Source of the DNA: Amphirosellinia nigrospora
Lineage: Eukaryota > Ascomycota > Sordariomycetes > Xylariales > Xylariaceae
Assembly: GCA_004123355.1 (NCBI GenBank)
Contig: SCHM01000003.1
Location: forward strand, 7,335,058 to 7,399,057
Direction of reading: 5' to 3'
DNA length: 64,000 nucleotides
In this document: in pieces, positions 1-64,000 of the stretch
How positions within the stretch are numbered: position 1 is the first letter of the stretch
How the letters are laid out: the number at the start of each line of letters is the position of its first letter
Made by a program: the position numbers and the translations under genes
Notes under the pieces: generated by a model
What the model was told of the DNA's origin: nothing
Database searches by the model: none
What the model saw: the letters and a program-made list of their open reading frames with translations, nothing else

Positions 1-779
1 TTAATATTAAAAAAATTTAAATAAATTTTATTAAAATTAACGTTATATTAAAATAAAAATTTTTATGTCGGTTAAAAACGTATAATTTTTTTTAAAATTT
101 TATAATTTTTATTAAAACTTTATTAATATTTAAAATTATATTATAGCGCTTTTAAACCGATTAATATAAAAAAACATACTTTTTAAATAAACTAAAAATA
201 TAAAAAGTTATTTTATTAGTTTAAAAAAGCTTTAATAAAATTTTTTTTATTAAAATATTTTAATTATAATTTATTAATAACTAAAGGCCTTTTAATTTAG
301 GGGCAAAAATACTTAAGTTTTTAAGAACTATATATTTAAATTAGTAAATAAGTTATAATTATTAGTTATATTAGTTCGCTCCTTTTTAATAAATTATATA
401 TAGTAAAACTTATTATTTTATTTTAATTTATTAACTATAATATTTTATTTTTTATATAATTATATAATTATATTATAAAAATATTCGGCTATTTAGTTAA
501 TAATAGCAATAAATTTGCTTATAAATATAAATTAATATATAATATTTTTTATATTTGTTTTATTAATAATAATAATATATACTAAAGTTATACTATTATT
601 TTATAATTAAATTATAATTTTAAACTATAAAATAAAATTAAAAAATTAAATATTATAACGAATAATTAATTTTTATTTTAAGTAAAAAAAACTTACCGTA
701 ATATTAAAATTTTAAAACGATTTTTAACTTAAATAAAATTAAAAAAGTTTTTTAATAAATATAAATTATTATTTTAAAT

Positions 780-860
780 TTTAAATATAATTACGAGCTA
801 TTTTTAATTTTAAATATAATTATAAACTATTTTTAATTTTAAATATAATTATAAATTTTT
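780..860. repeat. Tandem repeat of about 30 bp inside Helitron-like copy 1
   Basis: The motif TTTTTAATTTTAAATATAAT is repeated about three times at roughly 30-bp spacing. The same array is present at 28,275-28,345 and, inverted, at about 25,620-25,690 in the other short-form copies. Confidence 0.7.
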
Positions 861-919
861 ATTTTAAATAATAATGTTATTATAAAGTATATTAATTTTT
901 ATAACGTATTAAATTTTTA

Positions 920-1140
920 TTTTTTTCGAAAAAAGCTTAAGTTTGCTAATAAGTTTAAAAAAAACCTTATAAATTAGCTAAAACGTTTAAAAAAAAAAAA
1001 CTTTTTAAAAAAAGCTTAAGCTTATTAATAAGTTTAAAAAAAACTTTATAAGTTAATTAAAACGTTTAAAAAAAAAAACTTTTAAAAAAAACTTAAGCTT
1101 ATTAATAAATTTAAAAAAAACTTTATAAGCTAGCTAAAAT
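920..1140. repeat. Minisatellite of about 75-80 bp units, three copies
   Basis: Each unit contains AGCTTAAG..TTAATAAGTTTAAAAAAAAC, then TTATAA..TTAGCTAAAACGTTT and an A-run. Three units are visible here. The homologous short-form elements at about 28,425-28,580 and 25,440-25,560 (inverted) hold about two, so the array changed copy number between element copies. Confidence 0.7.
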
Positions 1141-1888
1141 ATATAAAAAAAAAAAACTCGAAAACTTAAAAAACGTATTTATTACGATTAATTTAAAGCT
1201 TTAAAGTTTTTAAAAACTTAAAAACTACGTTTAAAATATTATAATAAAAAATAAAAAAATAAGCAAAAAAAGTTATAAATAAACTTTATAAAAAATACTA
1301 CTATATTTATTATGTTAATATAATAGCTAATTTTATAATAATTATAGTTTTTTTAAAAAATAACTTAATAAAAATTATATTTAAGCAAAGTTTATAATAG
1401 TAATATTAGTTTATAATTTAAAAATAATAAATATTTAAATTAATATTAAATTAAAAAAAAAAAAAATAAAATAACTATAAATATAATTAAACAAATAATA
1501 TTAAATAATACGGTTAATATAATATATAATTATTAAATAATCGGGTTTAATAAAATATATAACTATTAAATAATTAAATTTAATATAAAATTAAATTTAG
1601 TATAACTTATAATAAAAAAAAAATTAAAAATAAAACTTTATAATTTATTTATATTATATTATTATTTTTAATATAAATATTTAATTTTAAATTATTTATT
1701 AAATTTATAGTTATTTATATAATAAAAAAAATATTAAAAATTAAATATATATAATAGTAAATAAAAACAAAAAAGTTTTAATTCGGGTAAAAGAATTTTT
1801 TATTTAAGATATAAAAAATAAAAAATTTTTTTATCGATAAAAAAACCTTTTTTTTATTTAGTTGTACTTTTTTTATAAAACTTAAGCA

Positions 1889-4200
1889 AAATTAAAACTA
1901 ATTTATTTAATAGCGTTAGTTTTAATATATTATTATAACTATATAAAACCTAGTATTTTATAATATATTTTTCGAAAATATTTTATAATATTAAATTAAA
2001 CTATAATATTTATAATAAAAAATTATTAATAATTATATATATTTTAAAAAATAAAAACCCGAATTAATTAATAATTATAATAAACTTTTTTTATATTTAT
2101 TAATAATTAAATATTAAAATTTTTTAGCGAAAAATAATATTTTAATTTAAAAAAACTAAATAAATTAATTTTTTTTTAAAATATAACTTTTTAATATTAT
2201 ATTATTCTAATAAAAATAATATATTAGCTAACGCTTTATTATAAAAATAAAAAATCTAACAATATAAAAAATTAAAAAAAAATATAACGTTATTTTATAA
2301 TATTTTAACTAATAAATAATATAATATAATTAATTTTTATATAAATAAATTATATTAAATAAACTTTATTAAAATATATAATAAATTAAATATTTTTATA
2401 AAACTATAATTAATTAAACGAATTTTTAAAAAAAACTATAAAAATATAAATATAAAATTTACTATTAATAAATAAAAAATAATAAGCTAAAAAACTTATA
2501 AAAATTAAAATAAATTAAATTATATTTTACGGACGTTTAATTATTTTTAATTTTTTATATTTAAAAATATTTTATTAAAAAAATATATTATAAAATATTT
2601 ATTATATATTTTAATAAAAATAAACATATAAACTTATTATTAAATATTATTAATAATTAAAACTAAATAAAAATTATAATTATTATATAATAAATTATAT
2701 AAAATATAAACTTATTAAAATATTTAAAAATAAAACTTTTAATAAACTTATATTTTTTTAATATTTAAGCGTATATAGCGCTATTTTATTATTAATTTTA
2801 AATAAATATTTAAAAATAAATATAAATATAATAATATATTAATTATAATAAACCGTTTAAATAAATAAATATAAACTATATTTTATATTATAAAAATAAC
2901 TATAAAAAACGCTATTAAAATATTACGAAAGATTTTTTTAAGTTTTCGGAATATTTATAACTATAATTTTAAACCGTAAACTTTAGTTTATTTTATTTTT
3001 ATAAACTATATAAGCTAATAAATATAAAATATATGTTAATTATTATAAAATATTATAAAACTATAATAAAATAAAAATTATAAATAAATATATTAATTAA
3101 AAATTATAACTATATATAAACTATTATTAAAATAACTAGTTTAAGCGTATATTTGCTATAAATTATATATAAGCTTTAATTTTTTATATTTTAATAAAAC
3201 TATTGTTTTACGAAATAAAAATAAGTTTTTTATATTATTTAATTTTAATTAAAAAAGTCGAACTATAAATAAAAAGCTATAAAAGTTTTTAAAAAAAAAA
3301 ATAATTCGAATAATATATAAAAAAAATAAAAAAAAATATATAATTTATTAAATTAGCTAAAAAAAACTTATAGTATATTTAAAAACGTATAATTAATTAA
3401 ACTAATAAAAGTTAATATAAACTTAATTTTAATATAAAAAACTATATATTAATTTTAAAAAAAAATAATTTTAAAAAATAAATTATTTATTAAATAAACT
3501 AAATTTTTTATAATATAATAAAAGTTTAAAATATATAAAAAAATAAAAATATTTTATATTAAATATTTTTATAATTTAAAAAATATTTAATTAATATTAT
3601 ATAAACTAATTATAAAATATTTAAATAATTTATTATTAAATTAAAAAATAAAAAATTTAAAAAAAAAGTAATAAAGCTTAAAAGCAAAAAAAAATTTATA
3701 GTTAAAAAATATAGATTTTTTAATTTTATTATTAGAAATTATAATATTAAATAAATTAAAAAAGTTAAAATTTTAATAATATATAATATTTTATAAAAAT
3801 TTTAAAAATAATATAAAAGCATTAAAAAAATTTTATAATATAAACTTTAATTTAGTTAAACTTTTATATAATTATAGATATAACTAAATATAGCGTAAAA
3901 TAATAATTTTAATAAGCTATATTTAAAAAATAATAAAGCTATAGCGTAAAAAGAAAAATAACGCGAAAAAAAAACGCATAAATATTATAAAAGCTTAAAT
4001 ACTATTAAATAGGAAAAATTTTAAGCAACGTATAAAAAAACTAGTATAATAATTTAATAATATAAAAGTTTTACGAAAATTATATTAATAAAACTTAAAG
4101 CGATTTTTTTTTTCGCTAGAAAATAGTTATAATTTTAACTTTAGTTAAATTATTTTTTTTTCGAAAAAAAAATAATTATAAATCTATAAGCTTTAATAAT
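1889..4200 (+). pseudogene. Ty3/Gypsy pol remnant (integrase part), RIP-degraded
   Basis: Codons at 2966-2995 read I-L-N-R-K-L-stop-F-I-L, which is a RIP-mutated form of the Gypsy integrase signature V-S-D-R-G-P-Q-F-V-S (GAC to AAC, GGA to AAA, CCT to CTT, CAG to TAG). About 120 bp upstream, 2842-2866 reads I-I-x-N-R-L-N-K, matching the I-x-D-R-L-T/S-K motif around the second catalytic Asp of the same domain. The order and spacing fit one plus-strand Gypsy integrase core. RT and RNase H would lie left of the Helitron-like insertion and mostly outside the window (1-280 may belong to it). The 3' end is not resolved; 3,100-4,200 has no motif I can read. Confidence 0.65.
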
Positions 4201-4853
4201 AATGCTTTATTATTAACTATAGCACTTATAATTTTTACTTATAATAATTATTACTTATAATAATATATAACTATTATTTATAATAATATAGTGCAATAAA
4301 TAAAAGCAAGCATTAATAATAAATATAGTTGCCCTACAAGTATTTAAGTAGCTACTTATAACGTAAACTTAAACTTTCTTTTTTTTTTACTTTATTTATA
4401 AATTTTATATATAATATATTATATATATTAAAGCTTTGTTTTTTCGAGTGTGTAAAGCATAACTATAAGCTTTAATAAGCTTAGTTTATTATATATCGAT
4501 TTAAATAAGTTAATATTTTTTTTTATAGCTTTTAATATAAAAAATTTATAAACGTTAATAAATATAACTTTTTTTAAGTATTTTTTTTAAGTAGTTTTTT
4601 TTATAGTTTTATATATTTATTTAAAAATATAAAGTTTATAAATATAATAGTTTTAAACGTTATTTATTTTTTATACGATTTTTTTTAATTTTAATAATAA
4701 TTTTTGCTAAAATAGTTTATTTGTTTATATTATAGCTTTATAAGTAAATTTATTATATATATTGTTAAAACTAATAGTATTATTTAAGTTATTTTTAATA
4801 TAAATAAGTTTTAAATTATATTGTTTAAATTATAATATTTTTCGGAAAAAAAA
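4201..4853. other. AT-rich gap, nothing recognised
   Basis: AT-rich DNA with a slightly less mutated patch at about 4,310-4,390. It may hold the 3' terminal repeat of the plus-strand Gypsy remnant to its left, but no second copy in the window confirms that. Confidence 0.4.
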
Positions 4854-5126
4854 TCGAATATAATTATAATAGATATAATATAAGCAAAAGGTTTAAATAT
4901 TTAATTTATTTTATATTAAAAGCTAATATTTTATTTAAAGAAAAAAAAAGAAAATATTAATATATTAACCTATAAATAATAATAAGTATTTATAAGTATA
5001 TGCTTATATTGTTTAATATTATTATTATATATTGCTTAGCTTAATATTGCTATATATTTTTTATAAAGCAACCATAATATAGCTATAGCTATAAATAAAT
5101 AGGTTAAAAAAGTAGGGCTATAATAA
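4854..5126 (-). repeat. Probable LTR (3') of the minus-strand Gypsy element
   Basis: About 270 bp repeated in direct orientation at 17,751-18,026. Shared landmarks are AAAAGTTTAAATATTTAATT, a purine run, ATATTAATATATTAAC, the TATAAGTATATGC block, TATAAAGCA-CCATAATATAG, and GTRGGGCTAT near the right end. Differences between copies are mainly C/T and G/A. Minus-strand Gypsy RT, RNase H and integrase motifs lie between the two copies, so an LTR pair is the simplest reading. Exact termini and a target duplication are not resolved. Confidence 0.6.
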
Positions 5127-8100
5127 CTTTTTTTTTTTAAAAAAGACTTAACCTAAGTTTATTAATATATATAAAGCTTTAAAACTATAAGTTTGTTCGC
5201 TTATATATAAAAAATTAAATAATAAATTTTTAAAATTAATATTTTAAGCTAAAAAGTTTTTTTTAGTTTTTAATAGCTATAAAATTTATAAAGCTTTTAT
5301 ATTTCCGCTATATTATTAGCTATTTAAATAATCGATTATATAATAATTATACTATTTAATATATTTTATTATTTATTACGTAAGCTTTTTATTTTTTTTT
5401 ATATTTTTTATATATTTATTTTATAAGCTTATTATTATTTATATTTTATTATAAACTTATTTTTTTTTATAGCTTTTAATTAATTATTTAATTATAATAA
5501 TAATTTTATTATATTTAAGTTCGTTTTATAATATTTTTTTAGTTTTTTTATAAAGTTGTGCAAATTTATAGCTAAATATTATTTATTATTATATTTTTAA
5601 TTTTTTACGCTATTTTATAATATAATTTATAATAATAAATATATAAAAATAATATTTTTTAATTTTTATTTTTTTTTTCGAAACTAAAGTTTATTATTTT
5701 GTTTTTTAGTTGTTTATATTTTTAGCTTAATAAAAGGTTATTCGGGTATTTATATAAACGATTAATATAAACTATTTATTTTTGCGCTAGCTATTAAATA
5801 ATTATAATTAAAAAATATTAAAGTTATTTAGTTATATTTTTTCGATTTTATAATAATTTTTTGTTATAAAATAATTTAATTTATTATTAAAATAATTAGT
5901 TTGTTTACTTTTTTTATATAGTATATAAATATAGTTTTTAATAATAAAATTAAAATCTTTTTTATATTTATTAGCTTAAATAATTATTTTTTATTATGTT
6001 TTTTTATATTTTATTTAATAACTTTAATATATTTTTATATACGCTATATAAATACTTAGCTTTTTTTTTATTTAATTTTTTTTTAGTTAAATAATTAATT
6101 AGTTTTTTAGCTTTAAATTTTTAATTAAATATTATTTTTATTAATTAACTTATAAAAACTTTTTTAACGTTAAATTATTAAATAATTTATAAAATAAAAA
6201 TATTTATATTATATTTAAAATAAATAACGCTTTTAATTAATTTTTTTAAAAATAGCTTATAAAAAATTATAACTTTTAGTTTATTTATTAATATATAATT
6301 TTAATTTATTTAATAGTTTATTATATTTAATAAAAAAAAAGTTTAGTTTTATTTTATATATTTTAAAAAGTTTATTTATAAAATTAGCTATAAATTATAA
6401 CTTTTAATTATTTATAATAATTTTAACTATTTAAAACTTAATAAAAGCTTTAATAATATATTTCGGTTATTTTTTTAATAATAATTTTGTTTTTATATAT
6501 AATTGTTTAAAAAATCTTAATTAATTAATTAATAATATAAAAGTTATATTATTTTTATATTTATTTTTAAAAAACTTTTAAAATTAATAATAATATATTA
6601 TTAAAATATTTTAAAATTTTTAGCAAAATTAGTTTTTTAAAAGTTTTATCGCGTAAAACTTTAAACAGCTAGCAATAATAGTTTATAATATAGCGTTTAA
6701 TATTGCTATATAGCTTTAGCTATTAATATTTTTAAAAAAATATAGCGCGTTTTATTTTTATGCTTAAGTTTTATAAGGGAGGTATAACAAAGTAAAAGGA
6801 AGGTTTTTTTTGTTAATAAAAAAATTTTTTTATCCGGCTTTATATCTTAAATAAGAAATTCTTTTATTTTAATTAAAAACTATTTATTATTTAAACTTTT
6901 TTTTACTTTTTATGCTTAACGTATAATTTAATATTTAAAGTTTTATGTTTTACGTTTTTTATTTTTTATTTAATATTAATAACTTAGGCAACTTTTTAGA
7001 AAATATTTATTATTTATTTATAACTATTTATATATTTAATATTAAAAATAATATAAATTTAAAACTTATAACTTTATTATTATTAATTGCTAATTATTAA
7101 TTAGTTATTTAAGCTTTATTTAATTTATTTTATTTTAAAATTTTGTTTTATTTATATTTTATTTCGTTTTTTAAAGCTTTTTTTAAAAATTTATTTAAGC
7201 TTATTAGTATTATTTTTAGCTAAGTTTATTTTTTTAATAATAAATAATTTTTATTCGTTTTTAAGTATAATTTACTAATAATATTTTTTTTTTTTTTATT
7301 TATTTATTATTTTTTTTATATATTTTTTTCGTTTATAAATATTATTTATTTATTTTAAACTTTAGCCGCTAATTATATTTTTAGTTTTAACTATTTTATT
7401 ATAATATAAATATTTATTTATTTTATTATTATTATTATTTTAAATATTATTTTTTATTAAATAGTAATTTAATTTATTATATATATTAAACGTTATAACT
7501 AAATAACGGTTAAATAATTATATATTAATTAATAGTTTATTATATTTTATTTTTGTTTATTTTATTATTATATAGTTTATTATAATCGATTATTTTATAG
7601 TTAGTTTTATAATATAAATATTTCGAAAACTATAAAAAAAATTATTCGTAAATAATTTTTTAAATTATAAATTATATTTTATAACTAGGAATTTTTTTTT
7701 TCGAAAAAACTAACGTTTAATATTATAATTATATATTATAAAATATAATAAATAAAACTATTAATAATAAACCGTTAAAATCGAACAAAATATAGCTTAT
7801 ATTAATAAAACTATTATATAAAAACTTTATATAATATTATTAAAAAAATATAATATAAAATTATATAAAAGCTAAACTATATTATATAATATTTTTATAA
7901 TTATTAAATAGTTTTTTTTATTAATATTTTATATAAACTGCCGCTTATAAATATATTTTAAATTTAACGATTTTAATACTAGCTTATTAAATATAATAAT
8001 AAACTAAGTTTTAAAAGCCGCTATTTTATTTTTAACTTTATATATAAACAATAAACTAATAAAATAATATAAACTATTTAAAATATTATTATTTATTAAG

Positions 8101-11100
8101 CTATTTTATTTAGCAAAAATAGTTATTATTTTTATTTTATATTTAAAAAAAATTACCGAATATATATTATATTTAAAAACGTATAAAATATTTTTTTATT
8201 ATTATTAAATTTTATGTACTATTTATTTAAAATATTAAAAAATAAAAAAAAAATCGATTTTTTAAAAAAAAATAATATTTTTATATTTAATAAAAGCTTA
8301 AAAAAAATATAAATAAAAAATATAACTTTATTATATAATAATAATATATAAAAAAATTATTATAAAAAAATAAATATTATTTGCTAGTTATTATTTTATT
8401 AAAATATATTATTATTATAGCAAAAAAATCGAACAAATTTTATAATCTATTTATATAAACGATAATATAGCTTTAATATATATTATTACTATCGATAAAA
8501 CAAGCAAATATTATTAACGTAGTTACGCGGAAAAAAAGCTTTTATAAATTAAAACAAAACAATAAAGCGCGTTAAAAATAACTTGTTTAAAAAAACTACG
8601 CCGATATAGCCGGTAACCTTAATTTGCTAAAATATATTTATAAATCCTAAAAACTTAAGCTTTTTTACCCCTAACTTAAAAAGCCTCTAGTTTAAATATA
8701 TTATTATTAATTATATATAAGTTTTTTTAATTATATATTTTTAAATTATTTATTTTTAATATTATAAGTTTTTTTTTATATAAAATAAGTTTTTGTATAA
8801 ACTAATTAAAATATATATTAACGTAAGTTTAAGTTTAATATTTATTAAAACTAATATTTTTATAGTTAGCTGCTAAAATAATATCGATTAATATTATTTT
8901 TAATAATAATAGCAGTTCGAAGTTTTAAAAAGCATAAACTATTATATTTTTTAGTAATTATATATTTATAATAAACTTAAATAAAACTATTATTCGTTAT
9001 TTATTTCGGATTTATTTTTATATTTTTATATTTTTAAAATCGGGATAAAATATTTACTATAATATTTTTTAACTTTAATCGATATATAATTATAAATTAT
9101 ATTAAACAATTAATTCGGTTTATTTTATTTATTATAAGTTTAAAACTTTTTTCGTATTAAAATTTTTAATATAATATAATTAATAATTATAATAAAAAGC
9201 TTTTATTTTTAAAGCTTTATAAGTTTAACTTTTTAATATAAAAAGCTTTTTATAATAGTAAGTATTTTTTTATTAAAAATACTATAATTAAGCTTTTTTT
9301 TATAGCGTTTTTAAATAAAAAACGACCGGTTTTTAAAAATTATTAAAATTATCGCGTTATAATATATTTATAGCTATATTATCCAATATATCAGTTTTTA
9401 TATAAGTTTCCGATTTATATAAAAAATAAAAAATAAAAGTTAATATTAAAGCTTTTTTTAAAATATTAAAAGCTTATTAATATTATTTAATTTATATTAA
9501 GTTTACGCCCGTTATAATTAATTCGTTTAAAAGTTTAATAATATATTTATACTTTTTAATAAAACGTTTATAAAAGTTATAAAATTTTAAAAAAAGCGTA
9601 TTTTTTATAATATAGCTTTTTTATTTTAATTAATAATTATTAATATTAAATAATTTTTTTATTTTTTAATTAATTTTTATATTTTTATTTTTATAATAAA
9701 GTTTAAAAACTTAGTTTAAATAATAAAAAATTCGTATTTTTTTAAATTAGCTTATAGTTTAACTTTTTAAAAGCGGGTTAATATTTTATTTATAATATTT
9801 TATATTTTAGCTTATTATTAAAATAAATCAAAATATTATTAATATACGCATATAAAAAATATTTAAATATTTATTTAAATATTATTAATAAAGTGTTAAA
9901 ACGTTAATAATTTATTAATAAAACTAAATAATAATATTTTAAATTAATAAATATTATTATATATAAAAAATAATTAAACGTTTATTATTTTTTACGATAT
10001 AAATATAATAAAAAGCTTAATAAATATTAATTTTAATATAAACTTTAGTTTTAATTAATTAAAATAACGTTTTTTTTACTAATAATAAAAAATATCGATT
10101 TTTTTAAATAATATTATTTTATAATAGTTTACGTAAAACTATAATAATTTATTATTTTTTATAGCAAATAATACTAAAATAGCTTATAATATATTTATAA
10201 GTTCGATAAAATTTTTAAATAAGTTTTTTTATATATATTTTCGGTATATTTTCGTTTTATTTAATAATATTTTATAAAACGTTATATTTTAATAATTTTA
10301 GTTTTTTTTTAATTATAATTTTATAGTTTATTTTTAGTTATTAAAAAAAATTCGTTTAAAACTATTTTATTAAATATATTTAAATATTTATAATATTATT
10401 TAAATATTTTATAATAAGCTTTTTATATAATTTTATTTTATTTTTAATAATAGCTTGTTTTTTTTTTTATTAATAATTTTTTTAATTTTATATAATAAAA
10501 TAATTTATATATTATTATATTATCTTAGTATAAAATTACTATAAAAATAACACGTTAATAGTAGCAATTTATATTAATTTTTATTTATATTAACTAATAA
10601 CGTTTTTTTTTATAATATATAGTTTATACTTATTTTTAATAACTTTTTTAATTAGTTATTTATAATTTTTATATAAAACAAGCTTTATATAAATAGTTTA
10701 TAATTATTTTTATTTAAAACTTTTATTATACGATTAATTTTTTATTATATATAGTTATTTTTTATATTAAAATTAGCTTATAAAAGTTATAAAATCGTAA
10801 TAAATATTTTAAATAATAAGCTTTTAATAAAAACTTTTTTAAAAGTTTTTTAACTTTTTATTTTAATTTTATAATTTTATTATATAATTATTATTTTTAA
10901 ATATAAATTTTATATATTTTTCTAGCTTTTTAGCTTTTAAAAGTATATTTATAGCAAATTTTTATTTTATTTTTTTTATTTATAAAATATTTTTTTAAGT
11001 TTATTTTTAATAGTTAATAATAATAGTTATAGTTTTAAAGTAATATTAATAACTTTTTACGCGTAACGTTTTTAATTTAAATAATTATTATAATAACGTT

Positions 11101-12425
11101 TATTTTTAAACTTTATTATTTATTTTTAACGATTTATATTTTATTAATAATTAAAGTTTTAAATTAAGTTTTTTGTTTTATTTATTAATATATTTTTTAA
11201 ATAGTATTTAAGTTTTTAATTAAAACAAAATAGCAATTTTTTTCGGCGATTATTTATTAATATATTATAATAATCGAAAAACTTTTTTTTAATAATTATT
11301 TATATTTTATATTTATTATTAAAATAGCATATTAAATAATACGTTTTTAAACTTAAAAATATAATTAAAAAACTAAATTTATAATTTAAGTTATTTTTTT
11401 ATTATATTTAATAATTATATTAAGCTAAAACTTTATTATTTTTTTTAGTTTTAAATATTTTATAGCTTATATTATAAAATTTATATTTATTAATAAATAT
11501 ATATTTATTTTATATTAAATAAAGCTAATATAAATAATATAAATTATTATTTATTATTATATATTTATAAATAAAAAGTTTTTTTTAAAAGTTTTTTTAA
11601 AAAGTTATATAGAATTTTTTTATATTTTTTTTTTTAACGCCGATATTCTAGTTATTTTAAAAAAAAAACTAATTATTTTAAACGTTATTTTTAGCTATTT
11701 ATTCGGATAAATATTTTTATAACTTTTATAATAATTTATTAATATAAATAATATTTAATTGTTTTTAGTTAGTTTTTATAAAATAATATTATATAATAAT
11801 TTTATTTATAATAAATAAAATATTAACTTTTTATTATTAATAATTTTATTTATTTAAAATTAAGCTTAATATATATTTTTTATTTATTATTAATAGTTTT
11901 TATTTAAATAATATTATAATATTTAAAATATAGTTTTTAGTAGCTATTATTTTAAAAATAAATTTTAAATATTATATTAGTTATAACGTTTTTTCCTGTT
12001 TTATTAATAGTTTTGTTTTTTTTTTTTTTTTTTTTTATTATTTTAAAAAATTTTTTTATTATTAATAGTTATATATAGTTATAATTATAATATTCTAAAA
12101 AAATATATTTAAATTATTAAATTTAATAATATAAAGTTTATTTAAACGTTAAAGCAATATATTATATATATTATGTTTATATTTAGCTTTATTAATTTAT
12201 GCTAAGCTAGTTTATTAAACAAATTAAATTTTAAATTTAAAAAATTTATTAGAAGCTTTTATTGTAAAATATTTATATTATAAACGCGTTTTTTTATATT
12301 TATTAAAATTATAATACTAATTATATAAATATTTTAAAACTTTATTATAAATTATTAATATAAACGGGCTATTAAAATTATAGCTTTAAATAAATAATAT
12401 TAAATTTTTAAATATAGTTTTTTTT
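5127..12425 (-). pseudogene. Gypsy pol remnant: RT, RNase H and integrase motifs, RIP-degraded
   Basis: On the minus strand, 9852-9823 reads Y-A-Y-I-N-N-I-L-I-Y, the RT catalytic Y-x-D-D-I-L-I-Y with both Asp codons turned into Asn codons by G-to-A change. At 9398-9350 it reads K-T-D-I-L-D-N-I-A-I-N-I-L-stop-R-D, a decayed form of the Gypsy RNase H signature E-T-D-A-S-D-x-A-x-G-G-V-L-S-Q-R-D. At 5700-5678 N-N-K-L-stop-F-R corresponds to the integrase D-N-G-P-Q-F-R. The RT to RNase H spacing of about 450 bp is typical. The integrase lies beyond a 1.93-kb Helitron-like insertion. Stops occur throughout, so no protein is made. Confidence 0.75.
6761..8690 (+). mobile_element. Helitron/Helentron-like non-autonomous element, long form (copy 2)
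   Basis: It starts TGCTTAAGTTTTATAAGGGA and ends AAAAAGCCTCTAG followed by T. A GCCCTTAA..TTAAGGGC-type hairpin lies just inside the end (here partly eroded) with a subterminal CTAAAAACTTAAGC. The 13,013-14,933 copy is homologous along its length in inverted orientation. The ends and the last 130 bp or so also match the short-form copies, while the interiors differ. At 1.93 kb there is no room for Rep/helicase. It sits in the integrase part of the minus-strand Gypsy. Confidence 0.72.
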
Positions 12426-12430
12426 ATATA
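12426..12430. repeat. Left target-site duplication ATATA
   Basis: ATATA directly precedes the first TGACACAG terminus. ATATA also directly follows the last CTGTGTCA terminus at 16,518-16,522. A 5-bp duplication is usual for LTR elements. The AT-rich context makes a chance match possible. Confidence 0.6.
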
Positions 12431-12656
12431 TGACACAGTCACGTACGGGGGCACTAGCCACGCAGTGGCTAGTGGGGCCCCGGGGCTGTGGCTCGTGGGC
12501 AGGGGCCCACGTGACCCCACGTGGCCCACTGCGTGGGACCCACCTGTGTAGATAGATCCGTGGCAGTGGCCTCCGGCCACCACCACCACTTACACATTAC
12601 CACACATCACCACACAATATGACATAGATTCCAGTACCCTCTGTAATCTTGTGTCA
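12431..12656 (+). repeat. LTR 1 of the TRIM-like composite
   Basis: Begins TGACACAGTCACGTACGGGG and ends CTTGTGTCA; 226 bp. It contains several CACGTG palindromes, a CA/AC-rich stretch and ACACAATATGACATAGATT near the end. Open frames seen here are by-products of GC-rich repeat sequence. Confidence 0.85.
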
Positions 12657-13012
12657 AGTGGTGCCTCTACTAGTAGATGGCTGGGACCAGGCCACTCCGA
12701 GTCATTACCCCCCAGCCCTGCGGCTTGTCCTTTTTTAAGTTATTCCTACGCTGATTCTCGTGGTCGAGAATGACTTTGTTGGTCTCCGGCAGTACGTACA
12801 AACGGCTGTTTGCAAATCCCACGCGCGGCGAATTCAGGTACTTAACCCTGGGCAATTTATACTTATATGTAGTTAGCGAATTTAGGTATTTAATTACGTA
12901 TTATTATTTTATATGCTGCTATTAATATTTGTTAACGCTATGTTACTGTTAATGTTTTAACTAATTAAATAAATATTTTTCGAATTATTTTATTTGCCAA
13001 GCGTTGTTTATA
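12657..13012 (+). repeat. Internal unit 1, left part, with primer-binding-site candidate
   Basis: Starts AGTGGTGCCTC two bases after the LTR (candidate PBS beginning TGGT). It matches 15,553-15,907 base for base apart from transitions, and is cut at 13,012/13,013 by the Helitron-like element. The last 170 bp or so are clearly more A+T-rich than the sister copy. Confidence 0.8.
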
Positions 13013-14933
13013 CTAAAGGCCTTTAAGTTAAGGGCAAAAAAAGCTTAAGTTTTTAGGATTTATAAGTATACTTTAGCAAGTTAGGGTTGCCGGCTATATT
13101 GGCGTAGTTTTTCCGAATAAGTTGCTTTTAATGCGCTTTATTGTTTTGTTTTAATTTATAGTAGCTTTTTTCCCGCATAATTATATAATAATATTTGCCC
13201 GCTTTATTAATAGTAATAATATATATTAAAGCTATATTATTATTTTATAAGTAAACTATAAAATTTGTTCGATTTTTTTATTATAATAATAATATATATT
13301 TTAATAAAATAATAACTAATAAATAATATTTAGTTTTTTTATAGTAATTTTTTTATATATTATTATTATATAATAAAGTTATGTTTTTATTTATATTTTT
13401 TTTTTAAGCTTTTGCTAAATATAGGAATATATTTTTTTTTTAAAAATTAATTTTTTTTTTTTTTTTTAATATTTTAAATAAATAATATAATAGAAATTTA
13501 ATAGTAACAAAATAAATATATCTTATATATTTTTAAATATAATATATATTTAGCAACTTTTTTTAAATATAAAATAAAAATAACGATTATTTTTATTAAA
13601 TAAAATAGCTTAATAAATAATTAATATTTTAATAGTTTATACTATTTTATTAGTTTATTATTTATATAAAGTTAAAAATAAATAGCGGCTTTTAAAACTT
13701 AGTTCGTTATTATATTTAATAAGCTAGTATTAAAATTATTAAATTCGGAATATATTTATAAGCGGTAATTTATATAAATATTAATAAAAAGAACTATTTA
13801 GCGTTATAAAAATATTATATAATATAGTTTAGCTTTTATATAATTTTTATTATATTTTTTAATAATATTATATAAAGCTTTTATATAACGGTTTTTATTA
13901 GTATAACTATATTTTGTTCGATTTTAACGGGTTTATTATTAATAGTTTTATTGTTATATTTTTATAATATATAACTATAATATTAAACATTAGTTTTTTT
14001 AAAAAAAAAATTCCTAGTTATAAAATATAACTTTATAACTTAAAAAATTATTTATAAATAATTTTTTTTATAGTTTTCGAAATATTTATATTATAAAACT
14101 AATTATAAAATAATTAATTATAATAAACTATATAATAAAATAAACAAAAATAAAATATAATAAACTATTAATTAATATATAATTATTTAGCTATTATTTA
14201 GTTATAACGTTTAATATATATAATAAATTAAATTATTATTTAATAAAAAATAATATTTAAAATAATAATAATAAAATAAATAAATATTTATTATATAAAA
14301 TAATTAAAACTAAAAATATAATTAGCGGTTAAAGTTCGTAAATAAATAAATAATATTTATAAACGAAAAAAAATATACGAAAAAAATAACAAATAAATAA
14401 AAAAAAAATAAATATTTACTAATAAGTTATATTAAAAACGAATAAAATTATTTACTATCGAAAAAATAAACTCGGCTAAAAATAATACTAATAAGCTTAA
14501 ATAAATTTTTAAAAAAACTTTAAAAAGCAAAATAAAATATAAATAAAATAAAACTTCGGAATAAAATAAATTAAATAAAGCTTAAATAGCTAATTAGCAA
14601 TTAATAATTAATAATAATAAAGTTATAAGTTTTAAATCTATATTATTTTTAATATTAAAATATATAAATAGTTATAAATAAATAAATAAATTTTTTTAAA
14701 AATTGCCCGAATTATTAATATTAAATAAAAAATAAAAAACGTAAAATATAAAACTTTAAATATTAAATTATATATTAAGCATAAAAAATAAAAAAAGCCT
14801 TAAATAATAAAGTAGTTTTTAATTAAAGTAAAAGAATTTCTTATTTAAAATATAAAACCGGATAAAAAAAATTTTTTATCGATAAAAAAAACCTTTTTTT
14901 TATTTAGTTATACTTTTTTATAAAACTTAAACA
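13013..14933 (-). mobile_element. Helitron/Helentron-like non-autonomous element, long form (copy 3), inside the TRIM-like unit
   Basis: The left end CTAAAGGCC carries a hairpin at 13,019-13,035 (GCCTTTAA / TTAAGGGC), followed by a subterminal AGCTTAAGTTTTT. The right end is TATAAAACTTAAACA. The uninterrupted sister unit (around 15,905) reads GTTTATATAGTCG. Here GTTTATA precedes and TAATTA (TAGTCG after C-to-T/G-to-A change) follows the element, so it inserted between A and T with no or at most a one-base duplication. That rules out an LTR or Tc1/mariner mechanism and fits a Helitron: minus-strand 3' end = hairpin, CT, CTAG, then T. Confidence 0.78.
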
Positions 14934-15328
14934 TAATTAAAACGTTTAAAGTACGCTATATTACAACTATATAAAAAAACTATTTAAATAAGCTGTTCGG
15001 GATTTTAAATAGTATATATAATATTTTAACAACATTTTCGCTAGCATTTTATTACTTTTTTATATTTTAACCTTGGCAGACCTACGTGCCTTTATATAGA
15101 CTTGCAGACCCCTATAGACCTACGTACCCTTATGCAGACCTACAGACCCTACAGATCTACGCGGACCTACGCGGACCTACAGATCTGCAGACCCCTGTAG
15201 ACCCCTACGGACCTACAGACCCCTGCAAAAGCAATGGCGAATATGGTGGATCTGGGGACCTGCGTGGCTAGGGCTGTAGCTAGGGCTAGGCTATTGAGGT
15301 CAATAAATTTTGCTGTGTGTGCGGCACT
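14934..15328 (+). repeat. Internal unit 1, right part
   Basis: Matches 15,908-16,300. The first 130 bp or so next to the Helitron-like copy are heavily C-to-T/G-to-A altered. From CCTTGGCAGACCTACG onward it is nearly identical to the sister. It includes a degenerate minisatellite built from CAGACCTAC and CAGACCCCT units (about 15,075-15,230). Small open frames here repeat DPY/ADLQT-like peptides and are products of the minisatellite, not a recognisable protein. Confidence 0.8.
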
Positions 15329-15552
15329 TGACACAGTCACGTACGGGGGCACTAGCCACGCAGTGGCTAATGGGGCCCCGGGCTGTGGCTCGTGGGCAAG
15401 GGCCCACGTAACCCCACGTGACCCCACGTGACCCCACGTGGACCCACCTGTGTATATAGATCTGTGGCAGTGGCCTACGGCCACCACTACCACTTACACA
15501 GAACCACACAATATGACATAGATTACAGCATACCCTCTGTGATCCTGTGTCA
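15329..15552 (+). repeat. LTR 2 (shared middle LTR)
   Basis: Starts TGACACAGTCACG and ends ATCCTGTGTCA; 224 bp. It is preceded by internal-end sequence (TGTGCGGCACT) and followed by internal-start sequence (AGTGGTGCC), so it serves both as 3' LTR of unit 1 and 5' LTR of unit 2. Confidence 0.85.
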
Positions 15553-16300
15553 AGTGGTGCCTCCACTAGTAGATGGCTGGGACCAGCCACTCCGAGTCAC
15601 CTACCCCCGAGCCCTGCGGCTTGTCCTTTAAGTCGGTTCTTGCGATTAATTCTTGCGGTTGAGAATGATTTTGTTGCTTTCCGGTAGTACAAACGGCTGT
15701 TTGTAAATCTTACGCGCGGCGAATTTAGGTACTTAACCCTAGGCAATTTGCACTTGTACGTAGTTGGCGAATTTAGGTACCCGACTACGTATTATTATTT
15801 TACGCTACTGCTGTTAACGCCCCGTTAACGCTACGTTGCTATTAACGTTCCGACTAATTAAATAAACATTTTTTGAATTTTTTATTTGTTTAAGCGCTGT
15901 TTATATAGTCGAAACGTTTAAAGTACGCTATACTACGGCTATATAAAAAAACTGTTCGAATAAGCCGTTCGGGATCTTAAACAGTACAATATAATATTTT
16001 GACGACGTTTTTACTAGTATTTCGTTACCCCTTTATACCTCGACCTTGGCAGACCTACGTGCCCTTACACAGACCTGCAGACCCCTATAGACCTACGTAC
16101 CCCTACGCAGACCTACAGACCCCACAGATCTACGCGGACCTACGCGGACCTACAGATCTACAGACCCCTGCAGACCCCTACGGACCTACAGACCCCTGCA
16201 GAGGCAATGGCGAATATAGTGGATCTGGGACCTGCGTGGCTAGGGCTGTGGCTAGGGCTAGGCTATTGAGGTCAATAGATTTTGCTGTGTGTGCGGCACT
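15553..16300 (+). repeat. Internal unit 2 (uninterrupted, 748 bp)
   Basis: Reads from the PBS-like AGTGGTGCCTCCACTAG through GTTTATATAGTCG (the empty Helitron site near 15,905) to the CAGACCTAC/CAGACCCCT minisatellite and TGTGTGTGCGGCACT. No gag, protease or polymerase motif is visible, and no clear polypurine tract precedes the LTR. Confidence 0.82.
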
Positions 16301-16517
16301 TGACACAGTCACGTACGGGGGGCACTAGCCACGCAGTGGCTAGTGGGGCCCCCGGGGTGGCTCGTGGGCAGGGCCCACGTGACCCCATGTGACCCACTCC
16401 GTGGTCCCACCTGTGTATATAGATCCGTGGCAGTGGCCTACGGCCACAACCACCACTTTTACTTACACATCACACATAATATAACATAGATTCTAGCAGC
16501 CCTAGAATCCTGTGTCA
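16301..16517 (+). repeat. LTR 3 of the TRIM-like composite
   Basis: Starts TGACACAGTCACG and ends AATCCTGTGTCA; 217 bp. It is followed by ATATA and then AT-rich Gypsy remnant. Confidence 0.85.
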
Positions 16518-16522
16518 ATATA
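16518..16522. repeat. Right target-site duplication ATATA
   Basis: Partner of 12,426-12,430. Confidence 0.6.
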
Positions 16523-17750
16523 ATTAATAATATAATTAATTTTTTTTTTGCTTAATTAATAGTTAGTTTTTAGTTTTTTTTTTTTTTTAAAAATAAAACT
16601 AATATTTAAACTTAACTTTAAGTTTATCGCTTATAAATTTATTAAAAAAAAAATAAAAAAATATTTAATTTTAATAAATTAGTTTTTATTAAACATAAAT
16701 ATTTTTATTATATAATTTTAGAAATAATAAAAAGTATTTATTTACGCTTAAAATATATTATAATAAAAGTAATTATAAATTGTTTAATAATAAGTTTAAC
16801 TTTTATAAATTTTATAAAAATAGCTAATTAAACTATTTTATTTTTAAATATATTAATAGTTTTTTTATTTTTTTATATTTTTATATAAAATAGTTCGGTT
16901 ATTTTTTTTAAAACAATATTATATACTATAGCTTTATCCGCTAAAATTTAGCTTTATTTAAATTATAGCTTTTTTTAAACTTAAATAAAATGATAAACTA
17001 TTTTATTAAAATAATATTTTATATTTTATATTATAATGTTTATAATTTTTATAATATTATATAGGTTTTTAGTAATATTGTTATTTATAATAAATAAAAA
17101 AAATTTAACTTTATATTTATTAAAAAAAACATTAAAATTTTTTTTAAACATTTTAGCAAATTAAATAACCGTTATAACCGAATTAAAAATAAGCTACGTT
17201 TTTTATTTTAATATAATAATAGCAATAAAAAAAACTATAGCTTTTTTATTCGTTATAAAATATTTAGCAAACGTTTTAATTTTTACTTTTATATTTTTTT
17301 TTATTTTAAATAGTTTATATATAAATTTACTTATTTTATAATCGGGGCAATAAATTATTTATAATATTTTATAATTTTATTATTTAATAAAATATTATAT
17401 TTATTATATTAATATATAAGTTTTAAGTTTAATTAATTATTATTTTTTTTTTTTTGCAGCTTTTAATTATAATATATTTTTAATTAATTATTTTATTTAT
17501 TTTTTAGCAAACAAATTAATAAAATTTATTTAATAAATTATATTTAAGCGCGTTATTATTAATAAAGCTTATTTTACGCAAATATTTTTAACTATATAAT
17601 TTATATTAAATTATATTAATCGTTAAAATATAACGATCGCTTTTTTATTAAAGGTTTTTTTAAGCATTTTATCGTATAATTAGTTAAACTTAACCGATTT
17701 AGTTTTTTTCGTTTTATAAAAATTTATTATTTTTTTAAATAATAATATAA

Positions 17751-18026
17751 TCGAAATAAAATATTATAATAAATATAATATAAACAAAAAGTTTAAATAT
17801 TTAATTTATTTTATATTAAAAACTAATATTTTATTTAAAAAAAAAAAAAAAAATATTAATATATTAACTTATAAGTAGCAATAAATATTTATAAGTATAT
17901 GCCCTATACCGCTTAATATTACTACTATATACCGCTTAGCCTAGTATTACTATACATTTCCTATAAAGCAGCCATAATATAGCCATAGCTATAGATAAAT
18001 GGGTTAAAAAGTGGGGCTATGATAAT
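17751..18026 (-). repeat. Probable LTR (5') of the minus-strand Gypsy element
   Basis: Direct-repeat partner of 4,854-5,126. It is less RIP-altered in its right half (ATGCCCTATACCGC, GCTTAGCCTAG, GTGGGGCTATGATAAT). Confidence 0.6.
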
Positions 18027-18555
18027 AATAGTTTTTTTATTAAAAATATTAAAGCTTTTTTATTAAAAAGTTAAATAATTAAAATAAAATTAACTTTTAA
18101 TTTAATATATATAAAATATCGGTAAAATAATTTTAATATAATTATTTTTTATAATATATTTTTTAATTAGATTTTTTCGTTTTATTAAGGTATTTTTATT
18201 CTTTTAATATTTATAATAATAATTTCTTTTAAAATAAGCTTTTTATAATTAATTAGCTTATTTTTGCTTTATATAATATATTAAATATAGCTTAAGTTTA
18301 ATATTTAAATTTGCTATAAAAAATAGTATTTTATAAGTTTTTAAAAAGCTATTAGTTTTAGCTATAATAAAAAATAATCGAATAATAAGTTTAAAGTTTT
18401 TTAAATTAAAATATTAAAGCTATATAAATAAATAATATTATTATTAAATAAAATAATTATTAAAGTTTTTTATAGTAATATTTATAGCAGTTTAAATTAA
18501 CGATTTAAATAATATTTTTAAATTATTATTATTATTTTCTAGTTTAAATATATTA
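18027..18555. other. AT-rich gap, nothing recognised
   Basis: A/T-rich DNA between two LTR-like repeats. No motif or second copy is seen. Confidence 0.4.
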
Positions 18556-18857
18556 TTAATTGTTAAATAGCTAAGGAATATATATATTATATATAAAAAT
18601 AAATAAAATAAATATTAATATATATCGATTTATTTTTTTAACTATTCGTACGAAAGCTAGGCTTTTATATAAAGAATTTTTTATATAAAAAAAATTCTAT
18701 TATAATATATTATATAATTAAATCGGGCAAATATATTAGCCCAATTTTATTATTAAATAATTAATGCTATAATTAATAATTAATTATTATACGTAGTTAA
18801 TATTAATATATTAACTTTATATATAAATAATATTATAATTATAATACTAGCTTTTTT
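18556..18857. repeat. LTR-like direct repeat, copy 1 of 2
   Basis: About 300 bp shared in direct orientation with 36,545-36,848. Landmarks are ATATATCGATTTATTTTTTT, AAAGCTAGGCTTTTATA-AAAGAA, AATCGGGCAAATATA and TAATAATTAATTATYRTACG. The start TGTTAAATAG would suit an LTR beginning TGTTA. Copies differ mostly by transitions. Confidence 0.55.
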
Positions 18858-19181
18858 TTTAGCTATAACGTATTTTCGTACGATTATTTTTTTTAATATA
18901 AAAAATCTAAATATAAAAAAATATTAAACATATTATATAGCAAATATATAAATAAAAAAGCGCCCGATAATATATTAAATTATTTTTCTTAAAATGCTTA
19001 ATATTATATAACCGTACGTAAAAAAAAAAGTTAATAAATATAAATAAAAAAGCTAATTTATATATAACATTATACGTAATTTTTTATTAATTTATTTAAA
19101 TATTTTAAAGGATTAAATAATACGTTATTTTTATATTTGCTACTATTATATATAAATTAGGTTATTTTTATATTTTTTTTG

Positions 19182-19212
<31 letters not shown>

Positions 19213-19229
19213 GCGCGTATATTTATATT

Positions 19230-19263
<34 letters not shown>

Positions 19264-20175
19264 TTTAATTAATTTTATAAACTTATTAATATTAAGTTAA
19301 TAATTATTATATAATAAACATAATATTAATAATAATATTAATAATAATATTAATAGTATTAATAGTACTAATAATATTAATAATAATATTATTATTATTA
19401 TTATATTATTATTATATATAAAATTTTTTAAGTTTTTTTAAATATTATATTAATAAGCAATTAAAGCAAAATTACTATTAATATTAATAATAGCTGCTAT
19501 AAAATTTATTAACTTTATTAAAGTTTTTCGCTTATATTTATATATTTTTTGCCCTTAATAATATTATATAGTTTTAAAACTTCGTACGTTTAAAAAATAG
19601 TAATACTATTAAAGTTTATAGCTTTTTTACTAAAAATTAAACTTATAAAGTTTTTATACTAGCGTATATATAAACGTATATATATTTTTATTTATTTATT
19701 TTATATAAATAATTTTTAATATATATTTTAGTTAATTTGTTTTATTATATAATAAAACGAAAAAATATAATCGTTTTTATTTTTTATATAATATTATTTT
19801 TAAATATTATTAATTATTATTTTATTAATATATAAGCAAAGTTTATACGTTAAAAAGAATATTTTTATACGATTTTTATTTAAAATTATAGCTAAATTAT
19901 TATTTTATATTAGTATAATCCGCGTAATAATTATATTAATTATTAAAATATTTTATTTAATTAATATTATATAATATTAAGTTTTTAAAACAATATTTAT
20001 AGCGTTTATATATAGCGATCGTATAATATTTATTATTTTTATTATATATAGTTTAAGTTTAAAAAGAAAAAAAAAATAAAAGATTAATTATACGTATTAT
20101 TTTCGGGGTATAAATTTTAATTATTATTTTTATTATAATTTTTTAACTTTTTTATTATTTATATATAATATTTGC
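18858..20175. other. Low-complexity AT-rich stretch
   Basis: Contains a long T-run with an (AT)n tract at about 19,170-19,260 and an AAT/ATT array at about 19,320-19,430. No coding motif is recognised. Confidence 0.5.
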
Positions 20176-20385
20176 TTTTTAATAGAGCCTTTAAATGGTT
20201 TATATTGCTAGTAGTTTTTTTGCGCGGAGCGTAAGAAAAAACTACCTAATAATACTTATATTTAAATAAACAGCTAATATACTACTAGTTAAAAAATCTA
20301 TTATTAGATTTACTACGTAGATTTAATAATAAATTTTTTTTTTTAATTAAGCTTTATTTTATAACTTATAATATTTTTTTAAAAT
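20176..20385. repeat. Palindrome-bearing 210-bp repeat, copy 1 of 2
   Basis: Direct repeat of 30,948-31,156. It contains two inverted repeats: GTAGTTTTTTT/AAAAAACTAC around TGCGCGGAGCG, and a roughly 50-bp palindrome centred on CTACGTAG (AATCTATTATTAGAT... mirrored). Class unknown; it could be an LTR or a foldback element. Confidence 0.5.
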
Positions 20386-22900
20386 AATATTTTATTATAT
20401 AGTTTTATTATAAATATTAAACTATACTAAAACTATTTATTTTAGATTTTTCGAGGTCGAAAAATATTAATTTCCTTAGTAGTAATTAGCGCGCGATTTA
20501 TATATATCCGTTAATTAAAGTAAATATTGCGCCTTAGCATTAATTTATTTTACATTTTTATTTTTATATTTTTGTAAAATTTTTAAATAAACTAATTATT
20601 TAGCTTTAAAAAAAGCTTAATAAAATATTTTTATATTTTAAATATATTAATTTTTATAGCGTAGCTAAAATTATTATAAAATTATAAACGTTATAAATTC
20701 TTATTAATTAATTGTTTTAAATATTTAGTTTTATTATAAAGTTTTTAAACGTTTTAGTTCGCTATTAAAGTTTATAAATATATTAGTTTTATTATTAAAA
20801 TATAATTATAAATTATATATATTTTATTTTATTTTTATTATATATAGTTTATTTTATTTTTAAGCTATTATTTATAATATTAAAAATAACGAATTATAAA
20901 ACTAATATAATAATATTTTTTTTATATATTTAATTATTTATTAAATTAAACGTTAAATTTATTATTAAAACTTTTATTTAAAGTTTTTTTTTTTTAATTT
21001 TTAGTAATAATTATTAAACAATATTATTATTATTAATATAAGCTTTATTAAAAACGTTTATAAATCGTCCGATAATATAATTTAAAAATTAAAACAAAAT
21101 AAAAAAAATAAAATTATATAAAAAAACTAAAGCTAAAATTAATATTAATAAAGCTTAATTAATAATAATAAATTAAAAATTTATAAATTTTTTTAAAAAA
21201 CTAAACTAATATTTAAAATTTAACGTAAAAACTATAAATATATTTTTAAAATAATAATAAAAATAATTTTAAATAAAATCGAATTAAACTAAATATAAAA
21301 AAGCTATAAAAAATATAGCAAATTAATAATAAATTTAATTTAATCGTATAAATAAATTAAAATTTTAGCGCTTTTATAAAGTTTTAAAAAAATCGATATT
21401 ATATTTTTATTAATATTTTATTTTTAACTATATTAGCAAACTTTTTATATATAATTAATTTTAATAATATAACTATAAATAAAAAAAAAATAATAATAAT
21501 ATTTTTGCTTTTATTTTAAATATAATAAGCGTAATAATAATATCTTTATTTTGCCTTTTTTTATGCTTAAAAATAATATAAAAATATAAAATATATTTTT
21601 TAATTAAAACTAAAATAATAATAATATAAAAATAATAATAATAAAACAAATAACTTTAATATAATTAAATTTATTAAATAATAAAGCTAGCTTTAGTAGC
21701 TATAGCTATAATAAATATTATTATTATAAAACTTGTTTTTAATTATATTTATAATAAAAAATATTTATAAAATTAAACGTAAAAATATTAAATTTTAAAC
21801 TTAACTAAAATAACCTAAAAAAAAAAAAATCGTTATAAATAAAAAAAATATTATTTATATAAATATATATATTTTTTAACGTATATAACTATATATAAGC
21901 TTAATAATATAAAATTATTAAATAATAGCTAAATTTTAAAGCTATTTAATTATTTTTTATAAGTTTTACTTTTTTATAATAAAATAATAAAATTAAACTT
22001 ACTAATTATTATATTTAATAAAAATAACTAAGCTTAATATTTAAAAAGCTAAAAAAACGCTTTAAAATATATTTAATATATATAAAAAAGTTTTTCGAAA
22101 ATAATTTTTTTTTATTCGATATAATATAAAAAAAATATATTTATTTAATTTATTTAATAAGCTATAATATATTGTAAAAATAAAACTTTAGCGTAAAATA
22201 ATTTAATTAATAAAATATTATAAAAAATATTTATAACTAATAAGCTAAAATAATTATCGATATTTATTTATTAAAAAAAAAAATATATTAAATAAATATA
22301 TAAAAAAATCGATAAAGCGTACTATAAATTAAAATAAAAAAAAAACATAAATTTTTAAACGCTAAACTTTTTTATAATTATTTAAAAAATAATAATAAAA
22401 ACTTTTAAAATTTATATTTTAAATATAATAATTATAAATATTTTAATTATTATTAATTAAAAATAAATATTAATTTTTATAAACGTTATTATTATTTTAA
22501 TAATAAATATAATAACGATATAATAACGATTTAATAAAAATTATAGCTATTATAAAAAAAATAATAAAAAAATACTTATAAAAATAAAAACATAACAATA
22601 AAAATAAAAAATATAATAATAGTTATAATAGCATCGAAACTATAGCTATAACTATAATTATAGCTATAACTATAGCTATAATTATAATAGTAATTATAAT
22701 ACTATTATAATAAAAAACGCAATAGTTATTATAGCGTATATTAAGCTAATAACGCGCGTTTAAATAAAAAAAATCTAAATATAATATAATAAAAAATATT
22801 ATAATAATAATATTTTTTATATATATTTAGTTTAGCTTTTATTTATTATAAATATTATAAAAAATATAAATTATTTAATATTTTATTTTTATATATAAAA
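20386..22900. other. AT-rich remnant, unresolved
   Basis: No readable motif. A short interrupted ATAGCTATAACTATAATT-type repeat occurs at about 22,640-22,700. By position this could be the gag end of the Copia-like remnant that follows. Confidence 0.35.
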
Positions 22901-24662
22901 ATATAAGCTATATATTTATTAAAATATATAGCGTATTAATATTTTTTTATTTATTGCTAAACGATATATATAATATTATATTTAAATATTATTTTTATAA
23001 AATAAACTTTTTAATATTTAAGCTAATATAAATTAGCTAAAAAAAATACGGTTAAAAAATAAAATATTTCTAATAATAATTTATTATTTATATAAAATAA
23101 ATTAAATAAAATTTTAAATTAAAAATACTTATATTTAAAGCGTTAAATATAAACGTATATAATAAAACTTTATGTTTAAAGCTATATATATTTTCGCTTT
23201 TTACGCACGTTTCGCTAATTAATTAAAATATAAATATATACTAATTTAAATATAAATAAAACTATAATCGGCAATAAATACTTTAATATATTAAAATATA
23301 TAATAAAAAACATAAAAGCTAAATAATTACTATTAAAAATAAGCGCGTAAAAATAACGTTAAATAAATTTAAGTTTTTTATTTAAAAAATTAATAGTAAT
23401 AAATAGTTTAAAATTATAAATAAAAAAAAAAATTAAATTATAAATAAAAAACTATAACTAAATATATTAATTAATAATAATTTTTTTTATTTTTATAAAA
23501 CTATTATTAATTATTTTAAAAATATTATTATTTTTTATAACTTTAATAATTTTATTATTAATTTAAAGTTTTAATCTATAATTGTAAATACGTATAAAAA
23601 ATTACTAATATATATTATAACTATTATAGCTAAAAACGTATATTTATAAATCGAATATAAGCTATTATTTATTAATTATAATTTTATTTTATAATAATAT
23701 ATAAAATATAATAAATATTATAATAAAAAAAAACTTTTAAAATTATTCTAGTTATTAATACTATAAATACTTTAATTAAAATAAATAAAAATATTAAACT
23801 AAAATAAATTTATAAAAATTATAATAATAATATATATATTAGCTTATAAAAATTAACTATAAAAACTTTAGCTATTATAATAATTATTTTAGTATATTAT
23901 TAGCTAAAATAATTAGCTCGGGATTTTTAGCTATTTTAAATTTATTTGTTACTATAAATATTAAATTTAATATAACGTTAATTATTATAGCTATTATAAC
24001 TAATATAATATTAATAAAACTAATATTTATAAATAAATTAGCTAATTTTTAATTATTTTTATAATAACTTAATAAAACTAATAATTATATTACTAGTTTT
24101 ACGTAAAAAATATATTTTTTTAGCTATTAATATTTTTAATGTTTAGTTTTTAAATATTTTTTTTATTAATATAATATATAATTTTATTATAAGCATTAAA
24201 ATTACGCTATTATTAAAAAAACTATATATATTAGTATTAAAAAAGCTTTTTAACTTAAGCTTTTAGAAATATATTTTATTTTAAACATTAAAAAGCTTAT
24301 AAATTTTTTTAAAAATATAACTAATAATAATATTTATATTTATATTAAAAAAGCTTTTAAAATAGCTAAATTTATTAAAATTATTAAAGCTTATAATATT
24401 TAAATAAATAAAAATAAAATTAATATTTTAAAATAAAATATTTAAAATTTTTTTATTAATAATTAGTAAAAAATAAAACTAAATATAAAATTTATTTTTT
24501 TAATTAAAAAATATAAAAATTTTTAATAAAACTTATAATAATTTTATAAAATAAATTATATAATTTAAATAAATAAAGCTATATTTTTTGCGTATTTTAT
24601 ATTTATTATTTAAAAAAAATTTATAATATAAATAAAAGCTAAATAGTTATTAATTATAATAG
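22901..24662 (+). pseudogene. Ty1/Copia-like pol remnant cut by a Helitron-like insertion
   Basis: At about 24,530-24,610 the plus strand reads N-L-stop-stop-F-Y-K-I-N-Y-I-I-stop-I-N-K-A-I-F-F-A-Y-F, which after reversing RIP-type changes resembles the Copia RT segment L-x-W-F-L-G-I-R-I-x-R-D-R ... W-L-C-Q-D that follows the Y-V-D-D box. At about 23,150-23,230 a F-M-F-K-A-I-Y-I-F-A-F-Y-A-R-F-A string recalls the K-A-R-A-x-x-x-x-A-R-L-P part of Copia integrase. The match breaks at the Helitron-like left end at 24,663. Each motif alone is weak; together and in order they are suggestive. Confidence 0.45.
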
Positions 24663-26193
24663 TGCTTAAGTTTTATAAAAAAGTATAACTAAATAAAAAA
24701 AAGTTTTTTTATTAATAAAAAATTTTTTGTTTTTTATATCTTAAATAAAAAATTTTTTTACCCGAATTAAAAACTTTTATTTTTACTTACTATTATATAT
24801 ATTTAGTTTTTAATATTTATTTTTTATTATATAAATAATTATAAATTTAATAAAATAATTTAAAGTTAAATATTTATATTAAAAATAATAATATAATATA
24901 AATAAATTATAAGGTTTTATTTTTAATTTTTTTTTATTATAAATTATACTAAATTTAATTTTATATTAAATTTAATTATTTAATAGTTATACGTTTTATT
25001 AAACCCGATTATTTAATAATTATATGTTATATTAAACGCGATTATTTAATATTATTTGTTTAATTATATTTATAGTTATTTTATTTTTTTATTTTTTAAT
25101 TTAATATTAATTTAAATATTTATTATTTTAAGTTATAAACTAGTACTATTATTATAAACTTTATTTAAATATAATTTTTATTAAACTATTTTTTAAAAAA
25201 CTATAATTATTTAAAATTAGCTATTATATTAGCGTAATAAATATAGCAGTATTTTTTATAAAATGTTCGTTTATAACTTTTTTTATTTATTTTTTTATTT
25301 TTTATTATAATGTTTTAAACGTAGTTTTTAAGTTTCCGAAAACTTTAAAGCTTTAGATTGATTATAATAAACGCGTTTTTTAAGTTTTTGAGTTTTTTTT
25401 TTTTAAACGTTTTAGCTAGCTTATAAAGTTTTTTTAAATTTATTAATAAGTTTAAGTTTTTTCGAAAAGTTTTTTTTTTTAAACGTTTTAGCTAATTTAT
25501 AAAGTTTTTTTTAAATTTATTAATAAGCTTAAGCTTTTTTTAAAAAAAAAATAAAATTTAATACGTTATAAAAATTAATATATTTTATAATAGCGCTATT
25601 ACTTAAAATATAAAATTCGTAATCGTATTTAAAATTAAAAATAGCTTATAATTATATTTAAAATTAAAAATAGCTTATAGTTATATTTAAAATTAAAAAT
25701 AATAACTTATACTTATTAAAAAACTTTTTTAATCTTATTTAGGTTAAAAATCGTTTTAAAAATTTTAATATTATAATAAGTTTTTTTTACTTAAAAAAAA
25801 ATTAATTATTCGCTATAATATTTAATTCTTTAATTTTACTTTATAGCTTAAAATTATAGTTTAATTATAAAATAATAGTATAATTTTAATATATATTATT
25901 ACTATTAATAAAGCAAATATATAAAAATACTATATATTAACGTTTATACTTATAAGCAAATTTATTACTACTATTAACTAAACGGCCGAATGTTTTTATA
26001 ACGTAATTACGTAGTTACATAAAAAAACAAAATACTATAGTTAATAAATCAAAATAAAATAATAAGTTTTACTATATATAATTATTAAGAAAAAACGAAC
26101 TAATATAACTAATAACTACAACTTATTTATTAACTTAAATACGTAATTCCTAAAAACTCAAGCATTTTTGCCCTTAAATTAAAAGGCCTCTAG
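24663..26193 (+). mobile_element. Helitron/Helentron-like non-autonomous element, short form (copy 4)
   Basis: Starts TGCTTAAGTTTTATAAAAAA and ends TTAAAAGGCCTCTAG followed by T. Just before the end it carries CCTAAAAACTCAAGCATTTTT and the CCCTTAAATTAAAAGG hairpin, the best preserved CTAG terminus in the family. It is homologous (inverted) to copies at 281-1,888 and 27,778-29,313. Confidence 0.75.
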
Positions 26194-27777
26194 TTTAATA
26201 AAATTATTATTTTTAATAGTTATTTTTTTTTTTTATAAAATAAAATAATTAGAAGCTTTTATAAAAAGCTTACGTTATTTATATTAATATAACCGGTTTT
26301 TTTTATTAATTTTTAGTTTATTTTAACTATAAAAATAAATTTATTATTATTAACTTTTATAAAATAAAATAATTTAACGTAATATTAATAAAATATATAA
26401 ATTCTTTTAGTTATATTTAAAAATATATAAATAAGTTTTTATTTTTATTTTTATTTTTATTATTATTTTATCGATAATATTATTATTTTTTTTAATATAT
26501 TCGAAAAGTATATATAGTATTTAAATATAATTTTTAGTTTATTTTAGTTAAAAAATATCGTTATATTATTAAAAAAGTTTTTTATTAATTATTTTTTTAT
26601 TAAACTTTTTAAATTTTATATTAATATTTTAAAAATATTTATTATTATTAAATATATATAAACGTTTAAACAATTTATATTTTTTAAAAATTTTTAAATT
26701 TTTAAGCAATATTTTGGTATAAATAAATTTTTTTATAACTTTTTTTTTATTATATATAATTAGCCGAACTTTTATAAAAATATAAAATAGCTTTATTTGC
26801 TAAAAATTATTAAAAAAAAAAAATAGTAAATAATAACCTAAGTTATTATAAACATTATATACAAACTATATATTATAACTTTATACTAGTTAAAATAGTT
26901 TTTTTTAACGCTATTTAAAACGTTATTTATTTTAAAACTATATTTTACTATTATAACTTAAATCGTATTTTATATTTATAAATTAATAAATGTTTCGAAT
27001 AAAATTTTTATTATATTTTTTATATTAAGCTAGATTTTAAATAAAAACCGGGCGAACTTATATTTTTTATATAAATATAATTAATAATATATTTAAATTA
27101 ATATTTATTATAAGCTAAAATTAAATATAACTTTTTTAAATAAAAAATAATATATTTTATATAAGCTATAAAAAACTTTATATTATAATTTATTTAAATA
27201 AATATTATATAATTATTTTAATAAATTATTTAGCTATAAAAATATTATTAATTAAACTTTATTAAATATTTTTATTACTAATAAAATAAATAATCGGCTT
27301 ATTAATTTATTTATATATTTATTATAATATAGCTTTTAAATATTTTATTTATTAGAACGTTTTAATTATATTTTAAATATATTAAATTAGCTTATTATAA
27401 TATAAAATATTATTAACCTAAAAAATAAATTAAAATAATTATAAAAACTTATAATATTAAACTTTATATAAAATATAATAAAATATACTATAAAAGCAAT
27501 AATAAATAATATATTTAAACGCGATTTTAAGCTAGGATATAAAACAAACTTTTATTATAAAAAAATCTTAAACGAACTTTATTAGGATTAATTTCGTAAA
27601 CTATATAATAATAAAAACGCTATTTTTTTTTAAAGCTAAATATTTATTTTTTATCGCAAATAGTTTAATTTATAATAAATATAAAAAAATTAAATAATTT
27701 TATGTTTTATATATAATATATAAATAAATATTATATATTATATACGATAAAAATATTATTTTAAACTTAATTAAATA
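26194..27777. other. AT-rich remnant between two Helitron-like copies
   Basis: Possibly the continuation of the Copia-like element. No motif I can defend. Confidence 0.35.
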
Positions 27778-29313
27778 TTAAAAGCTTTTTAATTTAGGGG
27801 CAAAAATGCTTAAGTTTTTAAAAACTATATATTTAAGTTAGTAAATAAGTTATAGTTACTAGTTATACTAGTTTGCTTTTTTTTAATAAGTTATATATAA
27901 TAAAACTTGCTATTTTATTTTAATTTATTAACTATAATATTTTATTTTTTTACGTAATTATATAATTATATTATAAAAATATTCGGCTATTTAATTAATA
28001 ATAATAATAAATTTATTTATAAATATAAACATTAATATATAATATTTTTTATATATTTATTTTATTAATAATAATAATATACGCTAATTATATTATTATT
28101 TTATAATTAAATTATAATTTTAAGCTATAAAATAAAATTAAAAGTTAAATATTATAGCGAATAATTAATTTTATTTTAAATAAAAAAATTTATTATAATA
28201 TTAAGATTTTTAAAACGATTTTTAACTTAAATAAAATTAAAAAAGTTTTTTAATAAATATAAATTGCTATTTTAAATTTTAAATATAATTATAAGCTATT
28301 TTTAATTTTAAATATAATTATAAGTTATTTTTAATTTTAAATATAACTACGAACTTTATATTTTAAATAATAGCGTTATTATAAAATATATTAATTTTTA
28401 TAACGTATTAGATTTTTATTTTTTTCGAAAAAAATTTAAGCTTACTAATAAGTTTAAAAAAAACTTTATAAATTAGCTAAAACGTTTAAAAAAAAAGAAC
28501 TTTTTAAAAAAAGTTTAAGCTTATTAATAAGTTTAAAAAAATTTTATAAATTAGCTAAAACGTTTAAAAAAAAAAAACTTAAAAATTTAAAAAATATATT
28601 TATTATAATCGATTTAAAGTTTTAAAGTTTTTAAAAACTTAAAAACTACGTTTAAATATTATAATAAAAAGCAAAAAAATAAATAAAAAAAGTTATAAAT
28701 AAATATTTTATAAAAATATTACTATATTTATTATATTAATATAACAGCTAATTTTATAATAACTATAGTTTTTTTAAAAAATAATTTAATAAAAATTATA
28801 TTTAAGCAAAGTTTATAATAATAATACTAGTTTATAACTTAAAAATAATAAATATTTAAATTAATATTAAATTAAAAAAACAAAAAATAAAATAATTATA
28901 AATATAATTAAACAAATAATATTAAATAATCGCGTTTAATATAATATATAATTATTAAATAATCGTATTTAATAAAATATATAATTATTAAATAATTAAA
29001 TTTAATATAAAATTAAATTTAGTATAACTTATAATAAAAAAAAAATCAAAAATAAAATTTTATAATTTATTTATATTATATTATTATTTTTAATATAAAT
29101 ATTTAATTTTAAATTATTTTATTAAATTTATAGTTATTTATATAATAAAAAATAAATATTAAAAACCGAATATATATAATAATAAATAAAAACAAAAAGG
29201 TTTTTAATTCGGGTAAAAGAATTTTTTATTTAAGATATAAAAAATAAAAAATTTTTTTATCGATAAAAAAACTTTTTTTTATTTAGTCGTACTTCTTTTA
29301 TAAAACTTAAATA
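27778..29313 (-). mobile_element. Helitron/Helentron-like non-autonomous element, short form (copy 5)
   Basis: The left end is eroded (TTAAAAGCTTTTTAATTTAG) but aligns with CTAGAGGCCTTTTAATTTAG of the other copies, followed by GGGGCAAAAATGCTTAAGTT. The right end is TATAAAACTTAAATA. The internal minisatellite near 28,425-28,580 has about two units. Confidence 0.7.
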
Positions 29314-30947
29314 ATAAAAGCTTTAAAACTATATTCGATTTATAAAAAATTATAATATATTAAAAAATATTATAATATTATTTAAGATATAATATTAATT
29401 ATAATAATAAATAAAAACTAATAAATAGTTTATATTTAATTAAACCTAAAAATACGCTACTAATATAAATAATTATAATTAATTTTATTTTATTATTATT
29501 TTTAGTTAAATTATAAAATATTTATAATAATTAAAAAGCTTTAATATATAATTATATAATAATAGTCTTTTGCTATACGTTTAAACGGACGTTTATAATC
29601 TCTAGTAATATAAATATACTGCTAAAAACTAAGCAATAATTTTAATTAAATAATTATTTTTAAATAATTAAAATATTTTTAGAAAAATTATTTTTAATTA
29701 TAATCGTAAGTTTACTTTTAATTTTTAAAAAAATATATAAAAATATTAAATATTAAATTATTAATAATTATTATATTATTTATAAAAAATAGTTTATCCG
29801 AAAAAAAAACTAAACGATTAAATTATAATATATTTTTATAATTATATATATTTTAAATTAAACTAGCTTAATATAGTTTTTATTTTATAATAAAACTTTA
29901 ATTCTGCGTTTTATAAGCTATATAATCTATTTATATAAATAATTATTTAAGTTTAAGTTTTTTAGCTTTTTCGATATATTTATAAGTTAAATAAATATAC
30001 GTAATTTTAAAAACATAAAGTTTTTATATAATTATTTATAGCAAAATATTAATTAGTTATAAATTTTATTACTATTATAATAAAAAACATTTTAATAATA
30101 AATACTAAATATTAAAATTTAAACTAAGTAATAAAATTTTTTTCCGTTTTATAATAGTTATTATTTATTTAATAAGCTTTTTAAAAAATATTCGTAATAA
30201 TAAATTAAACTTTAGATTATTAAACGTAAGGTTAATAATTTAGCTTATAAGTTAAATTTTTTTAAATATTATTATATATATTTTATTATTTTTATTGCGT
30301 AGTTATAACTATATAAAAATAATAAAAACTTTTTTAAGCGGATAATATTATTACTAAAGCTTATTAAAGCTAATTAATATTTTAATAATAATAATAAAAG
30401 CAATATTTATAAAATCGAAGTTATATTTAAGTATTATTTTAACTAAAAAAAAATAATTTCGATTATTTAATTAAATAAAAAAAATAAAATTATAATATAA
30501 CTATTAATACTCCGCGTATTATTTTTAATACTTATAAAAACTTATAATAAATACTAGTTAAATATAACTCCTGCTTATATTACTAAAAAAAAAAAACTTC
30601 TGTAAAACTACTTGCACTTATACTTAAACTTGTATTTAAAGTAATAGAAATAAAAAGCAAGCGTCCTTATAGTAGGCCACGCAAAGTAATTAATGCTTTG
30701 CTCTAGTATTAATACTAACTTTAGTATTAATTCTTGTTGACTTTTTTGCTATTAATGCTACTGTATTTAACGTATTTATAAATAAATTTTTTACTTTTTG
30801 CCGAAGCTTTAAGTTATAGCTACCCGTAAATAAAATAGCAAAAAAAATAAAACAAATAAAAATATTACTTAATATTATATAAAAAATTATAATTATAATA
30901 TAGCTTAGCTAGATTAATTTATTAAAGTTAGCAAAAACTTTTTATGC
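29314..30947. other. AT-rich remnant, unresolved
   Basis: Slightly less eroded at about 30,520-30,830, where some GC and CTTG/CAAG words survive. No motif, open frame or second copy is seen. Confidence 0.35.
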
Positions 30948-31156
30948 CCTAGTATTTTAATAAAGCTTTTAAAAGGTCTATATTACTAGTAGCTTCCTTG
31001 CGCGGAATATAAAAAAAGCTACCTAATAATACCTATATTTAAATAAACAGCTAATATTACTAATTAAAAAATCTATTATTAAATTTATATATAAATCTAA
31101 TAATAAATTCTTTTCTTTTAATTAAGCTTTATTTTATAACTTATAATATTCTTCTT
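30948..31156. repeat. Palindrome-bearing 210-bp repeat, copy 2 of 2
   Basis: Same landmarks as 20,176-20,385 (TACTAGTAGCTTCCTTGCGCGGAA.., ACCTATATTTAAATAAACAGC, and the TCTATTATTAAATTTAT palindrome). Confidence 0.5.
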
Positions 31157-34100
31157 ACTTTTTAATATTTATATATAATATATTGTTTTATATATATTTA
31201 GCTATTATTTATTATATAAACGTATTTTTTATAGTTTTTTAATAAATATTTCGATTTATATAAATAGTTATTTATAAAAACTAAAATTTTAATATTTAAG
31301 TTAATATATATTTAATAAATATATTAATTAAATTATTTTATTATTAATTTATTATATTTTAAAGATTTTTTTTTTTATATAATTTTTAAAAAAATATAAT
31401 ATTTATTATTAATTTTTTTTAAGTTATTTTAGTTAACTAAAACAATTATATAACGATTTAAAATTTAAATATAAAATAATAAATATTAAAAATAAATTAA
31501 ATATTTTTATAATTTTTTAAAATATTTATAAAAAATAATAATATTATTAAAACTATTAATTATATTATATAATTCGCTAGCTAAAATATTTCGTATAATT
31601 TTTTTATATTTATTTAAATTTTAATATATAATATTTTTTCGATCTTAAAATTTAAGTTTATTATATTTTTTATATAAGCTTTAATTATAAATATAATAAT
31701 AAATTTAAGCTATAAAATTATATTTATATTATTTATAAATAATTTGTTTATAAAAATAAATAGTTTTATATAATAAAAATTAAAAAAATAAACGTAAGCT
31801 TTTTCGATAAATTATTTTTTTATTATTTAATTTATTTATTTAATATTTTAATATTATATAATTATAGCTTAATAATTTAAATATAATAATAAAATTATAT
31901 ATAGCTTTAAATTAATATATATTATTAATATATATTTTTTTAGTTTATTAAAAAATATAAGTTTAAATAAATCTTTTTATATAAAAGTTAATTTTAGCTA
32001 AATTTTTAATTTAATTTTTTTAAATTATTATAATATTTATTTATATAAAAAAATTTTTTTATTATTAAATTTAAATAAATATTTAAAAAAATAAAGTTTT
32101 TTTTAGTTTTATGCGAAGTTTTATTTATTTAAGTTTTTTTTTTTTACGCAATAAAAAGTTTAATATAATAAAGCTTAATATATTATCCGTTTATATTTTA
32201 ATTATTTTAAAAATATTTAAACTATTATATATAATTAATAAATATAAATTATATATAAATATTTATATTTTAAGTTTTTTTTAATAATATTAATAATATA
32301 TTTTAAACTAATTATTAGCTTAAAAATATAATATATAAAATTAATTTTAAATATATTAAAATATTTTAAAAAATATTTTTTTTTTAGTTTAAAAGTAAAT
32401 AAATATAAATATTATATAATAATTTATTTTTTAATTAATATAAGCTTAAATAATATTTTTAAATTATATAAAGTTTTAAATTTTATATAAAAATAAAACT
32501 AAATATTAAAATTAATTATTAATTTATTTATTAAATTATTAATAATTAAATTAAAATAATTTTTTTTAATATTATTATATTTTTATATAATAAATTTAAA
32601 TTTTTATATAGTTTATAATTTTTTTTTTAATTTTTATATAAAATAAAACTTAAAAATATATTTTTTTTATAAATATTTAAGTTATATATAATAAATTTAA
32701 AAACGCTTTATATAATAAATTTATTAATTTTTATTATATTTAACTTTTTAAATAGTTTATTAAAATTATAATTAATTTATTTATATATAGTTAGTTATTA
32801 ATTTAAAAGCTTATTTTTTTTTTTTATAAAAAAAGTTTATAATATTTAAATATTATATAATAAATATATTTAAACGTTATATAATAATAAAGCTAAGTTT
32901 TTTTTTTTTGCTAATTATATTTTTTTTTAATAATTATTAGCTATATAAATTATATATTATTTTAATTTAAATTATTTATTTAAATATTTTTATATAATAG
33001 TATAATTTAATTTATATATATTAAAATATATTAATTTATTAATTAAAGCTATAATTATATTTAATTTTTTAATTGTTTCGATTTTATATAGTTTTTTTTA
33101 TTTTATTTTTTTTTTTATATTAAAACTTCGTTTAAAAAAAATATAAATATATTATATAAAAATAGTTTATTTTATTTATTAATCGTATAACTAATTTTAA
33201 CTTTTATATAATTTTTATATAATATTTTATTGCTTTTTAAATAATTATTGCTTTTTATATAATAAAAAAAATAAAAAAAATTAATATAAAATTATTAAAT
33301 TTAGTAGTATTATTTAATATTTTTATATTATTTATAAAATTAATTTATTATTTATATATATATCGATTTTTTTTTAAAAATATTATATATACGTTTAAAT
33401 AGTTTATATATTTATTTTATTTTATTTATTGCTTAATATATTTCGATAAATATTTTATAATATTATACGCTAGTTATTTTTATATTTTTTAAATTTATTT
33501 AATAAAAAATTTATTTTAAAATTATATAAATATTATTAAAAAGTTTTTAATAAATATTAATTAATATTTATATAATTTTTTATATATTTTATATAAATAT
33601 TAATTTTAAAAAATTATTATTTAAAATAATATAATAATATTAATAATATATAATATATTTTAATTATTTATTTATATAATATTTATAATTATTTTATAAT
33701 TAAATTTATAATCGTTTTTAATTATAAATTTAAATTATTATAAAGCTTTATTATATATTTAATAATAATAATAAAATATTTAGATTTTTTTTAAAATAAA
33801 TTATTCGATTTTATATTTTGCGCAAAATAATATTTTATATAATTTTTCCGTATAAAAATATCTAAATTATTATATAAATAGCGCAATTTAATTTTTATAA
33901 AATAGCTAGTTATTTTATATAACTAATATTAAAAAATAAAAATTTTATTATATATAATAAATAATTATTTTATTTTTTTATATAATAATATTTTTTATAT
34001 TATTAAAATATATTTTTAAACGGTTTATATTTTTAAAAAAATAAAAATAAAATAAAAATATTTAAAATATAAAATATTATATAATTAATTTAATTATTAA

Positions 34101-36544
34101 TTTTTATATATTAACCGAAATTATTATATAGTTTTTATTAAAGTTTATTTTAATTATTTAAAATTTAAATAATTTTAGCTTTTAAGTTTTTTTATATATA
34201 GCTTTTTATTTATAGTTTTTATAGTAAAAAATTTTAAAGCTTTTATATTTTAAATAATATTTTAATATTTTATATTTATTAATTATTAAATATAAATAAA
34301 TTAAATAATTAATTAATAATTATCGATTAAATATTTTTTTTAATTATATAATATATAAATATTATTTATAATATATTATAACGTTTTTATTTTATATATT
34401 TAAATTTTTTTTTTTTTTTATTATATATATTTAAATAACTTTTATATTTAATTAAATAAATTAAAATTCTTTAAAAGTTAATTTATTTTTAAATATTTTT
34501 ATATATATTAAAATATTAATTTTTTATATAAAACTTTTTTTAAAAAATAATTAATTAATTAGTATTTTTTTTTTTAATAATAAAATATTTTTTATTTATA
34601 TAAAATTTTTTAAAAAATAACTATTTATATAATTTTAGTTAATATATTATTTTTAAAAATTTTTAAAATATTATATAATATTTTTATATTAATAAAATAA
34701 TAATTAATTTAATTATATTATTAATTTATATAATAAAAAATTTTTATTTTTTATATAAAATATTAAATTATTAAGTTTTTTTTAATTTAAAAATATAAAT
34801 AAAAATCTAAAAAAAATCTTTTATATATAAGTTTTTAAAAAATAAATATTATTTTAAATTTTAGAATATTTTATATACGTATATAATAATTATTTTAATA
34901 AATTTTTTTAAATATTTTATTTTAAATATTTTTTAAGCTTTAAATAGTTTATTAATTATAATTTTAATATTTATATAAAATAAGTTTTTTTTTATTTATA
35001 TATTTATATAAAATAATATTAGTTTAATTAGTTTAATATTAATTATAGTTTATAATTATATTAAAATATATTTATAATATTATATATTTTTTTATATATA
35101 ATTAAAACTAATATAATATATAATAATTTTTCGTACGGTTAATTAATATTATAAAAATATAATATAAACTAATTTTTTATAATTTAAGTTTTTAATAATA
35201 ATTAATAAATTATTATATTTTATTATAAAATAAATTATATAGTTTTTTAAAATAATTTTTTTTTTTATTAAGTTTTTTAAAAAAATTTAATATTTATAAT
35301 AAAATAATTTATTTTAAATATTATATATAAAAAAATTTAAATTTTAAATAAAATATTTTTATATTTAATATTATATAATAAATAAATTGTTTTAAAATTA
35401 AAAAAAGTTTTAAAAAATTAAATATTTTATTATACGTTAAAAATATAATATATTTTTTATTTATATAAAAATAAATTATTAGTTAAAATAAATAATAAAT
35501 AATATTTAATAATTATAAAAGTTTTTAAAACTTTATTTTTAATATTTTATTTTATATAATATTTTATTATTTAAAATTAAAAAGCTAGCTTTTAATTATA
35601 TATATAAATTATTTTATAGCTATTTTTTTATTTATTTTTTTATTTTTTTTTTTATTTATTTTTTTATTTAAAAAAAAAATCGTAAAATTATTTTATTATA
35701 TAAAAACTTTATTAACTTTAAAATTATTAATTTAGCGTAAAAATATAAATATTATTTAAAATAGTTATATAAAAATTTAAAATTTATATATTAAAATATA
35801 TTTTTTTATAAATTATATAATATAGTTTTTTTTTAACCGTTTTATAAGTTTTTAATTTAAAACGTTTATTATATAAAAAACGTTATAAATTTTTTAATAA
35901 TTTAAATATTAATTTTATCGAATATTTTAAATTTTATTAATTTAAAGTTTTTTATAATATTTTTTAAAAGTTTTTTAAATTATATAATAATTAATTATAT
36001 TTTATATATAAATACGCTATTTTATATTAATTTTTTTTAATAGCTATTTAAAAGCTTTAAAAATATTTTTATATATATAAAATTAATAGTTTTTTATATA
36101 AAACTTAAAAATATATTAATTTTTTAACCGATTTTTTTAAATATAACTTTAATAAAATATTAGCTAAAAAAAAAGAAATTATTCTAGCTATTTTAATTAT
36201 TTTTAAAAAATATAGCATTTTATATATTTATTTATATTAGCTATTATATAATTAATTATTATTATTTATTATATTCGAAAATATTATAGATAAAAAAATT
36301 ATTAATTATATTACGAACTTTTATATAATTTATATAATAATAATTAAAAAATAATAATTATACGTTATTAATTAAACTTTTATATAAAAATATAATATTA
36401 AAATATATTAAAATAATTAATTTTTTTTTTATTAATATAATATTAAAAAACTAAAATATAATAATAAAAACGTAGTTTATATAACTAAATTAAAATTTTA
36501 TTTTTATTTTTATTAATTTATATTTTTTAGCTAAAAATATTAAT
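31157..36544. other. Most A+T-rich stretch, nothing recognised
   Basis: Almost pure A/T with very few G or C and no readable motif on either strand. It is probably an older, fully RIP-saturated element. Confidence 0.4.
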
Positions 36545-36848
36545 TAATATTAAATAGTTAAAAAATATAATATCGTACGTAAAAATAAATAAAATAAATA
36601 TTAATATATATCGATTTATTTTTTTTAACTATTTATATAAAAGCTAGGCTTTTATACAAAGAATTTTTTTATATAAAAAAAATTCTACCGCAATATATTA
36701 TATAACTAAATCGGGCAAATATACTAGCCTAACTTTATTATATAAACAGCTAATATTATAATTAATAATTAATTATCGTACGTAATTAATGCCGATATAT
36801 TAATTTTATACGTAAATAATATTATAATTGTAATATTAATAAAGCTTT
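36545..36848. repeat. LTR-like direct repeat, copy 2 of 2
   Basis: Partner of 18,556-18,857. It retains more GC in ATTCTACCGCAATATATT, AATTATCGTACGTAATTAAT and GCCGATATATTAAT. Confidence 0.55.
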
Positions 36849-38400
36849 TTTTTTTTTATTTTTTTTTATTATATATTTTTTTTTTTTTTGCTTGTTTTTT
36901 TTATAACTTTAAATATAAATTTTAGTATTTTAACTTTATATATTTAATTTTTTTATAATAATAAACATTTAAGCTTTTTTATAAAAATAGATTTTTTATT
37001 TATAAACGGGATAATTATTAATTTTTTTTTTTTTTTTTATAACGTTAGTTTTAATTATTATAGCTATAATATTAAACTTAAATAATTAATATAATTATTT
37101 TATATAAGCTTTTTTAGTTTTTATAGTTTAAATTACGTTAGCTAGTTATAATATTTTAGTTTTATTATATTTTAAAAAACTTAAGCTTAAGTTTTAAATT
37201 TTTTTTAAAACTATAAAAAAATAACTATAAAATAGTTATTAAAAAAATATATTTTAGCTTAATTTTAACGTAGCTTTTTTAAATCGTTTTAATTTTATTT
37301 ATTAGTTCGTATATTATTAGAAAATTTTTAATAGTTATTTAGTTTTAATAGGTTATTTGTTTTAAAAAAAAATAACTATTTTTTTATTAAACTTTTTATT
37401 TATTTAATCGAATATTTTAAAATTGTCCGTACGTACATAAAACGTAAATTTAACGTATAATTTAAGCTATTTTTATTAATAATATATTTTTTCGTTAAAA
37501 AGTTTTTATTTTATTTTTAATACTAAAAATATTTATTTTTTTTTTTTAATAATTTATTTAAAATAAGTTTATAAACATTATAAGCTTTTAATATAATTAT
37601 TATATTAAAATATTATTTATAATAGTTTTTTTTAACTTTTTAGTTTTATAAAAAATTTAACTTTTATAGCGTTTATATAACTTTAAATATTTTAATAACG
37701 CTAGTATTTATTACGCTAGAATTATTTATAGTAGTTATAATTAAATTATTATTTTTTTATTTAATAAATATATTATAATATATAAACTAAATAATAAAAA
37801 AATTATTATAAATTCGGAAAAATTAATAATTATAAAAAATTTAACTTTAATAACTATAAATTTTTAAAAATATTAATATTTTTTTAAAACTTAAACTATT
37901 AAAAAACTAATTTTTTATTAGTTTTTATTAAAGTTTATAGCGGCTAGTTTTAATATTTTAATTTAAAAGCCGAAAATTTTTTAGTTATTAAACGTAAATA
38001 ATATATTTATATTATTAAAGTTAAGCTAATAATTGTTAATTTTTTAAATAAATTTATATAAAAAAAGTTTTTTTCGTTTTTTTTTATAAATTATTATATT
38101 TTTATTATAATTAGACTTTTTTTATTAAATATAAAAAATTATTAATAGCGAATAATTTTTAAATAATAATAAATAAAATTATTTATTTTTTGTTTTTTTG
38201 CTATATATTAATTAAGTTTTTTATTATAATTACTTTTAATTAATATTATAAAAAAATAAATAAAAAATAGTTTTTTTAGCGCGGAATTTATATTTATTTA
38301 TATTATATTTAATATTTTATTATTTTCGGTCCAATATATATTTAAGCCTAAGCTTATATTTTTAATTAATTAATTTAAAAGTTATAAATAAAATATTTAG
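36849..38400. other. AT-rich stretch up to the isochore edge
   Basis: AT-rich, no motif recognised. The last RIP-like sequence ends near CTCCGGGCTTATAACC at about 38,430, after which the composition is normal. Confidence 0.4.
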
Positions 38401-40023
38401 CTAGCTATTTTAGTAAAAAAAATCTCCGGGCTTATAACCTGCTAAAATAGAAATATACGAGCGTACTATTTAGCTACTTGACTATATAATAGAATAAGTA
38501 GGATGACCTGTTTATATACACAATGGATGCCTGTGCCCTTGTACAGTACCTGTGGTAACTCCTTGACCTAGTATTACTTCAGCATACGAGTCGGCGGTAC
38601 CTACTAGAAGCAAAGCTATTGAATCACATAGACTAGGTATATATCCTCTAGTCCGGCTGAAGTCTTTCCTGGGCGCCCTATAACACTATCACAATTCGGA
38701 CATCCTTTCAAGCCCTTCATCTCGAAAGACTAGGTTCGAAAGTTAGAATTAGTGACTTCGTACATGTATCGACAGCCTAGCTGCAAGAGGTAAGCGGCCA
38801 GGGCTTGGCATCAAGGGTATAGAAGATATTGATATTCCGGTGGCTCTTAGTTATACGAGCTATGAGCAATTTGACCCCATTAGGTTAGGCGGAAGATAAA
38901 AATGCCCAAGCCGAAAGCTCGTACGAACTTTCACACTCATACGACTATGTTTGTAGTTGAGTCTCAATAATATCATCCAGATCAGAGTGAAAGCTGCTTC
39001 TGGTAGCATCCGAAAAACCTCTCCTACAAACGTGACGCTTAGTTTTCACTTCCCGAGCTTCGCGCACAGCAGTCTCGACTCCAGATCTACCAATTGAAAA
39101 AAATGACGCCAATAAGAATACGTTGCATCGGTGAGCGAATGCGTCAAAGCTGTGCAAACAACGCGTCTGGTGACATAGATGGCATTGGCTGGATAGCCCA
39201 GCTGAGTCAACATACGAGATGGCGTTTTTCAGCCCCACCAGCGCAGCCATTGCTGACAGTTACTCTCGAGTAATAGTAGTAGAGCGTTGTGTAGGGCTTC
39301 ATAGGTTGGCCTCTCATACTCAGGTAAATTTATTATTGTATTAAGAAGCCACCCAGAATAAATGCAATGTATTGGTATTTGTCCAAAGCAACTGTCTCGT
39401 AAGAAAATGTGCTCAGTTGTATCCTCAACTTTTCACCGTGTACTGTACCTGTGTTAATTGATGAAAGCGGCTGAATTAGTCAATCATCAAAGTCAATATT
39501 TCGGAGAGCGAGCCGGCCAGTAATACTTCAAGCGAGAACTTTAGAAGAGGCGGGTTTTACTAGAGGCCGCTGCAAAGCTTCAGCTCGGTCTCAATTCGGT
39601 CCCCTCTACCCAAACCATCGTAGCAGTCCACGTAACGTCGTGAGATTCAGTATCTGGACTCAGTGGCGTAAAGTCCCAACAGTTCTTGCATATAAGGTTT
39701 AATAGCTCAAGCGCCCTAGATGAGGATGACTTTTTAGAAACCTATAGAAATTGAGGATCTAGACCCGTGCAAGATCTAGCCATATACAGTGTCTGACAGC
39801 TCTTGTTCCAATAACAATATACCCAGCCTCAATAGGGGGACTGGGTGTTGATATAATTACTAAGCTCTATCTGTCTGGTAAGTTACGGGTATAAAATGGG
39901 ATGACTTTCCGGACGAGATGTCTGACATTTCACAAATATGACCCGTAAGCTATGTTCTAGCTCTTTGTTCATGACCTTTCAATACATTAAAGAGATAACA
40001 ACGACAAAAGCAACACGCTGACC
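38401..40023. other. Normal-GC intergenic DNA next to the isochore
   Basis: The longest frame is a 101-codon minus-strand ORF (38,945-39,250) with no recognisable domain. I do not support it as a gene. Confidence 0.5.
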
Positions 40024-40737
40024 ATGGCTCCTCTTGCCCTCAAGTTCAGCCGGAAGCTACTCGCAGCAGCTACGTTACTAATTATCGGGGTCAGCGCTGG
40101 TTGTAGCAACGAGTAGTACGTTCACTTTATCATCATGAAGGTTACTTATTCTATACTCTGGTCGCGACATTTGCATATATTATAAGCATAAAATGAAACC
40201 TGACGCTTCTTTTCGTTCATAGCTGCGCCGCTCTAGGGAGTCCACATTATCGACTAGAACAACAACTCCAACTCAAGACTACTTCGTACCAAATGGGGAT
40301 TTTGAGTGTGGTTTGACTCCCTGGATAGTACAACTTCCGGACTCCGCGGCAACTTATTCTATCTCGTCACCAGGGTACATGAGTAGCAACTCGTTCCAGG
40401 TGAAGTTCACACCACCATCAGCCCACACGGAACTAGGGGTCTCAGCTCGGATTATCAGCGCACCTGTGCGAGTGATAGCCAACACGCCGTATCAACTAAG
40501 CTTTCGGACATATTTTGACAATGCCAGAGCCGGGTTCATCGGGGTCCAGTTCAATAATGTGGCCCAATAATATCGACGCGAACGGATCATGGTTACGGCG
40601 GCAACTTTACACTCAACACGGTCAGCTACACGCCCACCAATGACACCGTCACCATCAAGTTCGAGTATCTCTTTGGTGGCACAAGTGGCGTCTCTAGCTT
40701 GGATCGCATTGATAGTGTCACTTTTGCGCCAGTTTAG
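40024..40737 (+). CDS. Secreted protein with CBM/CenC-like carbohydrate-binding domain
   Basis: Two exons. Exon 1 (40,024-40,115) encodes MAPLALKFSRKLLAAATLL.., a clear signal peptide ending near SAGCS. The intron 40,116-40,222 has GTACGT and TTCATAG. Exon 2 carries a Thr-rich linker, then VPNGDFECGLTPW, the usual opening of fungal CenC/CBM4-9-like jelly-roll modules, and beta-strand-rich sequence ending FEYLFGG..DRIDSVTFAPV (about 200 residues in all). Binding to a cell-wall polysaccharide is inferred from the module; no catalytic domain is present. Two frame breaks occur, at 40,236-40,238 (GGG) and 40,563-40,565 (CCC). Each is cured if one G or C is missing, so sequence error is more likely than a pseudogene. 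It is the first gene after the AT isochore. Confidence 0.6.
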
Positions 40738-42788
40738 TGATGGTGCGGACCATACCAGGTTGAAACGGCTGTACCAAAGAAGCGCTCTGGGATAGTACGC
40801 AGGTATATACCTGTCGAGAGTGAAATCAAAATCAGTATAGCCCGGGCGAAATGATGTGTAAACAAACTACTTGGACTCTACTTGCCGGTATGATGAAACG
40901 ATTCTCACAAACGGGAATCCAAACGGGAATCCAAACGGGAATCAGGGGTCATAGGTAGATATTGGACATCATGGTAAAACTTAGCATGGGCGTCGGCGAG
41001 ATGTACCTCGTCGTGAATGCCATTATTAGCACCTATCTATCAAATTGCCAAATAATGAGAAATGCCATGGCACGGGAAACCGATCCATATAGAAGAAGCA
41101 TATAGTAGTCTTAGATCGTGTCGAATTAAGAATTGTAGTAGCTTGAAAGTTAGGATAGACGATCAATAAGTTAGTAAATCAGAGGCCAAAATAGAAAAGC
41201 AGGACGCGATCGCTTCAACTAAGCACTAAGCCTTTGGTGCTCAGCCGGGATCGAAAAAAAACTTGCCCCCACGAAGAAGCGGGCGCCAGCCAAGCAGTCA
41301 ATACCCAGACACTTTGCAGAACACAATGGTTTATTGATAATCAGATGCCATACCACCTGTTTGGCACCGGTATTAAATACGGGCCAGTGTCTTCACCCCC
41401 TCGCGTTAGGTCCTCACTCCGGTATCCCGCCGTCACATTGCACTCTTCCCCGTCCTCATCAGCTATAGTAACGGATTTACTATATTAACTGCTTGATATT
41501 GCCAAAAGCAAGGCCATAATTCTTAAACTTAAGGGAGAGTTAAAGTACGAGGCTAACCACGTTTGGGATAATGTAATAAGATATTAAGCAGCTACAAAAA
41601 TCATGAATGTACGTTGAAAATATCTTTAATATTCACTTTCCTGATTAATGTTAGAGATTTCTTACTTAACTTGCCAGCATAATGTCTAAATACGGCGCGT
41701 GTCATACTTGTCATATACCTACCTCCCTTGTATTGCTCTATGATTCGATTTGTCCGACGACGCTCTCGAAAACAAAGAAGCGCCCGCGAAGCAGGTAGAG
41801 ATTCACTCCCGGCTAGTTTTTCCACATTAAGTTACTAGTCTTTACAAACTAAACCACTCGTATCGATGTAGGTGAAGGACAGACCTATGCCTAAGTTGGA
41901 TTGCTGCGACCGATTCCCGTTGGTGTAAAAATGCATGTCGATTATCTCATTAATGCCGAAAGTACGTGCAAACAAGCAGTCCTTTCCGAGACGCAAGGGA
42001 GTGTATAATGAGATTCCCAGGGGAGAAAAAGCAGTATTCTTAAGACAATCATCTATACTATTTATCTCAATGCACATCGTTTCATTCGGACATCTTTATA
42101 TTCGCATTAGAATATGCGCTTGCTGTACAGGTATCCAAGGAAGAGTCCCTTGGGTCACAGGGCAAGAAAGACAGCCCGGCTGTTGGATGGTAATAGGGGC
42201 GGCGATATATCGAGCAGATGGCGCAGTGGTTATTTAAGCTATGTGGCTGATTACTGTGGCTTGAACAGGAAACGGAAACGCCTGACATACGCGCGGGGTT
42301 AGGGGGTGGCTTGTGCGTGTGGCGAATTTCTTGGGTATCCCGATACACATCACAAAGTGCAGAGCCAGTGTCTAGCAGTAACATGGACGTTATCATTTGT
42401 TTTTAAAAAGACTGAATGTTGTCATCGCGTCTTGTCTACTTACAGTATACATGATCGTAATGAAGATATTATGTAGCTGATCTTCAGCTTCGATTAACTC
42501 ATCAAAACCCAACTTGGCTATTCGCCAAGATTTCTCGGATCACATCAACATGTTGATCGCATTAATATCACTAATTCAAACTTTTCTTACCTTAACAACA
42601 TATGGCGTCGGATCCAATAGGCTAAAAATAAGAGGCGATACAGAGAAATTTCATTCGTATTCCATCCGCCCACTGGAACACGACAGTCATTTATGATCAC
42701 CACTATTTGCCTTGGCAATGGCCTGGCAGAAGAAAAGTCAATAATATAAAAAGGCGCTGACTACCAAGTTCACAGGTCGAATCCGACC
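40738..42788. other. Intergenic, no supported gene
   Basis: Several ORFs of 60-104 codons on both strands overlap one another and show no domain. A 12-bp unit (AAACGGGAATCC) is repeated three times at about 40,911-40,946. Confidence 0.5.
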
Positions 42789-44056
42789 ATGCGGCTCAAG
42801 TTCCAGACTCATGCATATCGCCACCGATTGCTTCGGGATGCGCGGAATTACATTCGGCTTCTTTACGTGCACCCTAAAACTGCAACGTAGATATGGATGG
42901 CGAAGCTCTCACACGCTGTGAACTCATATCATACCCTCTCCACAATGCCCCACCTTTCATCGCGCTGTCATATACTTGGGGAGATTCTTCACAAAGACGT
43001 GGAATCGTCATAGGTCGGCACATTGTTTCTGTGACCGAAAACCTAGCAGCCGCGATACAACGTATCCGGCACCCAAAGAAGACAGTCGTGCTATGGGCGG
43101 ACGCCATCTGCATTGACCAGGGAAACGAAGTAGAGAAAAGCAAGCAGGTGCAGATTATGGATCGGATCTATACCGCAGCTTGTCTTGTTGCTTGGCTAGG
43201 CACACAAGATGAACATAGCCACGAAGCCATCAAGAAGCTCAAGTTCTACAACCGAGTTTATGGTCGCATAAAATCCAAAGCGTCCCGAGCGGAAAAACTA
43301 GGCAACACATCGCCGGCAGTATTACGTCGTCATTATCAGCTAGAGCCAGTGAAGAGCTTCCTGGAGCGGCCATGGTTCTCGCGAATCTGGGTTTTCCAGA
43401 AGTTGTCTTGAACAAGCGCGTGGTTTTCATGTGCGGTAATGATAGCTTGAACCACGACCCCCTATTCACCGGTGCTTTGCTTTGGCATTCAGATCGACGT
43501 CCTCACCTTGGAAGCTACCAAGCTCGGAGTAGTTGAGACAGTCGACAGATGCTTCGCCGCCAGTGTCCCTATCTATCATGATGCTGAGATGTTTAATATG
43601 GTGCGGTCGTATCTTCAATTGGTTCGGTCGGCAATATATAGCCTCCATGAAACGATAACGACGGAGATGGAGGATGCTGCATTTCAGCTTCCGCTTGCGT
43701 ACTGTGCCCTGAATGGGTTCAAAGCCCATAATACCCAACAGAACGATGATGCCGCAATGCGAGACTCATATTTAGCTTTCCTAGATCCGCAAAATGACAC
43801 TGTGCCAACCCAATACTTCGATCTATTTCTCTCTAGCGGGCTACATCACCTAGTTCGAACAAGCAATGGAGTCATTGGGTTGAGCGAGGGACGAGTTGCA
43901 GTCGGCGATTCTCTCTATAAACTATGTGGCACTAACTGCTGGTGGGCTCTGAGGAAAGGTATGAATGGAAATTTAAGTATAGTGGCACCCGTGAAGATAT
44001 ACCCGGAGAGTAGGAAAATAAATGGAAAAGAAAAGTGTGTTGTCAGATTAGTTTAA
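42789..44056 (+). CDS. HET-domain (heterokaryon incompatibility) protein
   Basis: Frames joined across breaks give about 420 residues. The N-terminal part has IRLLYVHP, then FIALSYTWGDS, LWADAICIDQGN, IYTAACLVAWLG and RPWFSRIWVFQ, the ordered signature blocks of the HET domain (Pfam HET, Tol/Het-6 type) that triggers incompatibility-associated cell death in filamentous ascomycetes. The C-terminal part (CGTNCWWALRKG) is poorly conserved. Frame breaks at about 42,887 and 43,399 are each explained by one missing G (e.g. CAGAAG for CAGGAA in the conserved VFQE). A third near 43,471 needs a different change or a small gap. Real pseudogenization of this accessory gene cannot be excluded. It lies 4.4 kb from the isochore, with no partner gene beside it. 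Confidence 0.75.
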
Positions 44057-46710
44057 CAATCTAAAGATGTTAATACCGCCATCGTGATATTGAGAATGTG
44101 AAGAATCGGTTATGAAATATCGTTAGTAATATGAAGTAGAACACAGCCTTCGTTCCTTTAACGACGGAAGTGTAACTAATATAGAATGTTGAGTGCTTGG
44201 CCGTATGATAGGAGTACTTCACATATGCCGCATCCGAGTCATATTCTAGAAGGTACGATGGATACTTTGGCCACCAGTTCTTCAAATCTGTTGCAAATTA
44301 CGTTGAAATGACGATAGAGAATGGAACTAGAAATCGAAGAAGAAAGAAGAAGAAAAAAACACTACGTACAACACCAAGGATTCGCTGGTCGTCACCGACC
44401 CAACTACTAATTTGGCGCTCTCTAGCTTATCTATGGGAGAGCGGACGGGATCCGAGTTCTCTAGAGGCTGTGGTCGTACGTGACAGTTTCATGTGCTATT
44501 GGGTATTGTATTTCGGCTGGTCATCCCAATCATATTTGTCAAATCTGCGGCTGGTGTTGATGGGTGGCGGATCGGTACGTGGGTTCTGAGTAGCGATGTT
44601 CAACTTGGGAGCCTTTATAGTTTCCGCTTACGCATTATTTGACAAAATCAACTTCTCAGTTGTGACGAGTGTTTGTTTGTTGCCGATGACCGTTAATAGA
44701 TAACCCCTTACGCCGGCACCCCGACAAGAAGTACCCCGCGAGGGGATCCCTGGAACACCATGTGCAGACGGCAGAACGTAGTGATCACAATTAGCTCGGG
44801 CAGAACTTCGTTGAATGATATTACGACACTTACTTTCTTTAAAAATACTACAATTAGCACAAGGAATCACTTAGTAGTGAGGATGTTACCGAAACCTTAC
44901 ATTGGTCTAAGACTGGCGGGGTTGTCGAGATGTGGGGCTGTTAGATCAATGTTGGATAGAGACCCAATGGCCGATCACCTACTATATGAACTATGAAGTC
45001 AGCTACACCAATTGATAATAATTATTGCCAATCGGATATAGTCCAAGGGATATTACGCAGCTTAGAGATTTTAACTACCTAAGTATTACGTCACGCTTGG
45101 GGATCGCTCAAGGGTAGCTCAAGCGTATCATTGTACTCTCAGTGTAATAAGCCTGTTGTGCACTATGATTAGCCACAACACCTCCATTTAATTTATAGAA
45201 AGTACACAAGGGAAGTGAACATTTCAAGGACAAACACCTTCGACGCCACTTAAGTTAGGCTCGCGGCTACTTAGGTAGGTTCCCCACTGCATTTCAAGCA
45301 ATTGAGGTCAAGTATTTTGAAAGCTTTAGACGCCCAAAACCACTAGAAGAGGTTCGCCTTGGACAATCAAATAAAACATCTCCTTCCCTTGGAGACCGAA
45401 GATTCCTTGTACAAATCCCTGTTAATTTCAAGTGCGCGTATGGTAGGACTTGTTAGATCCCTAATGTTACTTGCATCGATTTAATAGACAATGAACGAGC
45501 AGGAATTTACAAGAATGTCTATACTAGTATATGCAGTAAGACGCTAGTAATCCACTGAGAACTAGGAGAGACCTCTTGATTGGGGGTTAGATTTATAGTG
45601 CGGTTTTATATTGGAGAGCTGAAGACTTGCTTATGCACGAACGCGGGGCATGCAGTAGGCTTTGCCACCGCAGCCCGCCGCCGTCGTCGATCTCCTTCCA
45701 ATTCGATTAAGCCCATCCGTATTTCTATCGTATTAGGTGAGTTTATGAAAGATTCGCAGATCTCTGTGGACTCGTGCAGCCAGAGTTTGTGTCTGTCACA
45801 CGGACCAGCCACAGGACATAGCCACAGGAGCCACACAGACTCCTGGAGAGTACTGAAAAGTCCTGGCAGGCCGACATCACTCCGATCATTTCCGTGGGCT
45901 GAGACATCCTGTCGAGGATTCATACTCGGGGAGGCCTGCGAGGAGGCCAAGGTCCTGGAATTCGTCTATAAATTGGGGACATGGGCGAGGTTTACATTAA
46001 AGTCAGAATTAGGAAACCAGAGCCCCAGAAACCGTAAAGAGATTATTAGCTGAATTGAACTACAAATCCCAAACCCCAAACGCTTGAACACAAGCCCTTG
46101 TTACGGCGTATCCTGATGTTCTACAGGTCTTTAGGATGATATTCGTATAGTGTCGTACTAAAACTAGAAGAGTAAGAGTCCTGCCAGTCACGAGGTGGCT
46201 AAATGAATTCAAGTAGAAAAGTGACTGTTGATCAACCTTAAGGCCTTTTGTCACTCAACAATCCCTGGTCAATAAATAGACATAGCAAAGTTGTTACTAA
46301 AAACTCTCTGCTAGTATAAGCCGTAGTGCCGCGCTACACAATCATCATCCTAGAGACCAGTATCTTACAGGTTGGCAGGATGATAATTATTTAGCGCCAC
46401 GCTAGATCGAGATAAGAAAGAGCACTGTTACCCACGAGGCTGCCATATAAATTCAAACACAAAAATAGCTGTTGATCACTTCATAGTCCTTGTTTAGCAA
46501 GTGAATACGGCGTACTTCCTACCAAAGATTCCCGGCATAAGCCGTAGCTTACCGCTAAAGAATGATCATCCGTTGTGGTAGGTAAGTGACTGAGACTTAC
46601 AATAACTTCGTACTACTGCTTCGGCTTTGTAGGGTAGTATTTAGTAAGCTCCGTACGAGATTCATGTGTCACTGTCCTCGTGCGAGATCCGTGTAACGGT
46701 ACACTTCTGA
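44057..46710. other. Gene-poor spacer with an old direct duplication
   Basis: No supported gene. ORFs at 45,580-46,053 (+) and 45,606-45,950 (-) overlap and look fortuitous. At about 46,105-46,340 and 46,345-46,575 there is a diverged tandem duplication (see separate entry). Confidence 0.45.
46105..46575. repeat. Diverged tandem duplication, about 220-245 bp unit
   Basis: Paired landmarks in order are CTACAGGT..AGGATGAT / TTACAGGT..AGGATGAT, CACGAGGTGGC / CACGAGGCTGC, AATTCAAG..ACTGTTGATCA / AATTCAAAC..GCTGTTGATCA, and TAAGCCGTAGTGCCGCGCTA / TAAGCCGTAGCTTACCGCTA. Substitutions are mixed, so this is normal divergence rather than RIP. Confidence 0.55.
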
Positions 46711-46738
46711 ATATTTAAGTCCTTACTTCCCCCTTCCA
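46711..46738 (+). promoter_or_regulatory. TATA-like box and pyrimidine tract of the small secreted protein gene
   Basis: ATATTTAAGT at 46,711 is followed by the C/T-rich tract CCTTACTTCCCCCTTCC, a common fungal arrangement near the transcription start. The start codon is 137 bp further on. Confidence 0.4.
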
Positions 46739-46874
46739 TGGGACTTATTTCTCTTTTGTTCATAACCCTCATTCTTAAGGCAAATAGCTTGAAACCCATA
46801 CCAGATCCGCCTCAAACTCGTTTGTCTGTTTACCATCGATCCAAAACGTTAGCAAAAACACACACTTCGTCACC

Positions 46875-47222
46875 ATGGTCAATCGTCACCTCATCGCAAT
46901 CTTTGTCAGTGCTGCTCTATCCGGAGTGGCCATTGCCGACAATTGCAAGCATGGATTATACTACTGCGGCTCATCTCTTCTGAAAAAGGGTATGGTAGTT
47001 CAAGCTTCTTGTTCAAAACTTTCAAATACTGACATGCCAGTTGAAGGCAACTACTACGAAGATATCTATAACTCTTTAGTCAATGCTGGACAGTCGACCG
47101 CCGATAACCATGTTCAGCAATCCTTGTTCTATTGCAAAGGGGATGACGACGTGCCATTTACTGCCTACTGCCAGGCTGGTTGCCAGGACAACGGCTCTGG
47201 CAAGAGTGATAACTGCCACTAA
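46875..47222 (+). CDS. Small secreted cysteine-containing protein (effector candidate)
   Basis: Single intact exon of 115 codons with a strong start context (CACCATGG). Residues 1-21 (MVNRHLIAIFVSAALSGVAIA) form a signal peptide. The mature part of about 94 residues has seven Cys: NCKHGLYYCG, ASCSK, FYCKGD, AYCQAGCQD and DNCH. The (N)C-K-x-G-L-x-Y-C-G start, FYCKG and the final G-S-G-K-S-D-N-C pattern resemble a family of small secreted proteins common in plant-associated ascomycetes. No enzymatic function is known to me. It stands alone in a gene-poor area (2.8 kb upstream and 2.6 kb downstream empty), which is typical of effectors. No frame break. Confidence 0.75.
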   Translation: MVNRHLIAIFVSAALSGVAIADNCKHGLYYCGSSLLKKGMVVQASCSKLSNTDMPVEGNYYEDIYNSLVNAGQSTADNHVQQSLFYCKGDDDVPFTAYCQAGCQDNGSGKSDNCH

Positions 47223-49824
47223 GGGAAGATGGATACAGAACCATAGGCGCCAGGACCACAGAGACAGGGGAATTGATGAATGTCGATAGTGCAGATTAGG
47301 TGATTCAACATACAGCTATGAAAACCCCAACTGGAACTTAACGTGTGATGTGAACATGGTCTGATGTATTATTCTAATTTCGCACTATGGATATAGTCTA
47401 CACCGTTGACCTAGGTAATTATACCGTACCTCGTTGGATGGAAGCAGTTTTGATCACAATTTAAACGCTCTTTTGTACCGCAATGTTTTTGATCAGGCCG
47501 CCCGTCATATTTTTAAACCCCACATGTTGCTATAATACAGAATTTCTTTGGATAAGGTTTTAGTTTATACAAGTGCAAACAAAACTTCATTTAGCCTGCC
47601 GGGAACAGGTATCTATCTAGCCATATAGCCACATAGGGCCTAGGAAGACAGCTTTACTCGTTCTGTGTCAGACAACCGATATCCATACCCTACCCATACG
47701 AGGCCTTTGACATAGCCTGCGGGCCATATGCGCGTACTAGACCATGTCGAAGACTTAACAAGATGAATTAATGGGATACTGAGTTCTTGTAGGGCGTGAA
47801 GCTCATGAACACGAGCTCGCAGATCTTGCTGTTGGAGCTGCATTTAACGAGACCTAACGGTTGTGACTTGCTACGTAAGCGGCTTAAACAATATTACTTC
47901 TTGCTCTAAGTGTCACGCGAATCACGCACAGAGCTCTCTAAATACTACTCTACAAGGCTAATAGAGTCGTACGGAGGCGGACGAATCCCGTTAGCAGGGC
48001 CTAAGCACTAAAACACCAGGTTGGCAAATCTACGTTGTGTGTGATTTTTGGTGCAATTTACTTCTTCCGTTATCATATACTAAAGCGCAAAAAACAGAAA
48101 AGAAGTTTAGAAATGCATATAGAATGCATTTCATGCTTTTATTCGTAGTATACACGCATCTATTTATTTCTATCAGCTTTTCTGGCTATACTGTTCGCCT
48201 CTAAACTGGTAGCGTTCTGGTGGTGCATGGGGTCAGCGTCTTTTGGTGTGCAAGGTCTGCCGTAAGTGTCAGTTATTCATCAAGAACTGAAATAGAACAG
48301 CGAAACAGATAAACTGCAGCTACACGGGCCTAACTCCTACCTAGAGAATAGAAACGTCGATCTTCAAGGCACCTTTGGGGCTACAGTTGTGTATTCCTCA
48401 ATTAAACTATTCCAAGCCCTCTAGGCAAGCCCTTGTGGCAGACATACACAAGCACAGTAGATCAGACTTCCATACCTCATATTCTATAGCATCCCCTCAA
48501 CCCCATTTACCGCCACCCCCGCCCCGCTCATCAGCATCCCAGTATCTTACGCACTAGGACCTTACGCGTGACCTGGCAATGCCACTCACTCCTATTAAAA
48601 GGAATAGATTCAGCAGACGCGCCTTCTCGCACCGGAGCTCTAGATCTTTGCTGTATCGATTTCCTCTATCGTCAGCTAAACTGGGTATCACTTTTTCTCT
48701 TCCAGATGAGAAGAAGCACGCCGGCGGGGATTGCTCCACTGCGAAATTCTCTCACCCGCCAACCTTGTCCACGATACTTACACCCCCAAGCGCACCCAAA
48801 CTCATAAAAAAGCCAAAACGCCAATGAATCTCCTCCAAAGCACCTCGAAAGCTCAGTATCGAAACCCACTCCTACTTCAAAGGCTTAGCCCCAACCAACT
48901 ACCAACGGCCTAGCCCCAGAACGTGGGGTATAAGACCCGGAACTAAGCTCGGCGCGCCGGGCCGGAGGGTGGAGTCTGGAAAGGTTATTTTGACTACATC
49001 CGTCGTCCCTTCCCTATTGGGCATAAGCATATTTCAGGGCAAAATATCCATAGGACTGTTCCTTCTCGTGCAGACCCCCAAACTGTCGCGTAAGTGAAGC
49101 ACTCTCATATATATATATATATATTATGCTGCTAAAACAATTATTAAGCTCGTCCTTCCTTTCTTCTTCGGCGCTATAAATAACTGCCACCACTATACTT
49201 TTACTCTCCAACGTTCAGTCGAATTTTCAATGCTAATCCGTCGAAGAACAAGTATTTGCTATATTATGCTATAATTATCATGCAGGGTTCTCCCCTATAC
49301 TTTACTCGCGCTAGTGCCGTTATCACTCGGGTGTAAGAAAACATGACTCATGCCAGAACTATGTATTATGTTCACACTTGATATCTAAAGATGACGGTAG
49401 GTATGGAAGTCCGTCAAATCGCTAAAATCTAACGGACCTAAGATACTTCCCCTCCAATGACCCGTAAAGAACACAATACCAGAAATACGTATGAGGATAT
49501 ACAACCAAAACTCTCATCCTTAGGTACAATAAACAATCACCGCATTACAAACCAGTCTTAAATAGTTCACAATTCTAATTAAGCCCATACTATCATAAAC
49601 TCATATAATACAATACTAATAATTAATATGTGCACACTCAATTACTCCTCCAAACGGGGACGATCAGTTCCCCGTACTGTCCCTACAATCGACATCTATC
49701 CAAGAGCCAGGGCACGGTGACCCCATGCATGCCTGCACTCTACGCCATCTTATATTCTATACCGGTAACGCCGCGCGATGCATTCGAATTCCAACAGCAG
49801 CAGACCCCTCTCCCGAGACATCGC
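47223..49824. other. Intergenic, no supported gene
   Basis: Short ORFs only. An 82-codon plus-strand frame at 48,579-48,827 overlaps two others and has no domain. A (TA)n tract lies at about 49,108-49,125. Confidence 0.45.
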
Positions 49825-51571
49825 TCACGATTGCGCCTTCTCCTTGTTCAGCAGAGTCTGCTTCCTCGTCTCGTTTAGCTCTGTCGTGATGTACTCGTTG
49901 AACTCGTCAGGGTTGTCCAGGTACAGGTGGTGGCCGGCCTTGGTCACGACGATGACCTTGCAGGACCCGTTCTCCTCTGCTTCTCTTCCTCACTGCCTTG
50001 GGATAGGACCTTGGCGCGCACTTCCTTGAGCTTCTCCTCCGAGGCCAGACCGCCGGCGACGTCCATCCAGTCGTTCTCGCCGTACATAAAGATGATGGGA
50101 AACCCAGTCTCCTTGACGGCTGGGGCCGAATCGGTGGCGGGCGTGATCGTCTGCCTACCTACGCCGTGGATGCGGTTGATGACTGGCCGTCGGGCGTGGG
50201 CGCCGGGTGCTAGCACATATGGCAAGACGTATTCTCCACTACCCTTTTGCCGGAATAGGGAATAGGCGTAGTCGTGCAATGTCTGCTTCTCTTCATCCGG
50301 CAAGTGGTTGAAGCGGCGCGACGTCCAGCCTGAGACGAAACGGGGGCCTAGTGGGCCAGCGAGTCGTACAATACTGAAGGGCGATACATTGGCATCCCAT
50401 AACCACACAAGCCAGCTTGGGTAAGGTCTCTTTTTTGGCGTGTTGACGTCCGCGACGCCGTTCTTGGCATTTGCTAATCTATCGTTATCGTGATGGGTCG
50501 TTGTCTCTTGCTGATCTACGGTGAACTCGTCCTGAAAAGTCGATTCCGAAGGCTCGGGCATCTCGGCGTTCATGGCGTACGGATCTTCGGGGATACCGAC
50601 GGGTGAGGCGAGAATGAGCTTGTTGATATGGCCAGGATATTTCAGCGCGTAGGAGACGGCGAGATACCCGCCCAGAGAGTGGCCGAGAAGGGTCAGCTTG
50701 TCAAGCTTGCGGATCTTGCGCCACTCTTCCAGCGCATCGATGAACCAGTTCTCGGCTTCCGTGATCTTGTCTTTCGGATCCTTGGCAGCGATTTTGAAGG
50801 GCGGTCGCTTTGAGTTTCCCATTCCCAGCCAGTCCAAGGCGTATATCTTCCATCCTGTTAATCGACTGAGAGGCTCGAAGTTCTTGTAGTAAAAGCCTAG
50901 ACCAGCTCCGTATCCGTGAAGCATCACTAGTGTGTCGTCAACGGGTTCGCCGACACGTTCGACGGAGAACTCGTTGAGACCGCGATTCTTGCCCGACAGC
51001 GGCACTATGGTCGACCTCCACATCCGTGGCCCGTACGGATCATTTTGATAGATGTCTGGGCTTGGCCAGGGTCTTCGGCGGATGGGACTCGGGCGAGGGG
51101 ACTATGGTCTGCGGCGATGGCTTCTCGGAGGTAGGGGATGCATGATATGACGTTGCGCTCTGCCACGGTGGGGGTTACGCTGGTCCACTGTGTCACGTTG
51201 GGGTCAGCACGCGACACCGATTGGGAGGACACAGGAGATGCCTTACCCATTGTTGCACGGCATCTTTATAGCCGAGTGGGAAGAAAGCCATGCCGGGCCT
51301 GCGGCGGCCTGCCTGCGGGTGCTCGAGGTTGCGTTTGTTGCGAGGCTCGTGTCGAGTCTTGATCTCCACTGACGTACGAACCAGGTGTCGCCGATTCCTC
51401 AGCGGACATGCTATGGGATCGGGATGGGGTAGCAGTAGTAATATTGTTGTCGAGCTGTTGGACTCGGGTGATGGTGGAGACAAACTTCCTGGACTGGAAG
51501 ATGATGGATGGCGGGTTCTTGAGCATGCCGGATCGGAAGGTGGCGAGGAGGCGCCTTGACACCTCGGCCAC
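49825..51571 (-). CDS. CLD1: Cld1/CGI-58-type alpha/beta hydrolase (cardiolipin deacylase-like), mitochondrial
   Basis: Three exons: 51,571-51,378, 51,298-51,247 and 51,187-49,825. Introns are 51,377-51,299 (GTACGT..CGCAG) and 51,246-51,188 (GTAAGG..ACACAG). The N-terminus (MAEVSRRLLATFRSG.., RKF) resembles a mitochondrial presequence. Then come FFPLGYKDAVQQWW and TPTVAERNV, DPYGPRMWRST, the HGYGAG oxyanion region, nucleophile elbow GHSLGG (about 50,668-50,685), MYGENDWMD with the acid residue, and in a shifted frame GHHLYLDN (HX4D, 49,914-49,937), the catalytic His motif of the ABHD4/5-Cld1 group. Yeast Cld1 removes an acyl chain from cardiolipin before remodelling. Two frame breaks (51,069-51,071 and 49,974-49,975) are each cured by one missing base in a GGG or CC run. 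Confidence 0.82.
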
Positions 51572-52610
51572 GTTATATATACACGGGGCTAAGGGGCGGA
51601 GACATGCAACAATGCGTAAGAGTCCGAGCTGAGACAGCTACTATGTAAGGGCTAAGGTGCCAGGGCTAAGGTGCCAGGTGGATGACGAAGCACCTTTGTG
51701 CGGTTGTCGCCGGAGGGTTAAGGACTTGGAAGCATCACCAGTCATGCGTAGCCCGCGATAGCGCAGTGTTACCTGTCGGTGTTTGGAATTGGGCCAATTA
51801 GGTGGCGGCATCTGGCCCTTCGGAGTTTGCATCACCCCGTCCCGGCTTATCTGGGTTCGGATGCCCCAGTTTATAAGCAACCTACAGCAGGTACCCGACT
51901 AATGAACATGTAGCTATAAATACCTACATGACGACATGGGACTTTTCGATGCTGATGGAAAGGCAAATATGGGTAAGAAAAATGAATACGACAACTAAAT
52001 TTACAATAGTATTATACTGGTGAGAAAGCTGTTTTTCTTTCTTTTCAACATCATTCTAAGAATAAGGCTAGTGGTGCAGTAGAGTAGATGGAAATACATA
52101 ACATGAAGGAGCGGAGTTATCCCACTAACACCACCTTAAACCCGATTAACTACAGCTTCAAAAGGCATCCGTTCTTCGCCCGTCAAAACAAAACCAACAT
52201 GTGTATAATTTGTCTGCCTAAACTGGACAGGTGGGACAGCGCGGGCCTAGGCAAATCTAGCCGAGACTCCTATCGCCAATACGGAACCAATTCGCGTTGG
52301 AAGGACAAACCAAAATACCCCTTAATACCCTTGTGTTCCCAGTGACGAGTTGAAGTCGGAAGCGGAATACCCCTGAAACCATCGATGCGAGAAGAGGCAA
52401 GATACAATAGTCTGGCGCAACGATGCATGCGTCCAACACGGAATTGTAAAGTAACTCGTGTTCTCTCTCACTTGCTTCAATCACGGTCCCGTCAGGGAGC
52501 ATGTGCCAGATGTAAAGCACCTCTCATGACTGTCCCATAAAAGTGACAGCGCCACTTCTAAAACAGTACTTTGACAGGTCAAGTTAGCGAAAGCTCTCTT
52601 AGATCACCAC

Positions 52611-52967
52611 TCAAAGACATGGGAAAGTATCCAGGATACCCAATTCATCGGAGGTCATCCGCGACAACGGCAAGGTAGCGAGATGTAGCTGCTCACAGGT
52701 TTTCCTCCCCGACTGAAAGCCGCTCGGGAGGGGATCGGGGTAGTTGATCTCGGCCACGGCACGCTTGGTCCCGGTTATGGTCGAGGGCGGCCTGGTCGTC
52801 GTCTCGGCCGACGGCTGCGGAGCCGCGGGTTTTTCTGAGGTGATGGGGGCCTCGGCGGCCTTGGACTTCGATCCGGTAGCGGAAGACATGATGTTCAGGG
52901 TGCAGAAGGCTAAGGTGGCTCGGAGCATGAAGCAAATTCCCACGATGCAAGGCTTGGACGTATACAA
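52611..52967 (-). CDS. Doubtful small hypothetical protein
   Basis: 118 codons from ATG. An internal Met opens MSSATGSKSKAAEAP, a low-complexity Ala/Pro/Thr segment, then TKRAVAEINYPDPLPSGFQSGRK. Third-position G/C is high over 52,690-52,890, unlike the flanks, which is the only sign of coding. No domain, signal peptide or membrane span is convincing. It may be an exon of a longer gene broken by base errors, or spurious. Confidence 0.25.
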   Translation of the reverse strand: MYTSKPCIVGICFMLRATLAFCTLNIMSSATGSKSKAAEAPITSEKPAAPQPSAETTTRPPSTITGTKRAVAEINYPDPLPSGFQSGRKTCEQLHLATLPLSRMTSDELGILDTFPCL

Positions 52968-53049
52968 TATTTGACGATTGTAAGTGCTTTATAGACTAGA
53001 TAAAAGCAATATTATCCTGGGCATTTGAGAATTCGAACATCGATTACAT

Positions 53050-53112
53050 AGACACACATATATACACACATATACACACATATACACACACACACATACA
53101 CATATATATATC
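53050..53112. repeat. CA/TA microsatellite
   Basis: Runs of ACACACATATATACACACAT type, alternating CA and TA units. Confidence 0.85.
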
Positions 53113-54167
53113 TTCTTATTTATAGCCCTGTGACAAAGAGTCCAGGCTGACGAGTCGCACGACAGCTGTTTCTGCGTTGCAACCGGTGAGCGGGTGACAC
53201 GCATGTGATGTGATGCGCCGCCGTGCGACACACGACACACGATACACGACATAACGACGTATGCCATATGAGGGATCATGGAGCGTACATGCGCTTCTCG
53301 ACGACTTCTGCCTGAAGTTGTACACGAGCACAGAATCGGGTAGGAGTCTGCGACTTGACAACGGGGGCTTCGCAATTTTTCTTTTCTTGTCTCGCCGTCT
53401 ATTGCTCCGTCGTACTTCGGATTGGCGCATCACATCGTTCTACGTGAATTGCTCCTGTACGACGTAAGCCTTGACGTACATTACACCCTCGGCTTGCTAA
53501 TGCGCGTGCCATGATTGGCGTCGTGATTGGTGCGATGGAAGATTTTGCACATGGCATCAGTGGTTCCGCTAGCGACCTGCAGCATATTGGAAGCAGTGAG
53601 ATTCTAGTTGGCTAAATCTGGTCGAGGGTTTGTCGTTACTCCATTTGCCGGACATGACTAACGTCAGTAAAATAGGTGGGCATCTATAGATAACGACGAC
53701 AACATGAATCAGACAACTCCAGGGCTCTCCGCGGAGTTGGATTGTACCAGTGGTGCGAGGTAGCAATATATAGGTTGGTGGGCGCTGTGACGGTTTACTA
53801 TGTATTGTTTTTTTAGAGGGTGTCGGGGCCACTTAGCGAGGTAGTGCTGCAACCCCAGCTAGCCTAAGTAGGTACCCCAGCCTTGTCTCAATTCATGACG
53901 TGCAGCGACACTCTCGTTGGATATTTTCCCCCAACATCACACAGCAGCTCAACAATCGCTCGTACGTACGCCAACCGCGATCTTGCTCGCACAAATTCCC
54001 CTCACCGCTATTCCGCATAACGACTCTCTCATCAGCCAAGACGAATGTCCTCCATACTTCTATGACTCACGTAGACGTGGGCTTACGTCCCCTTCGTCGC
54101 TCCGCTCCCCTCCCCTCCCTCGCCGGCCGCCTCGTCGCCTTCGCTGCGACGTCTCGGCCTGTCTAGA

Positions 54168-55419
54168 ATGGCGGACTCGATCGACTCCATCGTCAAGGGC
54201 GCACCACAGCCCGGCCACGAAATCAAGTCCGCCTCGGTCGGCACCAGTGGCGTCGACGCCGTCAAGCCCGTGCTCGACCCCCTGCACAACGCCCCCAGCT
54301 CACCGTCCATGATCTACCTCAACATGCTCATTCTCGAAGCTTCCCTGCGCGCGCAATACCTCGAGCTGCGGACCCGCCGCCGGAAACACACCTTCTTCCT
54401 CAGCCTCCTCTGCGTTTGGCTGGCAGGCTTTGGGTATGCGCTCTTCCTGGCCCCGCGCGAAGATGGTATCGGTGTCGGCGGCTCCGTGTACTGGGTGGTG
54501 GACATGACGGAGAAGGTGTGCTTCATTAGGTATAGTCACCGGTATACTAGTATGGGCTACGGGAATATGGATCGCGGCATCCGGTGGCCTCGTAGGTTTG
54601 CCATTACGAATAGGGGTCTGCGCGGTTTCAATTGCAAGCTCGTCATCATGAAGAGGCCGTGGCTGGTTGAGATCATGTCAACTGCTACCTTTTTTTTTAC
54701 GTACGGCGCATTGTCCCACACGGCGGGACAGTACCGCTTGTGGATCCCTCCGTTTTGCGAGAAGTGGACAGAGAGTTGAATCTTGGTCGGAAGGAGCACC
54801 CTCAACTACCCTTTATGAGCGGCGACGAGGAGAGGGGGGCCACGAAGAGGATCTTGCGCCGGGCGGTGACTATGTGAAGCTACTCTTATGGCCGAAACCA
54901 TTTTCCGCCAACTTTCGAGAGAATTGGGAGATTTACAGGAATGAATACTGGGAAAGGGAAAATGAGCGGCGGGCACTACTGAATAAAAAGCTTCTGGCGA
55001 AAGAAAAAGGGATCGCTAAACGTCGGCGTGGCTGGTTCTGGTGGTTCCCCGGCCGGCGGCGAACCGAGGAGAAGACGCAGCATGGCACGGGCACCGACTC
55101 GGAGAGGAGCCACCATCACCGTACATCGGCGATTATAAAAGAGAGCAAGCGTGCGAGGAGCAGCAGCGTCCCGGGGGAGCACCTCAGCCGGGTCGCGATC
55201 TCCGACACCACCAGTAGAATCGGACGAGGTGAGCGTCAGCAGAAAGGCTAGCACGGGTTCCAATGCCTCGGACAAGCGACGTAAGAAACACTTGTCTACG
55301 GGGTCGAGGTCCAAGCGAGCGGGATGGAGTCGCAATCTGCGGCGCCGGAAAACCCATCGCCTCTGGCTAGGGGAAGTAGCGTTGACAGCGACGGTTTAGA
55401 TACGCTAGCTAAAAAGTGA
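54168..55419 (+). CDS. SPO7: Spo7-like regulatory subunit of the Nem1-Spo7 lipin phosphatase
   Basis: About 415 residues once frames are joined. Residues 1-45 are low complexity; then SPSMIYLNMLILEASLRAQY, the conserved Spo7 core, a first membrane span (FFLSLLCVWLAGFGYALFLA), VYWVVDMTEKVCF, a second span read in another frame (GIVTGILVWATG), RGIRWPRR..AITNRGLRGFNCKL, and later KPFSANFRENWEIYRNEYW. The C-terminal tail is basic and Ser-rich, ending at the TGA at 55,417. In yeast, Spo7 binds Nem1 in the nuclear/ER membrane to dephosphorylate Pah1 and so controls lipid storage and nuclear membrane growth. At least six frame breaks (about 54,529, 54,570, 54,740, the G-run at 54,834-54,839, about 55,180 and 55,350); most need one extra G. 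Start chosen at the first ATG before the conserved core. Confidence 0.82.
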
Positions 55420-56311
55420 AGCGTACAGTCGGTAAACCTTCAAGTTCAAACATCTATAACCTAATACACTGAAACAGCATCGCTTACACTTTGTGATTAG
55501 AATTGATGTAAGGTACGAAAGGGTTTGTATAGTGCGGCGTTGATAGTAGGTTGGTCCACTTGTAGCAGATCACCCCAAAATGTGATTTTTGGCCGCGCTC
55601 TACGCCCATCGGATATCATATTACCTACAAGCTGGGTACCTGGTCGGTATGAGCTGTGAGGTAGGGATCTGGAGATAGGCAATTGCTACCAAAGACAGAG
55701 AGACAGACAGGATTAGTGGGGCAGAGTTGGGGTTGTGTAATCCGAAAGACCCAGCAAACTGGGAACTACCTACACTAGCGTGCTTGGTCCACTCCTCTCT
55801 CGGCACTGCGGCGCAGTACCTCGGTACCTGCCGATGCATATCATAAACTTGAGCAAGCAGGTAACAATTCATCGAGGTCCCTTAGGCGTCGAGTCCAACC
55901 TTCCATTGTTCCATACTGTTTGCTCCCACCGCGCCGTCTCTCACCATGCCCCGCCTCCCTTCCTCCTTACACCGAACGTGCCAGTCTTTTCCTCACATGC
56001 TATAGTCGGGTCTCCCTTGCGTCTACCATCTCCGAATCCACCAGCATTCTATCGCGCCAGGTATTCGCCCGCATATATCCATACAGCTTTTGCGACGGCT
56101 TAACGAAGCGCACAATTATACTACGCCTGCTCGGGTTTGTGCCTGCGGCTCCACCTGGCATAATTCCCGCGCGTAAACGTATCATCATTAAACCCGTTTC
56201 CGGTCTCGGAGCCCCCTGCGATAGCGACCCTCTGGTAAGTGTCGCAGGCCACGTTCACGGGGCCATGTTTGCTAACGACAAAATGCTAGGTCGCAAGGGT
56301 CAAGGGTCAAG
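55420..56311. other. Intergenic and 5' leader of the phosphatase-like gene
   Basis: C/T-rich sequence upstream of 56,312. A leader intron is likely at 56,235-56,289 (GTAAGT, branch GCTAAC, acceptor GCTAG). A long plus-strand ORF (55,920-56,474) in another frame crosses this intron and is considered spurious. Confidence 0.5.
56235..56289 (+). other. Predicted 5'-UTR intron
   Basis: 55 bp with perfect fungal signals: donor GTAAGT, branch site TTTGCTAACGAC, acceptor ATGCTAG. It is 22 bp upstream of the start codon at 56,312. It removes an upstream ATG (CCATGTTTG) from the leader. Confidence 0.6.
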
Positions 56312-57286
56312 ATGGACCGCCAGATGGCCTCGACCTACGTTAAAACAGCGAGGCCGACGGCCCCGTACGCCTACAGAGCTCCCAGCCCGCCCCCCGTCTT
56401 CATACCCTCGACCGGCTGGGGCGATCCCATCAAGGTTGTACCCCGCTACGACAACATCGATCCGGCCTCCTTAAGTGCCAAGGACCTCGCCATCATCACC
56501 CAGAACAGCACCGAACAGATCGCCCACGATTCGGGCTACCAATGGACCTACGAATGCCGCCGCGTGGCCCAGCCCATCCTCGACTACCTCTACCTCGGCC
56601 CCTCCGCTGCTGTGCGCGACCGTCAGTGGCTACAAGCACAAGGCATCACCATGATTATCGCCGTACGAGACCTCCGCCAGGCCTCCTTGAATCTCATGGC
56701 CTTTGACCAATTGGCGCGGGAGCTCGGCATCGAGTCGCGATACGTGGATGCCTCGGGCGACCAGGAGCTAATACACCTCTTCCCGGCGGCGGTTCGCATG
56801 ATCAACGACCACATGCTGCGCATCTACCGAGAGCAGGCCGTGCAGATGTCGGACGTCCAGGTGGAAGATGACGTCATGGTTATCGACGAGGCTAGATTCC
56901 GCCGTGGCAAGGTCCTGGTGTTTTGCGAGACGGGCAACGACCGGTCCGCCGGCATCGTCAGCGCCTACCTGATGGCCGTCCTCGGCATGAGCGCCGTCCA
57001 GGCCATGCAGTTCGTCAACCGCAAGCGCTTCTGCGTGTCCATGCGCGAGGAGCTCAAGCGCGCGCTCCAGAGCCACGAGGACATCCTGCGGGCCCAGCGC
57101 ACCGTGCACCAGCACGAGCTCGAGTCCCCCACCGAAGAGCTCGCCCGCAAGAGGTCCAAGCGCGGCATCGACGACACTATGGATGACGACGGCGACGACG
57201 GCATGACGGGCGTGGACGCGCACCAGAGCTCGGACCGCGACCGCTTCCTCGGCCGCGCCGACCTCACGCCCTTCGTCGACTCTTAG
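56312..57286 (+). CDS. Dual-specificity protein phosphatase-like protein with F-C-x5-R loop
   Basis: Intact 324-codon exon. Residues 1-90 are a Pro-rich, fungus-type N-terminus. ILDYLYLGPSAAVRDRQWLQAQGITMIIAVRD (about 89-120) is the usual start of a DSP fold (x-LYLGxxxxA...L...GIT.ii.v). The P-loop is VFCETGNDRSAGIVSAYLM with Cys205 and Arg211 in C-x5-R spacing. The canonical His before Cys is Phe, and an insertion with an acidic stretch (MSDVQVEDDVMVIDE) precedes the loop. The tail (from about residue 275) is KRSK and Asp-rich. The nucleophile and Arg are kept, so it could be active or a phospho-binding pseudophosphatase related to STYX-type proteins. I cannot identify its substrate. No frame break; high G/C at third positions. 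A second in-frame Met (residue 5) could be the start. Confidence 0.75.
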   Translation: MDRQMASTYVKTARPTAPYAYRAPSPPPVFIPSTGWGDPIKVVPRYDNIDPASLSAKDLAIITQNSTEQIAHDSGYQWTYECRRVAQPILDYLYLGPSAAVRDRQWLQAQGITMIIAVRDLRQASLNLMAFDQLARELGIESRYVDASGDQELIHLFPAAVRMINDHMLRIYREQAVQMSDVQVEDDVMVIDEARFRRGKVLVFCETGNDRSAGIVSAYLMAVLGMSAVQAMQFVNRKRFCVSMREELKRALQSHEDILRAQRTVHQHELESPTEELARKRSKRGIDDTMDDDGDDGMTGVDAHQSSDRDRFLGRADLTPFVDS

Positions 57287-58110
57287 GTGCTGTGTCGCGA
57301 TTGGTCGTTGCCTGTCGAGTGAGACGCGGGGGTCACCTTTTTGTCATTTTTCAGTTGTACCTCATATACATAGATGGGCGGCGTTGCGGACGTTATAAGA
57401 GTTTCATCTCGCCTCATCCCAATTAATAGGAGCGTAGGCATGCTCTTCTAGGGTAGAGGGATATAGGTATCGGACGGGATAGTGGCGTCTTCGTTGGTTT
57501 GCATTCTATATACCCCTGGCTTTTTTTTTTTTTCACCTCGTTTCGGGTTTCTGCTTTCTGGGGCGACGGCATGGTTGTACAGGTAGACAGACGGCTTCGC
57601 GTCTTGGGCTCGTCCTGCGGGGACTACGTAGTATATAATATGCTAATTTTACATCTGTCACTTTTATTCGTCTTTGAGTTGCAGCCATTATTGGTCTTAC
57701 TTATATAATGACCAAATATTTTTGTCGTGGGTATTTAGAAGTAAAGATACGACTGGAGCTTAATTTCGTCTTACCTCTTTTAGTCCTTAACCTATAACTA
57801 CAACTACAAGTTGTGATGAAACATTTTCTTCGGTGTCAGAAAGTAGTTTTCCAGAGGTCAAAAACAGGTCATTATTCAGTAGAGATACAGAGATATAGTA
57901 ATATAATCAACCAAATACAACAGCGCAAGATGTAAATAACTCATGCGAACGCGACAGCGGTACGAAACGAAAAAGACAGGTTAACAATCTCCAATTGTCC
58001 TTCCAGCACCCGATTATTGCGCCAGCGCATCCCCCTCCTGCCTCCCATGAAAGTAATCGCGATGCTGAGTAGGAACTGATACACATGGCTCGATGGTAAG
58101 GAGTGAAGAC
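57287..58110. other. Intergenic between convergent genes
   Basis: 3' sides of the phosphatase-like gene (+) and the Hce2 gene (-). It contains a T-run at about 57,521-57,533 and no supported gene. Confidence 0.55.
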
Positions 58111-58663
58111 TTATTCGCCGAATGCAAAGATCCTCCAGCCAATCTTCTGCGCGCTAAGGTCTCCCCAGTACGGTTTGCAGTCCACTATTTACAACACTCG
58201 GTTAGTCACCGCTATTTTTTAGTGAGGTATGATTTGCAGACAGCAGGAAACGACTCACTCGTCCCGAAGCCCCAATGTGCCCGTTATTCGTGAAGCGCGC
58301 CAGCGCGTCCTGGAGGATGTCGCCATGTCGCCCTTGGCGATGATGGCGGGGCCGTAGTTGGTGACGTCCTCGACGCGGACGCCGAAGGTGCAGCTGCCCT
58401 CGGTCTCGAGCCCGAGGTAGGACTGGTCCGGGTCGTTCACCTGCCAGTCCTGCAGGATGTAGCCGTCCTTGCTCTTTTTGCGGAGGTTGAACACCATGGT
58501 GGCGCAGTCGAGCGCCACCGGGCCTTGTCGCTCGTCTCGCCCGTCCAGGTCGTCTGCCCGCAGACGCCGGCCCTATTGAAGGATGAGTGCTGAAAGAGTG
58601 CTTGGTATCTGCGCTGCAGCCTAGCGCCAGCGCCGCGATGGAGAGGATGGATGTGAGCTGCAT
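58111..58663 (-). CDS. Hce2-domain (Ecp2 effector homolog) secreted protein
   Basis: The start at 58,663 gives a signal peptide (MQLTSILSIAALALG). After that the Hce2 pattern is spread over three frames: CGQTTW, then DCATMVFNL, a GSCTFGVRVE block, a region corresponding to the D-I-x-D-x-x-x-x-x-x-x-x-F helix, and a final exon with DCKPYWG ending at the TAA at 58,113. A likely intron starts with GTGAGT at about 58,262 and ends near 58,168, with a branch site GTGACTAAC. Hce2 proteins are homologs of Cladosporium fulvum Ecp2, secreted effectors linked to host necrosis. Frame breaks (early mature part; 58,520-58,522; 58,323-58,324; exon junction) are each one base and sit mostly in GG/CCC runs. 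Identification as Hce2 is firm from motif order; the exact protein is uncertain. Confidence 0.72.
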
Positions 58664-59106
58664 GGTGATGATTATATGAGTGGGGCAGGGGAGGACTGTG
58701 TCGCTGTGAGCTTCTGTGGTGAATGAGGAAAGAGTCTGTACTGATCGCGAACTTCTGGCTCATATATATACATGATGCCTCGTGAATGTAGAAGCGCAGC
58801 CATGTTTCGAGTATCGTGAGATGACCCTGCGAGGTGTCTAATTTACGCAAACCATTGGAAAAGAACGTAGCGAACGGAGAGTGGCACGGCTACAGTCAAA
58901 CTCCCTAAAAGGACAACTTGAATCATTGGCTATCAGTTATCCTATACAACGCTGGGAAATTCAGTTCTGTCTTGCGGAGTCGTGAACTTTAATCCCTAGT
59001 CATATCAACCAATTGATTTTCGAAGCGGAGTAATACCAACCACTCGGGGCTGGTAGCGTAGTAGTCCCACCGATCCCATGCCTTGCCCACGTGCTGTCAG
59101 GTTGTA
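58664..59106. other. Intergenic, promoter side of the Hce2 gene
   Basis: TATATATACA at about 58,763 lies 100 bp upstream of the Hce2 start on the minus strand and may be its TATA element. Nothing else is seen. Confidence 0.4.
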
Positions 59107-59781
59107 CTAAATTGACCTTGGGACTCTTGCTAGGGAGGAAGCCCGCCCAATGGTTTGAGAGGAATCTGAAACAATCGAGGCGGAAGTCTGTCCGTAGAGA
59201 GTATATCGATGGTTACGCGCTGGAGATGACAAATCCCGTAGTTGACTATATCGCCGAGTAGGTGGGTAAGGGTCCCCGAGGGTGAACGTGACGGCTTTGG
59301 CGTGACAATTAGGTCTGGAATTGATGACGAGGGAGAAGCATGCCGTTTGCGCTAAGGCGCAGTCTGCTGTTGGTAGAATTTGCAGTAAGTTTCCATACTT
59401 CCATGTGAGACTCGAGGCGACTTGAACGAACCCCTGAGAATCTGTGTAGCAACCAGCCTTTGGAACCTGCAATAGAGTAGTTTTGAATAAGAAGATACCC
59501 GTTTAATTAGAACCGGGAGAGGAGGCAAGAGTCATATGTAGGTTTCAAGCTACCTTACATGTACGAGCGCTTGACTTAAATTTCACAGTTTATAGTACGT
59601 AGGTGAATTCGGATTGAGCTCCATCCCAAACACTTGCATAGGTGCAGAGGGAAATGGTCCCGTCTCCGGCTGGCGCTGCCGCTTTGAGAGACACTTCTGA
59701 ATATACTTCATCATCGGTACATAGACCTCGTGGGGCTAGGGCGTAGACATATGTTGTTGCACGAAAAACGAGCGAAGGCAT
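59107..59781 (-). CDS. Hypothetical two-exon protein, 180 aa
   Basis: Exon 1 is 59,781-59,599 and exon 2 is 59,466-59,107. The intron 59,598-59,467 has donor GTACTA, a CTAAT branch and acceptor TTGCAG, and it joins EFTY to VPKAGCY in frame. Both exons are open over their full length, which supports the model. The product has six Cys (RGLC, SLC, AGC, DC, TAC, NC) and a C-terminal Ser/Arg-rich tail. The start has no obvious signal peptide, so an upstream exon may be missing. I recognise no family. Its place next to the Hce2 gene and its cysteines make a secreted role possible but unproven. Confidence 0.45.
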
Positions 59782-60338
59782 CTCCGTGCGCTCTATGTGA
59801 GTATCTGGCTATATACATGGAATCTCTTTGTCTGACTGGTGTGTCTATATCCCTATTCCTGACGATTGGTCTATTCATCCACTAATTCTAAAGGCCTAAC
59901 TATATGTCCCTATCAGAATCTCCCTACGCCCGAACTCGCCCTGTGCCAGAGTGAGTAACTGTTTCTATGCTATCATCTCGTCTACCCAGAGAAGACGTTC
60001 TCACTAGAAGACAATCCAGTAGATGGAGAAGGAATCAGGTACAGGATCTAGCGCCATACATTGATATTTTCAAGAATTGTACTTAGCCAAGCAAGACATC
60101 CCGAAAAATCAAGGAGTAGTAATCGCATTTCCACCAAGCCTATTCCGACAAGGATAGAAACAGCGAAGATGTTCAACTCCTCTCGGTAAGCTAAGGTGAT
60201 GATTAAACTAGATATGACGAGGTATTTTCATGACTTACTCCAATCTCAACTTATCACTTGCCGGTTTAATCTACGCTCTAGTCGGGAGATCGTACTGGCG
60301 GCAACATTCTGTGGTTTAAAGCAAACATATCTCAGTAA
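59782..60338. other. Intergenic, no supported gene
   Basis: No domain-bearing frame on either strand. Confidence 0.5.
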
Positions 60339-62458
60339 TTACTGTGACTGGCTTCTTTTCCTCCCCGGTCGCCTAGAGGTAGACACATACAGATCGCGAC
60401 CCGTAAGTCCAATATCATCCATAGTCCCACTCTTGGTATTTTGAGTTCGGTTAACTGTATACGAAGAGAATATACTTAACAAGTGAGACCTGACTCGCTT
60501 GGTGTTAATACGTGACGGCTGGTAAGCTCCGGATTCAATTAACCCCTTTAAGAAATCATCATTCTCAGGCTTGAGGCCATCATGTTGCCTTGGGATATCC
60601 GAAAGGTCTAGATCGGTATCTGGAATTAAGATGTCGTCCTCCTCGGGACTATCCTCGCCGATAATCTTTTCGGTCCTGACCAAATTTTTCGCATCTTCCC
60701 TCGTGATGGTGTCGGACTCCGACGCGATATCGGAGAGCCTTGCTACGCCGCTGTGTTTGAAGACCCACTGCTATCATCAATTTCAAAGGAATTACTATTG
60801 ATATCGTCGTCCAAGCCCGGGCTACAATTTTGAATATCGGCGAAGCGCAATGTTAAAAACAGTAGTGTTTGTAAATGTGCCGCAATGTGTCGGGCCACAG
60901 CCGTTGAGTGGTCTTCGTTCGCCGTGATTTATCCCGGGTGTTATCAGAATTGTCTGAGTCAGAAGATGTGCCCGAAAGGCTTGAGGAGTGAGGATCTGGA
61001 TTCGTCATCTCTGGAGCCTTTCGGGCAGCTTTGAAGCTTTGCTTGACATCTCCTTTCCGCCTCTTATGGAACACTTCCCCACCCCGGATTTCTTGCTCTT
61101 CAACCACGAAACAGCACAAAAGACATTCATTCCCAGCCCTTGGTTGGTCTAACTTGCTTTGCCGCGAAATTATTTCCAACTGGTCGTTAGTGAAATCATC
61201 ATCATGAAATCTTTCCATGTGAGAGTATAACGCATGTGGATTATCATAAAGCTCTGCATTTACTTCGCAGACCGTACATATCCAACTGGGAGTTAAATAA
61301 AACCGCTCGTGCCATCGTCGATTATGAGATCTCATGTGCTTAAGCCAACCATCAAAAGTTGGATAGGCCCGGTGGATATCAGGGCACTCTTCGGCAAGAC
61401 AAATGTAGGGCTCCAAGTCGTGATCTACATGTCGGCTGGGAGTGTATCAGCAAAACTAATCTTTCGGTTCATGTACGATCGGATGAATATTTCATACCGC
61501 CATTCGTTTTCTGAAACTGTCCTGCTGAGAATTTCAGTACACCATGGGCAAGTGCGTATACTGATATTGTCATCTACGCCAGGTAGTCGTGGGTAATTAG
61601 CCTGGTTTATTTGGATAGATGACGTCTTGTGGCGTCTTGTAGAGGCTCGTCTGGTTGTTGGCGGCGGTTCCTAATCTCTTGTATATTGACGGTTGATAAG
61701 TCGGATTGTGAGGCTGGTGTATATGCCGTTGTGATCTTTGGTACGGTGAGATTGTCGATTATCCTCAATGGATGCATTGGTTCAGTTCGTGCTTCCATTT
61801 TGAAACTGGTTGTTTCTGGGATTGATGGAAGCGGGTCTCGACGAGTTCGGAGCTTTTCCCGACGAGATGTGATAAACAACATCTTTGCGTACCGTTGTGC
61901 CATCGACTTTCCAAGGTATTCTTTAAGGGACTGATGGGCCTCAGGATACAACATTTGCACAGAAAATGTACACAAATATTCGAATGGCTCGAGGTTAACA
62001 TCTGCGGCAAATTTCTGCAGCCTTGTGTCAAGTTTGCCATGGCTCGATCGGCGAATTGTGACGCCTAATCTACTAAGCCTAGTGAGTGTATCGTCTATTA
62101 TCTGAGCTACTGCCTGCACTCCGTTTATCTCGTATTGCGCTTCGAGGTCCGCTGGCATGATGTTTTCCCTGTCTTGGATTTCAGCTTCAGCTATGCACCG
62201 TTGTAGGTTGCGGCGGAGGATATCTAATAATCTAGCAACAAGGTCTTGAAGCTCTGGGATATTTCGGAGCCTCGTATCTAGGCATTGGCTCTTCCGAGCA
62301 AAGACGCCTAGGTTTGCGGCCCATATAGCAAATCGTTGCTGAAACTCGGCACATATCTCTGCCTTAATAGTCCCCCGGTCGCCTTGCAACTTGTCGAAGA
62401 AGTTTTCGCACTCGCAGGCTAACCTGTAGAGAGAATCTTCGTCATCAATGTTTGACAT
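60339..62458 (-). CDS. Fungal C2H2 zinc-finger-like protein
   Basis: The N-terminal frame (62,458-61,607, 283 codons) has a helical region FAIWAANLGVFARKSQCLDTRLRN.., as in a large fungal family of unknown function that couples it to C-terminal zinc fingers. After a frame break at about 61,631 come CPWCTEIL, an intron (61,497-61,436, GTATGA..CCCAG) joining NEW to RRHVDHDLEPYIC, then CLAEECPD..FDGWLKHMRSH, WICTVCEVNA..LYSHMERFH and CLLC. Another break (about 60,897) leads to RHIAAHLQTLLFLTLR, the family's closing helix, and an acidic tail to the stop at 60,339. Breaks at 61,631, 60,897 and 60,748 each need one more G/C. Likely nuclear or nucleic-acid binding; function unknown. It is transcribed divergently from the DUF7580 gene. 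Confidence 0.7.
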
Positions 62459-62778
62459 CGTGCTTCGGGTTATTTCATAGATGGCATAAGAACCAAAACT
62501 CAGGTCGCGCGTAGGGGTGATTTATAAGGTCTTATGAAGAGGAATGTCAGGCGACGCGCGGGGTAAGGCAGAGTTGCTTATGATTGGAGCTTATAACTCC
62601 AGCTTGGATTGGCTGGTTTAACGAGGGGGCACTATGACATTGCCAACTAGAACTTCGTAAGCTGAATGGGTTGTGGGCCTGCGCTTTAGGGACTATTTCT
62701 CTTATTTCTGCGTCAGTTAACTTGTCATCGCATAATTTTAGGCCTCATTTCTATCTTCATGTGCTGCAGAGGAGCAGG
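62459..62778. promoter_or_regulatory. Shared divergent promoter region
   Basis: 320 bp between the starts of the C2H2 gene (-) and the DUF7580 gene (+). The real start of the DUF7580 gene may lie within it. No specific operator is recognised. Confidence 0.4.
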
Positions 62779-64000
62779 ATGCCCTACCTGATTCAGTCTA
62801 TCGAATGGCGGTTGCTCCAGGAGCTCGGGCGCCTGGTACGGCCAAAATTGGCTCGGTACCATATCCAATGGGACCTAACCCATGATAATATAGGGGCATC
62901 ATCTCAAGCTGAGCATTTTGAAGTCGAGCTTCGGCAAGCCTTGTTCACCGAGGAACTTTCTACGGATCTGGATCAAAAAAACTACGATCAATGCCAAACC
63001 AAGTTAATGGCGCTATGTTCGTTGATGGATGGCCTCGTCAGGGCCCAGAGTGTCTACCTCGGCCCACCGGCCGCGCCCTATCCCCGTTTGAGCGCGTTTA
63101 TAAATTCTTAGGATCAGTATCCGAACCTCTTGACCTTATACATGGCCCCAACGAGACGCTTTTCAAGCTTCCTGGAAGCCCTCATGAGCTGAAAGAATGC
63201 TTACGAATTGTTTCCGAGTGTAACTTTGCCCTCGGTCAACTACTCAAACCCACTATACCGGTGGTGACAACGAGGCCGCCCGGAAGCGCAAAGGGGAAAG
63301 AGGCGTGGAAAAAAGCGAGACTTCGAAAACATACCACATTTATACTCAGTGCCTTATTTAAACACTTCAGGTGCGGCAAATCACATGAAGTATTGTTGAA
63401 ACTCACTAAGGATCTCGATGAGGATGCTGCATTGCCAAGTCTCCAGTTTTTTCTTTCATTATGTACAGAAATTGAATCGTGGCAAGAGGCATGGTGTGAA
63501 TCTGTTGCGCTGTAAGTTATTCATTTTTCGTCTCTGTTGCACGGATCTTTCCCTAATCTAATTTAAGGAATATGACTTCTGTTTCATTCATTCCCGACAT
63601 ATGTGAAGGTCTCAGACAGCAGGCCGGTCAGGGAAAGGCCTTGATACTCCTTCCTAAAGAGTATGCACTGTTTGGTGCCTGGGAATATTCCGCCTCCTCT
63701 GAAATTGATTTCTCCACCAAGGAATCTCTCCATCAACTAATTGTCGATGGGCTCTTCAAGCCTCATGACCTCAAAACTTTACTTAATGGGGCGTCTCCGC
63801 GCAAATTTAGCACTAAGGACAAGCGGAAACTTGCTGTCAAACTCGGGTTTTGCCTGATGGACTTCTTTGATGCCAACATTGCCACGAAACGTATTTATCT
63901 TTCAGGCTGCTCGGAATATAGTTCCCGGAGAGAATTTACATATCTGGGCTTCAACTCAAAGATTCCAGCAATACCCGATTCATATAACTTCGGGATGGGA
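62779..64000 (+). CDS. DUF7580-family protein, 3' end outside the window
   Basis: Exon 1 is from about 62,779 to 63,511, the intron 63,512-63,567 (GTAAGT, branch CTAATC, acceptor TTTAAG), then exon 2 to the end of the window without a stop. Exon 2 has ICEGLRQQAGQGKALILL, SLHQLIVDGLFKP, FSTKDKRKLAVKLGFCLMDFFDA, IYLSGCS and YLGFNSKIPAIP, the ordered blocks of the DUF7580 domain found in many filamentous fungi. These often occur in proteins that resemble HeLo/prion-inhibition and kinase-like incompatibility factors. One frame break at 63,082-63,085 (CCCC) is cured by one more C. The first 80 residues do not match the usual N-terminus, so the start codon is uncertain and an upstream exon is possible. 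Biochemical activity is unknown. Confidence 0.7.

Follow-up and report, generated by a model that had tools for sequence, protein, structure and literature searches.

The window analysed here, a stretch of 64,000 nucleotides from the Amphirosellinia nigrospora genome, has a GC content of 4-16% in most 1-kb bins of its left 38 kb; one protein encoded at 49,944-51,023 matches Xylaria longipes and X. acuta proteins at 93% identity. Positions 12,426-16,522 form a tandem LTR-internal-LTR-internal-LTR array, TRIM-like, with ATATA at both outer flanks, which fits the TRIM-like composite host that had been proposed in the initial annotation of this DNA. Internal unit 1 of the array is split by a 1,921-bp element, which we refer to as a family A element, and copies of the same family and of a sister family, B, lie elsewhere in the window. 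The features are as follows.

281..1888, minus strand: family B copy (boundary corrected by one base)
6761..8690, plus strand: the window's other full-length family A copy, ending CTCTAG, then T
12,426-12,430 and 16,518-16,522: ATATA on the outer sides of the host repeat
12431..12656, unstranded: host repeat, LTR-like copy 1
13013..14933, minus strand: family A element, non-autonomous, 1,921 bp, with its 5' end at 14,933 and its 3' end at 13,013, from the alignment of copies
13013..13018, minus strand: 3' terminus CTTTAG, then T
13019..13035, minus strand: 3' hairpin GCCCTTAACTTAAAGGC
13043..13053, minus strand: inverted repeat of the 5' end in subterminal position, AAAACTTAAGC, 30 bp from the 3' end
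14922..14933, minus strand: 5' terminus TGTTTAAGTTTT (TGCTTGAGTTTT in less mutated copies)
15329..15552, unstranded: host repeat, LTR-like copy 2
15905..15906, unstranded: empty site in internal unit 2, TTTATA before and TAGTCG after the junction, uninterrupted in 11 other genomic paralogues too
16301..16517, unstranded: host repeat, LTR-like copy 3
24663..26193, plus strand: family B copy, with an empty-site paralogue in locus L022
27778..29313, minus strand: family B copy, with an empty-site paralogue in locus L033 (boundary corrected by two bases)

We aligned 14 family A copies, including the window copy. Allowing for RIP-type changes and small indels, the 3' end is common to all 14 copies and the 5' end to 13, confirming that the boundaries first assigned to the element, 13,013-14,933, are exact. 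The 5' end had been described as TG(C/T)TTAAG, not TC. The TG is borne out: among 43 tabulated 5' ends, chosen by similarity to this end and with L021 left out, 39 begin with TG, four with TA (a RIP-type variant) and none with TC. The longer motif needs correction: the window copy starts with TGTTTAAG and most copies with TGCTT(A/G)AG. Locus L021 (C2:7,400-11,400) holds a family A copy that deviates from the others in its first ~10 bp and may have an alternative 5' end.

The 5' terminus, over 11-12 bp, recurs in inverted orientation ~30 bp ahead of the 3' end, forming an asymmetric terminal inverted repeat. The repeat is 11 bp long in family A, and in L041, a little-mutated family B copy on contig C9, TGCTTGAGTTTT has an exact inverted copy of 12 bp. 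The inverted copy that the initial annotation had placed before the hairpin is indeed present in the window element as AAAACTTAAGC; it has one RIP-type mismatch to the window copy's own 5' end because that end, TGTTTAAG, departs from the TGCTT(A/G)AG of the majority.

At its 3' end, L041 has a 6-bp stem, GCCCCT/AGGGGC, followed by CTCTAG, and the spacing between hairpin and CTAG is 2 nt. The minus-strand 3' end had been read as a hairpin, CT, CTAG and then T; the hairpin and the T hold, whereas the window copy reads CTTTAG and its hairpin contains one mismatch. CTCTAG occurs in 15 of the 45 tabulated 3' ends, and CTAG is kept in 1/15 ends of family A, 13/27 of family B and 1/3 of family C. The remainder read TTAG or TTAA, which we take as C-to-T and G-to-A (RIP) changes of CTAG. 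Five or six of the six hairpin pairs are kept at 28 of the 45 ends, and four or fewer at 17, with pairs scored at a fixed offset, such that ends bearing indels or with misplaced boundaries score low. When two 3' ends were folded and compared with shuffled sequences, the family A end was no more stable than the shuffles (z -0.3) and the L041 end reached a z of only -1.8. No 5' hairpin was seen in the first 43 nt of L041, the one copy folded (0 kcal/mol).

Internal unit 2 had been proposed to preserve the pre-insertion sequence. A genome search with this unit retrieved 11 places in addition to units 1 and 2, all 11 of them uninterrupted, with (G/A)TTT(A/G)TA before the junction and TA after it; one of them, L051, has an extra A just beyond. 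The joined flanks of unit 1 match these empty sites without any added base, in agreement with the exact join, with no duplication or at most one T, that had been claimed. A one-base T duplication is indistinguishable from none because the element begins with T and T follows it.

We extended this comparison to 18 insertions (15 of family A and 3 of family B), joining their flanks by script and comparing them with retrieved genome DNA in a stricter empty-site search, a low-stringency version having been swamped by AT-rich background. A credible paralogous empty site was found for 10 of the 18, namely eight of family A (the window copy, L013, L017, L018, L020, L022, L023 and L024) and two of family B (at 24,663 and 29,313). 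None of the 10 has a target duplication; a constant duplication is what the initial annotation had said would speak against a Helitron. Close to the junction, L018, L020, the 24,663 copy and the second paralogues of L017 and L023 show small indels; the extra ATA in L020 is on one side only and hence was not counted as a duplication. The other eight insertions had no usable paralogue: none at all for L012, L016, L025 and the 6,761 copy; short matches only for L021, whose 5' boundary is a guess; and nothing beyond their own flank and other elements for L015, L019 and the 1,888 copy.

T directly follows the 3' end in all 45 tabulated cases (15/15 in family A and 27/27 in family B), counted after the boundaries of two family B copies in the window were corrected by one and two bases. 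At the L024 site, both paralogues carry C rather than T after the junction, and C-to-T mutation may therefore account for part of the T rule. The base before the 5' end is A in 13 of 14 family A copies and G in the other, at a dimer junction; it is A in 13, T in 12 and G in 2 of the 27 family B copies, and A in one and T in one of family C. Of 43 copies, 13 have T at both flanks, and no family A copy is among these. Insertion between A and T is therefore a trait of family A and not a general one.

Searches of the genome (48.1 Mb in 11 contigs), in which the best 40 candidates were scored and which give copy numbers as lower bounds, revealed at least 13 other near full-length family A copies with 88-90% identity, plus partial copies. 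One further copy, L025, is interrupted by an insert of ~800 bp. Variable columns of the 14-copy alignment are dominated by C/T (244) and A/G (235) differences, compared with 72 A/T columns. Across the 14 copies, 98 cells in 1,626 gap-free columns are transversions, or ~0.4% per site per family A copy, indicating that divergence within the family consists mostly of RIP-type transitions. CA is also scarce in the first 12 kb of the window (CA 53 vs CT 320), as expected of RIP, and from this pattern of base changes we infer that the process is RIP. The longest stop-to-stop frame among the 14 copies has 63 codons, and family A copies are thus non-coding as they stand; an old coding sequence may be hidden by RIP. 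Little-mutated copies of families B and C lie on the small contigs C9 (1.33 Mb; L041) and C11 (0.25 Mb; L127), where RIP may be weaker.

Family A is one of three non-coding families that share their ends and differ inside: A (1.92 kb), B (~1.55 kb) and C (~2.4 kb). Family B ranges over ~1.53-1.61 kb among 27 copies examined with their flanks (24 fetched and 3 in the window). A family B copy at C1:10,557,400 is surrounded by DNA of normal GC content. Family C measures ~2.41-2.46 kb in two copies, and five 5' starts group with it. The shared 5' end occurs well beyond family A: a 29-base pattern of this end, allowing at most one mismatch, has 129 matches genome-wide, against none for the reversed control. 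In BLAST comparisons, the families matched one another over ~460-980 bp on the 5' side and over 50-760 bp on the 3' side; identity was mostly 66-69%, and 86% between A and B over the last 51 bp. Unrelated DNA at 10% GC aligns at ~65% identity; hence, similarity among A, B and C beyond the terminal stretches is uncertain, and the longer, weaker matches may be overstated. Six loci (L035, L036, L040, L043, L106 and L113) hold fragments that start exactly at TGCTT and run for ~30 to 300 bp before unrelated DNA of normal GC content; they were found with the 5'-end pattern, and their anchoring at that end is partly a matter of ascertainment.

Two family A copies, L015 and L019, begin precisely at the end of a family C sequence, of which ~1 kb lies upstream in both, forming exact head-to-tail C-A dimers. 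Their 3' flanks differ between the two loci, and L015 is followed downstream by reversed family B sequence. Either a 3' terminator was read through or one element inserted beside the 3' end of another; the dimers fit both.

The initial annotation had also looked to an autonomous Rep-helicase partner. No such element with these ends was found in genome searches with profiles PF14214 and PF05970. PF14214 had no match in this genome and was equally silent in all 14 control genomes; PF05970 had three matches at two loci, with no Rep part in the frames seen, and from their frames these loci appear to be host Pif1-type genes. The absence of a Rep-helicase gene is weak evidence because RIP destroys coding sequence. 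Similarly, a DDE_1 search of the genome gave only four matches, located on C9 and C10, suggesting that such searches largely miss mutated transposase genes. Long stretches from two family C starts were considered as an autonomous source and set aside, the elements being only ~2.4 kb long. Pfam gave no match for four frames of the C11 family C copy or for a single frame of L041, and Rfam returned nothing in L041, L127 or L128.

Based on these observations, we conclude that the window insert is very probably a non-autonomous Helitron-type (rolling-circle) transposon. The Helitron-like assignment made at the outset is well supported, by the absence of target duplication at 10 of 10 insertions with an empty site, the T after 45 of 45 3' ends, the 3' hairpin, CTYTAG, the inverted copy of the 5' end and the head-to-tail dimers. 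The end structure, the copies and the empty sites are direct observations; the rolling-circle mechanism, a Rep-helicase acting in trans and the subgroup are what we infer from them. A Rep-helicase would have been supplied by an element that has since disappeared or been destroyed by RIP; it would nick at the 5' TG end and peel off one strand, release of the strand would stop at the hairpin/CTAG end, and the strand would be inserted beside a T, with no staggered cutting. C-A dimers would arise when a 3' end was now and then read through, and amplification would have come first, with RIP mutating most copies later.

Within the Helitron explanation, a finer reading is that the families belong to the Helitron2/Helentron branch, or to a proto-Helentron as in Phytophthora, and have retained canonical-looking 3' ends; we consider the chances of this to be about even. 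In favour of the branch, the 5' end is repeated in inverted orientation ~30 bp short of the 3' end, an arrangement also described for Helitron2 and FoHeli elements in the portion of PMC5148889 available to us, and proto-Helentron-Pi, in the available text of PMC4067079, has a 3' CTAG and inserts between A and T. On the other hand, the one copy folded is without a 5' hairpin, T lies on both sides in only 13 of 43 copies, and no protein was found that could be placed in a tree. The Helentron/Helitron2 placement suggested initially thus has partial support: it agrees with the subterminal inverted repeat, but not with the CTAG, the insertion of family A between A and T, or the missing 5' hairpin, and the autonomous Rep-helicase element did not turn up.

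It is highly improbable that the elements are MITE-like derivatives of a cut-and-paste DDE transposon, although the region is TA-rich and a DDE_1 gene follows one 5' end. At that locus, L040 (C9:391,349-393,848), frames of a pogo-type gene start ~0.4 kb downstream of the element 5' end, and the DDE_1 part, ~1.3 kb downstream of it, contains a stop codon. We rejected this gene as a partner: no inverted repeat pairs with the element end, and only one of the four DDE_1 matches shows the association, the other three not being beside any 5' end listed (for C9 and C10 the stricter of two lists, the other one, with 100 of the 129 places, ending before C9). Moreover, the elements lack inverted repeats at both termini, the inverted copy being subterminal and at one end only, and their empty sites show no duplication of TA or any other sequence. 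A DDE relative, which would have counted against a Helitron in the initial annotation, thus did not emerge.

Read on the other strand, the families could be taken for non-LTR/SINE-type elements with a fixed TGCTT end and variable truncation at the opposite one, as the several short fragments beginning exactly at TGCTT might suggest. We regard this as very unlikely: those fragments were recovered with a pattern for that very end, and the little-mutated 3' end on C11 belongs to a family C copy that lacks ~311 bp of its 5' side and is thus anchored at the opposite end. In addition, there is no poly-A tail, full-length copies have two precise ends, and target duplications are absent from the empty sites. 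Finally, the notion that units 1 and 2 differ through a deletion or recombination artefact within the tandem repeat, for which a tandem array in AT-rich, mutated sequence might seem a suitable setting, is refuted by the uninterrupted state of unit 2 and 11 paralogues and by the presence of the insert elsewhere with the same ends.

Returning to the Helitron-type reading, we put forward tentatively, as a possibility we would not yet favour, a fungal rolling-circle lineage with hybrid ends that bridges both groups, combining a Helitron2-type inverted repeat with a Helitron1-type hairpin-CTAG terminator and a target between A and T, and having spread as three or more chimeric non-autonomous families, their autonomous source erased by RIP. 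Occurring in an ascomycete that shows RIP-like mutation, the families offer ends, empty sites and dimers that could show how the two Helitron end types relate and how a family persists after loss of its source gene.

Canonical Helitrons (Helitron1) have a 5' TC, a 3' CTRR and a hairpin shortly before the 3' end, and insert between A and T. Helitron2 and Helentron elements have an asymmetric terminal inverted repeat and a 5' hairpin as well, and insert in TT or between TTTT and T/C; in Helentrons, an AP endonuclease is fused to the Rep-helicase. The ends described here are a mosaic of the two. They resemble Helitron1 in the 3' CTRR and 3' hairpin, and in the insertion of family A between A and T, but have a 5' TG rather than TC; they resemble Helitron2/Helentrons in the asymmetric terminal inverted repeat, but are without a 5' hairpin (in the one copy folded), and a TT or TTTT-T/C target is not general among them. 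The 2-nt spacing between hairpin and CTAG is shorter than in published Helitron descriptions, as far as these were accessible.

Among individual elements, proto-Helentron-Pi of Phytophthora infestans has a Helitron-like structure but differs in its 5' TT, its length of ~14 kb and its coding capacity, and the available description mentions no inverted copy of its own 5' end (PMC4067079). Non-autonomous Helentrons (HINE/DINE-1) have a T-rich target, and the same partial source describes no CTAG terminus for them; the HINE repeat is set 2-4 nt in from the 5' end, whereas here it is the very end (PMC4067079). Some HINE copies have internal tandem repeats (PMC4067079, in part), as does L041, with periods of 17, 29, 33 and 79 bp. 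According to the accessible text of PMC5148889, Fusarium Helitrons carry asymmetric terminal inverted repeats, and FoHeli3-5 of Fusarium oxysporum, likewise in an ascomycete host, share the 5' TGC start and, close to the 3' end, an inverted repeat of 13-16 bp. Unlike the present families, they end in CTCCTGT, have a degenerate 5' hairpin and none at the 3' end, and are ~9-11 kb long with a known Rep-helicase; the Fusarium non-autonomous elements derive from FoHeli1, not FoHeli3-5 (PMC5148889, same portion). Circles with joined ends are reported for FoHeli1 (PMC5148889). That text also states that most Helitron-finding software depends on Helitron1 ends and misses Helitron2 (PMC5148889). HELPO1 and HELPO2 of Pleurotus ostreatus share the T[C/G] 5' end, the CTRR 3' end, AT insertion and the subterminal hairpin, but have a known coding Rep-helicase, and an inverted copy of the 5' end is not mentioned in the part of the description available (PMC4289320). 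The exact combination of end features was not found, by description, in searches of an open-access library. With TG, CTRR and AT targeting already reported in Pleurotus, the TG 5' end is not new by itself, and we regard the families as a mosaic variant of known Helitrons and not as a new kind.
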